A stretch of 64,000 nucleotides of DNA from Actinopolymorpha alba DSM 45243 (GTDB taxonomy: Bacteria; Actinomycetota; Actinomycetes; Propionibacteriales; Actinopolymorphaceae). The position numbers were made by a program, and so were the translations under genes. The stretch covers positions 1 to 64,000 of the forward strand of contig NZ_KB892755.1 of NCBI RefSeq assembly GCF_000373925.1, read 5' to 3'. The notes below the pieces were generated by a model that was given only the letters and a program-made list of their open reading frames with translations, was not told where the DNA came from and ran no database searches. Below are positions 1 to 64,000 of this stretch, one piece after another (the first letter of the stretch is position 1; each line of letters starts with the position of its first letter).

Positions 1-69
1 CAGCCGCAGCCGCAGCAGGACCAACCACAGGATCAGCAGGACCAACCACAGGATCAGCCGCAGCGTTAA
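1..69 (+). CDS. C-terminal end of a Pro/Gln/Asp-repeat protein (5' cut by window)
   Basis: An open frame runs in from the window edge and stops with TAA at 67-69. The visible 22 residues are almost only Q, P and D, built on a repeated QDQPQ unit and ending QPQR. Nothing of the body of the protein is visible, so no function can be given. Such low-complexity tails are common on actinobacterial secreted or membrane proteins, but that is inference. Confidence 0.5.
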   Translation, partial: QPQPQQDQPQDQQDQPQDQPQR

Positions 70-106
70 CCGGAGTTCGCCGGACGGTTGGTTCGCTGGG
101 TACTGG

Positions 107-322
107 TCAGGTCTGGAAGAAGCGTGCGAGTACGGGTGCGAGGACGAAGCCGGTCTGCATGCCGGCCATGTGCGGGTCGATGCCCGCACCCGTGGTCACC
201 AGCGCGGGCGCACATTGCCTCAGCACCGGGCGCACCCGTCGACGAAGCTCGGCACCCATCAGGTCAGCGAGCGGACATCTGCGACGTCGTACTCGGTGAC
301 GGATGCCGCGAGCATCGCCCAT
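107..322 (-). pseudogene. possible decayed C-terminal fragment of an unrecognised protein
   Basis: A minus-strand frame of 71 codons ends at 107. Its last 50 codons show strong G/C third positions and a protein-like sequence (LMGAELRRRVRPVL, then TTGAGIDPHMAG). The first part is arginine-rich and looks like out-of-frame translation, while a neighbouring frame reads TEYDVADVRSLT just where the good reading begins, so a frameshift is likely. I do not recognise the family. It lies beside a second gene remnant (358-627), which supports a decayed stretch. It may also be chance. Confidence 0.22.
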
Positions 323-357
323 GGCAGAGCACCTTGACCGACGCTCAACCCATAGCA

Positions 358-627
358 GAGATCAAGACGGTGGCGCTGGTCACCGGAGCGAACAAAGGCC
401 TGGGGCCGGAGACCGTACGCCGCCTGGCAGGCAAGGGATGGCTGGTCTTCCTGGCCGTTTGCCTGTCTTGCCTGTCATGGATGGCGCTCGGCGACACCGA
501 CCTGAACAATCACACCGGTAATCATACTGTCGCCGAGGGCGCCGAGGCGGTTATCCGGTTAGCTACCTTGGACCCTGATGGGCCCATCGGAGGATTCTTC
601 GACCGTAATGGCTTCGTCCCGTGGTAG
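358..627 (+). pseudogene. SDR oxidoreductase remnant with internal deletion
   Basis: The frame carries the start of a classical short-chain dehydrogenase (VALVTGANKGLG, the TGxxxGxG cofactor loop, at about 370-405) followed within some 25 codons by the typical C-terminus of the same family (DTDLNNHTG, then DGPIGGFFDRNG and PW, ending with TAG at 625-627). About 150 residues between these ends, including the catalytic Ser-Tyr-Lys region, are missing. The 5' extension upstream has no SDR character and no ribosome binding site. I read this as an SDR gene collapsed by an internal deletion, not a functional enzyme. Confidence 0.6.
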
Positions 628-635
628 AAGCGAAC

Positions 636-1004
636 ATGACAAAGATTCTGACGATCGGGCTTCATCCGAGCGTTATCGACTACAGCAAACATCCAGACCT
701 CGACGAGGCGACGCTTACCGCACGGATCGAGCAAGGCATGGGGGCTCTGCGAGCGGCGGGCTTCGACGCCGTGTCGTGCCCTATTGGTACCGACCCGGAC
801 GCGGCAGAGGAGTTCATCCGTGAACGACTGTCCGAGGCGCACTTCGATGTAGTCGTGATCGGGGCTGGCGTGAGAATGGCACCCGAACACACCATCCTGT
901 TCGAGCGGCTGATCAACCTACTGGCTGCGACGGCACCCGGGATCCGGTTCTGCTTCAACACCTCCCCGGAGACAACGATCGACGCCATTCGCCGTTGGGT
1001 ATAA
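636..1004 (+). CDS. conserved hypothetical protein, 122 aa
   Basis: This small alpha/beta protein starts MTKILTIGLHPSVIDY and has a hydrophobic strand-like segment FDVVVIGAGVRM near residue 75, which suggests a compact flavodoxin- or receiver-like fold. I do not recognise a named family. ATG 636 is chosen; a GTG at 621 would add five residues and overlap the SDR remnant. Neither start has a convincing Shine-Dalgarno. Codon use fits real coding sequence. It converges on the ChrB-domain gene, whose stop codon begins one base after this gene ends. Its relation to that cluster is unknown. Confidence 0.6.
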   Translation: MTKILTIGLHPSVIDYSKHPDLDEATLTARIEQGMGALRAAGFDAVSCPIGTDPDAAEEFIRERLSEAHFDVVVIGAGVRMAPEHTILFERLINLLAATAPGIRFCFNTSPETTIDAIRRWV

Positions 1005-1676
1005 CTATCTCTCCGCCGATTCGGAGTCGGCGGTCGTCGTCTCGACGTGCGCAGTGCGCAGATAGACATCTTCCTCGAACTCCTCGAGCAGTCGTTCGCA
1101 GTGCGCGATCTGCCGCATCGCTTCGGTCCGTCCGTTGCCGCCGAACCAGTCGCGTTCGGTGACCCGCGCGAACCACCTGTGGATCTTTTCCAGGTCCTGC
1201 CGGATCTCCTCGGCCTCCTCGGCCGTGTAGTTTTCGCGGAATCGCTCAAATTCGATTTCTTTGACGAATTTGGTGGCGCATTCCTCGATGATCTCGGCGT
1301 ACTCGCGGCCGGCCAGATTCCGGAATCCGTCGACAAGTCGATCTTCCTGCTCCGCGCCGATGTCAGAAAGCTCGAAGAGGTGGTACGACCCATCGAGTGA
1401 GTCGATGCGTCCGCAGATGTCAGTCAGGATGTCGCGTACTTCCGGCCTGATGGGAAGCACGCAGACGGCGTGCTGAAGATAGAGTGCGCCCGCCCGCTTG
1501 AGATCCCGCCAGATCGCCACCCGCGCGCGCGAGGAGCCCGATGGCGTTCGGTAGACGAGGAGATACCAACTCAGCGGGCCGCAAGCAGAGTCGCCGTCGG
1601 CGCGGTCGTGGCCCGACCGCGCCGACGGCGACTGCGTGGGTTGCCTGGCAAACATCTGCTCGGTATGGGTTTCCAT
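1005..1676 (-). CDS. ChrB-domain protein (copy 1)
   Basis: The 223-aa product has the ChrB N-terminal-type domain: WYLLVYRTPSGSSRAR, then VAIWRDLKRAGALYLQ at about residues 35-75, followed by a charged helical region (EEIRQDLEKIHRWFARV) typical of these proteins. ChrB family members were first described beside the chromate efflux gene chrA, where ChrB acts as a chromate-responsive regulator; no chrA is present here. Start ATG 1676 is preferred because the longer frame (to 1766) would run into the upstream gene; a GGACAGG lies directly upstream. It is the last gene of a three-gene minus-strand unit with the two membrane proteins. A second ChrB-domain gene lies at 15.8 kb, on the other side of the PstS-like cluster. 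Role here: probably sensing or regulation (inference). Confidence 0.8.
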   Translation of the reverse strand: METHTEQMFARQPTQSPSARSGHDRADGDSACGPLSWYLLVYRTPSGSSRARVAIWRDLKRAGALYLQHAVCVLPIRPEVRDILTDICGRIDSLDGSYHLFELSDIGAEQEDRLVDGFRNLAGREYAEIIEECATKFVKEIEFERFRENYTAEEAEEIRQDLEKIHRWFARVTERDWFGGNGRTEAMRQIAHCERLLEEFEEDVYLRTAHVETTTADSESAER

Positions 1677-1695
1677 CCTGTCCGCCACGGGTGAG

Positions 1696-1914
1696 CTAAC
1701 TGCGATGAGAACGGGTGTCAATGAGAATGCTGGCGGTGAAGAAGAGGACGATGAGCAGGCCGCCAACGACGGTCAGGACTGCCGGCGAGGTTAGGCCCGC
1801 CACCAGGGCCAGCGTGACGACGGCGAGGGCCAGCCCGACTGCGACAGCGATCTTCCAGTCGTCACCGATGATGAAGTCGTACCAGAACTGCCCGAAGCCC
1901 TTGAGGAATCTCAT
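1696..1914 (-). CDS. small membrane protein, 72 aa
   Basis: The product has a short N-terminal amphipathic part (MRFLKGFGQFWYDFIIGDDW) and two membrane segments at about residues 22-42 and 45-65, ending in DTRSHRS. Its start overlaps the stop of the COG4280-type gene by four bases (ATGA), so the two are probably translated together and may form one complex. I do not know a functional name for it. It sits between the membrane permease-like gene and the ChrB-domain gene in the same unit. Confidence 0.75.
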   Translation of the reverse strand: MRFLKGFGQFWYDFIIGDDWKIAVAVGLALAVVTLALVAGLTSPAVLTVVGGLLIVLFFTASILIDTRSHRS

Positions 1915-2705
1915 GCGTTCACCTCCGCGGTGGGCGCGATCTCGCGCGTACGCGTACGTCGGCGGAAGGTCGAGACGAGGGCGACGGAGAGCAGGAACCA
2001 GGTCGCGAGCAGCGCCAGGATCGCCCAGTCGTGGCCAGGCCAGCTGAGGCTTTCACCGCCGGCACCGAAGATGCCGATTCCCTCGACCGCCCAGTAGGTG
2101 CCGAAACTGGCTAGCAGCAGCCCGACGCCGTATTTCAGTGTGTTTTCGGGAATCATGGCGAGCGGCCGGCGTACCGCGACTCCGACAGTCAGCACGATCA
2201 GGCCGGCGGCGCCGGCCCCGAGGATGGCGACCGGCATGTCCTTGGCGGACAGTCCGAAGGTGATCACGATGAAGACCACCTCGACGCCCTCAAGGAAGAC
2301 GCCCTTGAAGGAAACCACGAACGCGAACCAGTCGAGACCGGCTTTGTTGACCTCGCCGGCGCTCTTCGCCGCCGCCGTCTGCTCCTTGAACTCCTCGTCT
2401 TCGTCATGCAGCGCTTTGAGTCCGGAGGAGCGCAAGATGGCCTTGCGCAGCCATTGCAGGCCGAAGATCAGGAGCAGTGTTCCGACGACCAGCTGCAGGA
2501 GGGATTCCGGCAGCCAGGTGGCCAGAGCGTAGCCGGCCGCCGCGGTGAAGGCGACGAGGGCGAGGATCGCTGTGCCGACGCCGACGAGCGCGGACTTCCA
2601 ACTTCGCGTCATTCCCATGGCGATGACGATCGTCAGCGCCTCGACGAACTCCACGAATGAGGCCGCGAACGTCGCGGCCGCCAACCCCCATGCGGCACCC
2701 GTCAT
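1911..2705 (-). CDS. COG4280-type polytopic membrane protein
   Basis: This 264-aa protein has about seven membrane helices arranged as two halves separated by a charged loop (HDEDEEFKEQTAAAK, about residues 98-112). Each half carries an acidic motif in a helix: FVEFVEALTIVIAMG near residue 17 and FLEGVEVVFIVITFG near 140. Two-fold repeats with paired glutamates are seen in cation transporters such as FTR1 (REGLE), so metal or other ion transport is plausible; substrate unknown. The Shine-Dalgarno AAAGGAGG is placed ideally before ATG 2705. It is the first gene of the minus-strand unit, divergent from the beta-propeller/Dpp operon across a 254-bp box-rich region. Confidence 0.75.
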   Translation of the reverse strand: MTGAAWGLAAATFAASFVEFVEALTIVIAMGMTRSWKSALVGVGTAILALVAFTAAAGYALATWLPESLLQLVVGTLLLIFGLQWLRKAILRSSGLKALHDEDEEFKEQTAAAKSAGEVNKAGLDWFAFVVSFKGVFLEGVEVVFIVITFGLSAKDMPVAILGAGAAGLIVLTVGVAVRRPLAMIPENTLKYGVGLLLASFGTYWAVEGIGIFGAGGESLSWPGHDWAILALLATWFLLSVALVSTFRRRTRTREIAPTAEVNA

Positions 2706-2959
2706 GGGATGCCTCCTTTCATAGGTCTCCGCTTACACGACCGCAGCCGTTCGTAACAACCTTTCGACGTAACAAGTGATACATCAGAGCGAGGGTAACA
2801 AGACTCCCAGCGAACCTCAACACCTGGGAGGCCAGTTCCGGTGGGCGTGGCAACTAACGGTCGTTACTCATTGACGGGATCGACCGTTAACTCGTACGGT
2901 CGACCACAGTTAACCCCGGGGTGATCGTCCTTTCATCGAAAGTACGAGAGGTGGTTGGT
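2706..2959. promoter_or_regulatory. divergent promoter region with repeated GTAAC/GTTAC boxes
   Basis: This intergenic region separates the COG4280 unit from the beta-propeller operon. It holds three direct copies of GTAACAA(G/C) (2753-2760, 2769-2776, 2795-2802). It also holds copies in the other orientation: CGTTACTC (2862-2869), CGTTAACTC (2885-2893) and AGTTAACC (about 2908-2915). Such clustered boxes suggest binding sites for one regulator controlling both directions. CGTTACTC occurs again upstream of the second ChrB-domain gene. No clear -35/-10 pair could be fixed by eye. Confidence 0.45.
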
Positions 2960-4027
2960 ATGTCAGAAGCACTCTCCCCATCGCTGGCAGAGGTGACGAC
3001 GGTCGACGTTGGCGCCGGCCCACACGGACACCTCACCTACTCGGCGGCGACGGACAAGGTGTGGGTTCTCAACGGCAAGGCCGGAACGATCTCCGTTCTT
3101 GACGGCGGCGACGGCGACGTTGAGCACACGATTGAGGTGGGAGGTACGCCTCGGCACATCATTCTCGACGACCGCTCCGACCGTGCGTATGTCACGCTCG
3201 CTGAGGATGCGGTCGCCGTCGTGGGTGTCCGGAAGGCTGAGTTGGAGTCGACAGTGTCGCTGCCGTCGGGCAGCGGACCGGGCGCGATGGTTCCGCTGCT
3301 GGACACGAATCGGTTGTACGTACTCAACAATGGTGGCTCGAGTGTTTCGGTCCTCGACGCCGACACTCTTAGGCTGCTCGCGACAGTTCCGGTCGGAAGA
3401 CAGCCCGCTTGGGGTCAGCCGCACAAGAAGTCGTGCGGAAAGATCCACGTGGCCAATGAGGGCTCGGATGACGTCACCGTGATCGACGAGAGCACAGGGC
3501 AGGTGCTCGCCACCGTCGGCGTCGGCAAGGGTCCGGCTCGCAACGCGGTCTATCGTGAGCGAGACGCGATGTATACCGCCAATCTGGGGGACAACACCCT
3601 CACCGGGATCAGCCTGCAGGATGAATCGGTTGTGGGCACAGCTCATGTCGATATCGACCCCTTCCGGCTGGTGCCGGCGGAGAAGAAGACCGGGCGTCCC
3701 GAGATCTGGGTGCTGGGGCGCGGTGACGAGCGGAGCCCGGGCGGTGTCGTGGTCGTGGATTCCACCACTCACACCGTCAGCCACACGGTGGAGACGGTCG
3801 ATCGGCCGGCTAACTGGCTCTTCGACGGTGCCATCGCGCACGTGGTCGGGACGAGTTCCCGCGAGCTCGCCGTCGTTGACGCGCAGGCCATGGCAGTGGT
3901 CAGCACAACTCCGCTCAGCCACGATCCTGACCTGTCCGCCTTGAGCAACATGGTGTTCGCCAGTGACCATCGGTTGTTCCTGGTCAACTCGGACGACACT
4001 GTGACGATCCTCGCGCCGTCCGCATGA
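2960..4027 (+). CDS. YncE-like (YVTN-family) beta-propeller protein 1
   Basis: The 355-aa protein is built of about seven 40-50 residue blades of the YVTN/YncE type, for example DKVWVLNGKAGTISVLDGG, RLYVLNNGGSSVSVLDA and KIHVANEGSDDVTVIDE. It starts MSEALSPSLAEVTTVDVG with no signal peptide or membrane segment, so it should act in the cytoplasm, unlike most secreted YncE relatives. Start ATG 2960 is supported by GAGAGGTGG just upstream; the in-frame GTG 2921 lacks a site. Propellers of this kind serve as binding scaffolds; ligand unknown. It is the first gene of the operon and is translationally coupled to a paralog. Confidence 0.85.
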   Translation: MSEALSPSLAEVTTVDVGAGPHGHLTYSAATDKVWVLNGKAGTISVLDGGDGDVEHTIEVGGTPRHIILDDRSDRAYVTLAEDAVAVVGVRKAELESTVSLPSGSGPGAMVPLLDTNRLYVLNNGGSSVSVLDADTLRLLATVPVGRQPAWGQPHKKSCGKIHVANEGSDDVTVIDESTGQVLATVGVGKGPARNAVYRERDAMYTANLGDNTLTGISLQDESVVGTAHVDIDPFRLVPAEKKTGRPEIWVLGRGDERSPGGVVVVDSTTHTVSHTVETVDRPANWLFDGAIAHVVGTSSRELAVVDAQAMAVVSTTPLSHDPDLSALSNMVFASDHRLFLVNSDDTVTILAPSA

Positions 4028-5136
4028 CCGCCATGGGCGAACGGCTTGGCCGTGCCGTCGACTTCCGCGAGTCGCGCACCGTGGATGTCAGTGCGGGCCC
4101 ACACCTCCACATCGGATACGTCAAAGAAGCTGGCGAGGTGTGGGTCTGCAATACCGGTGGTAACACCATCACCGTTCTGGACCACGCCGATGGTCGGATA
4201 CTCCACGAGCTGCCGATCGGCGCGGGGCCAGCACACTTCTCCTTCGACAAGGGATGCCACCTCGGTTGCGTGACGCTCAGCGCCGACGACGCCGTGGTGA
4301 TCATCAGTCCGCTCACCCACGCGATCCACGCGCGGATCAGTCTTCCGGCGGGAAGCCGGCCAACCGGCACGATGCCGGCGTTCGATCGCAGCCGGATGTA
4401 CACCCTCAACCTCGGTAATGCGACCGTGAGTGCCATCGACACCGATCAGCACACGCTCGTTGCGAGCATGGCGGTCGGAGGTCGGCCGATGTGGGGGCAA
4501 CCATGGGGCGCAAGCTACAAGCCCATCACCAAACCCGTCGGCAAGTCATACGTGGTGGGCGCCGACTCCGATGACCTGACCGTGTTCGACGACAAGACCG
4601 ACACGGTGCTCGGCAGGATTCCAGTCGGCCGGCAACCCATCCGCAACGCGATATTCCGAGAGCACGGGACGATCTACACCGCGAACGCCGGCGACAGCAC
4701 GGTCACTGTCGTACGCATCCGCGACGACGAGGTCCTGGCCTTGATACCAGTCGAGGCGGCGCCGTTCCGGCTGCTGCCCGTGCAGGCGATCGCGGGTCGC
4801 GATGAGATGTGGGTCCTGTCCGCGGGCTCGGCAGGTTCGCCTGGCGGAGTCAGCGTGCTGTCGGGCACGGAGCACGTCGTACTCCGCACGGTGGAGGTCG
4901 TCGACCACCCGGCCAACTGGGTCGTCAACACGCACAAGAACCTCTTCGTGGTCAGCGGCGACGGTCGACAGCTGAGTGTGATCGACCTGCCGGCCGACCG
5001 GATTGTCGGGACGTCGACATTAAGCCACGACCCGGCGCAAGGAGCGATCAGCGGTCTGATCTACACCGAGCCCGGAACTCTGTTCGTGCTCAACGCGGAC
5101 AACACCGTCAGCTTGTTCACGGACCGGAACGCCTGA
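4024..5136 (+). CDS. YncE-like beta-propeller protein 2
   Basis: This 370-aa paralog of the preceding protein shares the blades and unusual shared motifs such as GGRPMWGQP (PAWGQP in copy 1) and VVDHPANWVV (TVDRPANWLF in copy 1). It starts MTAMGERLGRAVDFRESRTVDV, without signal peptide. Its ATG overlaps the stop of copy 1 (ATGA at 4024-4027), implying coupled translation and roughly equal amounts, which would suit a heterodimer or paired function (inference). It precedes a PstS-like gene by 54 bp. Function unknown beyond ligand-binding scaffold. Confidence 0.85.
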   Translation: MTAMGERLGRAVDFRESRTVDVSAGPHLHIGYVKEAGEVWVCNTGGNTITVLDHADGRILHELPIGAGPAHFSFDKGCHLGCVTLSADDAVVIISPLTHAIHARISLPAGSRPTGTMPAFDRSRMYTLNLGNATVSAIDTDQHTLVASMAVGGRPMWGQPWGASYKPITKPVGKSYVVGADSDDLTVFDDKTDTVLGRIPVGRQPIRNAIFREHGTIYTANAGDSTVTVVRIRDDEVLALIPVEAAPFRLLPVQAIAGRDEMWVLSAGSAGSPGGVSVLSGTEHVVLRTVEVVDHPANWVVNTHKNLFVVSGDGRQLSVIDLPADRIVGTSTLSHDPAQGAISGLIYTEPGTLFVLNADNTVSLFTDRNA

Positions 5137-5190
5137 AGGCTGCGGGAGCAACTCGAAGAACGCCGGAATGTCGAGGGAAAGGGGCTGGAC

Positions 5191-6351
5191 ATGCAGGTGG
5201 CGAACACTGGTCCAACAACAGGTATAGACCCTGAGGCGCTGGCCCGGGCGCGAAACCTCGGCATCACGGCGCGGGCCAAGCAACGCTTCTACACAAAGAA
5301 GTTCGACCTGAGCGGCCTGCCCACCTACCAACCGAAGCACCGGGTGAGATCGCCGATCCGCCAATGGGGCGACAACTACTACGCCCTGAGCGGACTGATG
5401 GACGTCTGGGAGAAGCAGTTTCGCACGTACCATCCCCAGGCGACCTTCGAGGACAACCTGAGTAGCTCGGCGGTGGCGTTTCCGGGGCTGATCGCTGGGG
5501 TGGCCGACCTTGCCCCCATGGGACGGGCGGCGCTGTGGACCGAACTCAAGGGTGCCGAACGCCAGAACGCCGACCAGAGCGGCAGCGGAAGCGTCCCATT
5601 GGAGATCGTGGCGTGCACGGGGTCGTACAACGTGAGCGGTTGGACCTTTGCCCTCGGCGTCTTCGTGCACAAGAGTAATCCGCTCACCCACCTGACTCTC
5701 GACCAGTTGGATGGGATCTACGGCGCCGAACGCAGCGGGGGTTGGAAGGGCCTGGAATGGGACCAGCGCGTCGCCCGCGGGGCAGAGGGCAACATCCGGA
5801 CGTGGGGCCAGGCAGGCTTGACAGGTGAATGGGCCGACAAGAAGATCAACGTCTATGGCTACAACCTTCATTTCCACTTCCCGGACGAGTTCGACAAGAA
5901 GGTGCTCAAAGGGTCCTACAAGTGGAACGAACGCCTGGTGATGTACGCCAACCAGTTCGGTCTGAAAGCCGACGGATCCATGACGGTGGCCGGGGAGTTG
6001 ATGATCGAGGCCCTCGCCAACGACCCGTACGGCATCGCGTACACCGGAATCCGCTATCAGAACGCTGACACAAAGTCAGTGCCGCTTGCCGCCGGGCCGG
6101 AGAGCGCTCCGGTCGCCTTGACTCTCGACACAGTCCAGAACCGGTCTTATCCGTTGACCAGAGACATCTATTACTACGTGAACGTGAAGGGAGGTCGCAT
6201 CAACCCGGCGGCCGGTGAGTTTCTGCGATACGTACTCAGTCGCGAGGCGCAGGAGGCGATCCAGGAACACGACGGGAAGTACCTTCCGTTAACGGCGGAT
6301 GTCGCTGCTGAGCAGCTCGCCAAGGTCGAAAGGCACATAGGGCTGCACTGA
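5191..6351 (+). CDS. PstS-like substrate-binding-fold protein 1, no signal peptide
   Basis: The 386-aa protein has the type II periplasmic-binding-protein fold of the PstS family. It shows GLIAGVADLAPMGR near residue 95, GVFVHKSNPLTHLTLDQLDGIYG near 155-175, RTWGQAGLTGEWAD near 205 and the C-terminal hallmarks YPLTRDIYYYVN and FLRYVLSREAQEAI. PstS proteins bind phosphate or related oxyanions outside the membrane, but this one begins MQVANTGPTTGIDPEALARA with no signal or lipobox, so it should be cytosolic or is exported differently. GGAAAGGGG precedes ATG 5191. It sits between the propellers and the Dpp transporter genes. Two relatives lie at 13.7-15.8 kb. The ligand is unknown. Confidence 0.82.
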   Translation: MQVANTGPTTGIDPEALARARNLGITARAKQRFYTKKFDLSGLPTYQPKHRVRSPIRQWGDNYYALSGLMDVWEKQFRTYHPQATFEDNLSSSAVAFPGLIAGVADLAPMGRAALWTELKGAERQNADQSGSGSVPLEIVACTGSYNVSGWTFALGVFVHKSNPLTHLTLDQLDGIYGAERSGGWKGLEWDQRVARGAEGNIRTWGQAGLTGEWADKKINVYGYNLHFHFPDEFDKKVLKGSYKWNERLVMYANQFGLKADGSMTVAGELMIEALANDPYGIAYTGIRYQNADTKSVPLAAGPESAPVALTLDTVQNRSYPLTRDIYYYVNVKGGRINPAAGEFLRYVLSREAQEAIQEHDGKYLPLTADVAAEQLAKVERHIGLH

Positions 6352-6436
6352 GCTGGTCAGCCGCGCGGTAGTGCGGCCGTCATCGGCACTTGACACAACC
6401 TACGTGAATCTCAGCGTCCCCAAAGGAGGGAGCGCC

Positions 6437-8104
6437 GTGATCAACGCAGTGCAACGAATTGCCGCCGTCGTCGGGGTCCTGCTGCTGCTCGGCGCCTGCA
6501 CGGCGAAGACCAATCCCGACGCTAATCCGGGTGTGACTGTCAAGGTCGCTGGAGCGGCTTCCGGGCCGTTCGTTCGGGGCTACAACCCATTGCTGCTCGG
6601 CGCTGCCAACGGCGCTGGGTATTCAACACAGTCGATCTACGAACCGCTTCTGCAGGAGGACTTCGCGAAGGGCGTGACCCGGCCGTGGCTTGCGGAGTCC
6701 TTCCGGTGGGGCGACGGCGGCAAGTCGTTGACGGTCGAGCTCCGCAAGGACGTCACCTGGTCCGATGGCCAGCCGTTGACGGGCGAGGACGTGGCGTTCA
6801 CCTTCGAACTACTCCGGAAGTTTCCTGGCCTGAACACGAACGGCTATCCGCTCGCGGGCGCCGAGGCGCCCGGCCCCAACACTGCCCAGATTCGCTTCAC
6901 GGAGCCTTCCTACCAGCTCATGTGGTGGCGTACCACGCCGGTGCCGAAACACCTTTGGAAGGAGGTCAAGGATCCGGTCACCTACGCCAACAAGAACCCA
7001 GTGGGCACCGGGCCTTACCGCCTGAAGAGCTTCACGTCGCAGGTCATCACCCTGGAGAAGAACCCTGGGTACTGGCAAAAGGGCCTCCCGGCCGTGAAGA
7101 CGGTGCGGTACATCGCGTTCGACTCCAGCAGCAGCATGATCGCCGCCCTCCAAGCCGGCGAGGTCGACTGGATCGGCGCCACCGGCGTCGACGCGGCGGC
7201 CGTGGCGAAACTCGATCCAAAGTCGATTGGCTACTGGAACACCAAACCGAATCCAGCAGTCGTGATGGTCATACCGAATCACAGTGTGTATCCGCTGAAC
7301 CTACCCGAGGTGCGGCAGGCAATGAGCCTGGCGCTGGACCGAACCGTGATCTCGAAGATCGGAACCGGCGGCCAGAACGCGCCGGTCGAGTCCCCGACCG
7401 GTTTGGATGTCGAGAGCCGCGCCGACCTGCTGGCTCCGGCCTACGCCGACCTGCGGTATGGCTCGGCCGATCCCGCTGGCGCGAAACGGTTACTCACCGG
7501 CGCGGGATTCACCATGGGGCCGGACGGTGTGTTCCGCACGCCCAAGGGAGCCAAGCTCAGCCTCACTATGTTGCTTCCCACCAACAACCCGTTCGGCGAC
7601 TTCGTACGCGCGTCGAAGGTGATGGTCAAGCAATGGGCGGCCGCTGGGATCGAGGTGAAGGTCAAGACGGAGCAACAGTCCGCCTGGCGCGAGGACACCG
7701 AGCTCGGAACCTTCGACCTGACGATGCGGCCGAATGGCGGTACTCCGGCCGTCTATGACTTCTTCAACCGGATCTTCAGTCAGGAGCTCCTTGTCGAGCC
7801 TGGCAAGAGGACCCAGCGAAACTACGAGCGTTACAAGAATCCTGAAGCCGGTCCACTGCTGAAGCTTTATGCCTCGAGCGCGGCTCGCAGCGCCGGCGAG
7901 CGGGAAGCGCTGGCCGGCCTGCAGAAGCTGATGGTCGAGGACGTGCCGGTCATCCCGTTGATGTTCACGGCGGGTCTCGGTTTGTGGCGTACCGACCGGG
8001 TTACGGGCTTCCCGAGCGAATCCAACCCCTACGCGGTGCCGCTTCCCAACAGCGTCAATTCGGAAATCGTGCTGACGAAGCTGCGCCCGGTGCGCTCGCC
8101 CTGA
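6437..8104 (+). CDS. ABC transporter family 5 solute-binding lipoprotein (DppA/OppA type)
   Basis: This 555-aa lipoprotein has a signal peptide ending in the lipobox LLGAC (Cys21) and the family 5 extracellular solute-binding domain over most of its length (SIYEPLLQEDFAKG, WSDGQPLTGEDVAFTFELL, YWNTKPNPAVVM). Family members deliver peptides, nickel or oligosaccharides to Dpp/Opp transporters. GTG 6437 is chosen because AGGAGG lies seven bases upstream and the signal peptide then has normal length. Its permeases and ATPases follow directly. The ligand cannot be inferred from sequence; the PstS-like and propeller neighbours do not suggest a peptide. Confidence 0.88.
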   Translation: MINAVQRIAAVVGVLLLLGACTAKTNPDANPGVTVKVAGAASGPFVRGYNPLLLGAANGAGYSTQSIYEPLLQEDFAKGVTRPWLAESFRWGDGGKSLTVELRKDVTWSDGQPLTGEDVAFTFELLRKFPGLNTNGYPLAGAEAPGPNTAQIRFTEPSYQLMWWRTTPVPKHLWKEVKDPVTYANKNPVGTGPYRLKSFTSQVITLEKNPGYWQKGLPAVKTVRYIAFDSSSSMIAALQAGEVDWIGATGVDAAAVAKLDPKSIGYWNTKPNPAVVMVIPNHSVYPLNLPEVRQAMSLALDRTVISKIGTGGQNAPVESPTGLDVESRADLLAPAYADLRYGSADPAGAKRLLTGAGFTMGPDGVFRTPKGAKLSLTMLLPTNNPFGDFVRASKVMVKQWAAAGIEVKVKTEQQSAWREDTELGTFDLTMRPNGGTPAVYDFFNRIFSQELLVEPGKRTQRNYERYKNPEAGPLLKLYASSAARSAGEREALAGLQKLMVEDVPVIPLMFTAGLGLWRTDRVTGFPSESNPYAVPLPNSVNSEIVLTKLRPVRSP

Positions 8105-8197
8105 TCTGACCACACGGGGGCGAAGGACAAACGCGGCACATGCCGAACCCTCCCGCAAGCCTCTTACCTCACGCAGTGTCGAAGGCAGGCGAGCCGA

Positions 8198-9175
8198 ATG
8201 CATTTCCTTCTCCGGCGAGCGATCTTCTATCTCATCGCCGCGTGGGCGGCGATCACGACGAACTTCATCCTGCCGCGCCTGATGCCGGGCGGTCCGGTCG
8301 AGGCGGTGATGGCGCGGCACGAGGGTCAACTCAGTGATCAGGCGGTGAACGCGCTACACATCGCGTTCGGCCTCGATCCCAACGCCAGCATGTGGTCGGA
8401 GTACGTTGAGTACTGGCGCAATCTGTTCACCGGAAACCTTGGCCTCTCGTTCACCTACTTTCCGACACCGGTGTCGACGGTGATCGCTCATGCCCTGCCG
8501 TGGACGCTGGTCCTGCTCGGAGTGGTGACGCTGGTCGAATGGATCCTCGGCACGTTCGCCGGCATCGTGGTCGGGTGGCGCCGCGGCACCTGGGTCGATG
8601 CCGTGCTCCCGCTGGGTGCGTTCCTTCGCGGAATTCCGCACTTTTGGATGGGACTCGTCATTGTGACGGTCTTCGCGGTGACCCTCGACTGGTTTCCGGT
8701 GAGCGGCGGCTATTCGTCGGACCTGCTGCCCAACGTCAGCGTGCCGTTCGTTGGCAGTGTGCTCTATCACGCGGTCCTACCAGCGTTGGCGATGGTGGTG
8801 GGGTCGCTGGCCACGCACATGCTGAGCATGCGCAACATGATGGTGACGACCCTGTCAGAGGACTACGTGCTGGTCGCCGAGGCGAAGGGCCTGCACCGTC
8901 GGCGGGTGATGCTGTCCTATGGTGCGCGCAACGCGATCTTGCCGAATGTGGCGGGCTTCGCCCTGCAGCTGGGATTCGTGGTCAGCGGGGCGCTGTTGGT
9001 GGAGAAGGTGTTCTCCTATCCGGGGATCGGTTATGTGTTGTTCCAGGCGGTCCATAACCAGGATTACCCGTTGCTGCAGGGGATCCTGCTCATCACCACA
9101 TTCACAGTGCTGATCGCCAGTTTCCTCGCTGACCTGGCGTTCTTCGCGCTCGATCCACGAACCCGGGAGGCGTGA
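8198..9175 (+). CDS. ABC transporter permease, DppB/OppB type
   Basis: The 325-aa integral membrane protein has the DppB layout: N-terminal helix (FYLIAAWAAITTNFILPRLMPGG), a periplasmic loop, then five helices with the cytoplasmic coupling motif EAKGLHRRRVMLSYGARNA (about residues 228-246) that contacts the ATPase. It forms the channel with the DppC-type protein encoded two bases downstream. The 93-bp gap after the binding-protein gene has no terminator-like hairpin, so co-transcription is likely. Confidence 0.88.
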   Translation: MHFLLRRAIFYLIAAWAAITTNFILPRLMPGGPVEAVMARHEGQLSDQAVNALHIAFGLDPNASMWSEYVEYWRNLFTGNLGLSFTYFPTPVSTVIAHALPWTLVLLGVVTLVEWILGTFAGIVVGWRRGTWVDAVLPLGAFLRGIPHFWMGLVIVTVFAVTLDWFPVSGGYSSDLLPNVSVPFVGSVLYHAVLPALAMVVGSLATHMLSMRNMMVTTLSEDYVLVAEAKGLHRRRVMLSYGARNAILPNVAGFALQLGFVVSGALLVEKVFSYPGIGYVLFQAVHNQDYPLLQGILLITTFTVLIASFLADLAFFALDPRTREA

Positions 9176-9176
9176 A

Positions 9177-10127
9177 ATGGCGGCGGAGGTGACGGTCACA
9201 TCCAGCGACGTCGGCCTGGTGTCGCAAGGCGGCGCCCGCCGCCGCCCCAGGGCGCCGTGGCTCCGCTCACCCAAGGTTGTGGCAGGTCTGGGGGTGGCCG
9301 GGTTCTTCATACTCATGGGCGTGTTCGGCCCGCTGATCGTCCCGGCCGACCCGTCGGCCACCAGCGCCGCGGTCCTTCAGCCGCCGTCACTCGAGCATCT
9401 GCTGGGTACGACCGCCACCGGCGAGGACGTTCTCTCACAGGTCCTGGCCGGGGCGCGGCTGAGTCTCGTGGTTGGCTTCACGGCGGCGGTCGTGGGCGAG
9501 GCGATCGCGATCCTCGTTGGCATCACCGCGGGCTATCTCGGCGGACTCGCAGACGAGGTGCTCTCGCTGGTGACGAACGTCTTCCTGGTGATACCGGTTC
9601 TTCCGCTCCAGATTCTGATCGTCACCTATCTCGGTGACGGCGGATGGCTTCTGCTCGCACTTGTCATCGCCCTGACCACGTGGTCACATGGCGCGCGACG
9701 GTTGCGGGCGCAGACGCTCTCGATCCGGCAACGTGACTATGTGCAGGCGGCAAGAGCGGCTGGCGAGCCGACCTGGCGAACGGTCGGTTTCGAGATCCTC
9801 CCGAACGTCAGCGCGATCGTCATCACCAGCTTCGTTTTCCACGTCACGTCGGCCATCGTGGTGCAGACCGGTCTGGCGTTCCTCGGCCTCGGAAACGTGT
9901 CCGACTGGAGTTGGGGCAGCGTTCTCTACTGGTCCGACAACAGCAACGCCTTCCTGCTGGGTGCGTGGTGGTGGTTCGTACCCCCGGGACTGTGCTTGGC
10001 GTTCCTTGGCAGTGGGCTCGCTCTCATCAATCTCGGGATCGATGAGGTCATCAACCCGCGACTGAGAACCGGCCTGAAAGCGGCGCGGTTGTTCGGGAGG
10101 GCAAGGGCGGTGGGCAATGAGCACTGA
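9177..10127 (+). CDS. ABC transporter permease, DppC/OppC type
   Basis: The 316-aa product has an N-terminal membrane helix (VVAGLGVAGFFILMGVFGPLIVP), the DppC-type loop with LLGTTATGEDVLSQVLAGAR and a BPD_transp_1 core with the coupling motif QAARAAGEPTWRTVGFEILPN. It pairs with the preceding DppB-type permease, and the intergenic distance is one base. Its 3' end overlaps the first ATPase gene by 11 bp, consistent with one tightly packed transporter operon. Confidence 0.88.
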   Translation: MAAEVTVTSSDVGLVSQGGARRRPRAPWLRSPKVVAGLGVAGFFILMGVFGPLIVPADPSATSAAVLQPPSLEHLLGTTATGEDVLSQVLAGARLSLVVGFTAAVVGEAIAILVGITAGYLGGLADEVLSLVTNVFLVIPVLPLQILIVTYLGDGGWLLLALVIALTTWSHGARRLRAQTLSIRQRDYVQAARAAGEPTWRTVGFEILPNVSAIVITSFVFHVTSAIVVQTGLAFLGLGNVSDWSWGSVLYWSDNSNAFLLGAWWWFVPPGLCLAFLGSGLALINLGIDEVINPRLRTGLKAARLFGRARAVGNEH

Positions 10128-11223
10128 CTGGACGGCGCGGCCCTCGGCGACGCCTGCGGACGCCGATGCCGTGCTCGAGATTCGCGGGCTGCGGGTCGAT
10201 TATGGTGCTGGAGCGCACGCGATCCATGCGGTCAACGGGGTCGATCTGACGCTCCATAGAGGAGAGGTGCTCGGCGTCGCGGGCGAGTCTGGCTCGGGCA
10301 AGTCGACCCTTGCGTACGCGGCGAGCCGGCTACTCCGCCCACCGGGGCGAACGGTCGCGGGCGAGGTCACGTACTACCCCGCTGGCGCCGGCAGGCAGGA
10401 GCCGGGGATCGACGTACTCGCGTTGCCGCCAGAGCGGCTGCGGAAGTTTCGATGGACCGAGCTGTCTGTGGTGTTCCAGGCCGCGATGAGCTCCCTCAAC
10501 CCGGTCTTGAACGTCGCAACGCAGCTCACTGACGCGCTGGAGGCGCATCGGCCGGGGATGACCCGGCGGCAGTGCCTTGCCCGGGCGCGGGAGCTCCTCG
10601 AGTTGGTCAACATCGACGTGGCGCGGCTCTCCGCTTATCCGCATCAGTTGTCCGGCGGGCAACGTCAGCGGATCATGATCGCGATGGCGCTCGTGCTCGA
10701 GCCCGAGGTCATCATCATGGACGAACCCACCACCTCACTGGATGTCGTGGTGCAGCGCGAGATTCTCGCCCGCGTGATGGAGTTGCGGGCGCGATTGGAC
10801 TGCTCGGTCATCTTCATCACCCACGACCTTTCGTTGCTCGCCGAAATCGCCGACACCATCGCGGTGATGTACGCCGGCAAGGTGGTGGAGATAGCTCCGG
10901 CCGAAGTTCTGTGCCAGACGCCCAGCCACCCTTACTCCGCTGGGCTCCTGTCGTCGTTTCCCTCCTTGCACGGGCCGCACCGGACCCTGGTGGGCATTCC
11001 CGGCCTGCCGCCGGACCCGCGGGCGCTCCCAGCTGGCTGCCCCTTCCACCCGCGTTGTGGCGAGGCCGTCGCGGCGTGTTCCCGCGACGTCCCCGCGTTG
11101 TTCGCGCTGGGGCAACGGCATCAAGCTGCCTGCCTGGTGCGAGAGGCGGCGGCCCACGCGGAGCTGAACGCGACGGACAGTCGGCAGGCATCTCCGAGTC
11201 TCCCCGGGAGGGCGGAACGATGA
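10117..11223 (+). CDS. ABC transporter ATPase, DppD/OppD type
   Basis: The 368-aa nucleotide-binding subunit shows Walker [10 protein letters not shown] (about residues 52-60), signature LSGGQRQR, Walker [10 protein letters not shown] and the switch histidine in FITHD. The C-terminal oligopeptide-transporter extension carries the cysteine cluster GCPFHPRC, typical of DppD/OppD proteins, some of which bind a 4Fe-4S cluster there. It powers uptake together with the following DppF-type ATPase. It overlaps the permease gene by 11 bp and the next gene by 4 bp. Confidence 0.9.
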
Positions 11224-12284
11224 AGGCACCTGACGGGCTCGACGGGGTACCAGTGCTCGAAGCGCGGGGTTTGACCAAACTGTTCAAGGTCAGGTCAGAG
11301 CGGGGCGCGGGATACCGCCGGGGAAGGGTGCTCTACGCGGTCGATGGCGTCAACCTCGCCCTGCGCCCCGGGCGGTCGGTCGCGCTCGTCGGCGAAAGCG
11401 GGTCCGGAAAGTCCACGGTCGCGCGGCTGCTCGCGCATCTCTACCCGATAACCGCGGGAGAGGTTCGGCTGAACGGCCGCCCGACGCGGCCAAGGTTCGC
11501 GCGAGCGCGCCGGGCGTACGCCAGGAACGTCCAGCTCATCTTCCAGGACCCGTTCGCTTCCCTGAATCCCACGCACCGGATCCGGTATCAGCTGACGCGC
11601 GTACTCCGCCTCCACGGTTACGCCCGGGGGCGAGACCAGACGGCGCAGGTGCTGGAGGATCTGCTTGCCCGCGTACAACTCACGCCCGCGAACCAATACC
11701 TCGAGAAGTTCCCGCACGAGTTGTCCGGCGGGCAGCTGCAGCGGGTGGCGATCGCCCGCGCACTCGCCGCACGCCCTCTGGTGCTCCTTGCCGACGAGCC
11801 GGTATCGATGCTGGACGTCTCGATCCGGCTGGGTGTGCTCAACCTGCTGGCGGCTCTGAAGGTGCAGGAGCGGCTGGCGATTCTCTACATCACGCACGAC
11901 ATCGCCTCCGCACGTTACTTCGCCGAAGAGACGCTGGTCATGTTTCTCGGGCAGCTGGTCGAGGGCGGGCCCAGCGAGGAGCTGACCCAACGGCCAGCTC
12001 ATCCGTATACCCAGTTGCTCATCTCCTCTGCTCCCGACCCGAGCAAGCGTGGAGTTCGCACTGAGGGTCGACCTCCGCGCGCGGGGGGAAGGCCGTCGCC
12101 GGAGGGCTGCCGCTTCGCCGGGCGCTGTCCGCACACGATGCCGGTGTGCCGCGACACCACTCCGGTGGTGTCCGACCTGGGTGGCGGCCATTGGGTCCGG
12201 TGCTGGCTGCATGAGCCGGCGAGTGCCGAAACAGTGGGGGCAAGTGCCACCCGTCCGGACCAGCAGGAGGTTGCGCGACCATGA
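11220..12284 (+). CDS. ABC transporter ATPase, DppF/OppF type
   Basis: The 354-aa second ATPase has Walker [10 protein letters not shown], signature ELSGGQLQR, Walker [10 protein letters not shown] with MLDVS, switch histidine in YITHD and the C-terminal extension [15 protein letters not shown]. The start at ATG 11220 overlaps the stop of the DppD-type gene (ATGA) and follows GGGAGGGCGG; the same frame is open far upstream inside the preceding gene, but that part reads as out-of-frame translation. It completes the five-component transporter. Confidence 0.9.
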
Positions 12285-13528
12285 AGAAGATCGCCGCGAT
12301 CGTCAACGAGTACTGGGAACGCTCGCACGCGGACCTCATCGTGACAAAGCTCTGCGACGGCTACGAACTCATGTGGACCCCGCTGCGTCCGCACGTGCAC
12401 GTCGCCTCCCTGCATGTGAGCGATCCCGGGCCGACAGATGTCGGGCAGGATCGGGCGGACGCGCGCGGTGTCCGTACTCACTCCAGCATCGAGCGGGCAC
12501 TCACCCGCGGCGGGGAGAAACTCGCGGTTGACGGCGTGGTCCTCATCGCCGAACGCAACCGGCGAAGTGGGCGTCCCGAGCAGTTCGACGAGCGCGGCCG
12601 TCCGGTAGACCGCCGGCACGAGTCCTTCTCCGAGATCGCGAGGGTGTGTGCGGCGAACGGACGTGGAGTTCCGGTCTTTATTGACAAGCATCTCGGTCAC
12701 AACTGGACGCAGATCAAGGATGTCTATGACACGGCGAGAGAGGTCGGCATCCCGCTGATGGCGGGATCGTCCGTGCCGGTGACGGTGCGGTGTCCACCGG
12801 TCCAGTTACCTGCCGGAGCCACCGTCGAGGAAATCATCGTACTCGCGACCGGCGGGGGCGAGCCGCCGATCTTTCATCCGCTCGAACTCGTGCAGTCCAT
12901 GATCGAGCATCGAAATGGACACGAGACGGGTGTCGCGGCCGTGCGGTTCCTTTCAGGCAAGGCGTTCTGGGACGCGTGGGAGTCGGGCCAGGCCTGGTCG
13001 CGCTCCCTTCAGGAGGCCGCTCTGGCGGCGGTGCCGCACATCGACGGCCCGCCTCGGGACTACTACGAGAAGGAACGCGCGGCCGGACGGTTGAGCGCGT
13101 TACCGGAGCTGGGAGCACCCACCAAGCCCGCAGGTCGCGAAGAGGCGCTCCTGGTTGAGTACGTCGACGGCACCCGCCTGGCCATCCTGCTCCTGACCGG
13201 ATACATGCTGCGCCGCTCTGTTGCCATGCGGGTGCGCGGTCAAGACGCGCCGCTGGTCACCTGGACCCCAACCGGCGCGAAGGTGCCGGACATTCCGATG
13301 GTGGGTGCCGCAGTGCCGCCACCGGGGTCGCCGAAACCGGCCACGTGGAACTTCGACCACCTGGCGTTCTTCATCGACGAATTCATGCAGACGGGGGTTT
13401 CGCCGTTCCCGATCGAACGAACGCTGCTCACCAGCGGGATCATCGACGCTGCCATGACGTCGCGGCACCGCGGGGGCGAGCGGGAAATGACGCCGCACCT
13501 GGCGATCGAATACCACCCAACGCGGTGA
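12281..13528 (+). CDS. conserved protein of unknown function, last gene of the Dpp operon
   Basis: The 415-aa protein begins [20 protein letters not shown] with a Rossmann-like strand and has conserved-looking blocks: [17 protein letters not shown] (about 78-94), [14 protein letters not shown] (about 129-142), [13 protein letters not shown] (about 155-167) and [13 protein letters not shown]. It resembles uncharacterised proteins I associate with planctomycetes and other environmental bacteria, sometimes loosely labelled oxidoreductase-like. I recognise no cofactor motif and no confirmed activity. Its start overlaps the DppF-type stop (ATGA) after an AGGAGG site, so it belongs to the operon and may process the imported compound (inference). 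Confidence 0.75.
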
Positions 13529-13602
13529 GGTTGTTGGTTGGCGGCATGGGCCACCGCGACGAAGCGTGCTCTTCGTCGAACGTGGGTTGGTCGAATGCCG
13601 AT

Positions 13603-13636
13603 CGAAGGGGAGGCGGCCGAGGCCGCCTCCCCTTCG
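13603..13636. terminator. perfect inverted repeat, bidirectional terminator
   Basis: Two perfectly complementary 16-bp arms (13603-13618 and 13621-13636; arm begins CGAAGGGGAGGCGG) separated by two bases sit between converging genes that end at 13528 and 13657. It can form a very stable G/C-rich stem on either strand. There is no long U-tract, as is usual in high-GC actinobacteria. It most likely ends both the Dpp operon and the second PstS-like gene. Confidence 0.8.
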
Positions 13637-13656
13637 GTTGTTGGAGGATGCCGCGC

Positions 13657-14661
13657 TCAGGTCGCGGAGGAGATGTCCGTCAGCCGGGTGAGCTCCTGAT
13701 GAACGTGCCCTGCAGGCAGCGGCAGGTAGTCGCCTTCCTGCGCGACCACCTCCTGGCCCTCGCGGCTGAGGATGAACCTGAGGAACTCCCGCACCATCGG
13801 CACCCAGGTGGTGTCTTCCGCTTCGCGGACGAAGGCATACACGGATCGGCTCAGGGGGTACGCCCTGGTGGCGGTCGTCTCGCGGGTTCCCTCAACGAAC
13901 GGTCCGTCGTATTCGGAAAGGGCAACCGCCTTGATCTTGGCGGTCCGGTTGCGAAAACCGGCCAGGCCGATGGCGTAGGGGTCCTGTTCAAGAGCGGTCA
14001 CCAGCGCGTCGGCCGCGTGGCCTCCAGAGCCGGCATACATCTGGGTCGGTGCGCCTGGTGGAAGTTGTGCCAGGGGAGACCACCTGCCGCCCTGCAAGAC
14101 CCGAATCTGGAAATGCTGGGCGGTGCCGGTGTCGGGATCGAGGCCGTATATTTTTATCGGCTTGTCTGCCCACTCCCCGGTGAGTCCAAGCTGTCCCCAG
14201 GTCGTGATCGGTGTGGATCCACCCTGTTTGCGGTCGGACGAATAGATCGCATCGAGCTGCTGAAATGTCAAGCTTGTCACCGGATTGTCCGAATTCACCA
14301 GAACGGCGACGGCGACCGTCTTGGCGAACGTGTCGAAAGCGCCGGTCGCGATACTGAATCCAACCGGTTGATGACTGAACACCCGCTTCCACGACGTCCG
14401 CTCCAGCTTTCGCATCTCGCGGCCGAACAGGCCAATCTCCGCCGTTCCCGTATAGAGCGCGCCCACCGCGGTCGAGGTCCCGACGAGGAAGTGCTCAAAC
14501 TCCAGGTCCTGATGAAACCGCGCGAACCCGGTGGTCCAACCACGCCAGAGCTTCTCAAATGCCGGATCGCCCCAGGCTGTGAGCTTTCCGTGGACATCCT
14601 GCAGCGGCTCGTAGGCCGGCAGCTCAGGTGACTCCTTGAGACGGGACTCCGTTGCAGTCAT
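13657..14661 (-). CDS. PstS-like substrate-binding-fold protein 2, no signal peptide
   Basis: This 334-aa relative of the 5.2-kb PstS-like protein has GTAEIGLFGREM, AVLVNSDNPVTSLTFQQLDAIY, TTWGQLGLTGEWAD, AYPLSRSVYAFV and FLRFILSREGQEVVAQ. The N-terminus (MTATESRLKESPELPAYEPL) has no signal peptide. ATG 14661 is chosen because GAGAGGG lies upstream; the frame is open to an ATG at 14703 that has no ribosome binding site. It is divergent from PstS-like gene 3 over a short AT-richer region. Ligand unknown; the family binds phosphate-like oxyanions. Confidence 0.82.
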   Translation of the reverse strand: MTATESRLKESPELPAYEPLQDVHGKLTAWGDPAFEKLWRGWTTGFARFHQDLEFEHFLVGTSTAVGALYTGTAEIGLFGREMRKLERTSWKRVFSHQPVGFSIATGAFDTFAKTVAVAVLVNSDNPVTSLTFQQLDAIYSSDRKQGGSTPITTWGQLGLTGEWADKPIKIYGLDPDTGTAQHFQIRVLQGGRWSPLAQLPPGAPTQMYAGSGGHAADALVTALEQDPYAIGLAGFRNRTAKIKAVALSEYDGPFVEGTRETTATRAYPLSRSVYAFVREAEDTTWVPMVREFLRFILSREGQEVVAQEGDYLPLPAGHVHQELTRLTDISSAT

Positions 14662-14773
14662 AGGCGTCAGCCCTCTCGGAATGTAATCCGATTCTAGAAT
14701 CAATCGTTATTCTGAAAATGTAGCGACTGTTAGACTCTTGGTCAAGATCGACTGTCCGGATATGCTTCGTCAT
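14662..14773. promoter_or_regulatory. divergent promoter between PstS-like genes 2 and 3
   Basis: This region is AT-richer than its surroundings. It holds a perfect 12-bp palindrome GATTCTAGAATC (14690-14701). It also has a good promoter for the plus-strand gene: TTGGTC (14738-14743), 17 bp spacing, TATGCT (14761-14766). A transcript from it would start at about 14773, at the ATG of PstS-like gene 3, implying a leaderless mRNA. Sequences CGTTATTC and TGTTAGACTC resemble the GTTAC boxes near 2.8 kb. Confidence 0.45.
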
Positions 14774-15751
14774 ATGCTGATAGAGAAGCGGACGCACGCC
14801 CGGCCGCGTGCTGAGGCGTCGCGTCCGAAGCTTGACGAGCAGCTACCCGAGTTCGAGCCGGGTGATGATTCCACCGCGTGGTTGAGGTGTGTCGAGTCGG
14901 ACACCACAGTCGAGTTGCTGGACCGGTGGATGACCGGCTTCAGGCGCTACCATCCCGAGGTCCGTATCGACAGGTTCGTTGGTGGATCGACGTCCGCTGG
15001 CCCGGCACTGACCGGTGAATGGGCGGACCTGGGCTTGATCGCCCGCGAGTTGTTACCGCGCGAGGAGCGCCCCTTCGTCGACAAGTTCGGCTATCGCCCA
15101 GAGCGGATCGCGGTCGCTGGCGGAAGTTACCGCACGATCGGATATACGGATGCGATCGCGGTGTTCGTCCATCCTGACAACCCGCTCGATTCCCTGTCCC
15201 TTCCCCAACTTGCCGCGATCTACGGTGAGATTCCGCCGCCGGGGCATGAACCCATCGTGACGTGGGGACAGCTCGGCCTCGAGGGTGAATGGGCAGGTGA
15301 ACGAATCAGGCCGTGGGGAACCAAACCGGAGAACGGCTTCGAGCACTTTCTCCGGGAGCGAGTCCTTCGCAACGGGCGATACCGCAGCGGGATCGCCGTG
15401 CGAGAGACGGTGCGCCCCCTTCCTTCGGCGGTGGCGGAGGACCGCTACGCGATCGGTTATGCGGGCGTTGGCTATCTGACGCCGACGGTCAAGGCGCTGG
15501 CACTCGCGGCGGACGACTGTGGGCCACACCTGAGTCCGTCGATGGACAACGTCGCCACTCATCGGTATCCGCTCAGCCGGCTGATCTACCTCTTCCTCAA
15601 TCGGAAGCCAGGCGGGCAGATACCGCCCGGATTACGACAGTTCGTGAGGTACGTCCTCAGCTACGAGGGCCAGCAGGCGGTCCTCGACGAGGGGATATTC
15701 ATGCCGTTGCCGGCCGAGATCGTTAGTCGGGAGCTCGGACGCCTTCATTAG
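14774..15751 (+). CDS. PstS-like substrate-binding-fold protein 3, no signal peptide
   Basis: This third PstS-like protein (325 aa) shows GEWADLGLIAREL, AVFVHPDNPLDSLSLPQLAAIYG, VTWGQLGLEGEWAG, RYPLSRLIYLFLNRKPGG and FVRYVLSYEGQQAVLDEG. It has no signal peptide. ATG 14774 is taken as start because a promoter predicts transcription beginning there; ATG 14762 and TTG 14738 are in frame but would lie inside the promoter elements. The shared TWGQ-GL-GEWA block marks all three copies as one subfamily. A palindrome follows the stop codon directly. Confidence 0.82.
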   Translation: MLIEKRTHARPRAEASRPKLDEQLPEFEPGDDSTAWLRCVESDTTVELLDRWMTGFRRYHPEVRIDRFVGGSTSAGPALTGEWADLGLIARELLPREERPFVDKFGYRPERIAVAGGSYRTIGYTDAIAVFVHPDNPLDSLSLPQLAAIYGEIPPPGHEPIVTWGQLGLEGEWAGERIRPWGTKPENGFEHFLRERVLRNGRYRSGIAVRETVRPLPSAVAEDRYAIGYAGVGYLTPTVKALALAADDCGPHLSPSMDNVATHRYPLSRLIYLFLNRKPGGQIPPGLRQFVRYVLSYEGQQAVLDEGIFMPLPAEIVSRELGRLH

Positions 15752-15766
15752 AGGTCGCGCGACCTC
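15751..15766. repeat. 16-bp palindrome GAGGTCGCGCGACCTC (copy 1)
   Basis: The perfect palindrome begins on the last base of the PstS-like 3 stop codon and extends imperfectly outward (ATTAG on the left, CCTAAT on the right). The identical 16-mer recurs at 40892-40907 after the amidase gene. It may be a small terminator hairpin or a dispersed palindromic repeat. Confidence 0.6.
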
Positions 15767-15830
15767 CTAATGCTCCGTCCGTCGACCCCGGGCGGAGAGC
15801 GGACGGTCGTCCGCGCACTCCAGGCTCTCG

Positions 15831-16517
15831 TCAGCGGCGACCGCGAAGCACGGAGTTGGTGGCAGTGTCGACCTCATAAACCCGGTCGGCGAACCCGTTC
15901 AATGCCTGGGTGCACTCGGTGAGCGCGTCCTCGGCGTGCCGTGCACCATCTGACCCGAGCACGTCACGACCGCGAACCTTGTCGAACCACCGTCGAAGCT
16001 TGGTCAGGTCCTCGTCGTTCTCTTCGAGTTCGACGTAGGTGAATCGCTTCTCGGCGGTCTCCTTCTCAATCCGATCAAGGAAGGCCTGGCAGCGATCGAC
16101 GATCTCTTGATACTCCTCGTCGCGTGCTGCGTTGAACGACGCCACTATGTCGGCTTCACCTACCAACGCTTCCGATGCGAGCAGCAGCGCGGTGCCACCC
16201 ATCTCCTCGACGATCTCGTTGCGCAACGCGCGGAACGCGCGAGCCCCGCCGACGGTGGACGGCATCGCGGCGACCGAATTCTGGAGGTAGATCGCGCCGA
16301 GCGCCTTCAGGCGCCGCCACACTGCCGCACGCAGGCGGGTGGGTTCGCTCGGAACGCGGTACACCAAAACCAGCCACGGTGCTCCGACGTCGCCCGCGCT
16401 GGTCGATCCGCGGGTGCGTGCGCGGGGCGAGTTGGCCCCGCCGGGATTGCCAATCTGCTTCTCCACAACCTCATAGGGTAACGGGAGTAACGAACAAGGG
16501 CTAACGGGCGTCATCAT
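15831..16517 (-). CDS. ChrB-domain protein (copy 2)
   Basis: The 228-aa paralog of the 1.0-kb protein has PWLVLVYRVPSEPTRLRAAV then WRRLKALGAIYLQNSVAAMP (about residues 47-85), and a charged helical part ending ENDEDLTKLRRWFDKVRGRD, matching the other copy's HRWFARVTERD. ChrB proteins are known as chromate-responsive regulators next to chrA; none is present. The start is uncertain: ATG 16517 gives the longest form, but TAAC boxes lie inside its first codons, so GTG 16466 (after GAGG) is an alternative. It closes the PstS-like cluster, mirroring copy 1 at the other end. Confidence 0.78.
   Translation of the reverse strand: MMTPVSPCSLLPLPYEVVEKQIGNPGGANSPRARTRGSTSAGDVGAPWLVLVYRVPSEPTRLRAAVWRRLKALGAIYLQNSVAAMPSTVGGARAFRALRNEIVEEMGGTALLLASEALVGEADIVASFNAARDEEYQEIVDRCQAFLDRIEKETAEKRFTYVELEENDEDLTKLRRWFDKVRGRDVLGSDGARHAEDALTECTQALNGFADRVYEVDTATNSVLRGRR
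16476..16508. promoter_or_regulatory. three TAAC boxes at the 5' end of ChrB-domain gene 2
   Basis: Plus-strand copies GGTAACGGG (16477-16485), AGTAACGAA (16486-16494) and GCTAACGGG (16500-16508) lie in direct orientation. On the gene's own strand the middle one reads CGTTACTC, identical to a box at 2862-2869. A site for a shared regulator, possibly ChrB itself, is an inference. The boxes overlap the first codons if the longest reading frame is used. Confidence 0.35.
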
Positions 16518-16565
16518 CTTCGAAACGCGCCGATCCCGGGCGCAGCCTGATGACGGCGACTGAGG

Positions 16566-17531
16566 CTAGGCGGTGGCCACCGAGATTCCGAGGTCACGCA
16601 ACTGTTCGGAGCTTTGGGTGGTGAGGAGCCAGTCCCGGTGGCGCGGGTTTGGTACGAGGTCGCCCGCGGGGGCCAGCTCGTGATCTTGGACGAGATGGAA
16701 CCGATAGCCGTGGGGTGCGAGGAGCCGCGCGAGGCGCGCCTCGTCCGCCTGCTCCAGCACCTCGCACAGGATGTCCGGCCGGTGGGTCCTGAGGAAGCTC
16801 TGCCCGTGTTCGAGGACGGCCGCCTCCGCGCCCTCCACGTCGATCTTCATGATCACGCGGGCGTCGCCGTCGGCGACCTCGGTGAAGGAGTCGAGGGAGC
16901 GGATGGCGATCGGCACGCCGTCGTTGAAGCGCATGTCCACGGAGTAGTAGCAGGGCAGAGCGGCGTCACCGGAGGCGATGGGCATGTCCACAGTCGAGCC
17001 GGGAACGCCTATGCCCACGTGATGCAGGGTTGTCCGGTCCAGGACGCGGTTGCGTACGCAGTTGTCGAAAAGCATCCGGTAGACCTCGGGGACGATCTCG
17101 AACGCGTGCGCCACGAGCTTCGGGTTGACGGTCGTCCCCACCAAGGTGAACAGCCCGGTGTACGCGCCGACATCGAGCAGCACATCGGCAGACCGGGCCA
17201 GAGCGGCGAACATCTGGACAGCGAAGTCATCGGCCGGCTGTGGGCGTCGACCATTGCCCCAGTACAGCTCCTTCGCCACCACACAGGCCGCCGGCCGGAG
17301 CATCACGAACCGCTCCTCCGCTACGACGCCGGCAACCTCGCTCAGCGCCGCCGGTGCGGGCAGCCGTCCGGTCTGCCGTAACTCGGGTCGAACCGCGGCC
17401 ACCGCCCACCGCATCGCCACATTCGGCACCCGCCAGCCAAGGACCCGCTTGACGTGCTTCTTCGCACCTCGCCAACTCTGCCGCCGCCCAGCCGCCGTAT
17501 CGCGGAAATCGACACCCGTCACCTCGACCAC
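16566..17531 (-). CDS. FkbM-family SAM-dependent methyltransferase
   Basis: The 321-aa protein has the FkbM-type methyltransferase domain: SAM-binding motif I LLDVGAYTGLFTLVG (about residues 117-131), the acidic strand end HAFEIVPEVYRML, and the family hallmark VIMKIDVEGAEAAVL (about 228-242). Members O-methylate sugars or small molecules; target unknown. It uses a GTG start at 17531 with only a weak purine-rich site. It stands alone between the ChrB-domain gene and an SDR gene, 48 bp from the former, and its connection to the PstS-like cluster is unclear. Confidence 0.8.
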   Translation of the reverse strand: MVEVTGVDFRDTAAGRRQSWRGAKKHVKRVLGWRVPNVAMRWAVAAVRPELRQTGRLPAPAALSEVAGVVAEERFVMLRPAACVVAKELYWGNGRRPQPADDFAVQMFAALARSADVLLDVGAYTGLFTLVGTTVNPKLVAHAFEIVPEVYRMLFDNCVRNRVLDRTTLHHVGIGVPGSTVDMPIASGDAALPCYYSVDMRFNDGVPIAIRSLDSFTEVADGDARVIMKIDVEGAEAAVLEHGQSFLRTHRPDILCEVLEQADEARLARLLAPHGYRFHLVQDHELAPAGDLVPNPRHRDWLLTTQSSEQLRDLGISVATA

Positions 17532-17661
17532 ACCCCGGTCCTCGCGTCACCGGCCAACGAACCTAGCCGCAGGCCGCACAGGACGTGCCCCGACACGCAT
17601 GCCCAGCGCGGGAGTGGTTCACAGCCTGACAGTCCGCCGGCAGTGCAACGACGGGGTTCGC

Positions 17662-18501
17662 TCAAAGAGTCACAGGGTCGTATCCGGTGCTGACGGTGAG
17701 CTTGCTCCATTGCTCGATCTCGGCGCGCGCAGCGTCGAGCACACCGGTGACCGCGGTGAGCGCGTCCTCGCCGAGCAGCAGCAACTTTGGCGGGGCCGGC
17801 GACTCGACGGCGGCGATGATCGCGCGGGCGCCCTTCGCCGGGTCTCCGGGCTGGGTTCCGTGGACGGTGGCGTTCTCCTTGCGTCGCTTCCCGGCGGTGT
17901 CGGCGTAGTCGGCGATCGTCGTGGCCGACTGTGTGAGGGAACGCCCGGCGAAATCGGTGCGGAACGCGCCGGGTTCCACGATCGTGACGGTGATGCCGAG
18001 CGGCTGAAGCTCCTTCTGCAGCGAGCCTGACAGTCCCTCCAGAGCGGCCTTGGTGGCGGCGTAGTAGCCAGATCCGGGTGGGCAGATCCGGGCACCCATC
18101 GAGGAGACGTTGACGATCGCGCCTGACCGCCGCGCCCGCATGCCCGGCAGGACGGCCTTGGTCATCGCTACGGCGCCGAAGAAGTTCGTCGCGAACAATT
18201 GCTCGACATCGGCTTCCTCGGCTTCCTCGACGGCGGCCCGGTAGCCATACCCTGCGTTGTTGACCAGAACGTCAACGCGCCCGAATCGTCCCTCTGCCTC
18301 CCGCACCGCGGCTTCGACCTGGCTCCGGTCGGTGACATCGAGTGGCTGCGCGAGCGCGGTGTCGGGGTACGCGTCGGCGAAGTCGGCGATCTTCGAGGTG
18401 TCGCGGGCGGTGACGACCGCGTTGTGGCCACTTTGGAGGACTGCCTCGGCAAGGGCGCGGCCCAGGCCGGTGGAGCAGCCGGTGATCAACCACGTACTCA
18501 T
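17662..18501 (-). CDS. short-chain dehydrogenase/reductase
   Basis: This 279-aa classical SDR has cofactor motif TGCSTGLG (residues 7-14), NNAG followed by YGYRAAVEEAEE, catalytic NVSS and YAATK. This subgroup, with a C-terminal region ending near PKLLLLGEDAL, is commonly NADP-dependent and often adjacent to its regulator. Start ATG 18501 follows AAAGGAG; the longer frame upstream is arginine/serine-rich and overlaps the regulator region. It is divergent from an XRE/MmyB regulator, which probably controls it. Substrate unknown. Confidence 0.85.
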   Translation of the reverse strand: MSTWLITGCSTGLGRALAEAVLQSGHNAVVTARDTSKIADFADAYPDTALAQPLDVTDRSQVEAAVREAEGRFGRVDVLVNNAGYGYRAAVEEAEEADVEQLFATNFFGAVAMTKAVLPGMRARRSGAIVNVSSMGARICPPGSGYYAATKAALEGLSGSLQKELQPLGITVTIVEPGAFRTDFAGRSLTQSATTIADYADTAGKRRKENATVHGTQPGDPAKGARAIIAAVESPAPPKLLLLGEDALTAVTGVLDAARAEIEQWSKLTVSTGYDPVTL

Positions 18502-18692
18502 GTCGTGTTGGCTCCTTTCGGTTCTCATACGAGACTCAGAGCCCGGCGATCCGGGTTCGCGAGCCAGCACACCGCAGCGCTGGCGCGGGAGGAAGTTCCT
18601 GCTGATCCGTGTACTGGCAGACCACCTCTCAGCTCTGAGGGGTGTCCTGGCAGTGCCTGCCACCACCTCGAGCGGCGGCATACCCTGACGCC

Positions 18693-19601
18693 ATGGACAG
18701 CCGAACCGAGGTGCGTGAGTTCCTTCGCTCGCGCCGCGGCAAGATCACGCCAGAAGAGGCGAGCCTGGCCGTCAGCGGGCGTCGCCGAGTGCCCGGCCTG
18801 CGCCGCGAAGAGGTGGCCTTCCTCGCCGGAGTGAGCGTCGACTACTACGCCCGCCTCGAACGCGGAGACCTCTCCGGTGTCTCGAACGAAGTGCTCGCAG
18901 CGATCGCGCGCGCTCTCCGGATGGATGAGGCCGAGACCAGCCACCTCTTCAACCTCGCCCGTGCTGCCCAGACTCGGACCACTCGCCGGAGGCGCCCCTC
19001 GACCAACGCGGCGCCGCAGATCCGGCCCACGCTGCGGAGATTCCTCGACGCCGTTACCGGCGCGCCGACCCGGATTCGCAACGAGCGCATGGACTTCATC
19101 GCCGCCAACCAGCTTGGCTGCGCGCTCTACGCACCGGTCCTCAAGGATCCCGTCCGCCCGGCCAACAACGCCCGCTTCATGTTCCTCAATCCCGAAGCGC
19201 AGAGTTTCTATCCGGACTGGGAACGAGGCGCTGACGACATCGTCGCGACCCTCCGCAGCTACGCCGGCCGCAATCCCAATGACAAAAGCCTCACCGACCT
19301 CATTGGTGAACTTGTCACCCGAAGCGATGCATTCCGCACCAGGTGGGCCAAACACAACGTGCGCTTCCACCGCACCGGCATCAAGCGCATCCACCATCCC
19401 GTCGTCGGCGAACTCGAGCTCAACTACGAAGCCATGGAGCTACCCGCCAACCCGGGCTGGACGATGTTCGCCTACACCGCCGAACCCAACTCCGCCACCG
19501 ACGAACGCCTCAAACTCCTCGCCAGCTACGCAGCAACGATCAATCAACAAGAAGGCATCACGCAAGGCCTGGATCACGACCTCGCGGTGCGCGAACCGTA
19601 A
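18693..19601 (+). CDS. XRE-family regulator with MmyB-like ligand-binding domain
   Basis: The 302-aa regulator has an N-terminal helix-turn-helix (GLRREEVAFLAGVSVDYYAR, about residues 31-50) and a C-terminal PAS-like MmyB ligand-binding domain (residues about 105-280, with HHPVVGELELNYEAMELP). Proteins of this architecture in actinobacteria usually lie divergent to one SDR or oxidoreductase gene and repress it until a small, often fatty-acid-like, ligand binds. Here the SDR at 17662-18501 is the likely target. ATG 18693 is the first sensible start. Confidence 0.88.
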   Translation: MDSRTEVREFLRSRRGKITPEEASLAVSGRRRVPGLRREEVAFLAGVSVDYYARLERGDLSGVSNEVLAAIARALRMDEAETSHLFNLARAAQTRTTRRRRPSTNAAPQIRPTLRRFLDAVTGAPTRIRNERMDFIAANQLGCALYAPVLKDPVRPANNARFMFLNPEAQSFYPDWERGADDIVATLRSYAGRNPNDKSLTDLIGELVTRSDAFRTRWAKHNVRFHRTGIKRIHHPVVGELELNYEAMELPANPGWTMFAYTAEPNSATDERLKLLASYAATINQQEGITQGLDHDLAVREP

Positions 19602-19637
19602 TCAATGCTCGCGTGAGCCCAAGTTGGCGGGACGACG

Positions 19638-19781
19638 TTAGGCAGGTCGGAACTCGGCGATCGCATTGGTGGTGTCAAGGACCGGTTGCGGGTGGTTCCG
19701 CTCCCAGCTGAGTTGGGCACGGTCGATTGTTCGGACCCGCGCCCATTGGCGCACGTGTTCGCGGTCCAGTTCCGATTCGAG
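19638..19781 (-). pseudogene. C-terminal coding remnant, 47 codons, family unknown
   Basis: The minus-strand frame reads LESELDREHVRQWARV and continues RTIDRAQLSWERNHP, then LDTTNAIAEFRPA before TAA. Amino-acid composition and third-position G/C look like a real protein end. It has no start codon and is cut exactly where hairpin repeat A begins (19780), suggesting that a rearrangement at the hairpin removed the rest. I do not recognise the parent family. Confidence 0.35.
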
Positions 19782-19839
19782 TTGGGTCCTGAAACTGTAG
19801 ACCGAAGGGCCGCGCGGTCTACAGTTTTAGGACCCAACT
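19780..19839. repeat. hairpin repeat A (25-bp arms, 10-nt loop)
   Basis: Arms 19780-19804 and 19815-19839 are complementary except one G-U type pair; the left arm ends CTGTAGACCG and the loop is AAGGGCCGCG. It is too long and too perfect for an ordinary terminator in this position (after a remnant). It shares the AAACT core and 10-nt loop with hairpins B, C and D in this window. Confidence 0.7.
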
Positions 19840-19856
19840 TGGCGAAAGGGGAGGGG

Positions 19857-19898
19857 AGTGGAGACTTTTCCGGGTCAGGACACGGAAAAGCTTCCACT
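19857..19898. repeat. hairpin repeat B (16-bp arms, 10-nt loop)
   Basis: Left arm AGTGGAGACTTTTCCG (19857-19872) and right arm CGGAAAAGCTTCCACT (19883-19898) pair with two mismatches around loop GGTCAGGACA. The arm sequence GTGGAGACTTT is shared with hairpin C at 40.9 kb. Confidence 0.7.
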
Positions 19899-20033
19899 GT
19901 TTCGCCGGTTAGCCTGCGGCGCCGGCGAGCCGGTCCGGGTCGTATGCCCAGCGCTGCGACGCGAGCTTGATCGCGGGTCGCCAGAAGCGCCCGTACGACC
20001 GGCTCGCTTCCATTCTGCAAGCGAGCCGAGCGG

Positions 20034-20813
20034 CTACCAGCAGACGATCGTCTCGCCGGTGAGGTGGTCCGAGGCCGGTCCCGCGAGGAAGAGCACAATC
20101 GAGGCCATGTCGCCGGGTTGTGCGATGCGTTGCAGCGGCGACTTGTCGCTCTCATCGGCTACTTCACGAGTGGCGAGAAACCGGCCGGTGTAAGTAGGGC
20201 TCGGAGCAAGGCAGTTGACGTTGACGTTGAAAGGCCGAAGCTGTTCGGCCAAGCATCTGGTGTAGTGCGAGTTGGCCGCCTTCGCCGCGGCGTAGACAAT
20301 GCCTGTCCGGGCCGGCACGTGACCGGCGGTCGAGCCGATGTTGACGATCTTGCCGCTACGGCGTGTGCGCATGTGCTGGCCGGCGTACTTGCATGCGTAC
20401 ATCGTCGTCAACACGTTGCGTTCGACAACAGCGCGGATGTCGTCGGGGTCGATGTCCAACGCATCATTCGGATCCGGTCGTGGAGTGACGGCGCCAATGT
20501 CGCCGCCGGCGTTGTTGACAAGGATGTCGATCGTTCCGAACGACTCGATCACCTCCGAGACGAGTCGCTCGGACTGTGCTGCGTCGGTCAGGTCGGCCAT
20601 GTGAAAGCCCGATTGGCGGCCGAGCGCACGGATCTCCTTCGCCACCGCGATGCCCGACTCCGCTTCACCGAACCTGGCGGCCGCCGTCACGTCCACGTCG
20701 TGGATCGCCACGTCCGCGCCGTGCCGCGCCAGCTCCAGCGCATAGTGGCGGCCCAGGCCCCGGCTGGAACCGGTGACCAGGGCGACTTTGCCGGTAAGAT
20801 CCGGGGTTGTCAT
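20034..20813 (-). CDS. short-chain dehydrogenase/reductase (FabG-like)
   Basis: This 259-aa SDR has TGSSRGLG (residues 15-22), NNAG, NIGSTAGHVP and YAAAK as active-site elements. The C-terminus ends GETIVCW, shorter than the usual VDGG ending. The start ATG 20813 overlaps the stop of the TIM-barrel gene by four bases, so it is the last gene of a three-gene minus-strand set (SDR, TIM barrel, SDR). In that set it probably oxidises a polyol, sugar or hydroxy acid with NAD(P) (inference). Substrate unknown. Confidence 0.83.
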   Translation of the reverse strand: MTTPDLTGKVALVTGSSRGLGRHYALELARHGADVAIHDVDVTAAARFGEAESGIAVAKEIRALGRQSGFHMADLTDAAQSERLVSEVIESFGTIDILVNNAGGDIGAVTPRPDPNDALDIDPDDIRAVVERNVLTTMYACKYAGQHMRTRRSGKIVNIGSTAGHVPARTGIVYAAAKAANSHYTRCLAEQLRPFNVNVNCLAPSPTYTGRFLATREVADESDKSPLQRIAQPGDMASIVLFLAGPASDHLTGETIVCW

Positions 20814-21829
20814 CGACCTTGCCCTTCGCGAGTTCCTGGACCAAGGGTGCGCATCCGTTGCAGGGCTTGCAGGTAGCCGAGGCTCTCGGCCAGCTGCCGT
20901 TGTTCGTACGCGACGATCACCTCGGTGGGTTCGCCGCGTTCGAACGGCGTACGCCAGTCGCCGCTCGACCTGGCGTTGGCGTGCACCACCCGCAGCGCCT
21001 CAGCCAGCTGGGCCGGGGTCCTCGGCGGGTAGTCGGGCCAGAAGTCCGGGGCGAGCACCCGGATGTTTCGGGCCTCCAGCGCGCCGAGCTCGATCGCCAT
21101 GGTGACGCCGGGAACGGAGGCGTCGAGGATGTCGAGGAGGCCCGGGAAGTCGGTCAGGCCCTGTCCAAGCGGGCAACGGACCAGCAGGTATCCCTCCTCG
21201 CTCCACCAGGTCCAGTAGTCCTTCAGATGCACGTTCTTGACGAAGGGCGCGACCCGGCGGAAGTAGTCGACGGGCTCCTCGGCGGTGCCCAGCGGGTTAC
21301 CGGTGTCGAGGTTGATGCCGAAGTACGGCGAGTCGATGGATTCGCACAGCCACAGGAGTTCTTCCGACGCCAGGTCCTGGTGGTTCTCCACGGCCAGGTT
21401 GATGCCTGCGCGCTCGGCAGCACCGGCGGCGACCCGCAGCTTCGCCTGGACCTCGTTGAGGAAGGGTTGCCATCGCCCGGCCAGCGGTCGCCGGTCACCG
21501 CCGATCTTCGCGCCACCAACGACAGTGCGTACCGTGGGCGCGCCGATCTGTACGGCGATCTCGATCACGCGGGCGAGGTGGTCCGGCTCGTAGCCGCCGG
21601 TGTCAAGAGTGACGAACACATCCCGCTCTGCCGCGTACCGCCCCACCGCCGCAACGTCCTCACCCTCGAGCAGTCTGACCGGTAGCTCCACACCCGTCAG
21701 GCCCAATGCGAGAGCTTGGTCGATCACCGCGCGCGGAGTGATCGCGGGGCGGCCGGCCGCGGGGTGCAGGCCCATGCTGTACGTGGTGCCTGCCACTGTC
21801 AGCCCCACCCGCATTGTTGATGAACTCAT
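20810..21829 (-). CDS. xylose isomerase-like TIM-barrel (sugar phosphate isomerase/epimerase family)
   Basis: The 339-aa protein of the AP-endonuclease-2/xylose-isomerase-like barrel family carries the metal-binding strand ends: NLAVENHQDL, FGINLDTGNPLG, NVHLKDYW and MAIELGAL. Family members isomerise or epimerise sugars, inosose or keto acids with a divalent metal. ATG 21829 is chosen because it overlaps the stop of the upstream SDR (ATGA) and begins the conserved part (MRVGLTVAGTTYSMG a few codons later). It is coupled on both sides to SDR genes. Confidence 0.83.
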   Translation of the reverse strand: MSSSTMRVGLTVAGTTYSMGLHPAAGRPAITPRAVIDQALALGLTGVELPVRLLEGEDVAAVGRYAAERDVFVTLDTGGYEPDHLARVIEIAVQIGAPTVRTVVGGAKIGGDRRPLAGRWQPFLNEVQAKLRVAAGAAERAGINLAVENHQDLASEELLWLCESIDSPYFGINLDTGNPLGTAEEPVDYFRRVAPFVKNVHLKDYWTWWSEEGYLLVRCPLGQGLTDFPGLLDILDASVPGVTMAIELGALEARNIRVLAPDFWPDYPPRTPAQLAEALRVVHANARSSGDWRTPFERGEPTEVIVAYEQRQLAESLGYLQALQRMRTLGPGTREGQGR

Positions 21830-22593
21830 TGCGCTGTCCACCCTCCGTCGATCACCAACGTCGAACCCGTCATGAAACTCGACGCGTCGGAGGCGAGGAA
21901 GATCGCCGCGCCGGCGAGCTCTTCGGGGTTTCCCCAACGTCCTAAGGGAATCCGCTCGACGAAGTATTTGTTCGTCTCGGGGTTCTCGATCACAGGAATG
22001 TTCAGGTCGGTGGCGAACGGCCCTGGGCACAAGGCGTTCACCGTGATGCCGTGTCCGGCCCATTCCAGTGCGAGCACCTTGGTCAGCTGCATCACGGCTG
22101 CCTTGCTCGAGCAGTAGGCGCTGCGGTCGGGTAAGGCGGTCACGCCGAGCATCGATCCGACATTGATGACGCGGCCGTACTGCCTGGATTTCATGTGGGG
22201 CGAGACCGCACGTGCCAGCAGGTACGGCGCCTTGAGGTTGGTCGCCTGCACCAGATCCCAGCTCGCCTCGTCGAACTCCTCAACCGGCTTACGGATGTTC
22301 ACACCCGCGTTGTTGATCAGGATGTCCAGCCGACCGAACTGCTCCACCACCGCCGCGACCGCGCGTTCGACGTCGTCGGCCCGGGTCACGTCCGCGCCCA
22401 CCCCCAGGGTCCGCCGCCCGCTCGCGTCAGCGATGCCGGCCGCCGCCTGCTCGGCCTGTGCCTGTTGGCGGCTGACCACCGCGACCTCAGCACCCGCGCT
22501 GGCCAGTGCCGTCGCCATGACCAGCCCGAGGCCCCGGTTGCCGCCGGTGACCAGCGCGACCCGGCCGTCGAGCGCGAACGACTCCAACCCCAT
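21826..22593 (-). CDS. short-chain dehydrogenase, gluconate 5-dehydrogenase-like
   Basis: This 255-aa SDR has TGGNRGLG near residue 17, NNAGVNIRKPVEEF, NVGSMLG, YCSSK and the typical end FMTGSTLVIDGGW. The NNAGVNIRKP block is characteristic of gluconate 5-dehydrogenase and 2-deoxy-D-gluconate 3-dehydrogenase relatives. ATG 22593 follows GAGAGGGG at correct spacing; the ATG six codons further upstream lacks one. It is the first gene of a coupled SDR/TIM-barrel/SDR set, 197 bp downstream of the CoA-lyase gene on the same strand. A role in oxidising the sugar part of the imported compound is inferred. Confidence 0.85.
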   Translation of the reverse strand: MGLESFALDGRVALVTGGNRGLGLVMATALASAGAEVAVVSRQQAQAEQAAAGIADASGRRTLGVGADVTRADDVERAVAAVVEQFGRLDILINNAGVNIRKPVEEFDEASWDLVQATNLKAPYLLARAVSPHMKSRQYGRVINVGSMLGVTALPDRSAYCSSKAAVMQLTKVLALEWAGHGITVNALCPGPFATDLNIPVIENPETNKYFVERIPLGRWGNPEELAGAAIFLASDASSFMTGSTLVIDGGWTAQ

Positions 22594-22790
22594 GACGCGA
22601 ACCCCTCTCATCCGACGCAGCGGCCGGGCGGCTCCCGGCGCCGATCTTGAACGCCATTTCGAGCCCAGCCTCGGCCCAAGTTACTGAGGCGGCGAAGGAG
22701 CTTTGGGGAGTTGTTCACATAGCGGAGCGTGTACTCGGGCCGATTGCTGACAACCCGATCGCAGTCAACAGCACGTTGCGGGGGAAGCCC

Positions 22791-23654
22791 TTACGACGCT
22801 CCCTCCGAACCCGCCCCGGCAGGCGTTGTACCCGTCCGCTCGGCCAACTCAAGCACACGCTCGGCGCCGCGTCGCATCGCGACGTCCAGGAAACGTCCGT
22901 CTGCGAGTACGGCAGTGCCGTCGCCCGCGACCTCTGCCTGTGCGAGCGCGTCGATGACGGCCCGGGCACGGGCGACCTCCGTGGAGGAGGGCGCGAAGGC
23001 CGCCTCGATCACCGGTAGCTGTCGTGGATGGATCGCCGCGCGCCCGAGCATTCCCAGACTCCGCCCGACCTGGCAGGAACGCGCAAGCCGGGCGAGGTCG
23101 CTGACATCGGTGAACGCCGACATGGCGGGCGGGCGGAGTCCGGCAGCCGCCGACGCGACGACGATACGACTGCGTACCCAGCCCAGCGCGTCCTCCTCGC
23201 TGATCGCGAGCTGCGAGCACAGGTCGGCTTCACCCAGACCGATCGCGGCCACCTGCGGATGAGCGCTGGCGAGCTCGGCCGCGCGTTCAACGCCACGTGC
23301 GGACTCCAACAGCAACGTCAGGGCTCGACCTGTCCCAACCCGGGCGATGATCGTGGCTACGTCGTCGATCCGTTCGACCTTGGGTATACGTACGGAAACG
23401 TTCGGCGGTAGTACGGCCACCACGTCGAGATCGGCGGCCAACCACGCACTGTCGATGGCGTTGACGCGTACTTCCACGGCGCGGCCCGGGAACTCCTCGA
23501 CAACCTCCGCGAGAGCGGCCCGCGCAAGGGGTTTGTGGGCAGGGGCGACCGCGTCCTCGAGGTCGACGATCACCACGTCGGCGGCACTCGTCATGGCCTT
23601 GCGGATCCGCTCGGGTCGATCACCCGGAACGTACAACCAGGTCAACGCGGCCAT
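22791..23654 (-). CDS. HpcH/HpaI/CitE-family CoA-ester lyase
   Basis: The 287-aa citrate-lyase-beta-like TIM barrel shows LYVPGDRPERIRKAM, then DVVIVDLEDAVAP (acidic metal site), VRIPKVERIDD, LLLESARGVERA and GLGEADLCSQL, followed by GRAAIHPRQLPVI. Such enzymes cleave or form carbon-carbon bonds of CoA thioesters, for example malyl-CoA or citramalyl-CoA to acetyl-CoA plus a keto acid. Its start overlaps the CaiB-type gene stop (TGATG), so activation and cleavage of the same acid are likely successive steps (inference). Confidence 0.85.
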   Translation of the reverse strand: MAALTWLYVPGDRPERIRKAMTSAADVVIVDLEDAVAPAHKPLARAALAEVVEEFPGRAVEVRVNAIDSAWLAADLDVVAVLPPNVSVRIPKVERIDDVATIIARVGTGRALTLLLESARGVERAAELASAHPQVAAIGLGEADLCSQLAISEEDALGWVRSRIVVASAAAGLRPPAMSAFTDVSDLARLARSCQVGRSLGMLGRAAIHPRQLPVIEAAFAPSSTEVARARAVIDALAQAEVAGDGTAVLADGRFLDVAMRRGAERVLELAERTGTTPAGAGSEGAS

Positions 23655-24895
23655 CAGAGGACTCCCTGGTCGCGGAGTTCCTTGATCTCGGCTGGGTCCA
23701 GGCCAAGCTCGGTGAGGAAAGTGGCCGTGTCGGCGCCGTGCGCCCGACCCGTGAATCGGATCGTGGCGGGGCCGGCAGAGCTACCCGACGGTCCCGGTGG
23801 CCGCGACGGCTCCGACCCGCCGGAGCCGTCGGACAGCCGGAACAGCGAACCCTGCATCGCCATCCGCCCGAAGTCGGGATCGTCGACGTACTGAACCGTC
23901 CCGAGCGCCGCGAACTGCGGATCGGCCGCGATGTCGGCCGCGTCGTACACCGGCGCGACCGCCGCCTCGGCCGCCTCGAACGCCTCCAGCACCTCAGCCC
24001 GGGTACGCCCGGCCACCCAGCGCGCCACCGCCTCGTCGAGGACATCGGCATGCTCGGCCCGACCGGACCCGCTGGCGAACCATGGTTCGTCGATGACCTC
24101 CGGCCTCCCCACCAGCCGCATGACCCGCTCGGCGATGCTCTGCGCGCTGGTCGACACCGCGACCCAGCTGCCGTCGCTGGTGCGGTAGGTGTTGCGCGGC
24201 GCGTTGTTCGCCGACCGGTTGCCAGTGCGCGGCGCGATGGTGCCGAGTTGGTCCCAGCGGGTGATCTGGGGTCCGAGCATGGCGAGGATGGGTTCGATGA
24301 TCGCCACGTCAACGACCTGACCACGCCCGGTGGCCGCACGTGCGTGCAGTGCGGTCATGATGGCGAACGCCGTCGCCAACGACGCGACGCCGTCAGCCAG
24401 ACCGAACGGCGGAAGCGTCGGCGGACCATCCGGCTCACCGGTGAGGGACGCGAATCCGCTCATGGCCTCGGCCAGCGTGCCGAACCCCGGCCGGCGGCGG
24501 TAGGGACCAAGCTGGCCGAAGCCGGTGACGCGAGCGAGGACCAGCCCGGGGTTGGCCGCGGACAGTTGGGCGTACCCAAGGTTCCAGCGTTCCAAGGTGT
24601 CCGGGCGGAAGTTTTCGATCACGACGTCCGCCGTCTCGGCGATCCGGACGAACACCTCCTGCCCACGCGGCCGCGACAGGTCGAGGGTCACCGCCCGCTT
24701 GTTCCGGCCGAGCGTCTTCCACCAGAGGTTCTGGCCGTCCTTCGCCGGTCCGTGTCCGCGGGCCGGGTCGGGCCGGCGCGGATGCTCGATCTTGACGACC
24801 TCCGCGCCCAGGTCGCCGAGGTGCATCGCGGCCATCGGGCCAGCGAACAACGTCGACATATCGATGACCCGTAGACCGTCGAGTGGGGCGTTCAT
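23654..24895 (-). CDS. CaiB/BaiF-family (family III) CoA-transferase
   Basis: The 413-aa enzyme begins MNAPLDGLRVIDMSTLFAGP and has GAEVVKIEHP, NKRAVTLDLS, VVIENFRPDT, FGQLGPY and the catalytic aspartate region FGLADGVASL (Asp168). Family III transferases move CoA between carboxylates through an aspartyl intermediate. A Pro/Gly/Ser-rich insert (about residues 365-385) is atypical. It lies between the ADP-ribosylglycohydrolase cluster and the lyase gene in one operon, suggesting it activates an acid released or formed by upstream steps. Confidence 0.87.
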   Translation of the reverse strand: MNAPLDGLRVIDMSTLFAGPMAAMHLGDLGAEVVKIEHPRRPDPARGHGPAKDGQNLWWKTLGRNKRAVTLDLSRPRGQEVFVRIAETADVVIENFRPDTLERWNLGYAQLSAANPGLVLARVTGFGQLGPYRRRPGFGTLAEAMSGFASLTGEPDGPPTLPPFGLADGVASLATAFAIMTALHARAATGRGQVVDVAIIEPILAMLGPQITRWDQLGTIAPRTGNRSANNAPRNTYRTSDGSWVAVSTSAQSIAERVMRLVGRPEVIDEPWFASGSGRAEHADVLDEAVARWVAGRTRAEVLEAFEAAEAAVAPVYDAADIAADPQFAALGTVQYVDDPDFGRMAMQGSLFRLSDGSGGSEPSRPPGPSGSSAGPATIRFTGRAHGADTATFLTELGLDPAEIKELRDQGVL

Positions 24896-24918
24896 CGCGG
24901 GTCTCCTTCAGAGGTGTG

Positions 24919-26325
24919 TCATGAGGTCGACCGAAGCCGGTCGGCCACCGTCTTGGTGCGCGCGGCAAGGACGTCGAAACCGATCCCGTCGAAGCCCGCG
25001 AGGGTCGAGGCGAGCCGGTTGTCCAGGGGGCTGATCCACGACTGAGGAAGTGCCCGCGCCCCGGTGAGTGCCCCGACGATCGAGCCGACGGTCGCGCCGT
25101 TGGAGTCGGTGTCCCAGCCACCGCTCACCGCGTGGGTGATGCTCGCGGAGTAGTCGCCGTCGCCGTACGCCAGTGCCGCGACGACCAGCGCGGTGTTGTT
25201 CAGGACATGGACCCAGTGCAGGTTGCCGTAGCGTTCCGCGATGGCGTCAACGGCGTCCTCGAAGTCGGCATGGGTGGCCGGCAGATCGCGGGCGAAGCGC
25301 ACCGCCTCCGCGTACCTCGACTGTGGGGGTACGACGTCGAGCGCCGCATCGAGCACCTCGTCCACGCGGTCAGCCACCAGTGCCGCGGCGCTCGCGGCCG
25401 CGACGAACATCTCGCCGTACACGCCGTTGCCGGTGTGGGTGAGCACCGCGTCGCGCCAGGCGAGTCGCGCCGCTCTGGCCGGATCGCCGGGTGCGGCCCA
25501 GCCGAAGACGTCGCCGCGGATCTGGGCGCCGATCCACTCCTGGAACGGATTGCGGACCCGCGCGCACCGCTGAGGCGGGTATCCAAGCAGGAGGTTGCGG
25601 TAGGCGACCCGCTCGGCGGTGAAAACCCGACCCGCGGGTAGCGCCTCGAGCCAGCGCTGCGCGATGTCCTCGGTCGTAACGGACGCACCATGGTCTTCGA
25701 GCAGCGCGAGGTTGAGCAGCGGGAAGTTCAGGTCGTCGTCCTCGGGCATGCCCGCGATGTTCTCGACGAGTGACGTTGGCGCGCTGCGCCGATTCCATGG
25801 CCAGCGGGCCGCGACCTCAGCCGGCAGATCACGTTCAGTGAAGTACGCATGTAACGGCCAGCGCCCCTGCGACTGAAGGATCTCCCGGATGCCCCGGCGG
25901 GGGATCTTCTCGACCGGCTTGCCCAGCAGGCAGCCAGCCGCGCGGCCGAGCCACGCACCGTGGTACCGATCCATCGACGGGGCGCCCGGCGACGGGGACG
26001 CGGCAGCCGGTGCGGCCGGTGCCGCGGGCGCGGCCGATGCGGAGTCCCGGAGCGCGGGGGCGAGGTGGGCGATCTCCGGCAGGTCGGTGGGTTCGCGGTC
26101 GGCGTACGGCGATGGGAGGGCGTCGAGCTCGTCGAGGAGCCGCTCGGCCAGCGCCCGCAGCTCCGCCGAGAACGGCAGGTCCGATGCGCCGGCATGGAGG
26201 GGACGGGGGTCGCCGCCGGCGTCGACCCATTGCGCGCGCAGGGCCGCCACGTCGAGGCGAGCGAGTTCAGCCCGGTGGAGCGCGTGCCCCACCAGATCCG
26301 GCGGCTGGATCCAGGTCAGTCTCAT
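24919..26325 (-). CDS. ADP-ribosylglycohydrolase family protein, paralog 1 (long)
   Basis: The 468-aa protein has a unique N-terminal part of about 115 residues ending in an Ala/Pro/Ser linker, then the all-helical DraG/ARH-type domain. The usual GDxxG motif is replaced by GCLLGKPVEK (131-140). The metal-site aspartates appear as MPEDDDLN (193-200) and GWDTDSNG (403-410), giving a likely binuclear Mg/Mn centre. Relatives hydrolyse N- or O-glycosidic bonds to ADP-ribose, but many bacterial members have unknown small-molecule substrates. ATG 26325 overlaps the stop of paralog 2 (TGATG). Confidence 0.85.
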   Translation of the reverse strand: MRLTWIQPPDLVGHALHRAELARLDVAALRAQWVDAGGDPRPLHAGASDLPFSAELRALAERLLDELDALPSPYADREPTDLPEIAHLAPALRDSASAAPAAPAAPAAASPSPGAPSMDRYHGAWLGRAAGCLLGKPVEKIPRRGIREILQSQGRWPLHAYFTERDLPAEVAARWPWNRRSAPTSLVENIAGMPEDDDLNFPLLNLALLEDHGASVTTEDIAQRWLEALPAGRVFTAERVAYRNLLLGYPPQRCARVRNPFQEWIGAQIRGDVFGWAAPGDPARAARLAWRDAVLTHTGNGVYGEMFVAAASAAALVADRVDEVLDAALDVVPPQSRYAEAVRFARDLPATHADFEDAVDAIAERYGNLHWVHVLNNTALVVAALAYGDGDYSASITHAVSGGWDTDSNGATVGSIVGALTGARALPQSWISPLDNRLASTLAGFDGIGFDVLAARTKTVADRLRSTS

Positions 26326-27518
26326 CACGACGCCTGCGCTGGAGCGGTCTCGGACGGCGGGCGCTGAGTGGCGCCCGTCAGCGCGTCGAACGCCGCGTCC
26401 GCAGCCGCGCGGCGGGCCCCGTCCGCCTTCCGGATCGTCTCTGTGGCCTGTACCAGCCGGGCAATCGGCCCCTCCAGGTCGAGGCGGCTTGCCGTACCCA
26501 CCGCCTCGACGAGATCGGCCGGAACCACGTCGCGGCCGCCGAGCGCTCCGGCGATCGCACCGGCCATGGTGGCGATCGAGTCGGAGTCGCGGCCGTAGTT
26601 GACCCCACCCAGAACGGCATCGGTCCACTGTCCGCCGGACAGGACCACCATCCCCAGCGCCACCGGCAACTCCTCGATGGAATGCAGGCGACTTGGTCGG
26701 CGGGCACCGAGGCCCTGGTCCCGGTAGTCGTCGCCGACCGTGTCGAACTCCCGCATCGCCGCTCGCAGAACGCCAGAGGTGATCGCGTCGGTCCAGTGGT
26801 CCGCGGCCTGCGCCGCCTCGACGACCCGCTCGATCGCCGCGCGGGTACCGTCCTTCGCCAACCGCAAGGCGTCGTTGACAACCTGGTCGATGGTGGCGCC
26901 CGGCCGCAGCGCGCTGGCCACTGCGGCCGCCATCACCCCGGCCGCCTCGCGACCGTACGACGTCTGGTGGGCGCCGGCGATGTCGATCGCTTCGGCGTAC
27001 GCTCCATCTGGATCGCCCGCGTTCACCACTCCTACGGGTGCGACGTACATCGCCGCGCCGCAGTTCACCGCGTTGCCGACGCCGCCTTCGCGCGGATCGG
27101 CATGCGCCCAGTTCAGGCGCAGGGCCATGTGCTTCTCGGCGAGGAAGACCCGCTGCAAGGGGAGCGCCATGCTTTCGAGTTCGGGCACCCAGACCGGCGT
27201 ACTGATCATCTTCGGCACCAGGCGTTCGGCCACGTCGTACGCCGTCAGGTGCGCGTTGGCCTCGGCGTACACCTCGATCAGTAGGTTCGTCATCAAGGTG
27301 TCATCCGTCACGTGCCCGTCGCCCTTGTGGTACGGCGCGATCGGGCGTGCCTCGCGCCAGTTGGCGTAGTACGGCGGGACGATCCCCTCCACCCATCCGC
27401 CCCACCGGGCGCGGATCTGGTCGGGGCTCCAGCCCTCGGTGGCTCCGCCCAGGGCGTCGCCGACGGCCGCTCCTAACAGGCATCCAGCAGCACGGTCAAA
27501 GAGGGCTCCCGCTGTCAC
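26325..27518 (-). CDS. ADP-ribosylglycohydrolase family protein, paralog 2
   Basis: The 397-aa canonical member has CLLGAAVGDALGG (13-25), GHVTDDTLMTNLL (68-80) and NYGRDSDSIATMAGAI (307-322), the full set of aspartates that bind the two metal ions. It has a GTG start at 27518 after AAGGA; the frame stays open upstream over paralog 3, but that part is arginine-rich out-of-frame sequence. It is followed by paralog 1 with a TGATG overlap and lies 29 bp after paralog 3. Probably a cytosolic glycohydrolase acting on the compound imported by the adjacent ABC transporter (inference). Confidence 0.87.
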   Translation of the reverse strand: MTAGALFDRAAGCLLGAAVGDALGGATEGWSPDQIRARWGGWVEGIVPPYYANWREARPIAPYHKGDGHVTDDTLMTNLLIEVYAEANAHLTAYDVAERLVPKMISTPVWVPELESMALPLQRVFLAEKHMALRLNWAHADPREGGVGNAVNCGAAMYVAPVGVVNAGDPDGAYAEAIDIAGAHQTSYGREAAGVMAAAVASALRPGATIDQVVNDALRLAKDGTRAAIERVVEAAQAADHWTDAITSGVLRAAMREFDTVGDDYRDQGLGARRPSRLHSIEELPVALGMVVLSGGQWTDAVLGGVNYGRDSDSIATMAGAIAGALGGRDVVPADLVEAVGTASRLDLEGPIARLVQATETIRKADGARRAAADAAFDALTGATQRPPSETAPAQAS

Positions 27519-27547
27519 AGTTGTTCCTTTCGAAGGTCGGGCCGGGC

Positions 27548-28624
27548 TTATGAGGCGAACTCGCCCGAGGACGGCGTGGCCGGTTCCACAACGGTGGGGA
27601 GCCGGGCGGCCAGGTCGATGAGGTCGATGCCGGCGAGGTCGGGCCGGCAGCAGCCGCTGCTCGTCCGGCACCGGTCCACCCAGGCCGCCGGGAGCGCCGC
27701 GAGTCCGCGGGCGGCCCCGATCACGGCGCCGGTGAGGGCCGGGGCTGAGTCCGCGAGTCGTGGGAGGCAGGCCGCGGCGGCGATCGCCTCGGCCGGTCCC
27801 ACGCCGGTCCGCAGCGCCGTCGCTGCCATCGCGCACGCCACCGCGACCGTCTCCGCGGCGGCGACGCCGTAGCTGTAGACGACATCGAGATGGTCGTCGA
27901 GCAAGGCCGCGGCGTCCATCGGCCCGGAGGCGGTCCGGCCGATCTCGCGGGCGCGGCCTACGTTGCGGCCGATCAGGCTCAGCTCCGGCAGGTACGCCTG
28001 GGCGAGGTCGAGGGCCGCGTCGAGTTCGGTCCCTCCGACACAGGCCGCGACGAGCGCCGCGACCGCCTTCGCCGCGTGTACGCCGTCCTCAGCGTTGGTC
28101 ACCTCGGCATCCCAGCCGGCAAGCTCGGCGGCGCGTTCGGGGCTGCTCGCGTAGACCCCGAACGTCACCGCGCGGACCGCGGCCGCATCGTCGAAGTGGT
28201 GCGGATTGTGCTGTCCGGTCAGCGGAATCTCGCGGCCGCGTACGAGCGCGTCGGCGGCCGTGGCGACGCTGATCCGACCACGGGGCAGGGTTCCTTCCCG
28301 GGCCGCCGCGCGCCACTGCTGGTGGACGCAATCCCGGGTGGGGTGGGGGCCGAGGGCCAGCAGCCACTGCGCGGTCCACACCACCCAGTCGGTGTCGTCG
28401 GCGGGTCCAAGGTGAAGGGGTGCCGTGGGCTGATTGAGGGCGAAGGGCACCGGGAGGGTGGTGACCTCCGCGTCTTCGGCAAAGGTGTCGAGCTCGCGGC
28501 GGATCCGGCGGGTCCAGGCCGGTAGCAGGAGGGAACGATGCTGACGCGCTGGCCAGCCGGCGGCATCGCCGACAGCGAGGCCCACCAGTGCGCCGGACCG
28601 GCGTTCCGCAAGCGCGGCGCTCAT
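27548..28624 (-). CDS. ADP-ribosylglycohydrolase family protein, paralog 3 (degenerate metal site)
   Basis: The 358-aa member has an intact GLAVGDAAGW (15-24) and an altered second motif GPADDTDWVVW (73-83). The C-terminal motif, normally GxDTDT or GRDSDS, reads LADSAPALTGAVIGAARG, so one or two metal-binding aspartates are missing. It may be a regulatory or structural partner of the intact paralogs or have a changed mechanism. ATG 28624 overlaps the stop of paralog 4 (ATGA), so the two are coupled. The end SGCCRPDLAGID carries two neighbouring cysteines. Confidence 0.82.
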   Translation of the reverse strand: MSAALAERRSGALVGLAVGDAAGWPARQHRSLLLPAWTRRIRRELDTFAEDAEVTTLPVPFALNQPTAPLHLGPADDTDWVVWTAQWLLALGPHPTRDCVHQQWRAAAREGTLPRGRISVATAADALVRGREIPLTGQHNPHHFDDAAAVRAVTFGVYASSPERAAELAGWDAEVTNAEDGVHAAKAVAALVAACVGGTELDAALDLAQAYLPELSLIGRNVGRAREIGRTASGPMDAAALLDDHLDVVYSYGVAAAETVAVACAMAATALRTGVGPAEAIAAAACLPRLADSAPALTGAVIGAARGLAALPAAWVDRCRTSSGCCRPDLAGIDLIDLAARLPTVVEPATPSSGEFAS

Positions 28625-29634
28625 GCGCGTCCTTCCAAACGAGGCGTCGTGGATCTCAGTCCTGCCGTCACCAGCCGCTCGGCCAGCTCGTCCATCCGCT
28701 GACCAGCGACGACCTCGCCGAGGCACCGTCCCCTCACCACCCCGGCGGCGCGCCGCCAGTCCGCCGGGATCACCGACTCTCCCCCGAACGCACCGCTGAG
28801 CGCGCCGGCGATGGCAGCGGTCGTATCGGCATCCCGGCCCATGGCGACGGCACCCGTCACCGCTCGCCGGAACTCGCCGTCCGCCCGCAGGAACGCCGCG
28901 AACGCCAGCCCCAGTGCCTCCGGGCCGAGATCAGTCCACGGGTAGCGCCGCGTGACGAGGGCGTCCAAGATCTGCTCGGCGGACCAGGACCCGGCTGCGG
29001 CGTGCATCGCCGTACCCAATCCGGCCGCCGTCCACGACGTGGCCGGAACAGCGGCGAGCGCGTAGTCAGTCGCGGTCCGCGGATCAGCGCCGCCCATCAA
29101 TGCCGCGACCGCGGCGGCGACCGCCGCACCAGCATGAACGCCTTCGCCGCTGTGGCTGACCGAACCATCAATGCGGGCCAACTTCGCCGCCGTGCCGGGG
29201 TCACCTGGCGCGAAGACGCCGTACACCGCCGCCCGCATGGCGAGTCCGTCGCTCCATCCGTGCAGGTGCTGGCCGGTGTCTGGTGGTTGCAGGCCGGCCA
29301 GCAGGTTGACGATGGTCCCGAGTTCGCTGAAACCCGCGCCGGGAAAGCCACCCTGGCGGCCAACCAGGTGCTGGCGGTAGGCGTCAGCGATGTGCGCGGC
29401 CGACAGAGAATGCCCGTGTTCGAGGAGCAACAGCGCACTGAACGCGGCGTACTCCGTGTCGTCAGTGCCGCTCGGCTGCTCGGTAAGGAAGCCGGTGATC
29501 TCGCCCCAACGCTCGCGGATCGCCTGCGCTGTCATGTTCTCCGCTGGTGCGCCCATGGCGTCGCCGACGGCCAGACCGAGCAGGCAGCCACGAGCCCGCC
29601 TATGGGCGTCAGGTATGGATACCTGCTCGGTCAT
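28621..29634 (-). CDS. ADP-ribosylglycohydrolase family protein, paralog 4
   Basis: The 337-aa canonical DraG/ARH-type protein has GCLLGLAVGDAMGAP (16-30), SGTDDTEYAAF (55-65) and AVAMGRDADTTAAIAGAL with all expected aspartates. ATG 29634 is preferred over GTG 29646 because GAGG sits six to seven bases upstream. It is the first of the four paralogs, 40 bp after the ABC binding-protein gene and coupled to paralog 3. The set of four diverged members in one operon suggests cooperation on one complex substrate or on several related ones. Confidence 0.87.
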   Translation of the reverse strand: MTEQVSIPDAHRRARGCLLGLAVGDAMGAPAENMTAQAIRERWGEITGFLTEQPSGTDDTEYAAFSALLLLEHGHSLSAAHIADAYRQHLVGRQGGFPGAGFSELGTIVNLLAGLQPPDTGQHLHGWSDGLAMRAAVYGVFAPGDPGTAAKLARIDGSVSHSGEGVHAGAAVAAAVAALMGGADPRTATDYALAAVPATSWTAAGLGTAMHAAAGSWSAEQILDALVTRRYPWTDLGPEALGLAFAAFLRADGEFRRAVTGAVAMGRDADTTAAIAGALSGAFGGESVIPADWRRAAGVVRGRCLGEVVAGQRMDELAERLVTAGLRSTTPRLEGRA

Positions 29635-29674
29635 GGGTGTCCTCACTTCTTACAGGTCGGGGAACCAGGCTCGC

Positions 29675-30970
29675 TCAGCGTTGGTAGCGCTCGAGGATGC
29701 CGTTGCCGTCCTTGACGAGCTTCTGGCCGAGCTGGTCGATCGTGATCCGGTCCTGGAAGTACTCCTGGATGGACGGGTTCGCGATCTTGTTCTTCCACTC
29801 CTCATAGCCCTTGACCGTCTGGAAGGGCGCCTTCTGCAGGAAGGACCCGGACGCGACGGCGACCTCCCAGCCAGGCGTCTTGGTCAGCACTGGGTCGTCA
29901 AGAGCGCCTTGACTGGCCGGCACCATGGCGTCGCCGTTCGCGAGGCGGGCTTGGTTCTTGGGGCTGAGGAAGAACTCCATGAACTTCACGGCTTCTTCGG
30001 GATGCTTGGTGTCAGCCGATACCGAAAGCGTCTGAGGTGCTGCGGCCTGGGTCTGGCTGGTGCCTTTCAGTGCCGGGATCGTGACCCACTCGAAGTCCTT
30101 CGGCGCCTGCTCGATGATCTGTTGGCGGAGCCAGATACCGCTTGGCACCATTGCGAACTTGCCGTCGAAGAACGCGGGAAGGGTGTCGGCGCCGCCCATG
30201 CCGATCGCCTCCGGAGCGGCGATCTTGTCCTTGTAGAGCATGTCGTGGATGCGCTGGAGAACGACCTTCTCCGGTGCGCCGAAGACCGCCTGGGACTTGT
30301 CGTCCTGTTGGGCGAAGAACTTCCCATCGAAGTTGAGGGAGAGGTTGAGGATCCGGTTCGCCGGCGACTTCAAGGCGAACGCCGCGCCGTACCGTCCTTG
30401 CTTCGTCAGCTTCTTCGCATTGGCGGTGAACTCGTCCCAGGTCCAGGGGTCGTCCGGTGCCGGGACCTTGATTCCGGCTTCGTCCAGGAGCTTCTTGTTG
30501 GCGAAGACCACAAAGGCGTCGAGCAGGAATGGCATGCCGTAGACGCCGTCGTCGAAGGTCGCGGTGTCCCAGATCGCGGGCCGGATATCCCTGCGGGTCT
30601 TGTCCGTCAGGTAGTCGTTGAGGTCGAGAAGGTTCCCGCGATCGGCGAAGTCGCGAAGGTACGACGACTCGTAATGAAAGATGTCGGGCGCGGTCCCGCC
30701 TTCAAATCCGGTGACGAGCTGGTCCTGGACGGACCCCCAGTCGCCCTGGACGTACTCCACCTTCACATTCGGGTTGGCCTTGTTCCATTCCGCCACGATC
30801 TCCTTGTTGGCGGCGATGGACTCAGGCTGGAACGCCAGACTCTGGAAACGCAGCGAGATGGGTTCCTTCGGGGAGCCCGCCTCATTGGTGCCGGAGCCGG
30901 CGCCGCAACCGGCGGCGATGAGAGCGCCGGCGGCGACAAGTGCGGCGGCAGCGCGGACGCGGTGTCGCAT
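29675..30970 (-). CDS. carbohydrate ABC transporter substrate-binding lipoprotein (family 1)
   Basis: The 431-aa lipoprotein has signal peptide and lipobox LIAAGC (Cys22), then a family 1 extracellular solute-binding fold (PNVKVEYVQGDWGSVQDQL, GTAPDIFHYESSYL, YGMPFLLDAFVVFANKKLL, GKFAMVPSGIWLR). AAGGAGGA precedes ATG 30970. It captures a sugar or glycoside for the two permeases encoded upstream. No ATPase gene is present in the locus, as is common for MalEFG-type systems in actinobacteria that share a general MsiK-like ATPase. Confidence 0.9.
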   Translation of the reverse strand: MRHRVRAAAALVAAGALIAAGCGAGSGTNEAGSPKEPISLRFQSLAFQPESIAANKEIVAEWNKANPNVKVEYVQGDWGSVQDQLVTGFEGGTAPDIFHYESSYLRDFADRGNLLDLNDYLTDKTRRDIRPAIWDTATFDDGVYGMPFLLDAFVVFANKKLLDEAGIKVPAPDDPWTWDEFTANAKKLTKQGRYGAAFALKSPANRILNLSLNFDGKFFAQQDDKSQAVFGAPEKVVLQRIHDMLYKDKIAAPEAIGMGGADTLPAFFDGKFAMVPSGIWLRQQIIEQAPKDFEWVTIPALKGTSQTQAAAPQTLSVSADTKHPEEAVKFMEFFLSPKNQARLANGDAMVPASQGALDDPVLTKTPGWEVAVASGSFLQKAPFQTVKGYEEWKNKIANPSIQEYFQDRITIDQLGQKLVKDGNGILERYQR

Positions 30971-31003
30971 TCTTCCTCCTTCAGTAAGGCTTGGGGTGGT
31001 TGC

Positions 31004-31843
31004 TCAGGACTTCACGGCGCCGCTCAGCAGCCCGCTGGTGAGATGACGTTGGATGATCGCGAAGAAGATGAGACTGGGAATGGTCGCGACGAGTGAAGCC
31101 GCCGCGAGTGCTCCCAGCCGGGCTACCCCCTCTGCGCCGATGAACTTCACCAGCGTCAAGGACAGCGTCGACAATTCAGGACTCTTGAGCAGGACCAGCG
31201 CGAAGAAGAACTCATTCCAGGCGGAGACGAACGTGAACAATGCGGTTGCCACGACACCGGGCACCAGCAGCGGTGCGAGGATTTCGCGGATCATCCGGAC
31301 TCGGCTCGCTCCGTCGATGGCGGCGGCTTCTTCGACTTCGATGGGAATGCTCTGGACGTGGCTGCGCAGCATCCACAGCGCGAACGGCATGCTCCACACG
31401 ATGTAAACGATGATCAGGCCCAGGTGGGTGTCGAAGAGCCCGAAATCTCGCACGATCAGAAAGAGCGGGATGATCACGAGAATGAACGGGAAGATCTGGC
31501 TGAGCAGCACCCATACCATCGTCGACTTGCCGACGATGGAGCGATATCGGGCCATCACGTAGGCGCCAGGTACAGCCAGGCCCACCGTGACCAGTGACGA
31601 GACGCCCGCGACATAGAGCGTGTTGAGGATGGAACGCAGGATCGGTTGCTGTTCGAACGCCGTACGGAAGTTCTCCAGCGTCGGGTGGATCGGAATCACC
31701 GTCGGGTCGATCCGGGCGATCTCCTGCGGCGTCTTGAGGGCGGTGGAGATCAGCCACCACAGCGGAAAGGCGAGAAAGACCAGATAGCCGGCCAGGGCGA
31801 GGTACTGCAATGCGCGCCGCGACGGGCTGGTGCGGGTCATCAT
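31004..31843 (-). CDS. carbohydrate ABC transporter permease (MalG type)
   Basis: The 279-aa permease has six predicted helices, the MalG-type loop PTLENFRTAFEQQPILRSI, and coupling motif EEAAAIDGASRVRMIREILAP (about residues 190-210) for the ATPase. It ends SGLLSGAVKS, as usual for the family. Two bases separate it from the MalF-type gene and 33 bp from the binding-protein gene, so the three are one transcription unit. Confidence 0.9.
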   Translation of the reverse strand: MMTRTSPSRRALQYLALAGYLVFLAFPLWWLISTALKTPQEIARIDPTVIPIHPTLENFRTAFEQQPILRSILNTLYVAGVSSLVTVGLAVPGAYVMARYRSIVGKSTMVWVLLSQIFPFILVIIPLFLIVRDFGLFDTHLGLIIVYIVWSMPFALWMLRSHVQSIPIEVEEAAAIDGASRVRMIREILAPLLVPGVVATALFTFVSAWNEFFFALVLLKSPELSTLSLTLVKFIGAEGVARLGALAAASLVATIPSLIFFAIIQRHLTSGLLSGAVKS

Positions 31844-31844
31844 G

Positions 31845-32843
31845 TCAGTCGTCCTCCCGCATCCGGATACGTAGGTAGAACACGACGAAGAGAGCGATCA
31901 CGATCACCATCGCGTTACCAAGAGCCGCCGCGTAGCCGTAGTTGCCGTAGCGGAATGCCTCCTCGTAGGCGAACAGCAGCGGCAGTCTGGTTTCTCCGCC
32001 GGGCCCGCCCTGGGTGAGCACATAGACCAGGCCGAAGGAGTTGAAGTTCCAGATGAAGTCCAGCGTGGTGATTGCCACAATGATGGGGCGCAGGTGGGGC
32101 AGGGTGACAGACCAGAATCTGCGCCAGCTTCCCGCGCCGTCGACGGCCGCCGCCTCGTGCAACTCCTGGCGTACCCCCTGCAGGCCGGCCAGGAGGACCA
32201 CCGTCGTTTGCGGCATCCCAGCCCAGACGGCCACCAGGATGACCGCGGGCAAAGCCAGCTCGGCCGTATTGAGCCAGTCGACATCGCGACTGATAAGCCC
32301 AAGGTCTCCCAGAATGGTGTTGAGGATGCCGGCATTCGGGTGATAGACGAGCCGCCACATGATGCCGATCACGACCGGCGGCATCGCCCAGGGCACCAGT
32401 GCGAGTGTCCGCGCGAGCCACCTCATCCGCAACGGCTCGTTGAGCAGGAGGGCGAGCCCGAAGGCAAGGAAAAACTGCAGGGCCGTTACGGCGACGGCCC
32501 AGATCAGGCCGATCCGGAAGGACGACCAGAAGTACGAATCGCCGAGGAGCTGTGCGTAGTTTTCGAAACCGGTGAAGCTGGTCACGGAGTTCCGGCCGGC
32601 GCGAGCATCGGTGAACCCGAGGTAGATCCCGCGCAGCAGGGGATAAACGCTGAACGCAACGATCGGTAGGAGTGCCGGAATCACCAGGATGAGGCCGTCC
32701 CGGTCGAGCCCGAGAAGCGTACGCCGGCCCGACGGGCGGCCGGACCCGTGCCGACCCGGCGTACGACCGGGTTGACGGCCTGCCGTCCGGCGCCGACCTG
32801 CCTGCGCCGAGGTGCCTTCGGGCACCGTCGTTGACCGGCTCAT
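31845..32843 (-). CDS. carbohydrate ABC transporter permease (MalF/UgpA type)
   Basis: The 332-aa permease has a long Arg/Gly-rich cytoplasmic N-terminus (residues 1-45), six helices starting at LILVIPALLPIVAFSVYPLL, the family segment GFTDARAGRNSVTSFTGFEN and coupling motif HEAAAVDGAGSWRRFWSVTLP. Its start overlaps the LacI-type gene stop by four bases. It forms the translocation pore with the MalG-type protein. Confidence 0.9.
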   Translation of the reverse strand: MSRSTTVPEGTSAQAGRRRTAGRQPGRTPGRHGSGRPSGRRTLLGLDRDGLILVIPALLPIVAFSVYPLLRGIYLGFTDARAGRNSVTSFTGFENYAQLLGDSYFWSSFRIGLIWAVAVTALQFFLAFGLALLLNEPLRMRWLARTLALVPWAMPPVVIGIMWRLVYHPNAGILNTILGDLGLISRDVDWLNTAELALPAVILVAVWAGMPQTTVVLLAGLQGVRQELHEAAAVDGAGSWRRFWSVTLPHLRPIIVAITTLDFIWNFNSFGLVYVLTQGGPGGETRLPLLFAYEEAFRYGNYGYAAALGNAMVIVIALFVVFYLRIRMREDD

Positions 32844-33832
32844 CTGCTGCTCTCCCGAATGTTGAGGGAAGGCTCGACCGCGACGCGAGTGCGTGCGGCG
32901 GCGCGGCCGGCCAGCCGATCGAGCAGCAACTGGGCCGCCAACTGCCCGCGTTGAGCCGCACCGAGGTCGACGCTGGTGAGCGGCGGGTAGGCGGTCGCGG
33001 CCAACTCCGTGTCGTCGATGCCGACCACCTTGACGTCGCGAGGAACGACCCGGCCGGCTTCCCGAAGCGCCTGCATGGCGCCGATCGCGATCCGGTCGTT
33101 CGCGCCAACCAGCCCGTCGATCGGAGTGCCCGCGAGCAGGTCCTTGGTCGCCTCGAGCCCGCCAGCGATGTGGAAGTTGGTGAAGCGTACGAGCTCGTCA
33201 CGTACCGGCAGGCCGGCCGAGCGGAGTCCGTCCACGTAACCGGCGTACCTCGCTGATCCCGGCGTTGTGTCGGCTGGCCCGTTGACCAGGGCAATGTCTC
33301 GGCAGCCGGCAGCCGCGAGGTGCTCGACCGCCAGCCTGGTGCCAGTGCGGGAGTCCGCCCGCACAGCGTCCACGTCCACGGTCTCCGGCAGCGAGCCGAT
33401 GACCACGACCGGGACGGCCGTTTGGGCCAAGGCCGCGAGGTGCCGGTCGGTGACTCGGATGGGGCACAACACCAGACCGTCCACATAATGCTGGTTGAGG
33501 CTTTCCAGGACCTGGATCTCCTCCCCGACGTCTGCGCCGGTGCTGTGCAGCAGAAGGCGATAGCCCGCGCTACGCAGAAGCGGCTGGATCGCTCGCACCA
33601 TCGCCAGGTAGGCCGGGTTGCCGATGTCCTCCATCGCGAACGCGATCTGGCCGGTGTGCCGCGTCTTCAGCGTCTGCGCGGCCGCACTCGGGAGGTAGCC
33701 GACCTGCGCCGCCGCGGCCCGGACCCGCGCGACGGTGTCAGGATTCGAGGTCTGGCCGTTGAGCGCCCGCGACACCGACGAGATCGACACGCCGGCGGCC
33801 TGCGCCACTGTCTTGATCGTCGCGCGCGCCAT
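32840..33832 (-). CDS. LacI-family transcriptional regulator
   Basis: The 330-aa regulator has N-terminal helix-turn-helix and hinge TIKTVAQAAGVSISSVSRAL (residues 5-24) and a sugar-binding core (IAFAMEDIGNPAYLAMVRAI, VDGLVLCPIRVTD, DGLVGANDRIAIGAMQ). ATG 33832 is chosen: AAGGA lies five bases upstream, whereas ATG 33838 would sit on it. It is the first gene of the whole minus-strand locus and lies 28 bp from two perfect LacI-type operators, so it should repress its own operon until an inducer derived from the substrate binds. Confidence 0.92.
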   Translation of the reverse strand: MARATIKTVAQAAGVSISSVSRALNGQTSNPDTVARVRAAAAQVGYLPSAAAQTLKTRHTGQIAFAMEDIGNPAYLAMVRAIQPLLRSAGYRLLLHSTGADVGEEIQVLESLNQHYVDGLVLCPIRVTDRHLAALAQTAVPVVVIGSLPETVDVDAVRADSRTGTRLAVEHLAAAGCRDIALVNGPADTTPGSARYAGYVDGLRSAGLPVRDELVRFTNFHIAGGLEATKDLLAGTPIDGLVGANDRIAIGAMQALREAGRVVPRDVKVVGIDDTELAATAYPPLTSVDLGAAQRGQLAAQLLLDRLAGRAAARTRVAVEPSLNIRESSR

Positions 33833-33859
33833 GGTCATCCTTCCAGGCACCTAGGGGTT

Positions 33860-33905
33860 GGAAACGTTTCCGACCTGGCCCGACCGATGTCTCGGAAACG
33901 TTTCC
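33860..33905. promoter_or_regulatory. two LacI-family operators GGAAACGTTTCC
   Basis: Identical perfect 12-bp palindromes occur at 33860-33871 and 33894-33905, centres 34 bp apart (about three helical turns), directly upstream of the lacI-type gene. The central CG and AAACGTTT core are typical of LacI/GalR-family sites. Same-face spacing would allow cooperative binding or a small loop. Confidence 0.85.
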
Positions 33906-34400
33906 GGGCGATGGCGGCAGAGTTAACTCGGCTGCGTGGCACCTTGTCAAGACCCACGGAGTGAACCCGTAGCCACCCACTCAGCCGGGGCCGGCCTGCC
34001 GCGAGGTTGAGATCGCGGGTGGGGAAGGCGTGCTCTACCGGCCCTTCGCAGATGCGAGCCGTCTGCCTGACTCCAGTGGTGAGGGCCCAGGCGGGCCCGC
34101 CGGCGCCTCCGCACGGTCGCGGCTGCGGAGGCTTCACCTCGCCGCGGTGTGACGCCACCTATTTCGATCTGCAGAAGAACGCCGTCCGGGTTGAGGACGA
34201 GGCGTACCGCGCGAGCGGCTTGCATCATCCCCGCCATAACGGCGGCCCCTTTCATGACCGGCAAGTTGGTGCCCGCCCATAGAGCGGGGCCAGTCGACGT
34301 CCGCGTGTTGGGACAAGAGCAGGACGATCTGAAGGGTTATTCGTACCCCGTCGCACCGGCAACTTGCGGCGTCGTGAAGGAAACGGGAGGTGCCGGGGGC

Positions 34401-34526
34401 GTCTCGCATTGTGTACACCTTCTGCAGTGCGAGGCGGGGCATTTCCCTACCAGACAAAGCAAATTTGCCTAGCGAGGTGGGGACTTGCCGCGTGAGGACT
34501 GCCAAAGGGTGTACACAATGTGAGAC
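34401..34526. repeat. 126-bp element with 24-bp terminal inverted repeats
   Basis: The left end GTCTCGCATTGTGTACACC (34401-34419) and its inverted copy ending GTGTACACAATGTGAGAC (34509-34526) match over 24 bases with about three mismatches. The inside has imperfect direct repeats (GCGAGGCGGGGC, then GCGAGGTGGGGA) and the palindrome GCAAATTTGC. It could be a miniature transposable element or a long RNA hairpin. No target duplication was identified. Confidence 0.5.
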
Positions 34527-34689
34527 AGAAGCCTGGCTTCTCACTATCCGATACAACCGGGTGTACGCCATTCGAGGCAGCCGCCACCTCATTCGGATTC
34601 TCCCCACGAAGCACGCCGAATTCGCTTGCTCGGTGGTCGCGTGGCGCACGAGGACTCGACCTGGTCTCACATCCGCTGTTCTTCAGTAA

Positions 34690-34737
34690 GATTGTGAAAA
34701 CTTTAGGGGGTCATAGCGCCCCAAAGTTTTCACGATC
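34690..34737. repeat. hairpin repeat D (19-20 bp arms, 9-nt loop)
   Basis: Left arm begins GATTGTGAAAACTTTAGGGG (34690-34709), right arm CCCCAAAGTTTTCACGATC (34719-34737), loop GTCATAGCG. There is one G-U pair and one bulged A. The GTG-AAACTTT core resembles hairpins B and C. Confidence 0.68.
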
Positions 34738-35016
34738 ACAGCTGGCCCGCCCACTACGACATCGCCGCGCCTTGCCGCGGCGAGGTGGCGCCCACAATGC
34801 GCCGGTCTTCTGGTCCGCACACGGGTCCTCGGCCTTGGCTGTCAGGGGTTGACAACCCATCGATGGGCGTGGCTACGCTTCGACCAGCGCGTTGGGGATC
34901 GCGCCGCGACTCGCCGGAAGGCTTGAAGCCATCCCTCTCCTTAACGAGTCGAGCGACGGACGCCGAAGCTCTTTGGTCTGCCCGTGCGAGTCCGGGCGAA
35001 AGAGCGAGGTGTTCTT

Positions 35017-36171
35017 GTGAAGACGCTCCCCGACAATCCGAATCTCGATCATCTTCGCCAGCAGGCCAAGGATCTGTTGGCTGGCCTGCGCGATTCCAAG
35101 CCCGAAGTCACGCTTTCGGAGGCGCAGGCGGCGCTGGCGGGGCAGTACGGCTTCCGTACCTGGACCGACCTGAAGGCCGAGGTCGATCGCCGGGCAGGGA
35201 AAGCCGACATCACCGACGACGCACTCGCAAAGGCGATCGCCGAGCGGTACAACCTCGGGAAAGTCACCGCTCCGATGCGATCATTGGCCCGCGCGGACGA
35301 GGGCGGTCGACGCTGGTCGCTCGAAACCGAGCGCGGTCGGTGGGAAGCCCGGACGATGGACAACTGGATCCCGATCGTCGACGCCGACACCGGCGTCCAG
35401 TTGCAGGAAGCGGCCGCGAAGGTCGGCGTCGGGCTCCCCCTCCCAGTCCGCAGTATCTCCGGCGCCGTCATCGAGACGATTGGTGAGCACAGCTGGCGGG
35501 TCGACGAGTCGGTGCAGGCTGGACCGCCGCTGTCGGCGCCGGTGGGAGCGACGGCCGCGTACGCCGCCGGCGAGGTGCTCGCGACGCTGCACGGTCTGGC
35601 GCTCCCTGTCGACCGGATCTGTCCGTACCACTCGAGGCGGTTGACTGAGGAGAGCTGGGCCGAGTTGGCCGCCAGGGCAAGGGCCGCGCAGGCCGACTGG
35701 GCTGAGAAGCTGGCGGCCGCGACGCCCAACCTGACCGACCTGGAACGCATCGGTGAAGGCGTCGAACCGCCGGCGCCCGTGCTGACGCACAACAACTTCA
35801 CGCCGGGCAACGTTCGCAAGGCTGCTGACAGCCGGCTGATCGTCGTGGGCTGGGAGAACGTCGGCGGCCAGCCGCCAAGCTGGGAACTCGCCAACACCCT
35901 GATGCAGTGGGTGATTGGCAATAGCGCGGGCGCCCGCGCGATGCTCGGCGGCTATCGTGCGGTCGCCGGAGGCCTGCCGAGGCTGGACCTCGCGATGTTC
36001 CGGGGTGGCACGATCAGCTTCGCGAACTACGTGTTCGGTCAGGTCGACTACGCGCTGAACGCCACCGAACGCGAGGACCGGCGGCACGCGAACCGCAGCG
36101 TGCGGCACCTGCTGGCCGGTCTGCCAACGCGCAGAGACCTCGAGCGGTTGGTCGAACTCGCCACGCACTGA
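35017..36171 (+). CDS. phosphotransferase-fold protein with altered catalytic residues
   Basis: The 384-aa protein has a helical N-terminal domain (residues about 5-62: NLDHLRQQAKDLLAGLR, then SEAQAALAGQYGFRTWTDLK) seen before ankyrin repeats or phosphotransferases in actinobacteria. An aminoglycoside-phosphotransferase-like domain follows. The Brenner motif expected as H-x-D...N reads THNNFTPGN (about 257-265), and the metal-binding aspartate expected in DWE reads VVGWENVG (about 276-283). Both key aspartates are therefore replaced, and the protein may be a pseudokinase. The start is GTG 35017 with GAGG seven bases upstream; the frame is open further 5'. Confidence 0.75.
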   Translation: MKTLPDNPNLDHLRQQAKDLLAGLRDSKPEVTLSEAQAALAGQYGFRTWTDLKAEVDRRAGKADITDDALAKAIAERYNLGKVTAPMRSLARADEGGRRWSLETERGRWEARTMDNWIPIVDADTGVQLQEAAAKVGVGLPLPVRSISGAVIETIGEHSWRVDESVQAGPPLSAPVGATAAYAAGEVLATLHGLALPVDRICPYHSRRLTEESWAELAARARAAQADWAEKLAAATPNLTDLERIGEGVEPPAPVLTHNNFTPGNVRKAADSRLIVVGWENVGGQPPSWELANTLMQWVIGNSAGARAMLGGYRAVAGGLPRLDLAMFRGGTISFANYVFGQVDYALNATEREDRRHANRSVRHLLAGLPTRRDLERLVELATH

Positions 36172-36320
36172 AGGTTGGCGGAAGGAAGGCCACCGGGAAG
36201 CGGTGCGTCTCCACCTAATTAATCACGGTGGGAGCCGAAGAACAAGACTTGAATTCGGGAGTGCGGACACCGAAAACTTGCCACCGGAATAACCAATAGC
36301 CACAGGTGAAAGGGGATTCG

Positions 36321-37187
36321 GTGAAGCTTCCGCAGGTGTTGTGGATCGGTGGTCCACCCGGGTCGGGTAAGACGACGGTTGCGCGACGGCTAGCCCGACG
36401 GTACGGACTGCGGTGGTACAACTCCGATGCGCACACCTGGGAGCATCGTGATCGAGCACTCGCGGCGGGAGTTGCGGCGGCGGTCCGCTGGGAGGCATGG
36501 CGGGCAATGGATGAGGCAACGCGGGCGGCCACACCGCTCGCCGAGCAGCTCACGATGGCCTTGCACGACGAGCGCGGGCCGATGACCGTCGACGATCTGC
36601 TGGCGCTGCCGAGCTCGCCACTGATCGTGGCAGAGGGTACGCAGATCACGCCGAAGCTCGCTGGTGACGGTTCAAATGCCCTTTGGTTGATACCTTCACG
36701 CGAGGTTCGGCGCGACAGGTTGGAGGCGCGCCACGGTCCCGGCGGGCCACCCCCGCTGTACCTGTTCCTGGGTCAACTGATCGAGGATGAGGTGAGACGC
36801 GCGGGCGCCCAAACGCTGGTGATCGAACGCGAGACCACAGTCGAGCAGACGATGGCGGCGGTCGAGGAGTATTTCGCGGACGCGCTTGCGAGCGGACCGA
36901 AGGCCGAGACGGCGCACGACCGCCGCGCACTTCTGCGCTATGCCAACCGCGCCATTGTCTCGCAGTACCGCGCATTCTTTGCCCGGCCGTGGAGCTCCGG
37001 CGACCTGAGTTCGGCGGTCGCGGCGTTCGAGTGCGAATGCGCGGATCCCGAATGCGATGCGAACGTCGAACTCCCCGTCACCGACTTTCCTACCCCGCCG
37101 GACGACCACACCTCGCCGCCCGTTGTCGCCGCGGGCCACAGCCACCCCGACTTCCGGAGCGGCCGAGCGGGTCACCCCGAGGTGTAG
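36321..37187 (+). CDS. P-loop kinase-like protein with Cys-rich C-terminus
   Basis: The 288-aa protein has an N-terminal Walker A motif GGPPGSGKTT (10-19) followed by RRLARRYGLRWYNSD, as in shikimate/adenylate-kinase-like P-loop proteins of the AAA_33 kind, and a LIVAEGTQITPKL strand. The C-terminal part carries a possible metal site FECECADPECDANVEL. Target of phosphorylation unknown. GTG 36321 follows AAAGGGG; GTG 36306 is an alternative. It converges on the SRPBCC gene with a 16-bp overlap at the 3' ends. Confidence 0.75.
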   Translation: MKLPQVLWIGGPPGSGKTTVARRLARRYGLRWYNSDAHTWEHRDRALAAGVAAAVRWEAWRAMDEATRAATPLAEQLTMALHDERGPMTVDDLLALPSSPLIVAEGTQITPKLAGDGSNALWLIPSREVRRDRLEARHGPGGPPPLYLFLGQLIEDEVRRAGAQTLVIERETTVEQTMAAVEEYFADALASGPKAETAHDRRALLRYANRAIVSQYRAFFARPWSSGDLSSAVAAFECECADPECDANVELPVTDFPTPPDDHTSPPVVAAGHSHPDFRSGRAGHPEV

Positions 37188-37801
37188 AACTCGGTTGTCC
37201 CCGCGACCTGCTTGGCGACGGCATCCGCTGGCTCGCCGGCCGCGATCGATACCTCGCCCCAGGCCTGGGAGCTGCGGGTCGCCGCCCGCTTGGCGTCCGC
37301 GCTGGATTCCCACGTCTCGACGTCGAACTCCAGTCCGCCCAGATGCCAGCCGAGTGCGACCAGTGCGAGGTCCCAGCCGACGCCGCCAGCGCCCGGGCCG
37401 TACTGCTCCCACATGTCGTCTGGGATTACCGCGGCGTGCTCGAGCACGAGCTCGGTCGACCCGTCGATGGCGGTAAGGCGTACCTCGACCTCGCTCACAT
37501 CTTTGTCGGTGACGTTCTCGCCGTAGATCCACGTGGCCTTGAGCAGGTGCGGTGGCTCGCAGACGAGGATCTCGCCGCGGGCGTTGTCCTTGAGTTGGTA
37601 CGTCCCACCGAGCCGCAGGTCGCCTTCGACGGGCAGCAGCCACCGGCTGATCCGGTCGGTGGTCGTGAGCGCGTCCCAAACGTCGCTGATTTTGGCGTCG
37701 TACGTGCGGCTGAGCACGATCGTGCGCCCTTCCCCGGCCGGGATGCGCTTCGTGTCGACCGTCCGCGCAACCGCATTGATCTGGTCGAGGATGTCACTCA
37801 T
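37172..37801 (-). CDS. SRPBCC (AHSA1-like) family protein
   Basis: The 209-aa START-fold protein shows RTYDAKISDVWDALTTTDRI, SRWLLPVEGDLRLGGTYQL and the helix WDLALVALGWHLGGLEFD, typical of AHSA1/activator-of-Hsp90-like proteins that bind hydrophobic small molecules. The extra C-terminal region (about 160-209: WGEVSIAAGEPADAVAKQ) is common in actinobacterial members. Physiological role unknown. It ends inside the converging P-loop gene. Confidence 0.85.
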   Translation of the reverse strand: MSDILDQINAVARTVDTKRIPAGEGRTIVLSRTYDAKISDVWDALTTTDRISRWLLPVEGDLRLGGTYQLKDNARGEILVCEPPHLLKATWIYGENVTDKDVSEVEVRLTAIDGSTELVLEHAAVIPDDMWEQYGPGAGGVGWDLALVALGWHLGGLEFDVETWESSADAKRAATRSSQAWGEVSIAAGEPADAVAKQVAGTTEFYTSG

Positions 37802-37845
37802 GCTCGTTGCCTTCCCTCTCTAGCGGAAACCTTCCCGCGCAAACA

Positions 37846-37881
37846 GTAACAGCTCTCGCTTATATAAGCGAGGGCTGTTAC
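37846..37881. terminator. 36-bp inverted repeat downstream of the DUF4180 gene
   Basis: GTAACAGC...CTCGCTTATATAAGCGAG...GCTGTTAC forms an 18-bp-per-arm palindrome with one G-U pair (37846-37881). It lies 31 bp after the DUF4180 stop and 45 bp before the SRPBCC start on the minus strand. It can act as terminator of the former; because it is a near-perfect palindrome in front of the latter it could equally be an operator. Confidence 0.55.
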
Positions 37882-37911
37882 GGAGAGAGGTCGACGAACG
37901 GAGTCGACCGG

Positions 37912-38220
37912 TTAGCGGGCGGTCAGGCGCTCGTTGAGTTCGTCGAGGCTGGTCAGGAACCACACCTGTCGGCCGCGGTTCGACTCGCGTACGAAGCTCG
38001 CGAACGCCTCGCTCTGCTCGACGTACCGCGACACGTCACCGAGGACAACGAGCCGCGGCAGGTGGTTGACGAGCTTCTGCAGAACCGCGCCAGCGGTGCC
38101 GGTCCTGAGCTGGAAGAAGTCTTCCGAGAACCGCTCGACCGGAATCACGATCAGCTCGGCGTGATGCTGGGCGACCTCGCCGATGAGATCGAGGGCGTCG
38201 CCTCGCCGCCGCGCCCGCAA
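37912..38220 (-). CDS. DUF4180-family protein, short at the N-terminus
   Basis: The 102-aa protein matches the DUF4180 domain: DALDLIGEVAQHHAELIVIP, VERFSEDFFQLRTGTAGAVL, LPRLVVLGDVS and SFVRESNRGRQVWF. Family members are usually somewhat longer, with a beta-strand segment before DALDLIG; here the frame starts with a TTG (38220) and an Arg-rich stretch, so 15-25 residues seem missing or replaced. It may be functional from an unusual start or 5'-truncated. Function of the family is unknown. Confidence 0.65.
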   Translation of the reverse strand: MRARRRGDALDLIGEVAQHHAELIVIPVERFSEDFFQLRTGTAGAVLQKLVNHLPRLVVLGDVSRYVEQSEAFASFVRESNRGRQVWFLTSLDELNERLTAR

Positions 38221-38314
38221 ACCAGTTTCGCTTAACCGATGAGAACCGACGCGGAAACTCGGCCGTGATCTCGCGGTAGTTGGGTCGCCTCACCAGAACT
38301 ACCAAGGAGTTCGC

Positions 38315-40879
38315 ATGGCGCAGCGCGGTTCCAAACGGGGAAGAAGGCGGCTCGTCGTCGGCCTCGCCGGATCGATGGCCCTGGCGGGCAGTCTCCTGCC
38401 CGCGTCCTCGGTGTCGGCGGTGACGCCGGAAACCTCCGGCAACGGCGCGACGTGGTGGATCCATGACGCCGCTCCACCTGGTCTCGACACGGGCAGTATC
38501 CGTTCGGTCAGCCAGTCTCCGGTCGACGGATTCGGCAACATCCTCGTACGTGTCTCCTCCGAGCCCGTGCCCCGCCTCAACGGTCAGATGATGCGGGGCT
38601 TCGGGCTCACGTACGACGGCACGGACACGTTCGAGACCACCAGGTCGGTCGACCTTGGTGGAGTGCTCATCACCCGCGAGGTCACGCTCGACGAGGGCGG
38701 CGACTGGTCGCGGTTCTTCGACACGTTCACCAACACCACCAACAAACCCGTCACGGTCGAGGTCTCCTTCGGCGGCGCCCTCGGTTATGGATCCGGAAAC
38801 GATCAGGGTGCGGTCCGTACCACGTCCAGCGGCGACCAGGCCATCACGCCCGACGACGCGTGGACGTTGGTCGCGACACCCGACGCGAACGACCGTCCGG
38901 TTGGCGTCGTGCTGGGCAGCCCCGCGCCGTACGCAGGTGCCCTGACGAAGGTCGGCAACCAGGAGCGGGACCCGTTCGAGACGCCACGGGCCACGACGGG
39001 TCACGAGTCGAACTTCTACGGGTACGTCAGCAAGCTCACCTTGCGGCCGCAGGAGACCGAGTCGCTCGCAAGGTTCGTCCTGGTGGGAACGACCGGCGCC
39101 GATGCCCAGCCGGCCACGGCCGAGCAGCTCGGGAGCCTCGCCGCGGCCCCCGACCTCCGTGGCCTGTCGAAGGCCGAGATCTGTTCGCTGGAGAACTGGG
39201 ATCTCTCTCGACTGCCGAAGTTCGACGCCAGGACGTGCCCGCAGTTCAGCAAGCTCAAGGTCCCGGCGGCACCGAAGGCGGCCGAGGCGTACACCACCTC
39301 GCCGTACGACGTGACCGGCAAGTCGATCGCGAAGCTCCAGGCGGACCTGACGGCCGGCGTCACCACGTCGGAGCAGATCACCCGGGCATACCTCGACCGG
39401 ATCGCGGTCTATGACCGTGGGCAGTTCGGGTTCCACGCGTACCTCAACGTCGCCGGGAACGCGATCAAGGAGGCGCGGGCGGCCGACCAGGCCCGCAGGA
39501 AGGGCGCGACGGGCGAACTGCTCGGCATCCCGATCGCGGTGAAAGATCTGTACGACACCAAGGACATGCCGACGACGGGCGGCTCCCGTGCCCTTGCCGG
39601 CTGGCAGCCGGGCACCGATGCCTACCAGGTGGCGAAGCTGCGCGCGGCCGGTGCGGTGATCATCGGCAAGACCAGCCTGTCGGAGTTCGCCCGGTCGGGC
39701 AGCTACAGCGACAGCGGCTGGGGCCAGGTGTGGAACGCGCTCTACCCCTCCAAGACGTCGTTCGGGTCCAGCGGCGGGTCGGCGGTGTCGGTCGCCGCGG
39801 GCATGGCCGCCGGTGCCATGGGTAGCCAGACCGGGGTCTCGCTGTACGCGCCGAGCACGGGTGCCAGCCTGACGACGTTCCGGGGTACGGACGGCATGGC
39901 GAGCGGGCGCGGCGTCATGCCGCTCACCTGGGGGCAGGATTACGCCGGCCCGATCGCGCGTACCGTCACCGATCTCGCGTACCTGCTCAACGCCACCACT
40001 GGCACGGACCCGCTCGACGAGCAGACCTTGGAGGCCGATGCCCGCCGCCCGGACGACTGGACGGACTCCCTCGACGCGGACGCGCTGAAGGGGAAGCGGA
40101 TTGGCTACCTGCCGGGTTCGTTCGTGTCGAGTTACGCCGACGACGGTACGGGTGAGGCGGTGATGAGCCGCTTCGCCGACCTGGCGGCCGCGGGCGCGAC
40201 GATGGTCTCGATGGCGACGCCGCCGAGCGGTGGGCCGAGCCCGTCCGGTAGCCGCCTCGAGGAGGGGTGGGCGCGCTACATCGAGCCGCACGACACGTTC
40301 CCGTACGTGGACGGCGATGCGGTCCAGGCGTCCCCCGACGTACTCCCGTACAGCCGGCAGGAGTTGCGGGACACCCCGCGGATGACGCCGGAGCAGGTGG
40401 CTGCGTGGCTCGCCTACCGGCAGCAGTACAAGCAGCGGATCGCCGCCTGGATGGATGAGTACGACGTGGACGCCGTGGTCTACCCCGGCTTCATCAGCGA
40501 CATGTACAACAACGACAGCGCCAGCAACCAGCACAGCTCCGACCGGGGGACCGGCGTCCTGACGTCGAACGTCGGCCTCCCGACCGTGGTCGTCCCGGTG
40601 GGGACCAACCCGCACGGCTACTCGATCTCCATGCAGCTGGTCGGGCGGGCGTGGGACGACGCGGCGGTGCTCGGACTGGGGTACGCCCTCGAGCAGCAGG
40701 CGCAGGGTCAGCAGCACTCGGCGTACGTGCCGGCGCTGCCGTACCGCCCGAACGGACGTCCGCACGAGGTCGCCGGCGCGGTCGCAACCGTCGCCCCTGA
40801 CCGGACTGCGGCTGGCAACAGTGCGCGGAGTCCGCTGCGCAGCGGCAGCCGGATTCCCGAGGAGCAGTACGACCGGTAG
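38315..40879 (+). CDS. secreted amidase-signature-family enzyme with N-terminal extra domain
   Basis: The 854-aa protein has an Arg-rich signal peptide (KRGRRRLVVGLAGSMALAG, with a twin-arginine look). A beta-rich region of about 270 residues with no recognised domain follows, and then an amidase-signature domain from about residue 330. The catalytic triad is visible as Lys410 (AVKDLYD), Ser485 (FGSSGGSAVS) and nucleophile Ser509 (TGVSLYAPS). The spacings of 75 and 24 match fatty-acid amide hydrolase. It hydrolyses amide bonds of unknown substrate outside the cell. The tail after about 815 is Ser/Arg-rich. A palindrome and hairpin C follow the gene. Confidence 0.87.
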   Translation: MAQRGSKRGRRRLVVGLAGSMALAGSLLPASSVSAVTPETSGNGATWWIHDAAPPGLDTGSIRSVSQSPVDGFGNILVRVSSEPVPRLNGQMMRGFGLTYDGTDTFETTRSVDLGGVLITREVTLDEGGDWSRFFDTFTNTTNKPVTVEVSFGGALGYGSGNDQGAVRTTSSGDQAITPDDAWTLVATPDANDRPVGVVLGSPAPYAGALTKVGNQERDPFETPRATTGHESNFYGYVSKLTLRPQETESLARFVLVGTTGADAQPATAEQLGSLAAAPDLRGLSKAEICSLENWDLSRLPKFDARTCPQFSKLKVPAAPKAAEAYTTSPYDVTGKSIAKLQADLTAGVTTSEQITRAYLDRIAVYDRGQFGFHAYLNVAGNAIKEARAADQARRKGATGELLGIPIAVKDLYDTKDMPTTGGSRALAGWQPGTDAYQVAKLRAAGAVIIGKTSLSEFARSGSYSDSGWGQVWNALYPSKTSFGSSGGSAVSVAAGMAAGAMGSQTGVSLYAPSTGASLTTFRGTDGMASGRGVMPLTWGQDYAGPIARTVTDLAYLLNATTGTDPLDEQTLEADARRPDDWTDSLDADALKGKRIGYLPGSFVSSYADDGTGEAVMSRFADLAAAGATMVSMATPPSGGPSPSGSRLEEGWARYIEPHDTFPYVDGDAVQASPDVLPYSRQELRDTPRMTPEQVAAWLAYRQQYKQRIAAWMDEYDVDAVVYPGFISDMYNNDSASNQHSSDRGTGVLTSNVGLPTVVVPVGTNPHGYSISMQLVGRAWDDAAVLGLGYALEQQAQGQQHSAYVPALPYRPNGRPHEVAGAVATVAPDRTAAGNSARSPLRSGSRIPEEQYDR

Positions 40880-40891
40880 TAGCCGGAGTGA

Positions 40892-40907
40892 GAGGTCGCG
40901 CGACCTC
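40892..40907. repeat. 16-bp palindrome GAGGTCGCGCGACCTC (copy 2)
   Basis: This is the same perfect palindrome as at 15751-15766, again 3' of a gene (12 bp after the amidase stop) and here immediately followed by hairpin repeat C. Identity of a 16-mer at two gene ends argues for a dispersed repeat or a reused terminator stem. Confidence 0.6.
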
Positions 40908-40913
40908 GTAGGT

Positions 40914-40966
40914 GGGGCCGTGGAGACTTTCCCGGGCGCTGGCTCGGGAAAGTTCTCCACGGCCCC
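40914..40966. repeat. hairpin repeat C (21-22 bp arms, 10-nt loop)
   Basis: Left arm 40914-40934 (contains GTGGAGACTTTCCCG) and right arm 40945-40966 (contains CGGGAAAGTTCTCCAC) pair fully except for one bulged base; the loop is GGCGCTGGCT. It shares GTGGAGACTTT with hairpin B. It lies downstream of the amidase and may also stop transcription. Confidence 0.7.
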
Positions 40967-41067
40967 TAGCCATGTCTCGGCGCAAACGCTCGAATTCTTG
41001 ATGCCACTCAACCTTCTCCACAGCGGCGGTACTCCTTGCAAGTGACAGGCTCAACGAAGGGGTAGCG

Positions 41068-41598
41068 ATGAAGGCGAACGACGAAGAGGCGTTCCGCGAC
41101 TTCGTGAACGCACGCTGGCACAGCCTGTTGCGGACGGCGTACCTGCTGGTGGGTGATTACGGGTACGCGGAGGATCTGGTCCAGGTCGCCTTGGTACGTA
41201 CGCACCGCCGCTGGCTGAAGATCGAGCGGATCGATGCGCCGGACGCCTACCTACGAAAGGTCCTGGTCAATCTGGCCAGCTCACACTGGCGCCGCCGGTT
41301 GCGGTTTCGTGAGTCGCTGGTGGCAGAGCCACCGGATGGCACCGAGGACGATGCGGCTGCGGTGAGCGATCAGCGGGATGAGGTGTGGGCCGCGCTGCGT
41401 TCGCTGCCGCCGAGGATGCGCGCGGTTCTGGTTCTGCGGTATTTCGAGGATCTCTCCGAGGTCGAGACCGCCGCGATCCTGGGGTGTTCGACGGGAACGG
41501 TCAAGAGCCAGGCCTCGCGTGGCCTCGATCGGCTGCGCGGGGTGTTGCTGGGAGCACAGGTTGATGCGGGCAGCGTGAAAGGGGAGATGTCGGCATGA
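41068..41598 (+). CDS. RNA polymerase sigma factor, SigE family (ECF)
   Basis: The 176-aa ECF sigma factor has region 2 (FVNARWHSLLRTAYLLVGD, YAEDLVQVALVRTHRRW) and region 4 (LPPRMRAVLVLRYFEDLSEV, GCSTGTVKSQASRGLDRLR). The SHWRRR segment between them and the short length fit the SigE-family group common in actinobacteria. The downstream gene overlaps its stop by four bases and encodes a membrane protein, presumably the regulator or effector of the sigma factor. ATG 41068 is taken as start; no strong Shine-Dalgarno is visible. Confidence 0.9.
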   Translation: MKANDEEAFRDFVNARWHSLLRTAYLLVGDYGYAEDLVQVALVRTHRRWLKIERIDAPDAYLRKVLVNLASSHWRRRLRFRESLVAEPPDGTEDDAAAVSDQRDEVWAALRSLPPRMRAVLVLRYFEDLSEVETAAILGCSTGTVKSQASRGLDRLRGVLLGAQVDAGSVKGEMSA

Positions 41599-43001
41599 GA
41601 ACGCACGCCGATGAGGAACAACTCGAGCAGGAGCTGCGTACTCACCTTCAACGCCATGCGGGATTGGTCCCGGGCAACCTGGGCGGATATGGCAAGGTCA
41701 TGCGCCGTCGCCGGGCGAGCCAGCAGCGCCGGATCGCCGGGATGGCCGTGGGTGCGGTGGCGGTTCTCGCGGTTGGCGGCACGCTGGCTCCGAGCGTGCC
41801 GGGCCTGGTGGATCGGCTGCAGCCGGCCCAGACAGTCCAGGTGGTGACCAGCGATCCGCTGACCTGGCCCACCCGTGGATCCCTCGCCGGGGACAGGGCC
41901 TTCCTCGCCAAGGCCAGCACCTTCTTCCGGATCAGGAATGGTGCGACGCCCGGCCAGGTGAAGTTCCTGTACGCCGGTGATATCGCTGACTCGCGGATCG
42001 TCGCGGCGGTCGCCAGAGACGCGATCTGGGTGCTGGAGGCCCCGAGGGGAGCTGAGAGTGGCTTCAATGGCTCTGAGGGGCCGTGGCGGGATGAGAAGGG
42101 CCAATGGACAAACAACGGCCTGCTGGCGATCGCGATACCAGACAGCGATGGGACGACGGTTATCGCGATGGGGGGCGACATCGATCGGGTAGAGCTGTCG
42201 CCGAGACAGGAGATCGATGCCAGCGGCCAGGTCACGCGTGACTGGGGGGCACTGACCGAGCGCAAGGGTGTCTACACCACGCACGTCGATGGATCCGGAG
42301 TACCGCAGATGCGGGCTCGAGCGATCAAGGACGGCAAGGTCGTCGCGGACGATTACCTTGTGACAAGTCGCGACCGGAACATCACCGAACCCAAGGCCAG
42401 CGCTCGGCTACGTTCCCTTGTCGAGGGGGCCGCGCGCGCCCACGGTGAGCAACCAACCCCCAGGCTCGCCGACGCGTTGGCGGATCTGGAACACGACGTG
42501 TTGGGCATCGACGCGATCACCTCGGTCGACGCGTTGTGGCAGTTGAGAGACGAAGCCGGCAACTGGTGGGCCGGCGTAGTGGTACGTACGTCCTACGGTG
42601 CGGCCGTGGAAGGGATCTTCCGGTACCGCGACGGCGAATCCCTGCAGCCGCGGTCCATGTTCGACGCGTGGCCGGTCGCCGTGGACCGGGCGGGCACGTC
42701 CCCGATGTTCTGGAATCCACCATGCGAGGTGGGTGGGTACCTTCCAGAGGCCATCGGCCCTGTCACGTCCGTCGAGCTCGTCCTTGCGGGTGATGTCCAG
42801 CCACGCGACCCGGTGACGGGCCGGCTCTTCAGCAAGCGGATCTGCTCCACCGTGGCCGAACTCGACCGGCTGGCAGACAGGGTGGAGGTCCGGCTCTACG
42901 ACGCGAACGGCAAGCGGGTCTGGTCTGGCAAACCAGAAGGCGGCTATGACGTTTACGGCCGCCTCGATGCGCCGATAACGAGGGGCCAGAAGGTCGACTG
43001 A
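41595..43001 (+). CDS. single-pass membrane protein coupled to SigE-family sigma factor
   Basis: The 468-aa protein has a short cytoplasmic N-terminus (MRTHADEEQLEQELRTHLQR), one membrane helix at about residues 48-68 (IAGMAVGAVAVLAVGGTLAP) and a large outer domain of about 390 residues with no domain I recognise. The layout matches the companion proteins of SigE-family sigma factors in actinobacteria, which are presumed anti-sigma or sensor proteins. The N-terminus lacks the HxxxCxxC zinc motif of classical anti-sigma factors. The start overlaps the sigma gene stop (ATGA). Confidence 0.75.
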   Translation: MRTHADEEQLEQELRTHLQRHAGLVPGNLGGYGKVMRRRRASQQRRIAGMAVGAVAVLAVGGTLAPSVPGLVDRLQPAQTVQVVTSDPLTWPTRGSLAGDRAFLAKASTFFRIRNGATPGQVKFLYAGDIADSRIVAAVARDAIWVLEAPRGAESGFNGSEGPWRDEKGQWTNNGLLAIAIPDSDGTTVIAMGGDIDRVELSPRQEIDASGQVTRDWGALTERKGVYTTHVDGSGVPQMRARAIKDGKVVADDYLVTSRDRNITEPKASARLRSLVEGAARAHGEQPTPRLADALADLEHDVLGIDAITSVDALWQLRDEAGNWWAGVVVRTSYGAAVEGIFRYRDGESLQPRSMFDAWPVAVDRAGTSPMFWNPPCEVGGYLPEAIGPVTSVELVLAGDVQPRDPVTGRLFSKRICSTVAELDRLADRVEVRLYDANGKRVWSGKPEGGYDVYGRLDAPITRGQKVD

Positions 43002-43050
43002 CTGCGTGACCACGCAGGACGTCGTGGTCGCGTACATTGCTCGATATGAT

Positions 43051-43078
43051 TGGATCGTTCTAGAATTCTGGATCGTTC
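43051..43078. promoter_or_regulatory. direct repeat flanking AGAATTCT upstream of the hydrolase gene
   Basis: TGGATCGTTC occurs twice (43051-43060 and 43069-43078) around the palindrome AGAATTCT (about 43062-43069). The centre-to-centre distance of 18 bp suits an activator dimer or operator. It lies 33 bp before the dienelactone-hydrolase-like start codon, within an AT-richer stretch. Confidence 0.4.
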
Positions 43079-43111
43079 GTTTCCCTCGCAGCCCCGAGCA
43101 GGAGTATCGAG

Positions 43112-43687
43112 ATGGTTGAGGTAGTGCTGTTCCACCACGTGCAGGGCCTGACACCGGGCGTCGTCGCGTTCGCCGATGAGCTGCGCCGAGCTGGGCACAC
43201 CGTGCACACACCCGATCTGTTCGACGGGCGGACCTTCGGCAGCATCGAGGAGGGTCAGTCCGCCGTCGGCGAGATCGGCTTCGAGGAGATCCTCGACCGC
43301 GGTGTCCAGGCGGCCGAGAAGCTGCCCGCCGATGTGGTGTACGCCGGCTTCTCGCTCGGCGTCGTCCCGGCGCAGAAGCTGACCCAGACCAGGCCGGGTG
43401 CGCGCGGCGCGCTCTTCTTCCACTCCTGCGTGCCCACGTCGTACTTCGGATCGTGGCCCGCCGGCGTCCCGCTGCAGATCCACGGGATGGAGGCCGACCC
43501 GTTCTTCGTCGACGAGGGTGACATCGAGGCTGCCCGTGCGCTCGTCGATGAGGTCGAGGACGCGGAGCTGTTCACTTACCCTGGCGACCAGCATCTCTTC
43601 GCCGACAGCTCGCTGCCGGCATACGACGCTGACGCCGCCAAGCTCCTGACTGAGCGGGTGCTCGCATTCCTCGCGGCGCGGGGGTGA
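43112..43687 (+). CDS. dienelactone hydrolase family protein
   Basis: The 191-aa alpha/beta hydrolase of the small DLH type has EVVLFHHVQGLTPGVVAFAD, HTPDLFDGRTFGSIEEG, the nucleophile elbow AGFSLGVVPAQ (Ser near residue 77; classical DLH has Cys), PLQIHGMEADPFF and the catalytic His in GDQHLFADSS. It probably cleaves an ester or lactone in the cytosol. The start ATG 43112 has no strong ribosome site (GAGCAGGAG lies about 8 bases upstream). It stands alone behind the sigma-factor pair. Confidence 0.85.
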   Translation: MVEVVLFHHVQGLTPGVVAFADELRRAGHTVHTPDLFDGRTFGSIEEGQSAVGEIGFEEILDRGVQAAEKLPADVVYAGFSLGVVPAQKLTQTRPGARGALFFHSCVPTSYFGSWPAGVPLQIHGMEADPFFVDEGDIEAARALVDEVEDAELFTYPGDQHLFADSSLPAYDADAAKLLTERVLAFLAARG

Positions 43688-44037
43688 GGCAAACTCGAAA
43701 TCCTCGCTGGTTTCCTACCTGAGCTATGACTCTACGGATCGCGTCCAGCCCCGCCCCGTGATCATGATCTTCTTCATGAAGGGTTTCGGGACGTATAGCC
43801 CTTTCTGCCTTCATGATCATGGGCCCTCGGGTTGTTGGGCAACGTGCCGTGCGGCCTGGAACCGTGCTGCTTACCGTTTCGGGTCGGGGCACCCTTGTGC
43901 GGCTCTATTGGCCAAGGGGACCCCCGACCCAGAACGATGGCCCCGCCGGATGCCGGATTCCCTTGTTTTGTTGGGCTTTCGGGATCCGGTGTTGTCGGTG
44001 GTCGCCGCCGTTGACCGGTGGTGTGCGCGAGCAACCG
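43688..44037. repeat. 350-bp intergenic region with three inverted repeats
   Basis: No convincing gene lies between the converging hydrolase and ECF41 genes. Three imperfect inverted repeats are visible. One is at 43755-43823 (13-bp ends TCATGATCATGGG and its inverse, plus inner CTTCATGAAG). One is at 43875-43936 (15-bp ends around GGGTCGGGG with inner ACCCTTG and CAAGGGG), and one at 43953-43989 (CCGGATTCCC and GGGATCCGG). The first resembles intergenic palindromic elements I recall from other actinobacteria; family membership would need a genome-wide comparison. Confidence 0.5.
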
Positions 44038-44943
44038 TCACTTGACGGTGGACCAAGGCCCTGGCTGGACGAGCGTCAGTGTCATGGTGCCGAGACGGTC
44101 GGCGTCGCCGATGATCTCGATGCGGTGGATACGGTCGTCCGCGTCCATGGTGAGCCGCATGACCGCGCGGACCCGTCCACGCGGTGCGAGCGCGATCCCC
44201 GGGACGCCATCGACGAGCACGACGACACCAGACCGTGCGCGATGCGCGAACAGCGGGGTTTCCTCGGCTACCTGCCGGGCGCCGCGCACCTCGGTCGCCA
44301 CATTGTCAGGTACGAGTTGACGGTCGACCGTGCGTACGACATCCGGGGCGAGCAGGTTGAGGAGGGTGGGAAGGTCCCCGCCCCGCGCGGCCGTCAGGAA
44401 CGCCTTGACGATCCGGGCGTGTTGCGTGGTACGCCGAGTGTCGAGAGGTGGCGGGCTTCCGTGCAGGCGTTCGCGGGCCCGGCTCGCGAGCTTCTTCGCG
44501 GCCACGGCTGATCGGTCCAGCAGTTCGCCGATCTCGTCGAAGGGCATCGCGAAAACGTCGTGCAGAACGAACGCCACCCGCTGGGCGGGCGACAGACGAT
44601 CGAGCACCACCAGCAACGCGCGACTGACCGAATCGGCAAGCAGGACGTCCTCATCAGCGGAAGCCGCTCCCGGATCATCCCATTCAGTGTCGATGTCGCT
44701 CAGGGGTCGCTCGGCTCGTCGTCGGCGGGCGCGCAACTGGTCCAGGGATTCGCGGACCGTGATGGTGGTCAACCACCCGGTGGGGTTCTGGATGTTCTGG
44801 ACATCGGCGCTGCTGGCCTTCAGCCACGCTCCCTGCACCGCGTCGTCGGCGTCGTCCACCGAGCCGAGCAGGTGAAACGCGACCGATCGCAGGTGCTGCC
44901 GATCGGCCTCGAACTGGTCCGCGAGCGCACGGGTCGCTTCCAT
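44038..44943 (-). CDS. ECF41-type (SigJ-like) sigma factor with SnoaL-like C-terminus
   Basis: The 301-aa sigma factor has region 2 (LRSVAFHLLGSVDDADDAVQ, then WLTTITVRESLDQLRARRRR) and region 4 (VVLDRLSPAQRVAFVLHDVF, then SAVAAKKLASRARERL). A C-terminal NTF2/SnoaL-like domain (residues about 185-300) acts as built-in regulator in ECF41 proteins in place of an anti-sigma factor. GAAAGGTG precedes ATG 44943. It is divergent from a DoxX-like gene, a usual neighbour and target of ECF41. Confidence 0.9.
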   Translation of the reverse strand: MEATRALADQFEADRQHLRSVAFHLLGSVDDADDAVQGAWLKASSADVQNIQNPTGWLTTITVRESLDQLRARRRRAERPLSDIDTEWDDPGAASADEDVLLADSVSRALLVVLDRLSPAQRVAFVLHDVFAMPFDEIGELLDRSAVAAKKLASRARERLHGSPPPLDTRRTTQHARIVKAFLTAARGGDLPTLLNLLAPDVVRTVDRQLVPDNVATEVRGARQVAEETPLFAHRARSGVVVLVDGVPGIALAPRGRVRAVMRLTMDADDRIHRIEIIGDADRLGTMTLTLVQPGPWSTVK

Positions 44944-45093
44944 GGGTCACCTTTCCTGCGCGGCGGTCGTCAAGGAGGTGACCGAACCTTCAGAACGACC
45001 GAGAACGACCGAGAACACGGAGACCTGTCACTCGTGAGCCTACAGATCGGGTGCTTCCTGACACTCCAGGACTCGACCGCTGAGGAGTAACCC
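44944..45093. promoter_or_regulatory. intergenic control region of ECF41/DoxX pair
   Basis: The region contains a 10-bp tandem repeat GAACGACCGA (about 44994-45013) and TGTCACT at 45026-45032. The published ECF41 -35 element is TGTCACA, so this may be the -35 of the DoxX-like gene promoter; a matching CGTC -10 at normal distance was not found, so the assignment is weak. Confidence 0.3.
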
Positions 45094-45444
45094 ATGGAAC
45101 TCGCCTACGTTCTTGTCACGGCGGTGACGGCTGTGCTCATCGCGGTCAATGCCGTGGCCGACTTTCCTCCCGCGAAGTTCGTCCTCGCCAACTCCGCCGA
45201 GGTCGGAGTCCCGCCGTCCTGGTTGCCGATGCTGGGAACGCTGAAACTCGCCGGCGGGCTCGGCTTGATCGTTGGCCTCATTGGCGTGCGGGCGATCGGG
45301 ATCGCGGCGGCGGTCGGGCTCGTGATGTTCTTCATCGGGGCCGTCGTCACGCACCTGCGCGCCCGCGTTCTCTACAACATCGCGTTTCCGGGTGCCTACC
45401 TCCTGCTGTCGATCGCCTCACTCGTGCTGGTGATCAGCCACTGA
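45094..45444 (+). CDS. DoxX-like membrane protein
   Basis: The 116-aa protein has four membrane helices (MELAYVLVTAVTAVLIAVNA; LKLAGGLGLIVGLIGV; IAAAVGLVMFFIGAVVTHLRA; FPGAYLLLSIASLVLVI) in the DoxX_2 pattern. DoxX-like proteins are linked to redox or oxidative-stress responses, mechanism poorly known. TGAGGAGTAA precedes ATG 45094. It is divergent from the ECF41 sigma gene and is its likely target. Confidence 0.85.
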   Translation: MELAYVLVTAVTAVLIAVNAVADFPPAKFVLANSAEVGVPPSWLPMLGTLKLAGGLGLIVGLIGVRAIGIAAAVGLVMFFIGAVVTHLRARVLYNIAFPGAYLLLSIASLVLVISH

Positions 45445-45465
45445 CGCCTGACGCCACCGACTCCG

Positions 45466-45786
45466 CTACGAAGGCGCAACGAACTTCAGGCCGGCGATAC
45501 CGATGATGATGAACGCGAGGAACACCAGCCGTTGCCAGGTTGCGGGTTCGCCGAGGGCGAGCATGCCCACCACCGCCACGCCGACGGTGCCGATGCCGAC
45601 CCACACCGCGTACGCCGTACCGACAGGGAGGCTTTTCAGCGCCACCGACAGCATGCCGAGGCTGACCATGGCGACCCCGATCCCGAAGACCGCGGGCCAC
45701 AGACGGGTCATGCCGTCGGCGTGCTTCAACGCCAGTGACCAGACGATCTCGAGTAAGCCGGCGACGATGAGGATGAGCCATGCCAT
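45466..45786 (-). CDS. SMR-family small efflux protein (SugE/Gdx-like)
   Basis: The 106-aa four-helix protein has the essential Glu13 in AGLLEIVWSLALKHADGMTR, the helix AYAVWVGIGTVGVAVVGML and GEPATWQRLVFLAFIIIGI. The WSLALK and AVWVGIG patterns place it with SugE/Gdx proteins, known guanidinium exporters, rather than EmrE-type drug pumps. ATG 45786 begins the protein; the longer frame upstream overlaps the SDR gene region. No guanidine riboswitch is visible in the 49 bp upstream. Probably the second gene of a unit starting at the SDR. Confidence 0.85.
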   Translation of the reverse strand: MAWLILIVAGLLEIVWSLALKHADGMTRLWPAVFGIGVAMVSLGMLSVALKSLPVGTAYAVWVGIGTVGVAVVGMLALGEPATWQRLVFLAFIIIGIAGLKFVAPS

Positions 45787-45835
45787 TGCTGTCTCCCTTG
45801 TGTGTAAAGCTCGACTCGCAGAACCGCGGGTGCCG

Positions 45836-46576
45836 TCAGGCGTTGGCGCCGCCGTCCACGGTGATTGACGTACCCGTGATGTTGCGGCCGGCTTCACTGG
45901 CCAGGTAGGCGACCATTCCCGCGACGTCGGCGGTGGTCCCGTAGCGTCCGAGAGCGGTGCGGGCGCGTTCTGCGTCGGCGATCTCCCCGTCGGCGGGGTT
46001 CATGTCGGTGTCGGTGGATCCGGGATGTACGACATTGGCTGTGATACCGCGCGGACCGAGATCGCGGGCGAGGCCCTTGGTGAAACCAACCAGCGCGGAC
46101 TTGCTCAATGCGTACAGGCTGAGACCTGGCCCGGGCACGCGTTCGGCAAGGTTGCTTCCGATGCTGATGATCCGGCCACTCTCGGGCAGATGCTTGACGG
46201 CCGCCTGTACAGCTACGAACACCGCGCGGACGTGAACCGCGAGCGTCTCCTCGAACTGCTCAAGGGTCAGCTCGTCAATCGGTCCGTACGTGAAGATCCC
46301 GGCATTGTTGATCAGGATGTCGAGCTGGCCGAGCTCGGCGACGGTCTGCTCCACCGCCTCGGTCACGGCCGCGGGGTCGGTGGCCGGAGCCGCCAACGCC
46401 AGGCCCCTTCGCCCTGTGTCCTTGATCTTCGCCACCACGCCGTCCGCCCGGTGCGCCGCGGTGTTGTAGGTGATCGCGACGTCGGCGCCGTCCGCGGCGA
46501 GGCGCTCGGCGATCCCCGCGCCGATGCCGCGACTGCCGCCGGTGACCAACGCGACCTTGCCTTGCAGAGCCAGCAT
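45836..46576 (-). CDS. short-chain dehydrogenase/reductase
   Basis: The 246-aa classical SDR has TGGSRGIG (residues 12-19), NNAG, SIGSNLAERV, YALSK and the C-terminal NITGTSITVDGGANA. It belongs to the glucose-1-dehydrogenase/FabG-like group, substrate unknown. ATG 46576 starts the conserved core; the longer frame would cross the operator. It is divergent from a TetR-family gene with a palindromic site between, so TetR-type repression is likely, with the SMR exporter gene as probable co-transcribed partner. Confidence 0.87.
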   Translation of the reverse strand: MLALQGKVALVTGGSRGIGAGIAERLAADGADVAITYNTAAHRADGVVAKIKDTGRRGLALAAPATDPAAVTEAVEQTVAELGQLDILINNAGIFTYGPIDELTLEQFEETLAVHVRAVFVAVQAAVKHLPESGRIISIGSNLAERVPGPGLSLYALSKSALVGFTKGLARDLGPRGITANVVHPGSTDTDMNPADGEIADAERARTALGRYGTTADVAGMVAYLASEAGRNITGTSITVDGGANA

Positions 46577-46593
46577 GTCCCCACCCGTTCTTT

Positions 46594-46632
46594 CTGTAGT
46601 GATCGATACATAAATTGGTATCATCGCTACAG
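46594..46632. promoter_or_regulatory. TetR-type operator between SDR and tetR genes
   Basis: CTGTAGTGATCGATAC (46594-46609) and the inverted GTATCATCGCTACAG (46618-46632) form an imperfect palindrome around an 8-bp AT-rich centre ATAAATTG. It lies between the divergent SDR and TetR-family starts and overlaps the likely promoters of both. Confidence 0.65.
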
Positions 46633-46671
46633 TCGGGCTGTCAACGCGACGCTGGTAGGGAGGGATCGCTG

Positions 46672-47328
46672 ATGTCGCCACGTGGGCGCCCCCGAAGCTT
46701 CGATCGGGAGACGGTCCTCCGGGTCGCCATGGAGCTGTTCTGGGAGCACGGGTACGAAGCCACGTCCGTAAGCGATCTCACGGCGGCGATGCGCATCAGC
46801 GCACCAAGCCTGTACGCCGCGTTCGGATCCAAGGAGGAGCTGTTCCGGGAAGCCGTGGGGCTCTACAACCGGGCCGCCGACGTCTCGGACCAGGGCGCCC
46901 TCGAGGAGCATGCGACGGCCCGGGAAGCGATCGAGGCCTGGCTGCGGGGCCACGCCGATTTCTACGTCGATCCGAGCACGCCGCGCGGTTGCATGGTCGT
47001 CCTCGCGGCGACCACCTGCGCCGAGGAGAATGCTCGCATCCGCGACTTCCTCAGCGCCTGCCGCGCCGATGGCTATCGGGCCGTGCACGTGAGGCTGCAA
47101 CGCGCGGTTGACGAGGGTGACCTGCCGGCCCGCACCGATGTTGCCGCGATGGCGTCGTTCTATCTGACCGTCCTACAAGGCCTGTCGATCCAGGCGAGTG
47201 ACGGTCAGTCGCGAGCGGCCATCCACAAGATCATCGACTGCGCCCTGCTGGCGTGGGATGGGATGACCGAGGTGCCCCGGCGCCGACCCGGCAGCGTCAA
47301 ACCTGGCCGCCAGATCGAGGCGTCGTGA
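46672..47328 (+). CDS. TetR/AcrR-family transcriptional regulator
   Basis: The 218-aa regulator has the helix-turn-helix [20 protein letters not shown] (about residues 40-59) after [16 protein letters not shown], and a C-terminal ligand domain with [20 protein letters not shown], as in the group that includes regulators of SDR and efflux genes. ATG 46672 follows GGGAGGG at 8-base spacing. It probably represses the divergent SDR/SMR unit through the palindrome at 46594-46632. Confidence 0.9.
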
Positions 47329-47387
47329 GGCGGGCGAGGGTCTGACCCGCCGCGCCGGACGCTGGCGACGCTGACCTCGGACGTGGT

Positions 47388-48050
47388 TCAGGCGCGTGCT
47401 GCGGAGTTGATGCGGGCCCGCATCACGCAGTGCCGGGGGCTCCTCTCGACGAGCTCGAACCCGTGTGCGGTGAACAGCTTTGCTGGCCCTCGCCAGTTGT
47501 CCTCGTCGACATTCTCCTGATCGTTGAACGGATATGCCTCCACCCATTTCGCTCCCCTGGTCGGAGCGTCAGCGAGGACCCGTTGAAATAGGAGATGCAC
47601 CAGCCCGTGACCGCGGTACGGTGGTGCGATCCCGAAGCAGGAGAAGGAAATGACGTCCCAGTCGGGCGGCGCGGCACCATCGCCGATTCGGTACATCGAA
47701 CATTCGGACCGTTTCGAGGCGTTGACCCAGCCTGCCGGTTTGTCATCGACATACGCGAGATAGCCAAAGGCGCGGCCACTCTGGAGTAGGCCGATCATGA
47801 GTTCGCGGTTCTGCCGCCAGGATCGGTGTTCGAGTCCACCTTCCTGTTCGCGTGGCAGGATGTGTGGTCCGGTGCAGTAGCACACCGCGTCGACCGGGTT
47901 GCCGGCGAAGGCGTCGTGGTCAAAGAAACTCAGCCAGTCAGGGATTCGTGACGGGGTGACGTGGTGGATCGTGACGGGCCCGACTGCTTCGAGGCGTTCA
48001 GTCGAACCCGTGAGGCGCTGCGTCGCTTCGGCGGTGTTCCGGATGGCCAT
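47388..48050 (-). CDS. GNAT-family N-acetyltransferase
   Basis: The 220-aa protein has the acetyl-CoA-binding pattern FGIAPPYRGHGLVHLLFQ (about 133-150) and FGYLAYVDDKPAGWVNASKR as preceding strands. A GNAT fold similar to those with an extra N-terminal segment (SFFDHDAFAGNPVDAVCYC) is likely. Acceptor unknown. The start is uncertain: ATG 48050 is used; the frame is open to 48140 but overlaps the neighbouring acetyltransferase's leader. It is divergent from another GNAT gene. Confidence 0.78.
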   Translation of the reverse strand: MAIRNTAEATQRLTGSTERLEAVGPVTIHHVTPSRIPDWLSFFDHDAFAGNPVDAVCYCTGPHILPREQEGGLEHRSWRQNRELMIGLLQSGRAFGYLAYVDDKPAGWVNASKRSECSMYRIGDGAAPPDWDVISFSCFGIAPPYRGHGLVHLLFQRVLADAPTRGAKWVEAYPFNDQENVDEDNWRGPAKLFTAHGFELVERSPRHCVMRARINSAARA

Positions 48051-48154
48051 ATCGGGGAACGGCGCGGGGAGGTTGCCGCGCCACCTGACTGACCGCAACA
48101 GACTACGCTTGCGACCGCGGATATGGCGGATTGAACTCAAAGGGAGGCAGGGTC

Positions 48155-48580
48155 GTGATTGATGTCGTTCCGTTGGATTACAGTGAACCTACTGACCTGG
48201 AGGGTGCCGACGAACTGCTCCACATTCTTTATCCAGGGTCCAGCCGGCGGTTCCAGCCAGACCTGAGATCGGACGGTGTAGAGGTATTCCTCGCGAAGAA
48301 GGCTGACCATCAGGCAGTCGGCCTCGTCGTAGCAACCTTCGTCCATGACGGGTGGGAACCCTACGGGCTCATTGACCAGCTTGTCGTTCATCCTGAATAC
48401 AGATTGAGAGGGATTGGGCGCCACCTTGTCATCCACGCATGTAGGTCCCTGGTGGAACGCGAGGCAGTTGTCGTGTTCGTGACCACCAATACGGCAGAGG
48501 CCGAGCGGTTCTATAGAAAAGTTGGGTTCGATTCAACGGGTCCATGGCTGGCACGGGCAACGCATTCAGGCCGTAGGTGA
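48155..48580 (+). CDS. GNAT-family N-acetyltransferase (small)
   Basis: The 141-aa GNAT protein has IDQLVVHPEYRLRGIGRHLV (acetyl-CoA site with R-x-x-G-I-G) and the C-terminal AERFYRKVGFDSTGP motif. GTG 48155 is chosen because AAGGGAGG precedes it at good spacing; TTG 48131 has none. Its G/C content is lower than that of its neighbours. It overlaps the converging MFS gene by 15 bp at the 3' end. Acceptor unknown. Confidence 0.82.
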   Translation: MIDVVPLDYSEPTDLEGADELLHILYPGSSRRFQPDLRSDGVEVFLAKKADHQAVGLVVATFVHDGWEPYGLIDQLVVHPEYRLRGIGRHLVIHACRSLVEREAVVVFVTTNTAEAERFYRKVGFDSTGPWLARATHSGRR

Positions 48581-49822
48581 CAGTGCACGATCGGTGTCGC
48601 GACTGATCTGACGGACGCCCTTGAGTTCAAGGAGAAGCACCAGAACGAAGCCGGTGCCGGCGATCGCCCAGACTGGTCGTAGCCCGATCCAGTGTCCGAG
48701 GAAACCGCCGAGGGTCAGGCTGAGTGGGACGGTGGCGGCGCCGACAATGCGGAAGACCGCGGAGACTCGACCGAGCAGGTTGGCCGGAACGATGGTCTGC
48801 TGCAGAGACCTCGTGGTGGAGTTGCAGGCGATGAGTGGAATTCCCTGGATGAACGCCAGCACACCAACGGCCACGCCAGAGGTCAGGAAGGCGGGCGGGA
48901 TGAGCAGGAGTCCGTAGGTGGCGTACGTGACGATCAGCAGACGACTCACGCCGAGACGCCGGAACAGCCGGCCGGAGAGCAGCCCGCCGACGACGGCGCC
49001 GAGGGTCGTGGCGGCCAGAAAGATTCCGAAGCCCCGGTCCGTGAGGTGTAGCTCCTCCTTCGCGTAGAGGACCAGCGTGGCCTCGGGCAGCCAGCCAAAG
49101 ATGCTCGAGGAGGCGACGAGCACCAGCAGTGTTCGCGTACTTCTGTTGTCTTTGATGAACGCCGCACCAGCGGTGATGTCAGCCAGATACGTTCTGGCCC
49201 GCTGTCCGCGGGTCTCTACGGACGTCGGCGCTGACGGCTCTTTCGGCTGCTTGTGCCACGCGAAGGAGCCGATGAGTACTGCTGAGATGAGGTACGAGAC
49301 GCCGTTCGCCAGGAAGGGCAGGACGGGTTCGGCGGTGTACGCCGCGCCGCCGACGGCTGGGCCGACGATTCCGGAGCCTACTGATGAGGACGTCGAAAGG
49401 TAGCCGTTCGCCTCAACGAGTTTCCCTTTGTCCACGCTGCTTGGAAGAAGCGCGAACGAGCTGGTACCAAAGACAAGCTCGGCCACGCCAAGAGCGGCTG
49501 AGACGGCAAAGAGGTGCCAGAGTTCGAGTTGGCCGAGCAGGAGCAGGCTCACCAAGCCGCCGAGCAGTGCGGCACAGGCCAGATCGCTGCCCACCATCAG
49601 CCGGCCTCGATGGGACCGATCGACCCACGCTCCGACAGGTAGTGCGAGCAGGAGCGAAGGAACGCTCGACGCCGCCGCAAGCGCTGCGATGATGCGAGGG
49701 TCCCTTGTCAAGCTGCTCGCCAGGAGCGGGATCGCCACCAAGTGAAGACCGGTGCCGAGACTGGAGGCGGAACTCGCTGCGAGGAACCGAGCAAATCGTG
49801 ATCCGAGTTCGGTGACAGACAA
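48566..49822 (-). CDS. MFS transporter (drug-efflux-like, MefA/NreB type)
   Basis: The 418-aa protein has 12 predicted helices with the MFS loop LLALPVGAWVDRSHRGRLMV between helices 2 and 3 and GLLSGRLFRRLGVSRLLIVTY in the second half. It resembles macrolide/multidrug exporters of the MefA group. A TTG start at 49822 is inferred from GGGAG seven bases upstream; the longer frame adds a Ser/Arg-rich non-conserved head. It probably exports small toxic molecules. No regulator gene is adjacent. Confidence 0.83.
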   Translation of the reverse strand: MSVTELGSRFARFLAASSASSLGTGLHLVAIPLLASSLTRDPRIIAALAAASSVPSLLLALPVGAWVDRSHRGRLMVGSDLACAALLGGLVSLLLLGQLELWHLFAVSAALGVAELVFGTSSFALLPSSVDKGKLVEANGYLSTSSSVGSGIVGPAVGGAAYTAEPVLPFLANGVSYLISAVLIGSFAWHKQPKEPSAPTSVETRGQRARTYLADITAGAAFIKDNRSTRTLLVLVASSSIFGWLPEATLVLYAKEELHLTDRGFGIFLAATTLGAVVGGLLSGRLFRRLGVSRLLIVTYATYGLLLIPPAFLTSGVAVGVLAFIQGIPLIACNSTTRSLQQTIVPANLLGRVSAVFRIVGAATVPLSLTLGGFLGHWIGLRPVWAIAGTGFVLVLLLELKGVRQISRDTDRALSPTA

Positions 49823-50110
49823 CCGACTACTCCCTACAGGAAGACGTGGACAGGTCTCACTGAGGTTGTCGGTCGAGTCGCTTCCCGCTCGGCTTGAAGA
49901 TCGAAGTCGCTGACGTCGCCAGCACGAGGATCGTGGAGGGGCTGGAGGCGCTGGCAATGGCCGGATGCTGGCCGCCACGGCGTGGCAGCCGTCACCGGAG
50001 GGGGCGAGAGTTAGCTCGACCGACCCATCGTGCAGCGCATGACGACAACGTTTATCACATGTGGGGGAAGGCTCGCACCTGTGTTGGTGAGGGGCTGGAT
50101 CATTCGCGGA

Positions 50111-51001
50111 TCAGCGAAGTGCGGCGCGGGCGGCACGTTTCACGGATGCAGTGAGCGCCGCGAGGATGGCCGAATCAACTCGCCAATGTTGCCAGTACAA
50201 CGGCACGTCCAGGTGGCGATCAGGGGCGATATCGAGGCAACGCCCGGATTCGAACTCCGGCCGTGCGATGTCCTCGGGAACCATCCCCCAGCCCAGCCCG
50301 AGTCGCACGGCATCGAGGAATCCCCAAACGGACGGTACGTAATGAACCGGCGGGTCGAACCGGCGCCGAGTGATCTTACGGAGGAAGCGAAACTGCAACT
50401 GATCCTTGCGGTTGAAGACCACGACGGGAGCGGCCGGTAGTGCCGTACCAAGATCGTCCGAGAGATATCGCTCGACGAACGCCGGCGAGGCTATCGCCTG
50501 ATAGCGCATCGCACCGAGGCGTTCGACCTGGCAGCCTTGCACTGGCGCGTTCTGTGCCGTCACTGCCGCCATCACCGAGCCGTCCCGCAGCAGATCCGCC
50601 GTGTGGTCCTGATCGTCCTCACGCAGGTCGAAGAGGTATGCGCGCTCCTCCGACAGCTCCGCCAGCGCCGGAAGGAACCACGTGCCCAGCGAGTCGGCGT
50701 TCACCACCACCGTCACCCGCGTGCGGGGTTGGCCGTCGGCGAGCGGACTGCGGGCCGCGTCCATGGCCTCGCGTTCGAGAACGGCGATCTGCCCGGCCAG
50801 CCGGAGGAGCGCCTGTCCGGCTTCGGTCGCCTTGCACGGTTTCGTACGGCGGACCAACACCTGGCCAACGGCGTGCTCCAAGGCCTTGATTCGTTGGCTG
50901 ACAGCCGAAGGCGTCACGTGAAGCGCACGCGCTGCTGCGTCGAACCCGCCCTCGTGAATCACCGCGGCGAAGGTGGCCAGCTGCACCGAGTCCAGTCCCA
51001 T
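50111..51001 (-). CDS. lysG: LysR-family regulator, ArgP/LysG type
   Basis: The 296-aa LysR protein has N-terminal helix-turn-helix FDAAARALHVTPSAVSQRIK (about residues 20-39) and an effector domain with TVVVNADSLGTWFLPALAEL, the ArgP/LysG signature region. LysG activates the lysine/arginine exporter gene when basic amino acids accumulate. Here the divergent LysE-type gene is the obvious target. A 288-bp gap downstream (49823-50110) shows no gene. The symbol is given by family and arrangement. Confidence 0.88.
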   Translation of the reverse strand: MGLDSVQLATFAAVIHEGGFDAAARALHVTPSAVSQRIKALEHAVGQVLVRRTKPCKATEAGQALLRLAGQIAVLEREAMDAARSPLADGQPRTRVTVVVNADSLGTWFLPALAELSEERAYLFDLREDDQDHTADLLRDGSVMAAVTAQNAPVQGCQVERLGAMRYQAIASPAFVERYLSDDLGTALPAAPVVVFNRKDQLQFRFLRKITRRRFDPPVHYVPSVWGFLDAVRLGLGWGMVPEDIARPEFESGRCLDIAPDRHLDVPLYWQHWRVDSAILAALTASVKRAARAALR

Positions 51002-51097
51002 GATGAAGCAATACTAATCGTCCATGAAAATCTTTAGCTGGACTGTCGAGCCGGGGGAGCCCTAGCGTCAGCGCGTGACCGAAATCCTCGACCTGTC
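51002..51097. promoter_or_regulatory. LysG/LysE divergent promoter
   Basis: This short region is AT-rich at its left end (GCAATACTAATCG, ATGAAAATCTTTAG) between divergent lysG- and lysE-like genes, as expected for a LysR-controlled promoter. No exact consensus operator could be fixed by eye. Confidence 0.4.
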
Positions 51098-51694
51098 GTG
51101 ATCAGCTCCGCCCTTGCTGGGTTCGCCACCTCCATCGCTCTCATCGCCGTGATCGGTTCCCAGAATGCCTTCGTACTTCGCCAGGGGCTGCGGCGTGAGT
51201 ACGTGGTGCCAGTGGTCGTGACCTGCGCCGCATCGGACGCGTTGCTGATCTCCGCCGGCATCGCCGGGCTTGGTGAACTTCTGACCCGGCACCCTGCCGT
51301 CGTGGTGGTGATCCGCTGGGGCGGTGCGGCGTTCCTGCTGTGCTATGCCGTACTCGCGGCGCGGCGGGCGCTGCGGCCGAGCGCGCTGACGCCGACCGTC
51401 CAGGGGTCCGCCGCCTTTCGCGCGACGATCCTGGCGTGTCTCGCGTTCACCTATCTCAATCCCCACGTTTATCTGGACACTGTCCTGCTGGTCGGCGGGG
51501 TGGCGAACCAGCACGCATACCCGTGGTTGTTCGGTGCGGGCTCTGTGCTGGCCAGCGTCGTGTGGTTCACCGCGCTGGGTGCCGGCGCCCACCGGCTCGC
51601 GCCATTACTCGCCCGCCCAATGGCGTGGCGAATCCTCGATGCCGTCGTTGCCGCGATGACGGCGACCATCGCGGCAACGCTCATCCTTCAATGA
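51098..51694 (+). CDS. lysE: LysE/ArgO-family amino-acid exporter
   Basis: The 198-aa protein has six hydrophobic segments and the family motif IAVIGSQNAFVLRQGLRREY near the N-terminus (residues 16-35), then TYLNPHVYLDTVLLVGG. LysE/ArgO proteins export lysine, arginine or their toxic analogues. A GTG start at 51098 gives the normal N-terminus. It is controlled presumably by the divergent LysG-type activator. The symbol follows family and context, and substrate preference (Lys or Arg) is not certain. Confidence 0.88.
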   Translation: MISSALAGFATSIALIAVIGSQNAFVLRQGLRREYVVPVVVTCAASDALLISAGIAGLGELLTRHPAVVVVIRWGGAAFLLCYAVLAARRALRPSALTPTVQGSAAFRATILACLAFTYLNPHVYLDTVLLVGGVANQHAYPWLFGAGSVLASVVWFTALGAGAHRLAPLLARPMAWRILDAVVAAMTATIAATLILQ

Positions 51695-51720
51695 CCGCAA
51701 GCAATGCCCACGCATTTAAG

Positions 51721-52839
51721 TCAATTGGAAGGAGTGTCCAGTGTGATCGCGTTCTTTGCGTTCGTCATCGATTCTTCCGATGGTGGCCCGCCGGCATTGG
51801 CGGTGACGAGCGCCTGGTTGACCTCGACGAACGGTCGCATCCGCGCCACGTAACAACCGAATGCGGTGCGATGGTCGCCGCCTGCCTTGCGGAGTGCGTC
51901 GGCGAGGACGTACGCGCCTACCAGCGCCAGGCTGGTGCCCTGTCCAGACAACGTTGACGCGCAGTATCCGGCGTCGCCGATCAGCGCCATCCGGCCAGTT
52001 GTCCAGGCGTCCATGCGGATCTGAGCCATCGTGTCGAAATAGAAGTCTGGTGCCTCGGCCATGGCCTTCAGGAGCCGGGGGATCTCCCAGCGGAGGTTCG
52101 CGAGTTTGTCGGCGACAATCTGCCGCTGCCACGCGGTGTCCCGATAGTCGTACTCCAACGGCTCGGACTCGAAGCCGAGCGTGACCCGGAGTTGGGTATT
52201 GTCGCGCACCGGATAGACGACGCCACCGGTGGTCCCGTCCCGGAACCACACCTGCCAGTTGTCGAGATCCAGGATGTTATCCAGGCCGAAAACCGCGAGG
52301 TACGTGCCCAGGTGGTGAAGGTAGTGCTCCTCGGGGCCGAAGGCGAGCCTGCGTACCTGCGAGTGAAGGCCATCCGCTCCGACGACAAGGTCGAACCTAC
52401 GCGGATGACCGTGGGTGAACTCAACGTGGACGCCGTTTTCGTCCTCGGTGAGGGTGCTGATCGAGTCGCCGAAGATGTACTCGACATCTGAGCGGGTCCG
52501 CTCGTACAGCAACTGAGTCAGGTCCTCGCGCAGCAGCTCGACGTCATCGCTGTCGAGCCGGCCACTGCTGAACGCAGTCTCCGTCGACCGCATGAGTTCG
52601 TTGCCGTCACCGTCGACTACCGACATGCCCCGCATACGGGTCCGGGCCTGCCGCACCTTCGGCAGGATCCCCAGCCAATCGACGACCTTGAGTGCGACGC
52701 CACGGACGTCAATCGCCTGCCCGCCGACCCGGAGCGCGGCGGCCTGCTCGACCACCGTCGGGGTGAGGCCGTGGCGATGGAGCCAGTACCCGAGCGTGGA
52801 ACCCGCGACACCCGCACCAGAGATGAGCACCGTTGTCAT
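51721..52839 (-). CDS. FAD-dependent monooxygenase (PHBH/TetX-like)
   Basis: The 372-aa flavoprotein has dinucleotide motif ISGAGVAGSTLGYWLHRHG (residues 6-24), the DG motif VVGADGLHSQVRR and the GD motif RMALIGDAGYCASTLSGQG. Such class A monooxygenases hydroxylate aromatic or polyketide substrates, or inactivate antibiotics such as tetracyclines or rifamycins. ATG 52839 follows AAGGAG. It is divergent from the GntR-TetR fusion regulator, which likely represses it. Confidence 0.87.
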   Translation of the reverse strand: MTTVLISGAGVAGSTLGYWLHRHGLTPTVVEQAAALRVGGQAIDVRGVALKVVDWLGILPKVRQARTRMRGMSVVDGDGNELMRSTETAFSSGRLDSDDVELLREDLTQLLYERTRSDVEYIFGDSISTLTEDENGVHVEFTHGHPRRFDLVVGADGLHSQVRRLAFGPEEHYLHHLGTYLAVFGLDNILDLDNWQVWFRDGTTGGVVYPVRDNTQLRVTLGFESEPLEYDYRDTAWQRQIVADKLANLRWEIPRLLKAMAEAPDFYFDTMAQIRMDAWTTGRMALIGDAGYCASTLSGQGTSLALVGAYVLADALRKAGGDHRTAFGCYVARMRPFVEVNQALVTANAGGPPSEESMTNAKNAITLDTPSN

Positions 52840-53015
52840 GAAGAACTCCTTCGTACGCCGTACACGCTGCGCGTACACCGTACACGCAGTTCTGAGGCGC
52901 GGCAACGTACTGCTCGCTGATTCAGTCAGCGCCTTGGTAGCGCGGGACGCTGAGGGCTTTCGGCTACCATTAGCTGCGACTGGCTGTACTAGTACAGATT
53001 GGGGAAGGTGTGCCG
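52840..53015. promoter_or_regulatory. control region of monooxygenase and GntR-TetR regulator
   Basis: A perfect 14-bp palindrome CTGTACTAGTACAG (52984-52997) lies 18 bp before the regulator's start codon. Tandem copies of CCGTACACGC with near-identical flanks lie just upstream of the monooxygenase gene (about 52858-52888). Both share a GTAC core, so one regulator could bind both ends and control the two genes. Confidence 0.6.
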
Positions 53016-53984
53016 ATGGCGACCGCTGATCCGCCGTATCTGCGAATCGTCGCGGAGATCCGGCGGCGTATCGCGGCCGGCGAGCTCGCGCCCGGCGACC
53101 GGGTGCCGTCGACCCGGCAGATCGCCAGGGAGTGGGGCGTCGCGCTCGCGACCGCAACGAAGGCGCTGACGGCGCTCAATGCGGAAGGGTTGGTACACGC
53201 CAAGCCGCGCGCCGGCACCGTGGTGGCGGCGCGCGAGTCGCCGGCGACCGCGCCCTCGCGGCCGAGGTCGGGGTGGTCCGACCATGAGCTGACCCGTGAA
53301 CGGATCGTGCGTGCGGCGGTCGAGATCGCCGACTCCGAAGGGATGGCCGCGCTGTCGATGCGGGGCATCGCGGCCCGTCTCGGGGTCGCGGCCATGTCGC
53401 CGTACCGCTACGTGACCAGCAAGGAGGAGCTCATCCTGCTGATGGCCGACGCGGCGTACGGCGAAGAGGGCTACCCCGAGCAGCCGGTTGGTGGTTGGCG
53501 AGAGCAGGTGGAGCTTTCGGCGCGCACCTTGTGGGCGTTGCATCGGCGGCATCCCTGGCTTGCGCAACTCAGCCCACTCACGCGGCCGCTGCCATTGCCC
53601 AATCTGCTGGTCCACGGCGAGTGGCTTCTCCGGGCGGTCGATGGCCACGGGCTGGATCCAGGCGCGATGCTCGATGTGGAGGTCCTGATCTACAGCTACG
53701 TTCAGGGCATCGCCGTTAATCTCGAACGCGAGGCTCAGGCGCAGGCCGCCACCGGTGTCTCGGGCGAGCAGTGGGTGGACAACCAACAGCCGGCCCTTAC
53801 TGCGATGGCGGCCTCCGGTCGTTATCCGACGTTCGCCAAAGTCCTCCAGAGCTTCGCGACGGACGGATACGACCTCGATCTCGATGAGCTTTTCGAGCTG
53901 GGTCTCCAGTTCCTCCTTGACGGCCTCGCCGTCCGCCTCGAAGGCGACCGCTCGGCACACGCCGCGAAGGGGTTCCATGCCTGA
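53016..53984 (+). CDS. GntR-TetR hybrid transcriptional regulator
   Basis: The 322-aa protein has two DNA-binding modules. One is an N-terminal GntR winged helix (residues 8-75: LRIVAEIRRRIAAGELAPGD, VPSTRQIAREWGVALATATK). The other is a TetR helix-turn-helix (about 88-140: TRERIVRAAVEIADSEGMAA, GIAARLGVAAMSPYRYVTSK) with a TetR C-terminal ligand domain. This fused type occurs in actinobacteria. ATG 53016 follows GGGGAAGG by seven bases. Its stop overlaps the luciferase-like gene start, so regulator and oxidoreductase are co-expressed; the monooxygenase is divergent. Confidence 0.87.
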   Translation: MATADPPYLRIVAEIRRRIAAGELAPGDRVPSTRQIAREWGVALATATKALTALNAEGLVHAKPRAGTVVAARESPATAPSRPRSGWSDHELTRERIVRAAVEIADSEGMAALSMRGIAARLGVAAMSPYRYVTSKEELILLMADAAYGEEGYPEQPVGGWREQVELSARTLWALHRRHPWLAQLSPLTRPLPLPNLLVHGEWLLRAVDGHGLDPGAMLDVEVLIYSYVQGIAVNLEREAQAQAATGVSGEQWVDNQQPALTAMAASGRYPTFAKVLQSFATDGYDLDLDELFELGLQFLLDGLAVRLEGDRSAHAAKGFHA

Positions 53985-55554
53985 CTACGGGCACGATCTG
54001 ATCTTCGGCACGTTCCTGACTCCCTCAGCGGACGAGCCGCGGCGCGTCATCGAATTGGCCCAGCTCACCGAGCAGGTCGGGCTCGAGCTGGTGAGCGTCC
54101 AGGACCATCCGTACCACCCCAGGTTCCTGGACGCCTGGACGCTGCTCTCAGTCCTCGCGGCCAGCACCTCGCGCGTCCGGATGGTCCCCAACGTGCTGAA
54201 TCTTCCGCTGCGCCCGCCGGCGGTCCTGGCGCGCAGTGCCGCGAGCCTCGACCTCATCAGCGGTGGGCGGGTCGAACTCGGGCTGGGTGCTGGTGCGTTC
54301 TGGGACGCCATCGCAGGTCAGGACGGTCCCCGGCGGACGCCGTCCGAAGCGGTCGCCGCCCTGGCGGAGGCCATCCAGGTCATCCGGGCGCTGTGGGCGC
54401 CCGGCGGACGGGTGCGGTTTGACGGCCGCTACTACCACCTGCACGATGCCGCGCCGGGTCCGGTTCCCGCCCACGACATCGGCATCTCGATTGGCGCCAT
54501 CAAGCCTCGCATGCTCCGCCTGACCGGACAGCTTGCCGACGGGTGGCTGCCGAGTTCGCCGTACGTCGCTCCAGAACGCCTGGCCGCGGCGAATCGCCTC
54601 ATCGACGAGGCGGCCACCGAGGCGGGAAGGTCACCGTCAGCGGTACGCCGGCTCTACAACATCGTCGGGCGGTTCTCCGCAGCTGGGAACGGATTTCTCG
54701 ACGGACCCCCCAAACTGTGGGCGGAGCAGCTCGCCGAACTCACCCTCACCGAAGGCATCAGCGGCTACATCGTGATGGTCGACTCGGCCGACATTATCGA
54801 ACGCTTCGCCGGCGAGGTCGTGCCTGCCGTACGAGAGTTCGTGGCCACCGAACGCGCGGGCGGCACGGAAGGTTCGGTACGTACGACAAGCGACGGCGAG
54901 GCTCGGCCCTCAACGCAGGCGTCACCGGTGCGGGCGACGGCTCGGATCGCGACTGGCCCGCTGGCCGTGACGCCCACGTCTGACGACGGCGTTCGCCGAA
55001 GCGACGTGCGGGTCTGGGACGAAACGACTCGGCCCACCGGGCCGGCACCCGATTCCGCCCGGCGGTACACGCCGCACGAACAGGCCGCCGGCCGCCACCT
55101 CGTCGACGTACACGATCATCTGCGCACCGAGCTCACACAGGTACGCGACCTCGTCGCGCAGGTCCTCGCTGGGTCCACGGATCCCGGCGTCGCGCGCTCG
55201 CACCTCAACACCATGACGATGCGCCAGAACAACTGGACGCTCGGCGCATACTGCGAGTCGTACTGCCGGATCGTGACCACCCACCACACGTTGGAGGACC
55301 AGAGCGTCTTCCCGTACCTGCGCCGGGCCGACGCTCGGCTCGCTCCAGTGCTTGACCGGCTCGAGGAGGAGCACCACGCCATCCACGGTGTGATCGAACG
55401 CCTGGACCGGGCGCTGGTGGGGTTCGTGACCGGACCCGACGGCGCGGCCGAGTTGCGCACCGCCGTCGACCTGCTCACCGACACGCTGTCGTCCCACCTG
55501 TCGTACGAAGAACGCGAGCTGGTCGAACCCCTTGCCAGACTGGGTTTCGGCTGA
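53977..55554 (+). CDS. luciferase-like (LLM) oxidoreductase fused to hemerythrin domain
   Basis: In the 525-aa protein, residues 1-290 form an LLM-class F420- or FMN-dependent oxidoreductase (IFGTFLTPSADEPRRVIELA, LGLGAGAFWDAIAGQDGPRR). A low-complexity linker follows (about 300-360), then a hemerythrin-like HHE domain with likely iron ligands in HLVDVHDHLRTEL, TTHHTLEDQSVFPYL, EEEHHAIHGVIERL and HLSYEERELVEPL. Hemerythrin domains bind oxygen or nitric oxide through a diiron site, so oxygen delivery or sensing for the flavoenzyme is plausible (inference). ATG 53977 overlaps the regulator gene by 8 bp. Confidence 0.85.
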   Translation: MPDYGHDLIFGTFLTPSADEPRRVIELAQLTEQVGLELVSVQDHPYHPRFLDAWTLLSVLAASTSRVRMVPNVLNLPLRPPAVLARSAASLDLISGGRVELGLGAGAFWDAIAGQDGPRRTPSEAVAALAEAIQVIRALWAPGGRVRFDGRYYHLHDAAPGPVPAHDIGISIGAIKPRMLRLTGQLADGWLPSSPYVAPERLAAANRLIDEAATEAGRSPSAVRRLYNIVGRFSAAGNGFLDGPPKLWAEQLAELTLTEGISGYIVMVDSADIIERFAGEVVPAVREFVATERAGGTEGSVRTTSDGEARPSTQASPVRATARIATGPLAVTPTSDDGVRRSDVRVWDETTRPTGPAPDSARRYTPHEQAAGRHLVDVHDHLRTELTQVRDLVAQVLAGSTDPGVARSHLNTMTMRQNNWTLGAYCESYCRIVTTHHTLEDQSVFPYLRRADARLAPVLDRLEEEHHAIHGVIERLDRALVGFVTGPDGAAELRTAVDLLTDTLSSHLSYEERELVEPLARLGFG

Positions 55555-55592
55555 CCGTAACGCGACTCGACGACGTACCGACCTTTTGCTGA

Positions 55593-57512
55593 TCAGGTCC
55601 GGGGTTCGGGCTGGCCGGCGTACACCTGCGCCGCCGCGACGTCGGCTCCCGCGATCAGCGGCGAGGGAACGCCCGGCGTGGCCCCGATCGCCGAGCCGGG
55701 CTGCACCCCCTCAGCCGGGATGCCGAGGACGATCACCCGATCGTCCGCACGACCTTCGGCGTCGAGCAGGTGGAACCCCTCACGCGTGACGTCGAGGCTG
55801 GCGTCCGGCGTCCGCGTACCGTCGTGGTTCGGTAGCGAGTGCAGGCGGGCCCGGCCGGTGTCGAGGAGCCGTCGCAGCAGCGGATCGCAGGTCGTGGTCA
55901 CCTTGCCCTTGGACATGCGGGTTTCGATGAACGCCCTTGCCCGCACCGGCTCCCGGGCCACCCTGGCCGCGCGGCCGACGAAGGTGCCGTCCTCGAGGCT
56001 GATGCTCGAACCCTCACCGAGTAGCTCGAGTACGCCGGCCTCAATCAACGCGTGCACCTGCGAGCTGCGACCGGGCGGGGGACCGGAGGCCAGGGCCAGG
56101 CCCAGCGCGTCGAACCACCCGTTGAGGTCACCGACGACCGACCGCCCGTCGATCGCGCCCGCTCGCACCAGCCGGCGGGCAGGCCCGCGGACGGCGGCCA
56201 TCGCGCGGTTGACCGCGTTGCGTGGATGGGTGAGCGGGTCGGTGATCGCCGCGCGCTCTTCCGCGACGTACGCCGCGACCCACTCCTTCCAGCCCTCGTC
56301 GGTGAAGACCTCCTCGGGCGTGGGCCGGTCGAGCCGGTCGACGCGGAACTCCCATCGGGGATCGACGATCGCGGCGGCCACTACGGCGTTGATGTCGGCG
56401 TCGTACTTCGCGTCGACGAGCGCCTGGAGGAGGGCCGCCTCGCGTGCGTCTGCGCCGAGCGCGCCCGGATGGTGCGCCAGCAGCGTGGACAGGTGGGCCC
56501 AGGCGAACTCCCGGGCGAGCTGGGGCCAGACGGTGGTACGGAAGTCCTGCAGGGGCGCCTTCGCCGCCTCAGCGAACCACGCCGGCGTGGCCAGCCGGGG
56601 TTGGTACATCGGCGGGAATCCGTCGGGATAGGCGGCCTTACTGCGGTACGGCAGGCCGCGGCGGGACCCGGCGACCAGGTGCGGCTCCCGCCCGCTGGCG
56701 ACGTAACGCAGGCGGGGCAGCGGTCCGTGACCGTCGACCGGCTCGAAACGCCCGCCGCGCCCTTGCGTCAACAACGCCACGATGTCGAAGAAGTTGGCGC
56801 CAAGGCCCGCGACCAGCACGGTCTCGTCCGTGGGTACGGCGTCCCAGTCACGTTCGGCCGGCATGCCCGGCTCGACGTAGATCAGGCCGTACGCCTCCGC
56901 CGCGTCAACGTAGCCTTGCGTCGCCGGCGATCGCAGCGCCTGCACCATGCCCTGCGCGAGGATCACCGTCCGCGCGCTGATCGAGCGGCCATCGTTGAGC
57001 TGGACCACCCGTTGGCCACTCTCGCCTGCAATGTCGACCGCGGTGCCGACGTACTCGCTCACCACCACCCGCCCCGACGCGATGAACCCGTCCAACTGCT
57101 CGCGGTAGTAGACGCCCTGCAGTCGCCGGGTGGGGTACGACCAGGGCAGCAACGCCGCGGCCTCCTCGGCGACCCAGTCCGGCCGTCCCGGCAGAACCTC
57201 CGGGTCGGCGGCCCACGCCACCAGGTCCGGCCCGGTCGTGAGCGGACCTGACATCACCGTCGACTCGTCCGGGTGGATCGTCGTGTGGCCGCTGTAGGTG
57301 TTGTTGAGCAGCAGCGGCGACTGGTCGGTACGCCAGGTCCCGCCGGCACCCACCTCGATGGCGTCGATGATCGCGACCTGGACCGGCGGCAGGCCAGGCT
57401 CGTGGCGCGCCACCAGGCGTTCTACCACGGAGACCGCTCGTGGTCCGCCACCGACGATCGCGACGTCGACCGGCCCGCTGTGTTGGATGATTCGCTCGCT
57501 GCGCTTGCTCAT
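55593..57512 (-). CDS. FAD/NAD(P)-binding protein (PF13454-type)
   Basis: The 639-aa flavoprotein-like protein has N-terminal dinucleotide motif VDVAIVGGGPRAVSVVERL (residues 15-33), a GTWRTDQSPLLLNNTYSGH segment and a second nucleotide motif ETVLVAGLGANFFDIVAL. The end IPAEGVQPGSAIGATPGVPS with a typical closing helix suggests FAD/NAD(P) binding throughout. Family members (FAD-NAD(P)-binding, HydK-like) have no settled reaction. Its start overlaps the ATPase gene by four bases, making it the last gene of the SAM-riboswitch operon. Confidence 0.85.
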   Translation of the reverse strand: MSKRSERIIQHSGPVDVAIVGGGPRAVSVVERLVARHEPGLPPVQVAIIDAIEVGAGGTWRTDQSPLLLNNTYSGHTTIHPDESTVMSGPLTTGPDLVAWAADPEVLPGRPDWVAEEAAALLPWSYPTRRLQGVYYREQLDGFIASGRVVVSEYVGTAVDIAGESGQRVVQLNDGRSISARTVILAQGMVQALRSPATQGYVDAAEAYGLIYVEPGMPAERDWDAVPTDETVLVAGLGANFFDIVALLTQGRGGRFEPVDGHGPLPRLRYVASGREPHLVAGSRRGLPYRSKAAYPDGFPPMYQPRLATPAWFAEAAKAPLQDFRTTVWPQLAREFAWAHLSTLLAHHPGALGADAREAALLQALVDAKYDADINAVVAAAIVDPRWEFRVDRLDRPTPEEVFTDEGWKEWVAAYVAEERAAITDPLTHPRNAVNRAMAAVRGPARRLVRAGAIDGRSVVGDLNGWFDALGLALASGPPPGRSSQVHALIEAGVLELLGEGSSISLEDGTFVGRAARVAREPVRARAFIETRMSKGKVTTTCDPLLRRLLDTGRARLHSLPNHDGTRTPDASLDVTREGFHLLDAEGRADDRVIVLGIPAEGVQPGSAIGATPGVPSPLIAGADVAAAQVYAGQPEPRT

Positions 57513-58312
57513 GCGTTCGACGGTGCCGCCGGCACCGACCCGATCGTCGCGTCCAGGCGGGGCCGTACCTCCACCGCGCCGTCGCGGTGCTCGACATCGA
57601 CCTCGAGGCCATAGACCTGGCCCAGGACCTCAGCGTCGTACGCCTCGTGCGGCGCCCCGTCGGCGACGATCCGGCCGCTGTGCAGCAGCACCGCCTGGTC
57701 ACAGAAGCGCGCGGCGTGGTTGAGGTCGTGGATGGCGATCAGCGCGGCGACCCCCTGGTCGCGGGTCACCGCCCGGACCAGCCGCAGGGTCTCGATCTGG
57801 TAGCGCAGATCCAGCGCGGACGTCGGCTCGTCGAGCAGCAGCACCCGCGGCTCCTGGGCGAGGGCCCGCGCGATGAGTACCCGCTGCGCCTGCCCGCCGG
57901 ACAACTCCGACAGCCGCCGGTGCCGTAGGTCGCTGAGGCTGAGGCGTTCGATCGCCGCATCCACCTGCTCCCAGTCGCGCCGACCTGGACGCAGGCCGAT
58001 GTGCGGCGTACGCCCGAGAAGGACCGCCTCCCGCACGGTGAGTTCGAACGGCGCCTCGCTCGACTGCGGGACGTACGACACGACCTTCGCGTGCTGGCGG
58101 CGCGGGAGCCCGAGCAGGTCGCGGCCGTCGTACGACACCGAACCCGCCGCCGGTGACAGCACCCGGGCGATGATCTTTGTCAAGGTCGACTTGCCCGAGC
58201 CGTTCGGGCCGAGCAGGGCACAGAAGGAACCCGGCCGCACCGTGAGGTCGATACCGAACAGCACCTGGTGTTTGCGGTAACCGAACCGCACTCCCTCAAC
58301 CACGAGGCTCAT
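57509..58312 (-). CDS. ABC transporter ATPase, iron-siderophore/B12 type (FecE/BtuD-like)
   Basis: The 267-aa ATPase has Walker A GPNGSGKST (35-43), signature LSGGQAQR, Walker B VLLLDEPTS, D-loop ALDLR and switch AIHDLNH, typical of FecE/FepC/BtuD proteins. It drives uptake with the downstream-named permease and binding protein encoded upstream. Overlaps of four bases on both sides show tight coupling. Confidence 0.9.
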   Translation of the reverse strand: MSLVVEGVRFGYRKHQVLFGIDLTVRPGSFCALLGPNGSGKSTLTKIIARVLSPAAGSVSYDGRDLLGLPRRQHAKVVSYVPQSSEAPFELTVREAVLLGRTPHIGLRPGRRDWEQVDAAIERLSLSDLRHRRLSELSGGQAQRVLIARALAQEPRVLLLDEPTSALDLRYQIETLRLVRAVTRDQGVAALIAIHDLNHAARFCDQAVLLHSGRIVADGAPHEAYDAEVLGQVYGLEVDVEHRDGAVEVRPRLDATIGSVPAAPSNA

Positions 58313-59430
58313 CTGGCCGCCCTCCGGGTCAGGATCAGGTTGATGAAGATCGGCGCGCCGACGAACGCGACCACGATGCCGACCGGCACCACGGAGGGGG
58401 CCAGAATGGTCCGTCCGATCGTGTCGGCCAGCAACAGCAACAGCCCGCCGGTGAGAGCGCCGAAGGGCAGTAGATAGCGGTGGTCGGCGCCGATCACCAG
58501 GCGTGCGATGTGCGGCCCGACCAGGCCGACGAAGCCGATGACCCCACAGAACGACACGGTGACGGACGCAAGGAGCACGGCGAGGACGATCAGCCCGACC
58601 CGGAGCACCGGCACGTTGATCCCGAGGCTCTTCGCCGCGTCATCGCCCGCGAACGCCACCGCGTTGAGGTCCTTCGCGAACCACAGCAGGACGGGGAAAA
58701 GTACGACGGTGACGAGCCCCACGATCTGGACTTCGTACCACGCCGCGTCGTTGACCGAGCCGAACGTCCACCGCACGATCGCCTGCAGGGTGTTCTCGTT
58801 GGCGACGTACTGCAGGGCCGACGTCATAGCCTCGAACAACTGGGTCAGCGCGACGCCGAGCAGCAGCAGCGTGCCGGTGGCCATCGCCTTGGCCGACGAC
58901 AGGCCGAGGACCAGTGCGGAGACGAGCAACGCCGTGCCGAGCGCGCTGCCGATCACCAGCCACGAAGCGGATCCGGCGGCCCCACCGGTCAGCAGGATCG
59001 CCAGCGAGGCACCGAACGCCGCGGCCGGGGAGACGCCGAGCGTGAACGGGCTGACCAGCGGGTTACGCAGCAGCCCCTGCATCACCACGCCGGCCAGCGA
59101 CAGCGCGGCGCCGGCCGCGAACGCCAGCAACGCGCGCGGCAGCCGCAGGCTGGTGATGATGGAGTACATCTGCTGGAAGTCCCGCTCCAGCACGCCACCG
59201 AACACCAGCAGCCGGACCGAGTGCCAGACGTCGGCGACGCTGGCGCCGGCGGTGCCGACCGTGACGCACCAGGAGATGGTCAGGATCGACACCGCGGCAC
59301 CGGCGACGAGCGCGATCCCGCGAAAGGTGCCATTGTCACGAAACCGCTGCCACGACAGGGTTCCGGCGTTCGTGGCGGCTCCGGCGTTCACGGCGTTCTC
59401 CGAACTCGCGACCGGATTGGCGTCCGTCAT
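58309..59430 (-). CDS. ABC transporter permease, FecCD family
   Basis: The 373-aa permease of the BtuC/FecD type has about ten helices, with the conserved segments LRLPRALLAFAAGAALSLAG, MQGLLRNPLVSPFTLGVSPA, GVIGFVGLVGPHIARLVIGA and PVGIVVAFVGAPIFINLIL. ATG 59430 overlaps the stop of the binding-protein gene (ATGA). A single permease gene implies a homodimeric channel. Confidence 0.9.
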   Translation of the reverse strand: MTDANPVASSENAVNAGAATNAGTLSWQRFRDNGTFRGIALVAGAAVSILTISWCVTVGTAGASVADVWHSVRLLVFGGVLERDFQQMYSIITSLRLPRALLAFAAGAALSLAGVVMQGLLRNPLVSPFTLGVSPAAAFGASLAILLTGGAAGSASWLVIGSALGTALLVSALVLGLSSAKAMATGTLLLLGVALTQLFEAMTSALQYVANENTLQAIVRWTFGSVNDAAWYEVQIVGLVTVVLFPVLLWFAKDLNAVAFAGDDAAKSLGINVPVLRVGLIVLAVLLASVTVSFCGVIGFVGLVGPHIARLVIGADHRYLLPFGALTGGLLLLLADTIGRTILAPSVVPVGIVVAFVGAPIFINLILTRRAAR

Positions 59431-60524
59431 GGCGCCGTGGCCACCTTCTGGATATAGGCGTTCCCGCCCTTGAACTCCGTCCGCTGGAAGTCCTCGACCC
59501 AGCGCTTCAGGTAGCTTTCGGGATCGACGTCGGCGAACTTGTCGGGGTGCAGCCAGGTCGCGAGATACAACGCGCCGATCGCCTTCGACAGCCCACTTGT
59601 CGCCCAGCCGTTGGAGACGTACACCTGTCCGGTCTTCTCGGCGCGCGTGGACTTCCATCCGGGACGGCCCAGCAGGTCGTCCCGTACGCTGTCGAACTGC
59701 TTCTGGCCCGTGGGTGTGGCGCTGGGCCCGAACTCGTGGATGATGAGCGCCGGGTCGCGTTTCACCACCTCGGCTGGGTCGACGGTCGTCTCCGACTGCA
59801 CGTCGCCACCGGTCTTCACGTCACCGAAGACGTTCCTGCCGCCAGCCGCGGTGATGATCTGGTCGAATCCGGATCCGGGCAGCACGGTGAGGTACGGCTG
59901 TTCGGTTTCCCAGTAGACCGGAACGCGGGTAGCGCCCTTGACCCGGGATTCGACGGTTTCGAAGATCTCGTCGTAGAAACCGCTGACGGCCTTGGCGCCT
60001 TCGGGTTGGTCGAAAACCTTGCCCAGCAGGTCGATCGTCTCGTGGAAGACGTCGAAGTCCCACGCCGTGGCGACAACGACCGGGATGTCGAAGGATTTGA
60101 GCTGGGCGGCCGCTTCCTCCCAGGCGCCGTTACGGGGAATGATGACCACGTCGGGATCGAGCTTGACGACCGCCTCGTAGTTGATCTCCGAGAGGTTCTC
60201 GCTGACGATCTCGTTGTCGGTGATGTCGAGGTACGGCAGCCGTTTGGACGACGTACGGTCAACACCGACGACGCGATCGCCGGCGCCGATCGCGCGGACG
60301 AATTCGTTGCCGTAGCTGTTGAGTACGACGGCCCGATCGACGGGGCCGTCCAGGGTGACCGTGCGGTCGACGTCGTCCACGACCTTGATGGTGCGGGTCG
60401 GGGTCGGGCTTCCGCCGCCTTCGCCCGAGGGGGACTCGACGGTGACCTGACCGCAGCTGGTGAGCAGCGCGAGGGTGGTCAGGGTTGCTGCCCCGGACAC
60501 GAATCTGGGCGCAAGGGCCTTCAC
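59427..60524 (-). CDS. ABC transporter binding lipoprotein, siderophore/B12-like
   Basis: The 365-aa lipoprotein has lipobox LLTSC (Cys24), a Gly/Ser/Pro linker, then a FepB/BtuF-type helical-backbone binding fold (TVTLDGPVDRAVVLNSYGNE, VVGVDRTSSKRLPYL, YEAVVKLDPDVVIIP, PALIIHEFGPSATPT). GTG start 60524 is preceded by GGAGG. Family ligands are ferric siderophores, heme or cobalamin. The SAM riboswitch upstream suggests a sulfur- or methionine-linked ligand, cobalamin being one candidate, but this is open. Confidence 0.88.
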   Translation of the reverse strand: MKALAPRFVSGAATLTTLALLTSCGQVTVESPSGEGGGSPTPTRTIKVVDDVDRTVTLDGPVDRAVVLNSYGNEFVRAIGAGDRVVGVDRTSSKRLPYLDITDNEIVSENLSEINYEAVVKLDPDVVIIPRNGAWEEAAAQLKSFDIPVVVATAWDFDVFHETIDLLGKVFDQPEGAKAVSGFYDEIFETVESRVKGATRVPVYWETEQPYLTVLPGSGFDQIITAAGGRNVFGDVKTGGDVQSETTVDPAEVVKRDPALIIHEFGPSATPTGQKQFDSVRDDLLGRPGWKSTRAEKTGQVYVSNGWATSGLSKAIGALYLATWLHPDKFADVDPESYLKRWVEDFQRTEFKGGNAYIQKVATAP

Positions 60525-60606
60525 GATGGGGTACCTCCGGATGGTGCGGTGAACTACGAAGAGGTGGGGGTGGGCCCGGACGGGCGAAGCCCGAGCGGGG
60601 CCGGAA

Positions 60607-61800
60607 CTACACAGTGGTGCCTGGCCAGAAGGGCTCCCCGAGGGTGAGCATCAGCCGGTTGGCCCAGGAGAAGAACGCGACCGCGCCAATGAGGTCGACA
60701 AGGTGATGGTCGGATATGCCGTGTGCGCGTAGTGCGCTGAGGTGGTCCGCGGTCGCCGTGGACGGGGTGGTGGAAAGCGCGGCGGCGAAGGTGATGATCG
60801 CCGTCCACCGCGGGTCCTGCCCGGCGCTCAACGGCGTCAGGTCTGTTGGATGCCAGGCGGCGTCCCGTGGCAGCGTCGCGTCAAGGACACGTTGCACGTC
60901 GTCAACCCGCTTGGACAGTTGGGAAGCCTTGCGGGAATGCACGGACGCGCAGTAGATGCAGTCGTTGACCTTGCTGGTGACGGCGGCGGCGAGCTCGCGT
61001 TCGGCGCGGGGTAGGCCTTCTCGGGTGTAGAAGACCGCGGCGTCGATCGCGGTGCGCGCCTTGAGTAGCGCGGGCGAACGTGAGAGCAGGCGGAAGTACT
61101 CACCGTTTGTCTTACCAGCAAAGGACTCTTCCTGCTCTGGCGTGAGTTCGTCGACCGGGACCGGGGAAACCCACGCGGTCCACGAGAGGAGTTCCTGCGT
61201 GTAGGCGGTGGGCCGCTCGCCGCCGTTCGAGGCCCGGGTGGCCTGGCTCTTGACCCGGCCGGTGCCCCGGGTGGTGCGGGGCGGAGGCGGGGCCGCCGCT
61301 GTCGGCGTACGACCTGACAGCAGGCTGAGGCCGTACAACAACCGCGCCTGGTAGCTGGTGTAGGCCGAAAGCTGCGAGAGCACCACCACCTCGTCGGGCG
61401 TCCAGCCGGCGGCGGCGAGCAGGTCCTGGTCTTCCTGGCGTACCAACGCGGGCGAGACCGTGATGAGGTCGAGGTGCTGGACCGCGGCCCGAAGGCGTGG
61501 CTCGGACGGCAGCTCATCGGCGACCAGGCGGGGATCCGCGCCCCTGTCGAGATGGTGCTGGACCAGTGCCGGGGCGCCGTGCCAGCGGGCCGTGAGGGCG
61601 GCCAGGCCCCGGCGTACCGGCGGGTCGATCGGGCCCGGCGACTCGAAGAGGGCGTCGTACGCGAGCTGTGTCTGGCGCGCTGCCTCGGGTTTGGCCAGTC
61701 GGGCGGCCTCCCACTCGGCGTCGAGCCCGAGTAGCTCTCCGATGACGTCTGTCGCGAGGTCCGGCGTCGCCGGTGTGCCGCCAGGGGCCGTGCTCGTCAC
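60607..61800 (-). CDS. two-domain CMD/alkylhydroperoxidase-like protein (Avi_7170 + Avi_7169 type)
   Basis: The 397-aa fusion has an N-terminal CMD-like domain (about 1-165: DVIGELLGLDAEWEAARLAK, EVVVLSQLSAYTSYQARLLYG). A Pro/Thr/Arg-rich linker (about 167-195) leads to an AhpD-like domain with redox motif DCIYCASVH (CxxC-x3-H, about 280-289) and WANRLMLTLGEPFWPG. I associate the halves with the families named Avi_7170 (CMD domain) and Avi_7169 (alkylhydroperoxidase domain), usually separate genes. It likely acts as a thiol peroxidase or disulfide catalyst. GTG 61800 lies just after GGAGG. It is the first gene under the SAM riboswitch. Confidence 0.83.
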   Translation of the reverse strand: MTSTAPGGTPATPDLATDVIGELLGLDAEWEAARLAKPEAARQTQLAYDALFESPGPIDPPVRRGLAALTARWHGAPALVQHHLDRGADPRLVADELPSEPRLRAAVQHLDLITVSPALVRQEDQDLLAAAGWTPDEVVVLSQLSAYTSYQARLLYGLSLLSGRTPTAAAPPPPRTTRGTGRVKSQATRASNGGERPTAYTQELLSWTAWVSPVPVDELTPEQEESFAGKTNGEYFRLLSRSPALLKARTAIDAAVFYTREGLPRAERELAAAVTSKVNDCIYCASVHSRKASQLSKRVDDVQRVLDATLPRDAAWHPTDLTPLSAGQDPRWTAIITFAAALSTTPSTATADHLSALRAHGISDHHLVDLIGAVAFFSWANRLMLTLGEPFWPGTTV

Positions 61801-61807
61801 TGTCCTC

Positions 61808-61850
61808 CGCCGTCCTGTCGTCGTCCACGAGACCGTGGGAGAGGACGGCG
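61808..61850 (-). promoter_or_regulatory. Shine-Dalgarno-masking stem of the riboswitch leader
   Basis: CGCCGTCCT (minus strand, 61850-61842) pairs perfectly with AGGACGGCG (61816-61808), which abuts GGAGG and the GTG start at 61800. The nine-base stem could hide the ribosome site when SAM is bound, giving translational control. No run of U residues typical of a terminator is present. Confidence 0.55.
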
Positions 61851-61919
61851 CACGAACGGTGGCTGACAGCTCGCCAGCCCACTCGCGGTGGTGCACGCTT
61901 GCCGCGTCTCCCGCAGCCG

Positions 61920-61998
61920 GGTCGTCATTCCGGAGCACCCCGCCGTGCAGGAGGGTTGCCGACCAGCAAGCCGGAACTTCGCGCTGGTGCTCTTGACC
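61920..61998 (-). ncRNA. SAM riboswitch aptamer (SAM-IV / SAM-I-IV type)
   Basis: The minus-strand leader shows the full conserved pattern in order: GGTCAAGAGCACCAGC, then GGCTTGCTGGTCGGCAACC, CTCC, GGCGGGGTGCTCCGG and closing GACGACC, which pairs with the opening GGTC. CCAGC/GCTGG forms the second stem. The block GGTCGGCAACCCTCC is the signature core of SAM-I/IV riboswitches in actinobacteria. It ends 119 nt before the CMD/AhpD start codon, so high SAM should reduce expression of that operon. Confidence 0.88.
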
Positions 61999-62096
61999 TG
62001 ACGAAAACCTACATCGACGATAGGGAAGCGCGTAAACCCCCAGTCCGGAACGTGGACGGGCCGCCGCGGAGCGAGGTCTTGAGCGAGGTCGACCGG

Positions 62097-62588
62097 TCAG
62101 GTCGTGGGCGGCGGCGGTGCGTGGTCGGCGGACAGCCTTGCGGCGGCCGCGAGGAGAGCATCGTCGAGCTGGACGAGGGCCTGCTGCGTGTCGAGCCGGC
62201 CCTCGCCTTCGGAGAGGTACTGCTCAACCAGCCTGACGGCACGGCGAAACCGCGGCCGGCAGGTTTCCACCCGCGCCCGACCGCTCTTCGTGAGCGCGAT
62301 GGTGTAGGACCGGCCGTCGGTCTCGGCCCGCGTCCGGGTGACGTCGCGACGGCGTTCCATCGCTCGCAGGTAACCCGACAAGGTGGCCGGACGCAGGCCG
62401 AGCGTCGCGCACAACTGGCCAGGGGTCTGCGGGTTCCGGCTGAGCTGGGTGTAGACGGCGTACTGCGCTGGCGTGACGTCCGTGCCCAGGAGGGCGGCGT
62501 CGAGTACGCCCCCCAGGTGTTGGCCAACCACGAACAGATCAAGGAGGATGTTGCCCCCCGGCTGGTCAACGACCTTCTTTCGAGTCAC
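62097..62588 (-). CDS. MarR-family transcriptional regulator
   Basis: The 163-aa winged-helix protein has GQLCATLGLRPATLSGYLRA (recognition region, about residues 57-76), MERRRDVTRTRAETDGRSYT (wing) and a C-terminal dimer helix, ending HAPPPPTT. It lies upstream of the SAM-riboswitch operon on the same strand with 98 bp to the aptamer; it may sense oxidants or small ligands and act on that operon or itself. Start ATG 62588 has no strong ribosome site. Confidence 0.85.
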   Translation of the reverse strand: MTRKKVVDQPGGNILLDLFVVGQHLGGVLDAALLGTDVTPAQYAVYTQLSRNPQTPGQLCATLGLRPATLSGYLRAMERRRDVTRTRAETDGRSYTIALTKSGRARVETCRPRFRRAVRLVEQYLSEGEGRLDTQQALVQLDDALLAAAARLSADHAPPPPTT

Positions 62589-62643
62589 GGCCGCATGATA
62601 CGTGGCGGCGCCGCGATCCCCGGGTCGTTCGAACTCGAACTAG

Positions 62644-63660
62644 CTAGCGCGCCGGGCATACGGGATCGGGAACGGCGCTCACGGTGTACGGCGGGGTGCT
62701 GGGCTCCTGGTCCAGCTGGCTGTTGACCACGTAGAGGCGGCAGCCGTGCCGGGCGAGCGTGGTCGGAAGGTCGAAGGCCTGCCCGTCCGCGTCCGTAAGG
62801 ATGGTGTGCACCACCTCTCCCCGGCGCAGGTCCTGGTCGAGCCGGGCGACGTAGATGCCGTGCGGTGCGCCGTAGTTGAGGACGGCGTACAGATTGCGGC
62901 CGTTCAGCACCATCCCGTCGGCCCCGAAACTCTGGCCGCCAAGGTCAACCTCGGTCACGGCCTTGGTGGCGGCGTCGACCCGCCAGACCGCCTCGGTGCC
63001 GTTGGACGCGACCAGCACCGTCGAGCCGTCGGCGTTGGCGACAATGCCGTTGAGCAGCCAGTACTGCGCGGGGAAGCCGGGTATTGCGGGCCGGATGTCG
63101 AGCCACGGACGCAGCGGACCGATGGTCGCGCCGCGGCGTTCGGCGCGGTAGATGATGGGGTTCGCCCAGTCGGTCACGTAGACAGCGGTGGGTGTGATGG
63201 CGAGATCGTTGAGATTGGCGGCGCCGAGCGGCCCACCGGCGGCTTGGGTCGAGTCCAGGAGCCGGCCGGCCCGGTTGTGGACGGTCAGGGTGTCACCGCC
63301 GACCGAGAAGATGTTTCCGGCGCGGTCAGTGTGGACGCCCAGGCTGGTGCGGCGTTCCCCTTCTCCAGTTACGCCTTTGACCGGGAACGGCGTGAGATGT
63401 GAGGCGCCCACCCGGCCGCGATAGAGCGTGCCCGAGGCCTTGGACGTCACGTACATCGTGCCGTCGCTGTGGACCGCGATCCCCTCGGGAAGTACGCCTG
63501 CCTCATTGGAGACGACGTAGGTCTTGGGGAGGTCCCGTGGCGCGTTCGCGTCCGCGTACGCCTGCGGGGCGGTGGCTCCTGGCCCGGGCGGGACCAGTGC
63601 GGCGGCGGTGCCGAGCAGCGTCATGAGCACGGCGGCGCCGAGTCCTGTGCGGTTGACCAT
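62644..63660 (-). CDS. secreted SMP-30/gluconolactonase-like beta-propeller
   Basis: The 338-aa protein has a signal peptide (LGAAVLMTLLGTAAALVPPG) and propeller blades such as PEGIAVHSDGTMYVTSKASG, LGVHTDRAGNIFSVGG, LNDLAITPTAVYVTDWANP and VWRVDAATKAVTEVDLGG, as in SMP-30/NHL-like six-bladed proteins. Some are lactonases or esterases; catalytic residues could not be assigned. Start ATG 63660 after GGAGGGGGAGC is very good. It is followed by the MarR gene, 55 bp on. Confidence 0.82.
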   Translation of the reverse strand: MVNRTGLGAAVLMTLLGTAAALVPPGPGATAPQAYADANAPRDLPKTYVVSNEAGVLPEGIAVHSDGTMYVTSKASGTLYRGRVGASHLTPFPVKGVTGEGERRTSLGVHTDRAGNIFSVGGDTLTVHNRAGRLLDSTQAAGGPLGAANLNDLAITPTAVYVTDWANPIIYRAERRGATIGPLRPWLDIRPAIPGFPAQYWLLNGIVANADGSTVLVASNGTEAVWRVDAATKAVTEVDLGGQSFGADGMVLNGRNLYAVLNYGAPHGIYVARLDQDLRRGEVVHTILTDADGQAFDLPTTLARHGCRLYVVNSQLDQEPSTPPYTVSAVPDPVCPAR

Positions 63661-63781
63661 CCCTTGCTCCCCCTCCAGCGTTGACTTCGACGGGAAGCAA
63701 GGTACTTCGAGTTAGAAGTATCTCGCAAGAGCCGATGCCGGGCCGCGACGGAGGCTCAGGAGGGCCGTATCGTCCGGATCG

Positions 63782-64000
63782 TCAGGTCACCTTTCCCCGC
63801 CGTCTTCCGGTCAGGGTGGCGGCGATGACGACGAGAATGGCCGCGATAACGATGCTGATGATCCACCGAATCCAGTCAATTCCTGATGTTTCGGCGACAC
63901 CCAGGGCGGCGGCGATGTAATAGCCGATAAGGACGCCGCCGATTCCACAGATAACGGTCAACCAGAGCGGTATTTTGTCACGGTTCTTTGGGGCGATCCA
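63782..64000 (-). CDS. GlsB/YeaQ/YmgE-family membrane protein (5' end outside window)
   Basis: A minus-strand frame enters from the window edge and stops with TGA at 63784-63782, giving 72 residues. It reads KNRDKIPLWLTVICGIGGVL, then IGYYIAAALGV, a loop ETSGIDWIRW, a helix IISIVIAAILVVIAAT and the basic end GRRRGKVT. This is the usual second half of the small transglycosylase-associated/GlsB stress membrane proteins (three helices). The start codon is beyond 64000. Role: envelope stress, mechanism unknown. Confidence 0.8.
   Translation of the reverse strand, partial: WIAPKNRDKIPLWLTVICGIGGVLIGYYIAAALGVAETSGIDWIRWIISIVIAAILVVIAATLTGRRRGKVT

What the first reader, a model, noticed from the sequence alone, without database searches (positions are those of the whole stretch)
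20034..33905. LacI-controlled catabolic locus with four ADP-ribosylglycohydrolase paralogs, a CoA-transferase and a CoA-ester lyase
Seen: thirteen co-oriented genes, mostly overlapping or within 40 bp, behind two perfect LacI operators: lacI, malF, malG, malE, four DraG/ARH-type paralogs, caiB-like, citE/hpcH-like, then (after 197 bp) SDR, TIM-barrel isomerase, SDR. Known: DraG/ARH-fold enzymes cleave glycosidic bonds at ADP-ribose; family III CoA-transferases and CitE-type lyases degrade organic acids. Inferred: an imported glycoside (nucleoside-like or ribosylated metabolite) is hydrolysed by several glycohydrolases, the sugar is oxidised and isomerised, and the acid is activated with CoA and cleaved. 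I know of no described pathway with this gene set.
Basis: partly seen in the sequence, partly recalled or inferred. Interest (0 to 1): 0.85.

Follow-up and report, generated by a model that had tools for sequence, protein, structure and literature searches.

The report
Conserved glycoside uptake and breakdown operon
The window carries one copy of a gene cluster, found in many soil bacteria, that probably imports an unidentified sugar-plus-acid compound, cuts off the sugar with enzymes so far labelled ADP-ribosylation erasers, and breaks the acid down through coenzyme A.

Summary
In detail: ten co-oriented genes (lacI, malF, malG, malE, four PF03747/ARH paralogs, caiB, citE) lie behind two perfect GGAAACGTTTCC operators 34 bp apart, a site pair unique in the 8 Mb genome. 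The SDR-TIM-SDR trio does not belong: it occurs without the cluster in related genomes, and none of 89 orthologous loci contains it. The cluster is a conserved actinobacterial cassette. Of 80 GTDB-genome loci chosen by ARH4 similarity alone, 78 have caiB, 77 citE, 79 ARH3, 66 a ribokinase-like kinase (missing here) and 57 malFGE. Every caiB locus has either the ARH1-ARH2 pair (sometimes fused) or an amylase-fold protein; six have both, suggesting that ARH1-ARH2 does a glycosidase step. ARH1, ARH3 and ARH4 keep both metal motifs; ARH2 has lost one Asp. By synteny these are Streptomyces coelicolor SCO2028-SCO2031, described as uncharacterised ADP-ribosylation hydrolases; SCO2028 and SCO2030 were inactive on uracil-ADP-ribose. 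Best reading: a LacI-controlled catabolic operon that imports a ribofuranosyl-type conjugate of an organic acid, cleaves it with ARH-fold glycosidases, and degrades the acid by CoA transfer and CitE-type cleavage. The compound is unknown and no step has been assayed.

The parts
33894..33905 (.). LacI-type operator, distal copy (GGAAACGTTTCC)
   Evidence: Perfect palindrome; the 13-mer CGGAAACGTTTCC is found only at this pair in the 8 Mb genome; paired sites about 33-36 bp apart precede lacI in Jiangellaceae, Amycolatopsis, Promicromonospora
33860..33871 (.). LacI-type operator, proximal copy (GGAAACGTTTCC)
   Evidence: As above; 34 bp from the distal copy
32840..33832 (-). LacI-family regulator
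   Evidence: ORF from ATG 33832; closest cluster homologs in Jiangellaceae, 343-446 bits
31845..32843 (-). MalF-like CUT1 ABC permease
   Evidence: ORF; ortholog in 57 of 80 loci
31004..31843 (-). MalG-like CUT1 ABC permease
   Evidence: ORF; ortholog in 57 of 80 loci
29675..30970 (-). MalE-like extracellular solute-binding lipoprotein
   Evidence: PF01547 157.9 bits; no NCBIfam cut-off reached
28621..29634 (-). ARH1: ARH-fold hydrolase with both metal motifs (DDT, DADT)
   Evidence: PF03747 177.5 bits; motifs near invariant in orthologs
27548..28624 (-). ARH2: degenerate ARH paralog, probable partner of ARH1
   Evidence: PF03747 99 bits; first Asp of the C-terminal motif absent in the window and all 25 alignable orthologs; fused in frame to ARH1 in L071, L083, L104, L110, L112
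26325..27518 (-). ARH3: ARH-fold hydrolase with both metal motifs (DDT, DSDS)
   Evidence: PF03747 168.3 bits; ortholog in 79 of 80 loci
24919..26325 (-). ARH4: ARH-fold hydrolase with an extra N-terminal helical region of about 115 aa
   Evidence: PF03747 186.1 bits; AlphaFold model pLDDT 90 matches DraG and ARH3 structures
23654..24895 (-). CaiB-like family III CoA-transferase
   Evidence: PF02515 401.9 bits; presumed catalytic Asp168 in all 86 rows with a residue; ortholog in 78 of 80 loci
22791..23654 (-). CitE/HpcH-type CoA-ester lyase
   Evidence: PF03328 90.4 bits; presumed metal ligands Glu117 and Asp144 in all 88 rows with a residue; ortholog in 77 of 80 loci

Best explanation
This is one copy of a conserved actinobacterial catabolic operon. 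A LacI repressor on two operators holds it off until its ligand is present (inferred). The MalEFG transporter takes up a glycoside or short glycoconjugate (inferred from family). ARH-fold, two-metal enzymes hydrolyse its furanosyl, most likely ribosyl, bonds: ARH3, ARH4, and ARH1 working with the degenerate ARH2 (fold and metal motifs shown, reaction inferred). The freed pentose is phosphorylated by a ribokinase, encoded in the cluster in most relatives and presumably supplied from elsewhere in this genome. The freed organic acid receives CoA from the CaiB-type transferase, and the CitE-type lyase cleaves the acyl-CoA to an acetyl-CoA-type product plus a short oxo-acid (inferred from family chemistry). 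SDR2, TIM and SDR1 are not part of it.
For: Conserved order and content in 80 loci chosen by ARH4 similarity alone: caiB 78, citE 77, ARH3 79, ribokinase-like PFK 66, malFGE 57, lacI 55. Same architecture in 11 genomes of the window's order. Kinase scores at or near the ribokinase equivalog cut-off (299.5, 297.9 and 243.6 bits against 299.65). Every one of 78 caiB loci has ARH1-ARH2 or an amylase-fold protein, six have both (L094 has a cut-off ARH1); that protein models as an alpha-amylase-like barrel, Z 17.4 over 322 residues. Other ARH4 relatives also sit with LacI, sugar ABC and ribokinase genes (Mycolicibacterium plasmid, Deinococcus plasmid). Metal motifs of ARH1, ARH3, ARH4 and presumed catalytic residues of CaiB and CitE are conserved. 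Operators are local and conserved in kind. SCO2028 and SCO2030, the likely ARH1 and ARH3 orthologs, showed no activity on U-alpha-ADPr (PMC13036486).
Against: The substrate is unknown, and nothing tested links the acid to the sugar chemically. The window itself lacks the kinase; the own-genome ribokinase (59% identity to the Haloactinopolyspora cluster kinase, C62) has no operator. Many Streptomyces copies lack lacI and malFGE, so dedicated import is not obligatory. CitE, CaiB and MalE fall below every NCBIfam function cut-off. The 80 loci are the best-scoring relatives, not a random sample, and genes were called mechanically.
Confidence: 0.6

Rival explanations
1. The ARH paralogs reverse ADP-ribosylation of proteins or nucleic acids, as the Streptomyces literature assumes, and the neighbouring genes are incidental.
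For: PF03747 family and DraG/ARH3 fold. PMC5087735 and PMC9411070 list SCO2028-SCO2031 among ADP-ribosylation hydrolases.
Against: Below the DraG and Tri1 equivalog cut-offs (best 54.6 of 337 and 43.1 of 490 bits). Constant company of caiB, citE and kinase, often with sugar transporter and LacI. No ADP-ribosyltransferase among the ten cassette genes. SCO2028 and SCO2030 inactive on U-alpha-ADPr.
Confidence: 0.08
2. A nucleoside-like or NAD-derived riboside is salvaged: the ARH enzymes act as N-ribohydrolases and the CoA genes degrade the acid made from the base.
For: ARH enzymes act on alpha-ribosyl bonds (general knowledge); ribokinase-like partner; a distant Rhizobium ARH4 relative sits with a PnrA/BMP-type ABC importer, a family that includes nucleoside transporters.
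Against: The transporter here is CUT1 MalEFG, not the BMP type; an alpha-amylase-like protein as alternate partner points to a sugar-sugar or O-glycosidic bond; no deaminase or base-degrading gene among the cassette genes.
Confidence: 0.2
3. The substrate is an oligosaccharide carrying an ester-linked or side-chain organic acid. The sugar need not be ribose, and the CoA genes only handle the acyl decoration.
For: CUT1 transporter; alpha-amylase-like domain fused to an FGE-fold domain in relatives; a Deinococcus ARH has a C-terminal extension of about 390 aa without Pfam match.
Against: Kinase scores best as ribokinase; no esterase seen as a constant member of the cassette (esterase ORFs were not searched for systematically).
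Confidence: 0.2

Closest known systems
Streptomyces coelicolor SCO2028-SCO2031 (DraG/ARH homologues; PMC9411070, PMC5087735, PMC13036486)
   Same: Inferred to be the same four paralogs in the same order: Streptomyces loci L082, L095 and L104 lie between gltBD and lgt/trp, which fits the consecutive locus tags and the trp genes near SCO2038
   Different: Described as ADP-ribosylation hydrolases; the caiB, citE, ribokinase and transporter context is not mentioned in the passages read. The S. coelicolor sequence itself was not compared
LacI + CUT1 ABC + ARH + ribokinase modules (Mycolicibacterium arabiense plasmid, Deinococcus aetherius plasmid)
   Same: Regulator, sugar transporter, ARH4 homolog and ribokinase side by side
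   Different: No CoA-transferase or CitE lyase in the stretches shown; fewer ARH paralogs
Bacteroides thetaiotaomicron ribose-utilisation (rus) locus (recalled, paper not held)
   Same: From memory: ADP-ribosylglycohydrolase, ribokinases, nucleoside hydrolase and transporter for scavenging ribose
   Different: SusCD import and no CaiB/CitE; resemblance only, not tested here
Itaconate degradation (RipABC) and other CoA-transferase plus CitE-type lyase pairs
   Same: CoA-transferase step followed by a CitE-family lyase; CitE scores best against RipC among NCBIfam models (142.5 bits)
   Different: Far below the RipC cut-off of 375; no RipA/RipB search was made; CaiB here is family III, best model succinate-glutarate CoA-transferase (222 of 750 bits)

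Membership tests
ADP-ribosylglycohydrolase superfamily (PF03747) | Pfam gathering score | tested here: met
   99 to 186 bits against 26.2 for all four
ADP-ribosylglycohydrolase superfamily (PF03747) | Both metal-binding motifs | tested here: met
   Met for ARH1, ARH3, ARH4; the next row gives ARH2
Catalytically complete ARH (ARH2 only) | D-x-D-(T/S) C-terminal metal motif | tested here: not met
   First Asp replaced by L, V or H in the window and all 25 alignable orthologs
DraG, ADP-ribosyl-[dinitrogen reductase] hydrolase (TIGR02662) | Equivalog score cut-off 337.05 | tested here: not met
   Best 54.6 bits (ARH1)
ADP-ribosylarginine hydrolase Tri1 (NF041672) | Equivalog score cut-off 490 | tested here: not met
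   Best 43.1 bits
ADP-ribosylation hydrolases | Activity on an ADP-ribosylated substrate | not testable with these tools
   Literature only: likely orthologs SCO2028 and SCO2030 inactive on U-alpha-ADPr (PMC13036486)
Family III CoA-transferase (PF02515) | Family score and presumed catalytic Asp | tested here: met
   401.9 bits; Asp168 in all 86 rows with a residue
Citrate lyase beta subunit (TIGR01588) | Equivalog score cut-off 443.4 | tested here: not met
   127.4 bits
Itaconate C-C lyase RipC (NF038242) | Equivalog score cut-off 375 | tested here: not met
   142.5 bits
CUT1 sugar ABC transporter | Binding protein and two permeases | tested here: met
   malE passes PF01547; malF and malG identified by ORF and homology only
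CUT1 sugar ABC transporter | ATPase subunit | not tested
   None among the ten genes; a shared ATPase elsewhere is common in actinobacteria (general knowledge), not searched
Ribokinase (TIGR02152), kinase of relatives | Equivalog score cut-off 299.65 | tested here: inconclusive
   299.5, 297.9 and 243.6 bits in three relatives; gene absent from the window cluster

The most novel reading that the evidence does not exclude
An undescribed catabolic pathway, widespread in Actinobacteria and possibly core in Streptomyces, in which two-metal ARH-fold enzymes are catabolic glycosidases (one an active/degenerate ARH1-ARH2 pair interchangeable with an amylase-fold enzyme) that free ribose from a ribosyl conjugate of an organic acid, the acid then being degraded by a CoA-transferase and a CitE-type lyase. 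Four of the eight DraG/ARH homologues listed for S. coelicolor would then not belong to ADP-ribosylation signalling.
Probability: 0.45. Interest if true: 0.78.

Novelty: new variant of a known kind. Interest (0 to 1): 0.6.

Why it matters
A conserved, LacI-controlled cassette assigns a probable catabolic role to a set of proteins that the literature counts as ADP-ribosylation erasers. This makes testable why Streptomyces encodes so many ARH homologues and so few ADP-ribosyltransferases. It also suggests that the ARH fold serves as an ordinary metal-dependent glycosidase, and it points to an unidentified, apparently common soil metabolite that joins a pentose to an organic acid.

Tried and rejected
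SDR2-TIM-SDR1 as oxidising and isomerising steps: rejected, separate unit. A kinase or glycosidase remnant in the window: only 23 bp lie between ARH4 and caiB; the glycosidase-like gene has no full-length match in the genome, and the best kinase is elsewhere, beside a dapA-like/sialidase pair by eye, not ARH genes. A first class-wide genome search returned no usable answer. A loop near the GNG/AMR motif as a test for ADP binding: dropped, because MJ1187 deviates there too. Substrate guesses (bacillithiol-like malate glycosides, methanopterin's ribosyl-hydroxyglutarate, HMG glycosides): no supporting gene found, not claimed. The sigma-70 promoter scan upstream of lacI found nothing. Plasmid-record annotation gave only six ARH4 relatives. 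Literature searches for the gene set found no description. The FGE-fold domain in relatives as a formylglycine-generating enzyme: unlikely, only one Cys column is conserved there.
Full report
OBSERVATION. The window region 22791-33832 (- strand) holds lacI, malF, malG, malE, four ADP-ribosylglycohydrolase-family genes (called ARH1 to ARH4 here in operon order), caiB and citE. Neighbours overlap by up to 4 bp or lie 1 to 40 bp apart. Upstream of lacI are two perfect GGAAACGTTTCC palindromes, 34 bp apart; the 13-mer CGGAAACGTTTCC occurs nowhere else in the 8 Mb genome. Similar paired or single LacI-type sites precede lacI in most orthologous loci. The regulator therefore most likely acts on this operon alone.

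WHAT DOES NOT BELONG. SDR2, TIM and SDR1 (20034-22593) are separated from citE by 197 bp. The TIM protein is found at 71-76% identity in all seven other genomes of the window's family searched, and in none of the 50 genomes of other families of the order. The seven family genomes do not have the ARH-CoA cluster, only more distant ARH4 paralogs (at most 48% identity). In five family genomes inspected, the SDR and TIM genes lie next to genes unrelated to the cluster. None of the 89 orthologous loci that carry caiB (78 plus 11 of the window's order) has the TIM or SDR1 gene; only weak, generic SDR matches turn up.

THE CONSERVED CASSETTE. Counts: ARH3 79, caiB 78, citE 77, kinase 66, malF/malG/malE 57, lacI 55, GH-FGE gene 45, ARH1 39, ARH2 33 as separate best hits. 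Eleven further genomes of the window's order carry the cassette with kinase and GH-FGE. Five Streptomyces loci (L086, L096, L105, L107, L117) have exactly the window's gene set, four of them with a similar ARH4-caiB spacing of about 20-26 bp. The loci were chosen by ARH4 similarity, not by neighbours, but they are the best matches and not a random sample. More distant ARH4 paralogs in relatives (L047-L052, L054, L056) lack caiB and citE, so the CoA pair goes with this ARH4 clade. A tree of ARH3 places the window inside a Jiangellaceae plus Pseudonocardia nigra clade (100/100 support), while searched members of its own genus lack the cluster; this suggests, but does not prove, horizontal acquisition.

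THE GAP GENES. In most relatives the ARH4-caiB gap holds a PfkB kinase and often a protein of about 660 residues. The kinase scores 299.5, 297.9 and 243.6 bits on the ribokinase equivalog (cut-off 299.65). The larger protein models with moderate confidence (pLDDT 76) as an alpha-amylase-like TIM barrel (Z 17.4, rmsd 4.0, 322 residues) plus an FGE-fold domain (Z about 15, 178-187 residues). Its barrel has invariant Asp188, Glu211 and Glu213, and its FGE part has only one well conserved Cys, so it is probably a glycosidase whose FGE domain is not a copper enzyme. A shared fold does not show the reaction.

ARH1-ARH2 AND THE GLYCOSIDASE-LIKE ALTERNATE. Of 78 caiB loci, 38 have the amylase-fold protein only, 33 ARH1 only, 6 both, and 1 scored as neither; that one (L094) has an ARH1 cut by the contig end. 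ARH1 and ARH2 are fused in one frame in L071, L083, L104, L110 and L112. ARH1 keeps both metal motifs in nearly all orthologs; ARH2 lacks the first Asp of the second motif in every alignable case. The simplest reading is an active subunit with a degenerate partner that does the same job as the amylase-fold protein. The pattern has phylogenetic structure, so the 78 loci are not 78 independent events.

STREPTOMYCES COELICOLOR LINK. In L082, L095 and L104 the genes lie between gltBD and lgt/trp (identified by eye). Four consecutive DraG/ARH homologues SCO2028-SCO2031 are listed in PMC9411070, and trp genes near SCO2038 in PMC5036795. I infer that SCO2028-SCO2031 are ARH1-ARH4; the S. coelicolor sequence was not compared. 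The literature treats them as uncharacterised ADP-ribosylation hydrolases. SCO2028 and SCO2030 had no detectable activity on uracil-alpha-ADP-ribose (PMC13036486). One substrate does not exclude others.

MECHANISM. Shown: gene content, order, conservation, operators, folds and conserved motifs. Inferred from family knowledge: import of a glycoside, cleavage of furanosyl bonds by the metal-dependent ARH enzymes, phosphorylation of the pentose by ribokinase, CoA transfer to the acid, and CitE-type cleavage. That the sugar is ribose rests on the kinase score and on the known alpha-ribosyl specificity of the ARH family. The acid is unknown; CaiB and CitE fall below every NCBIfam functional cut-off. 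In this genome the kinase step would have to come from another locus; the closest kinase (C62, 59% identity to the Haloactinopolyspora cluster kinase) has no copy of the operator.

WIDER CONTEXT. A Mycolicibacterium and a Deinococcus plasmid carry LacI, CUT1 transporter, ARH4 homolog and ribokinase together without the CoA genes. A Rhizobium plasmid has an ARH4 relative beside a BMP-type ABC importer. This suggests an older riboside-scavenging module to which the CoA pair was added in Actinobacteria. A similar ribose-scavenging locus in Bacteroides (rus) is recalled from memory and could not be checked in the held library.

VERDICT. The finding is real, conserved and apparently undescribed as a unit in the papers that could be searched. 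It is a new variant of a known kind (sugar-catabolic ABC operon), with an unusual enzyme set and a concrete re-reading of named but uncharacterised Streptomyces proteins.

Noticed in passing
window 20034-22593: SDR2-TIM-SDR1 form a separate unit conserved in the window's family (TIM in 8 of 8 family genomes, the window's included) and absent from 50 genomes of other families of the order; its function was not pursued.
   Followed up: partly
L057:12275-14245: In relatives, an alpha-amylase-like TIM barrel fused to an FGE-fold domain without the cysteine pair; Pfam names only the FGE part.
   Followed up: partly
L139:11989-14091: Deinococcus aetherius plasmid: a 700-aa protein with an N-terminal ARH domain and a C-terminal half of about 390 aa without Pfam match, next to a ribokinase and another ARH.
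   Followed up: partly
L140:3701-9765: Rhizobium plasmid with a BMP/PnrA-type ABC importer directly beside an ARH4 relative, possibly a riboside importer.
   Followed up: no
L116:2500-14217: Microbacterium elymi has a rearranged copy: caiB-citE upstream of lacI, then ARH3, ARH4, ARH1 and a kinase.
   Followed up: no
L052:1562-3964: The window's own genome has a second ARH4 paralog (contig C53) beside a phytanoyl-CoA dioxygenase (PhyH) gene.
   Followed up: no
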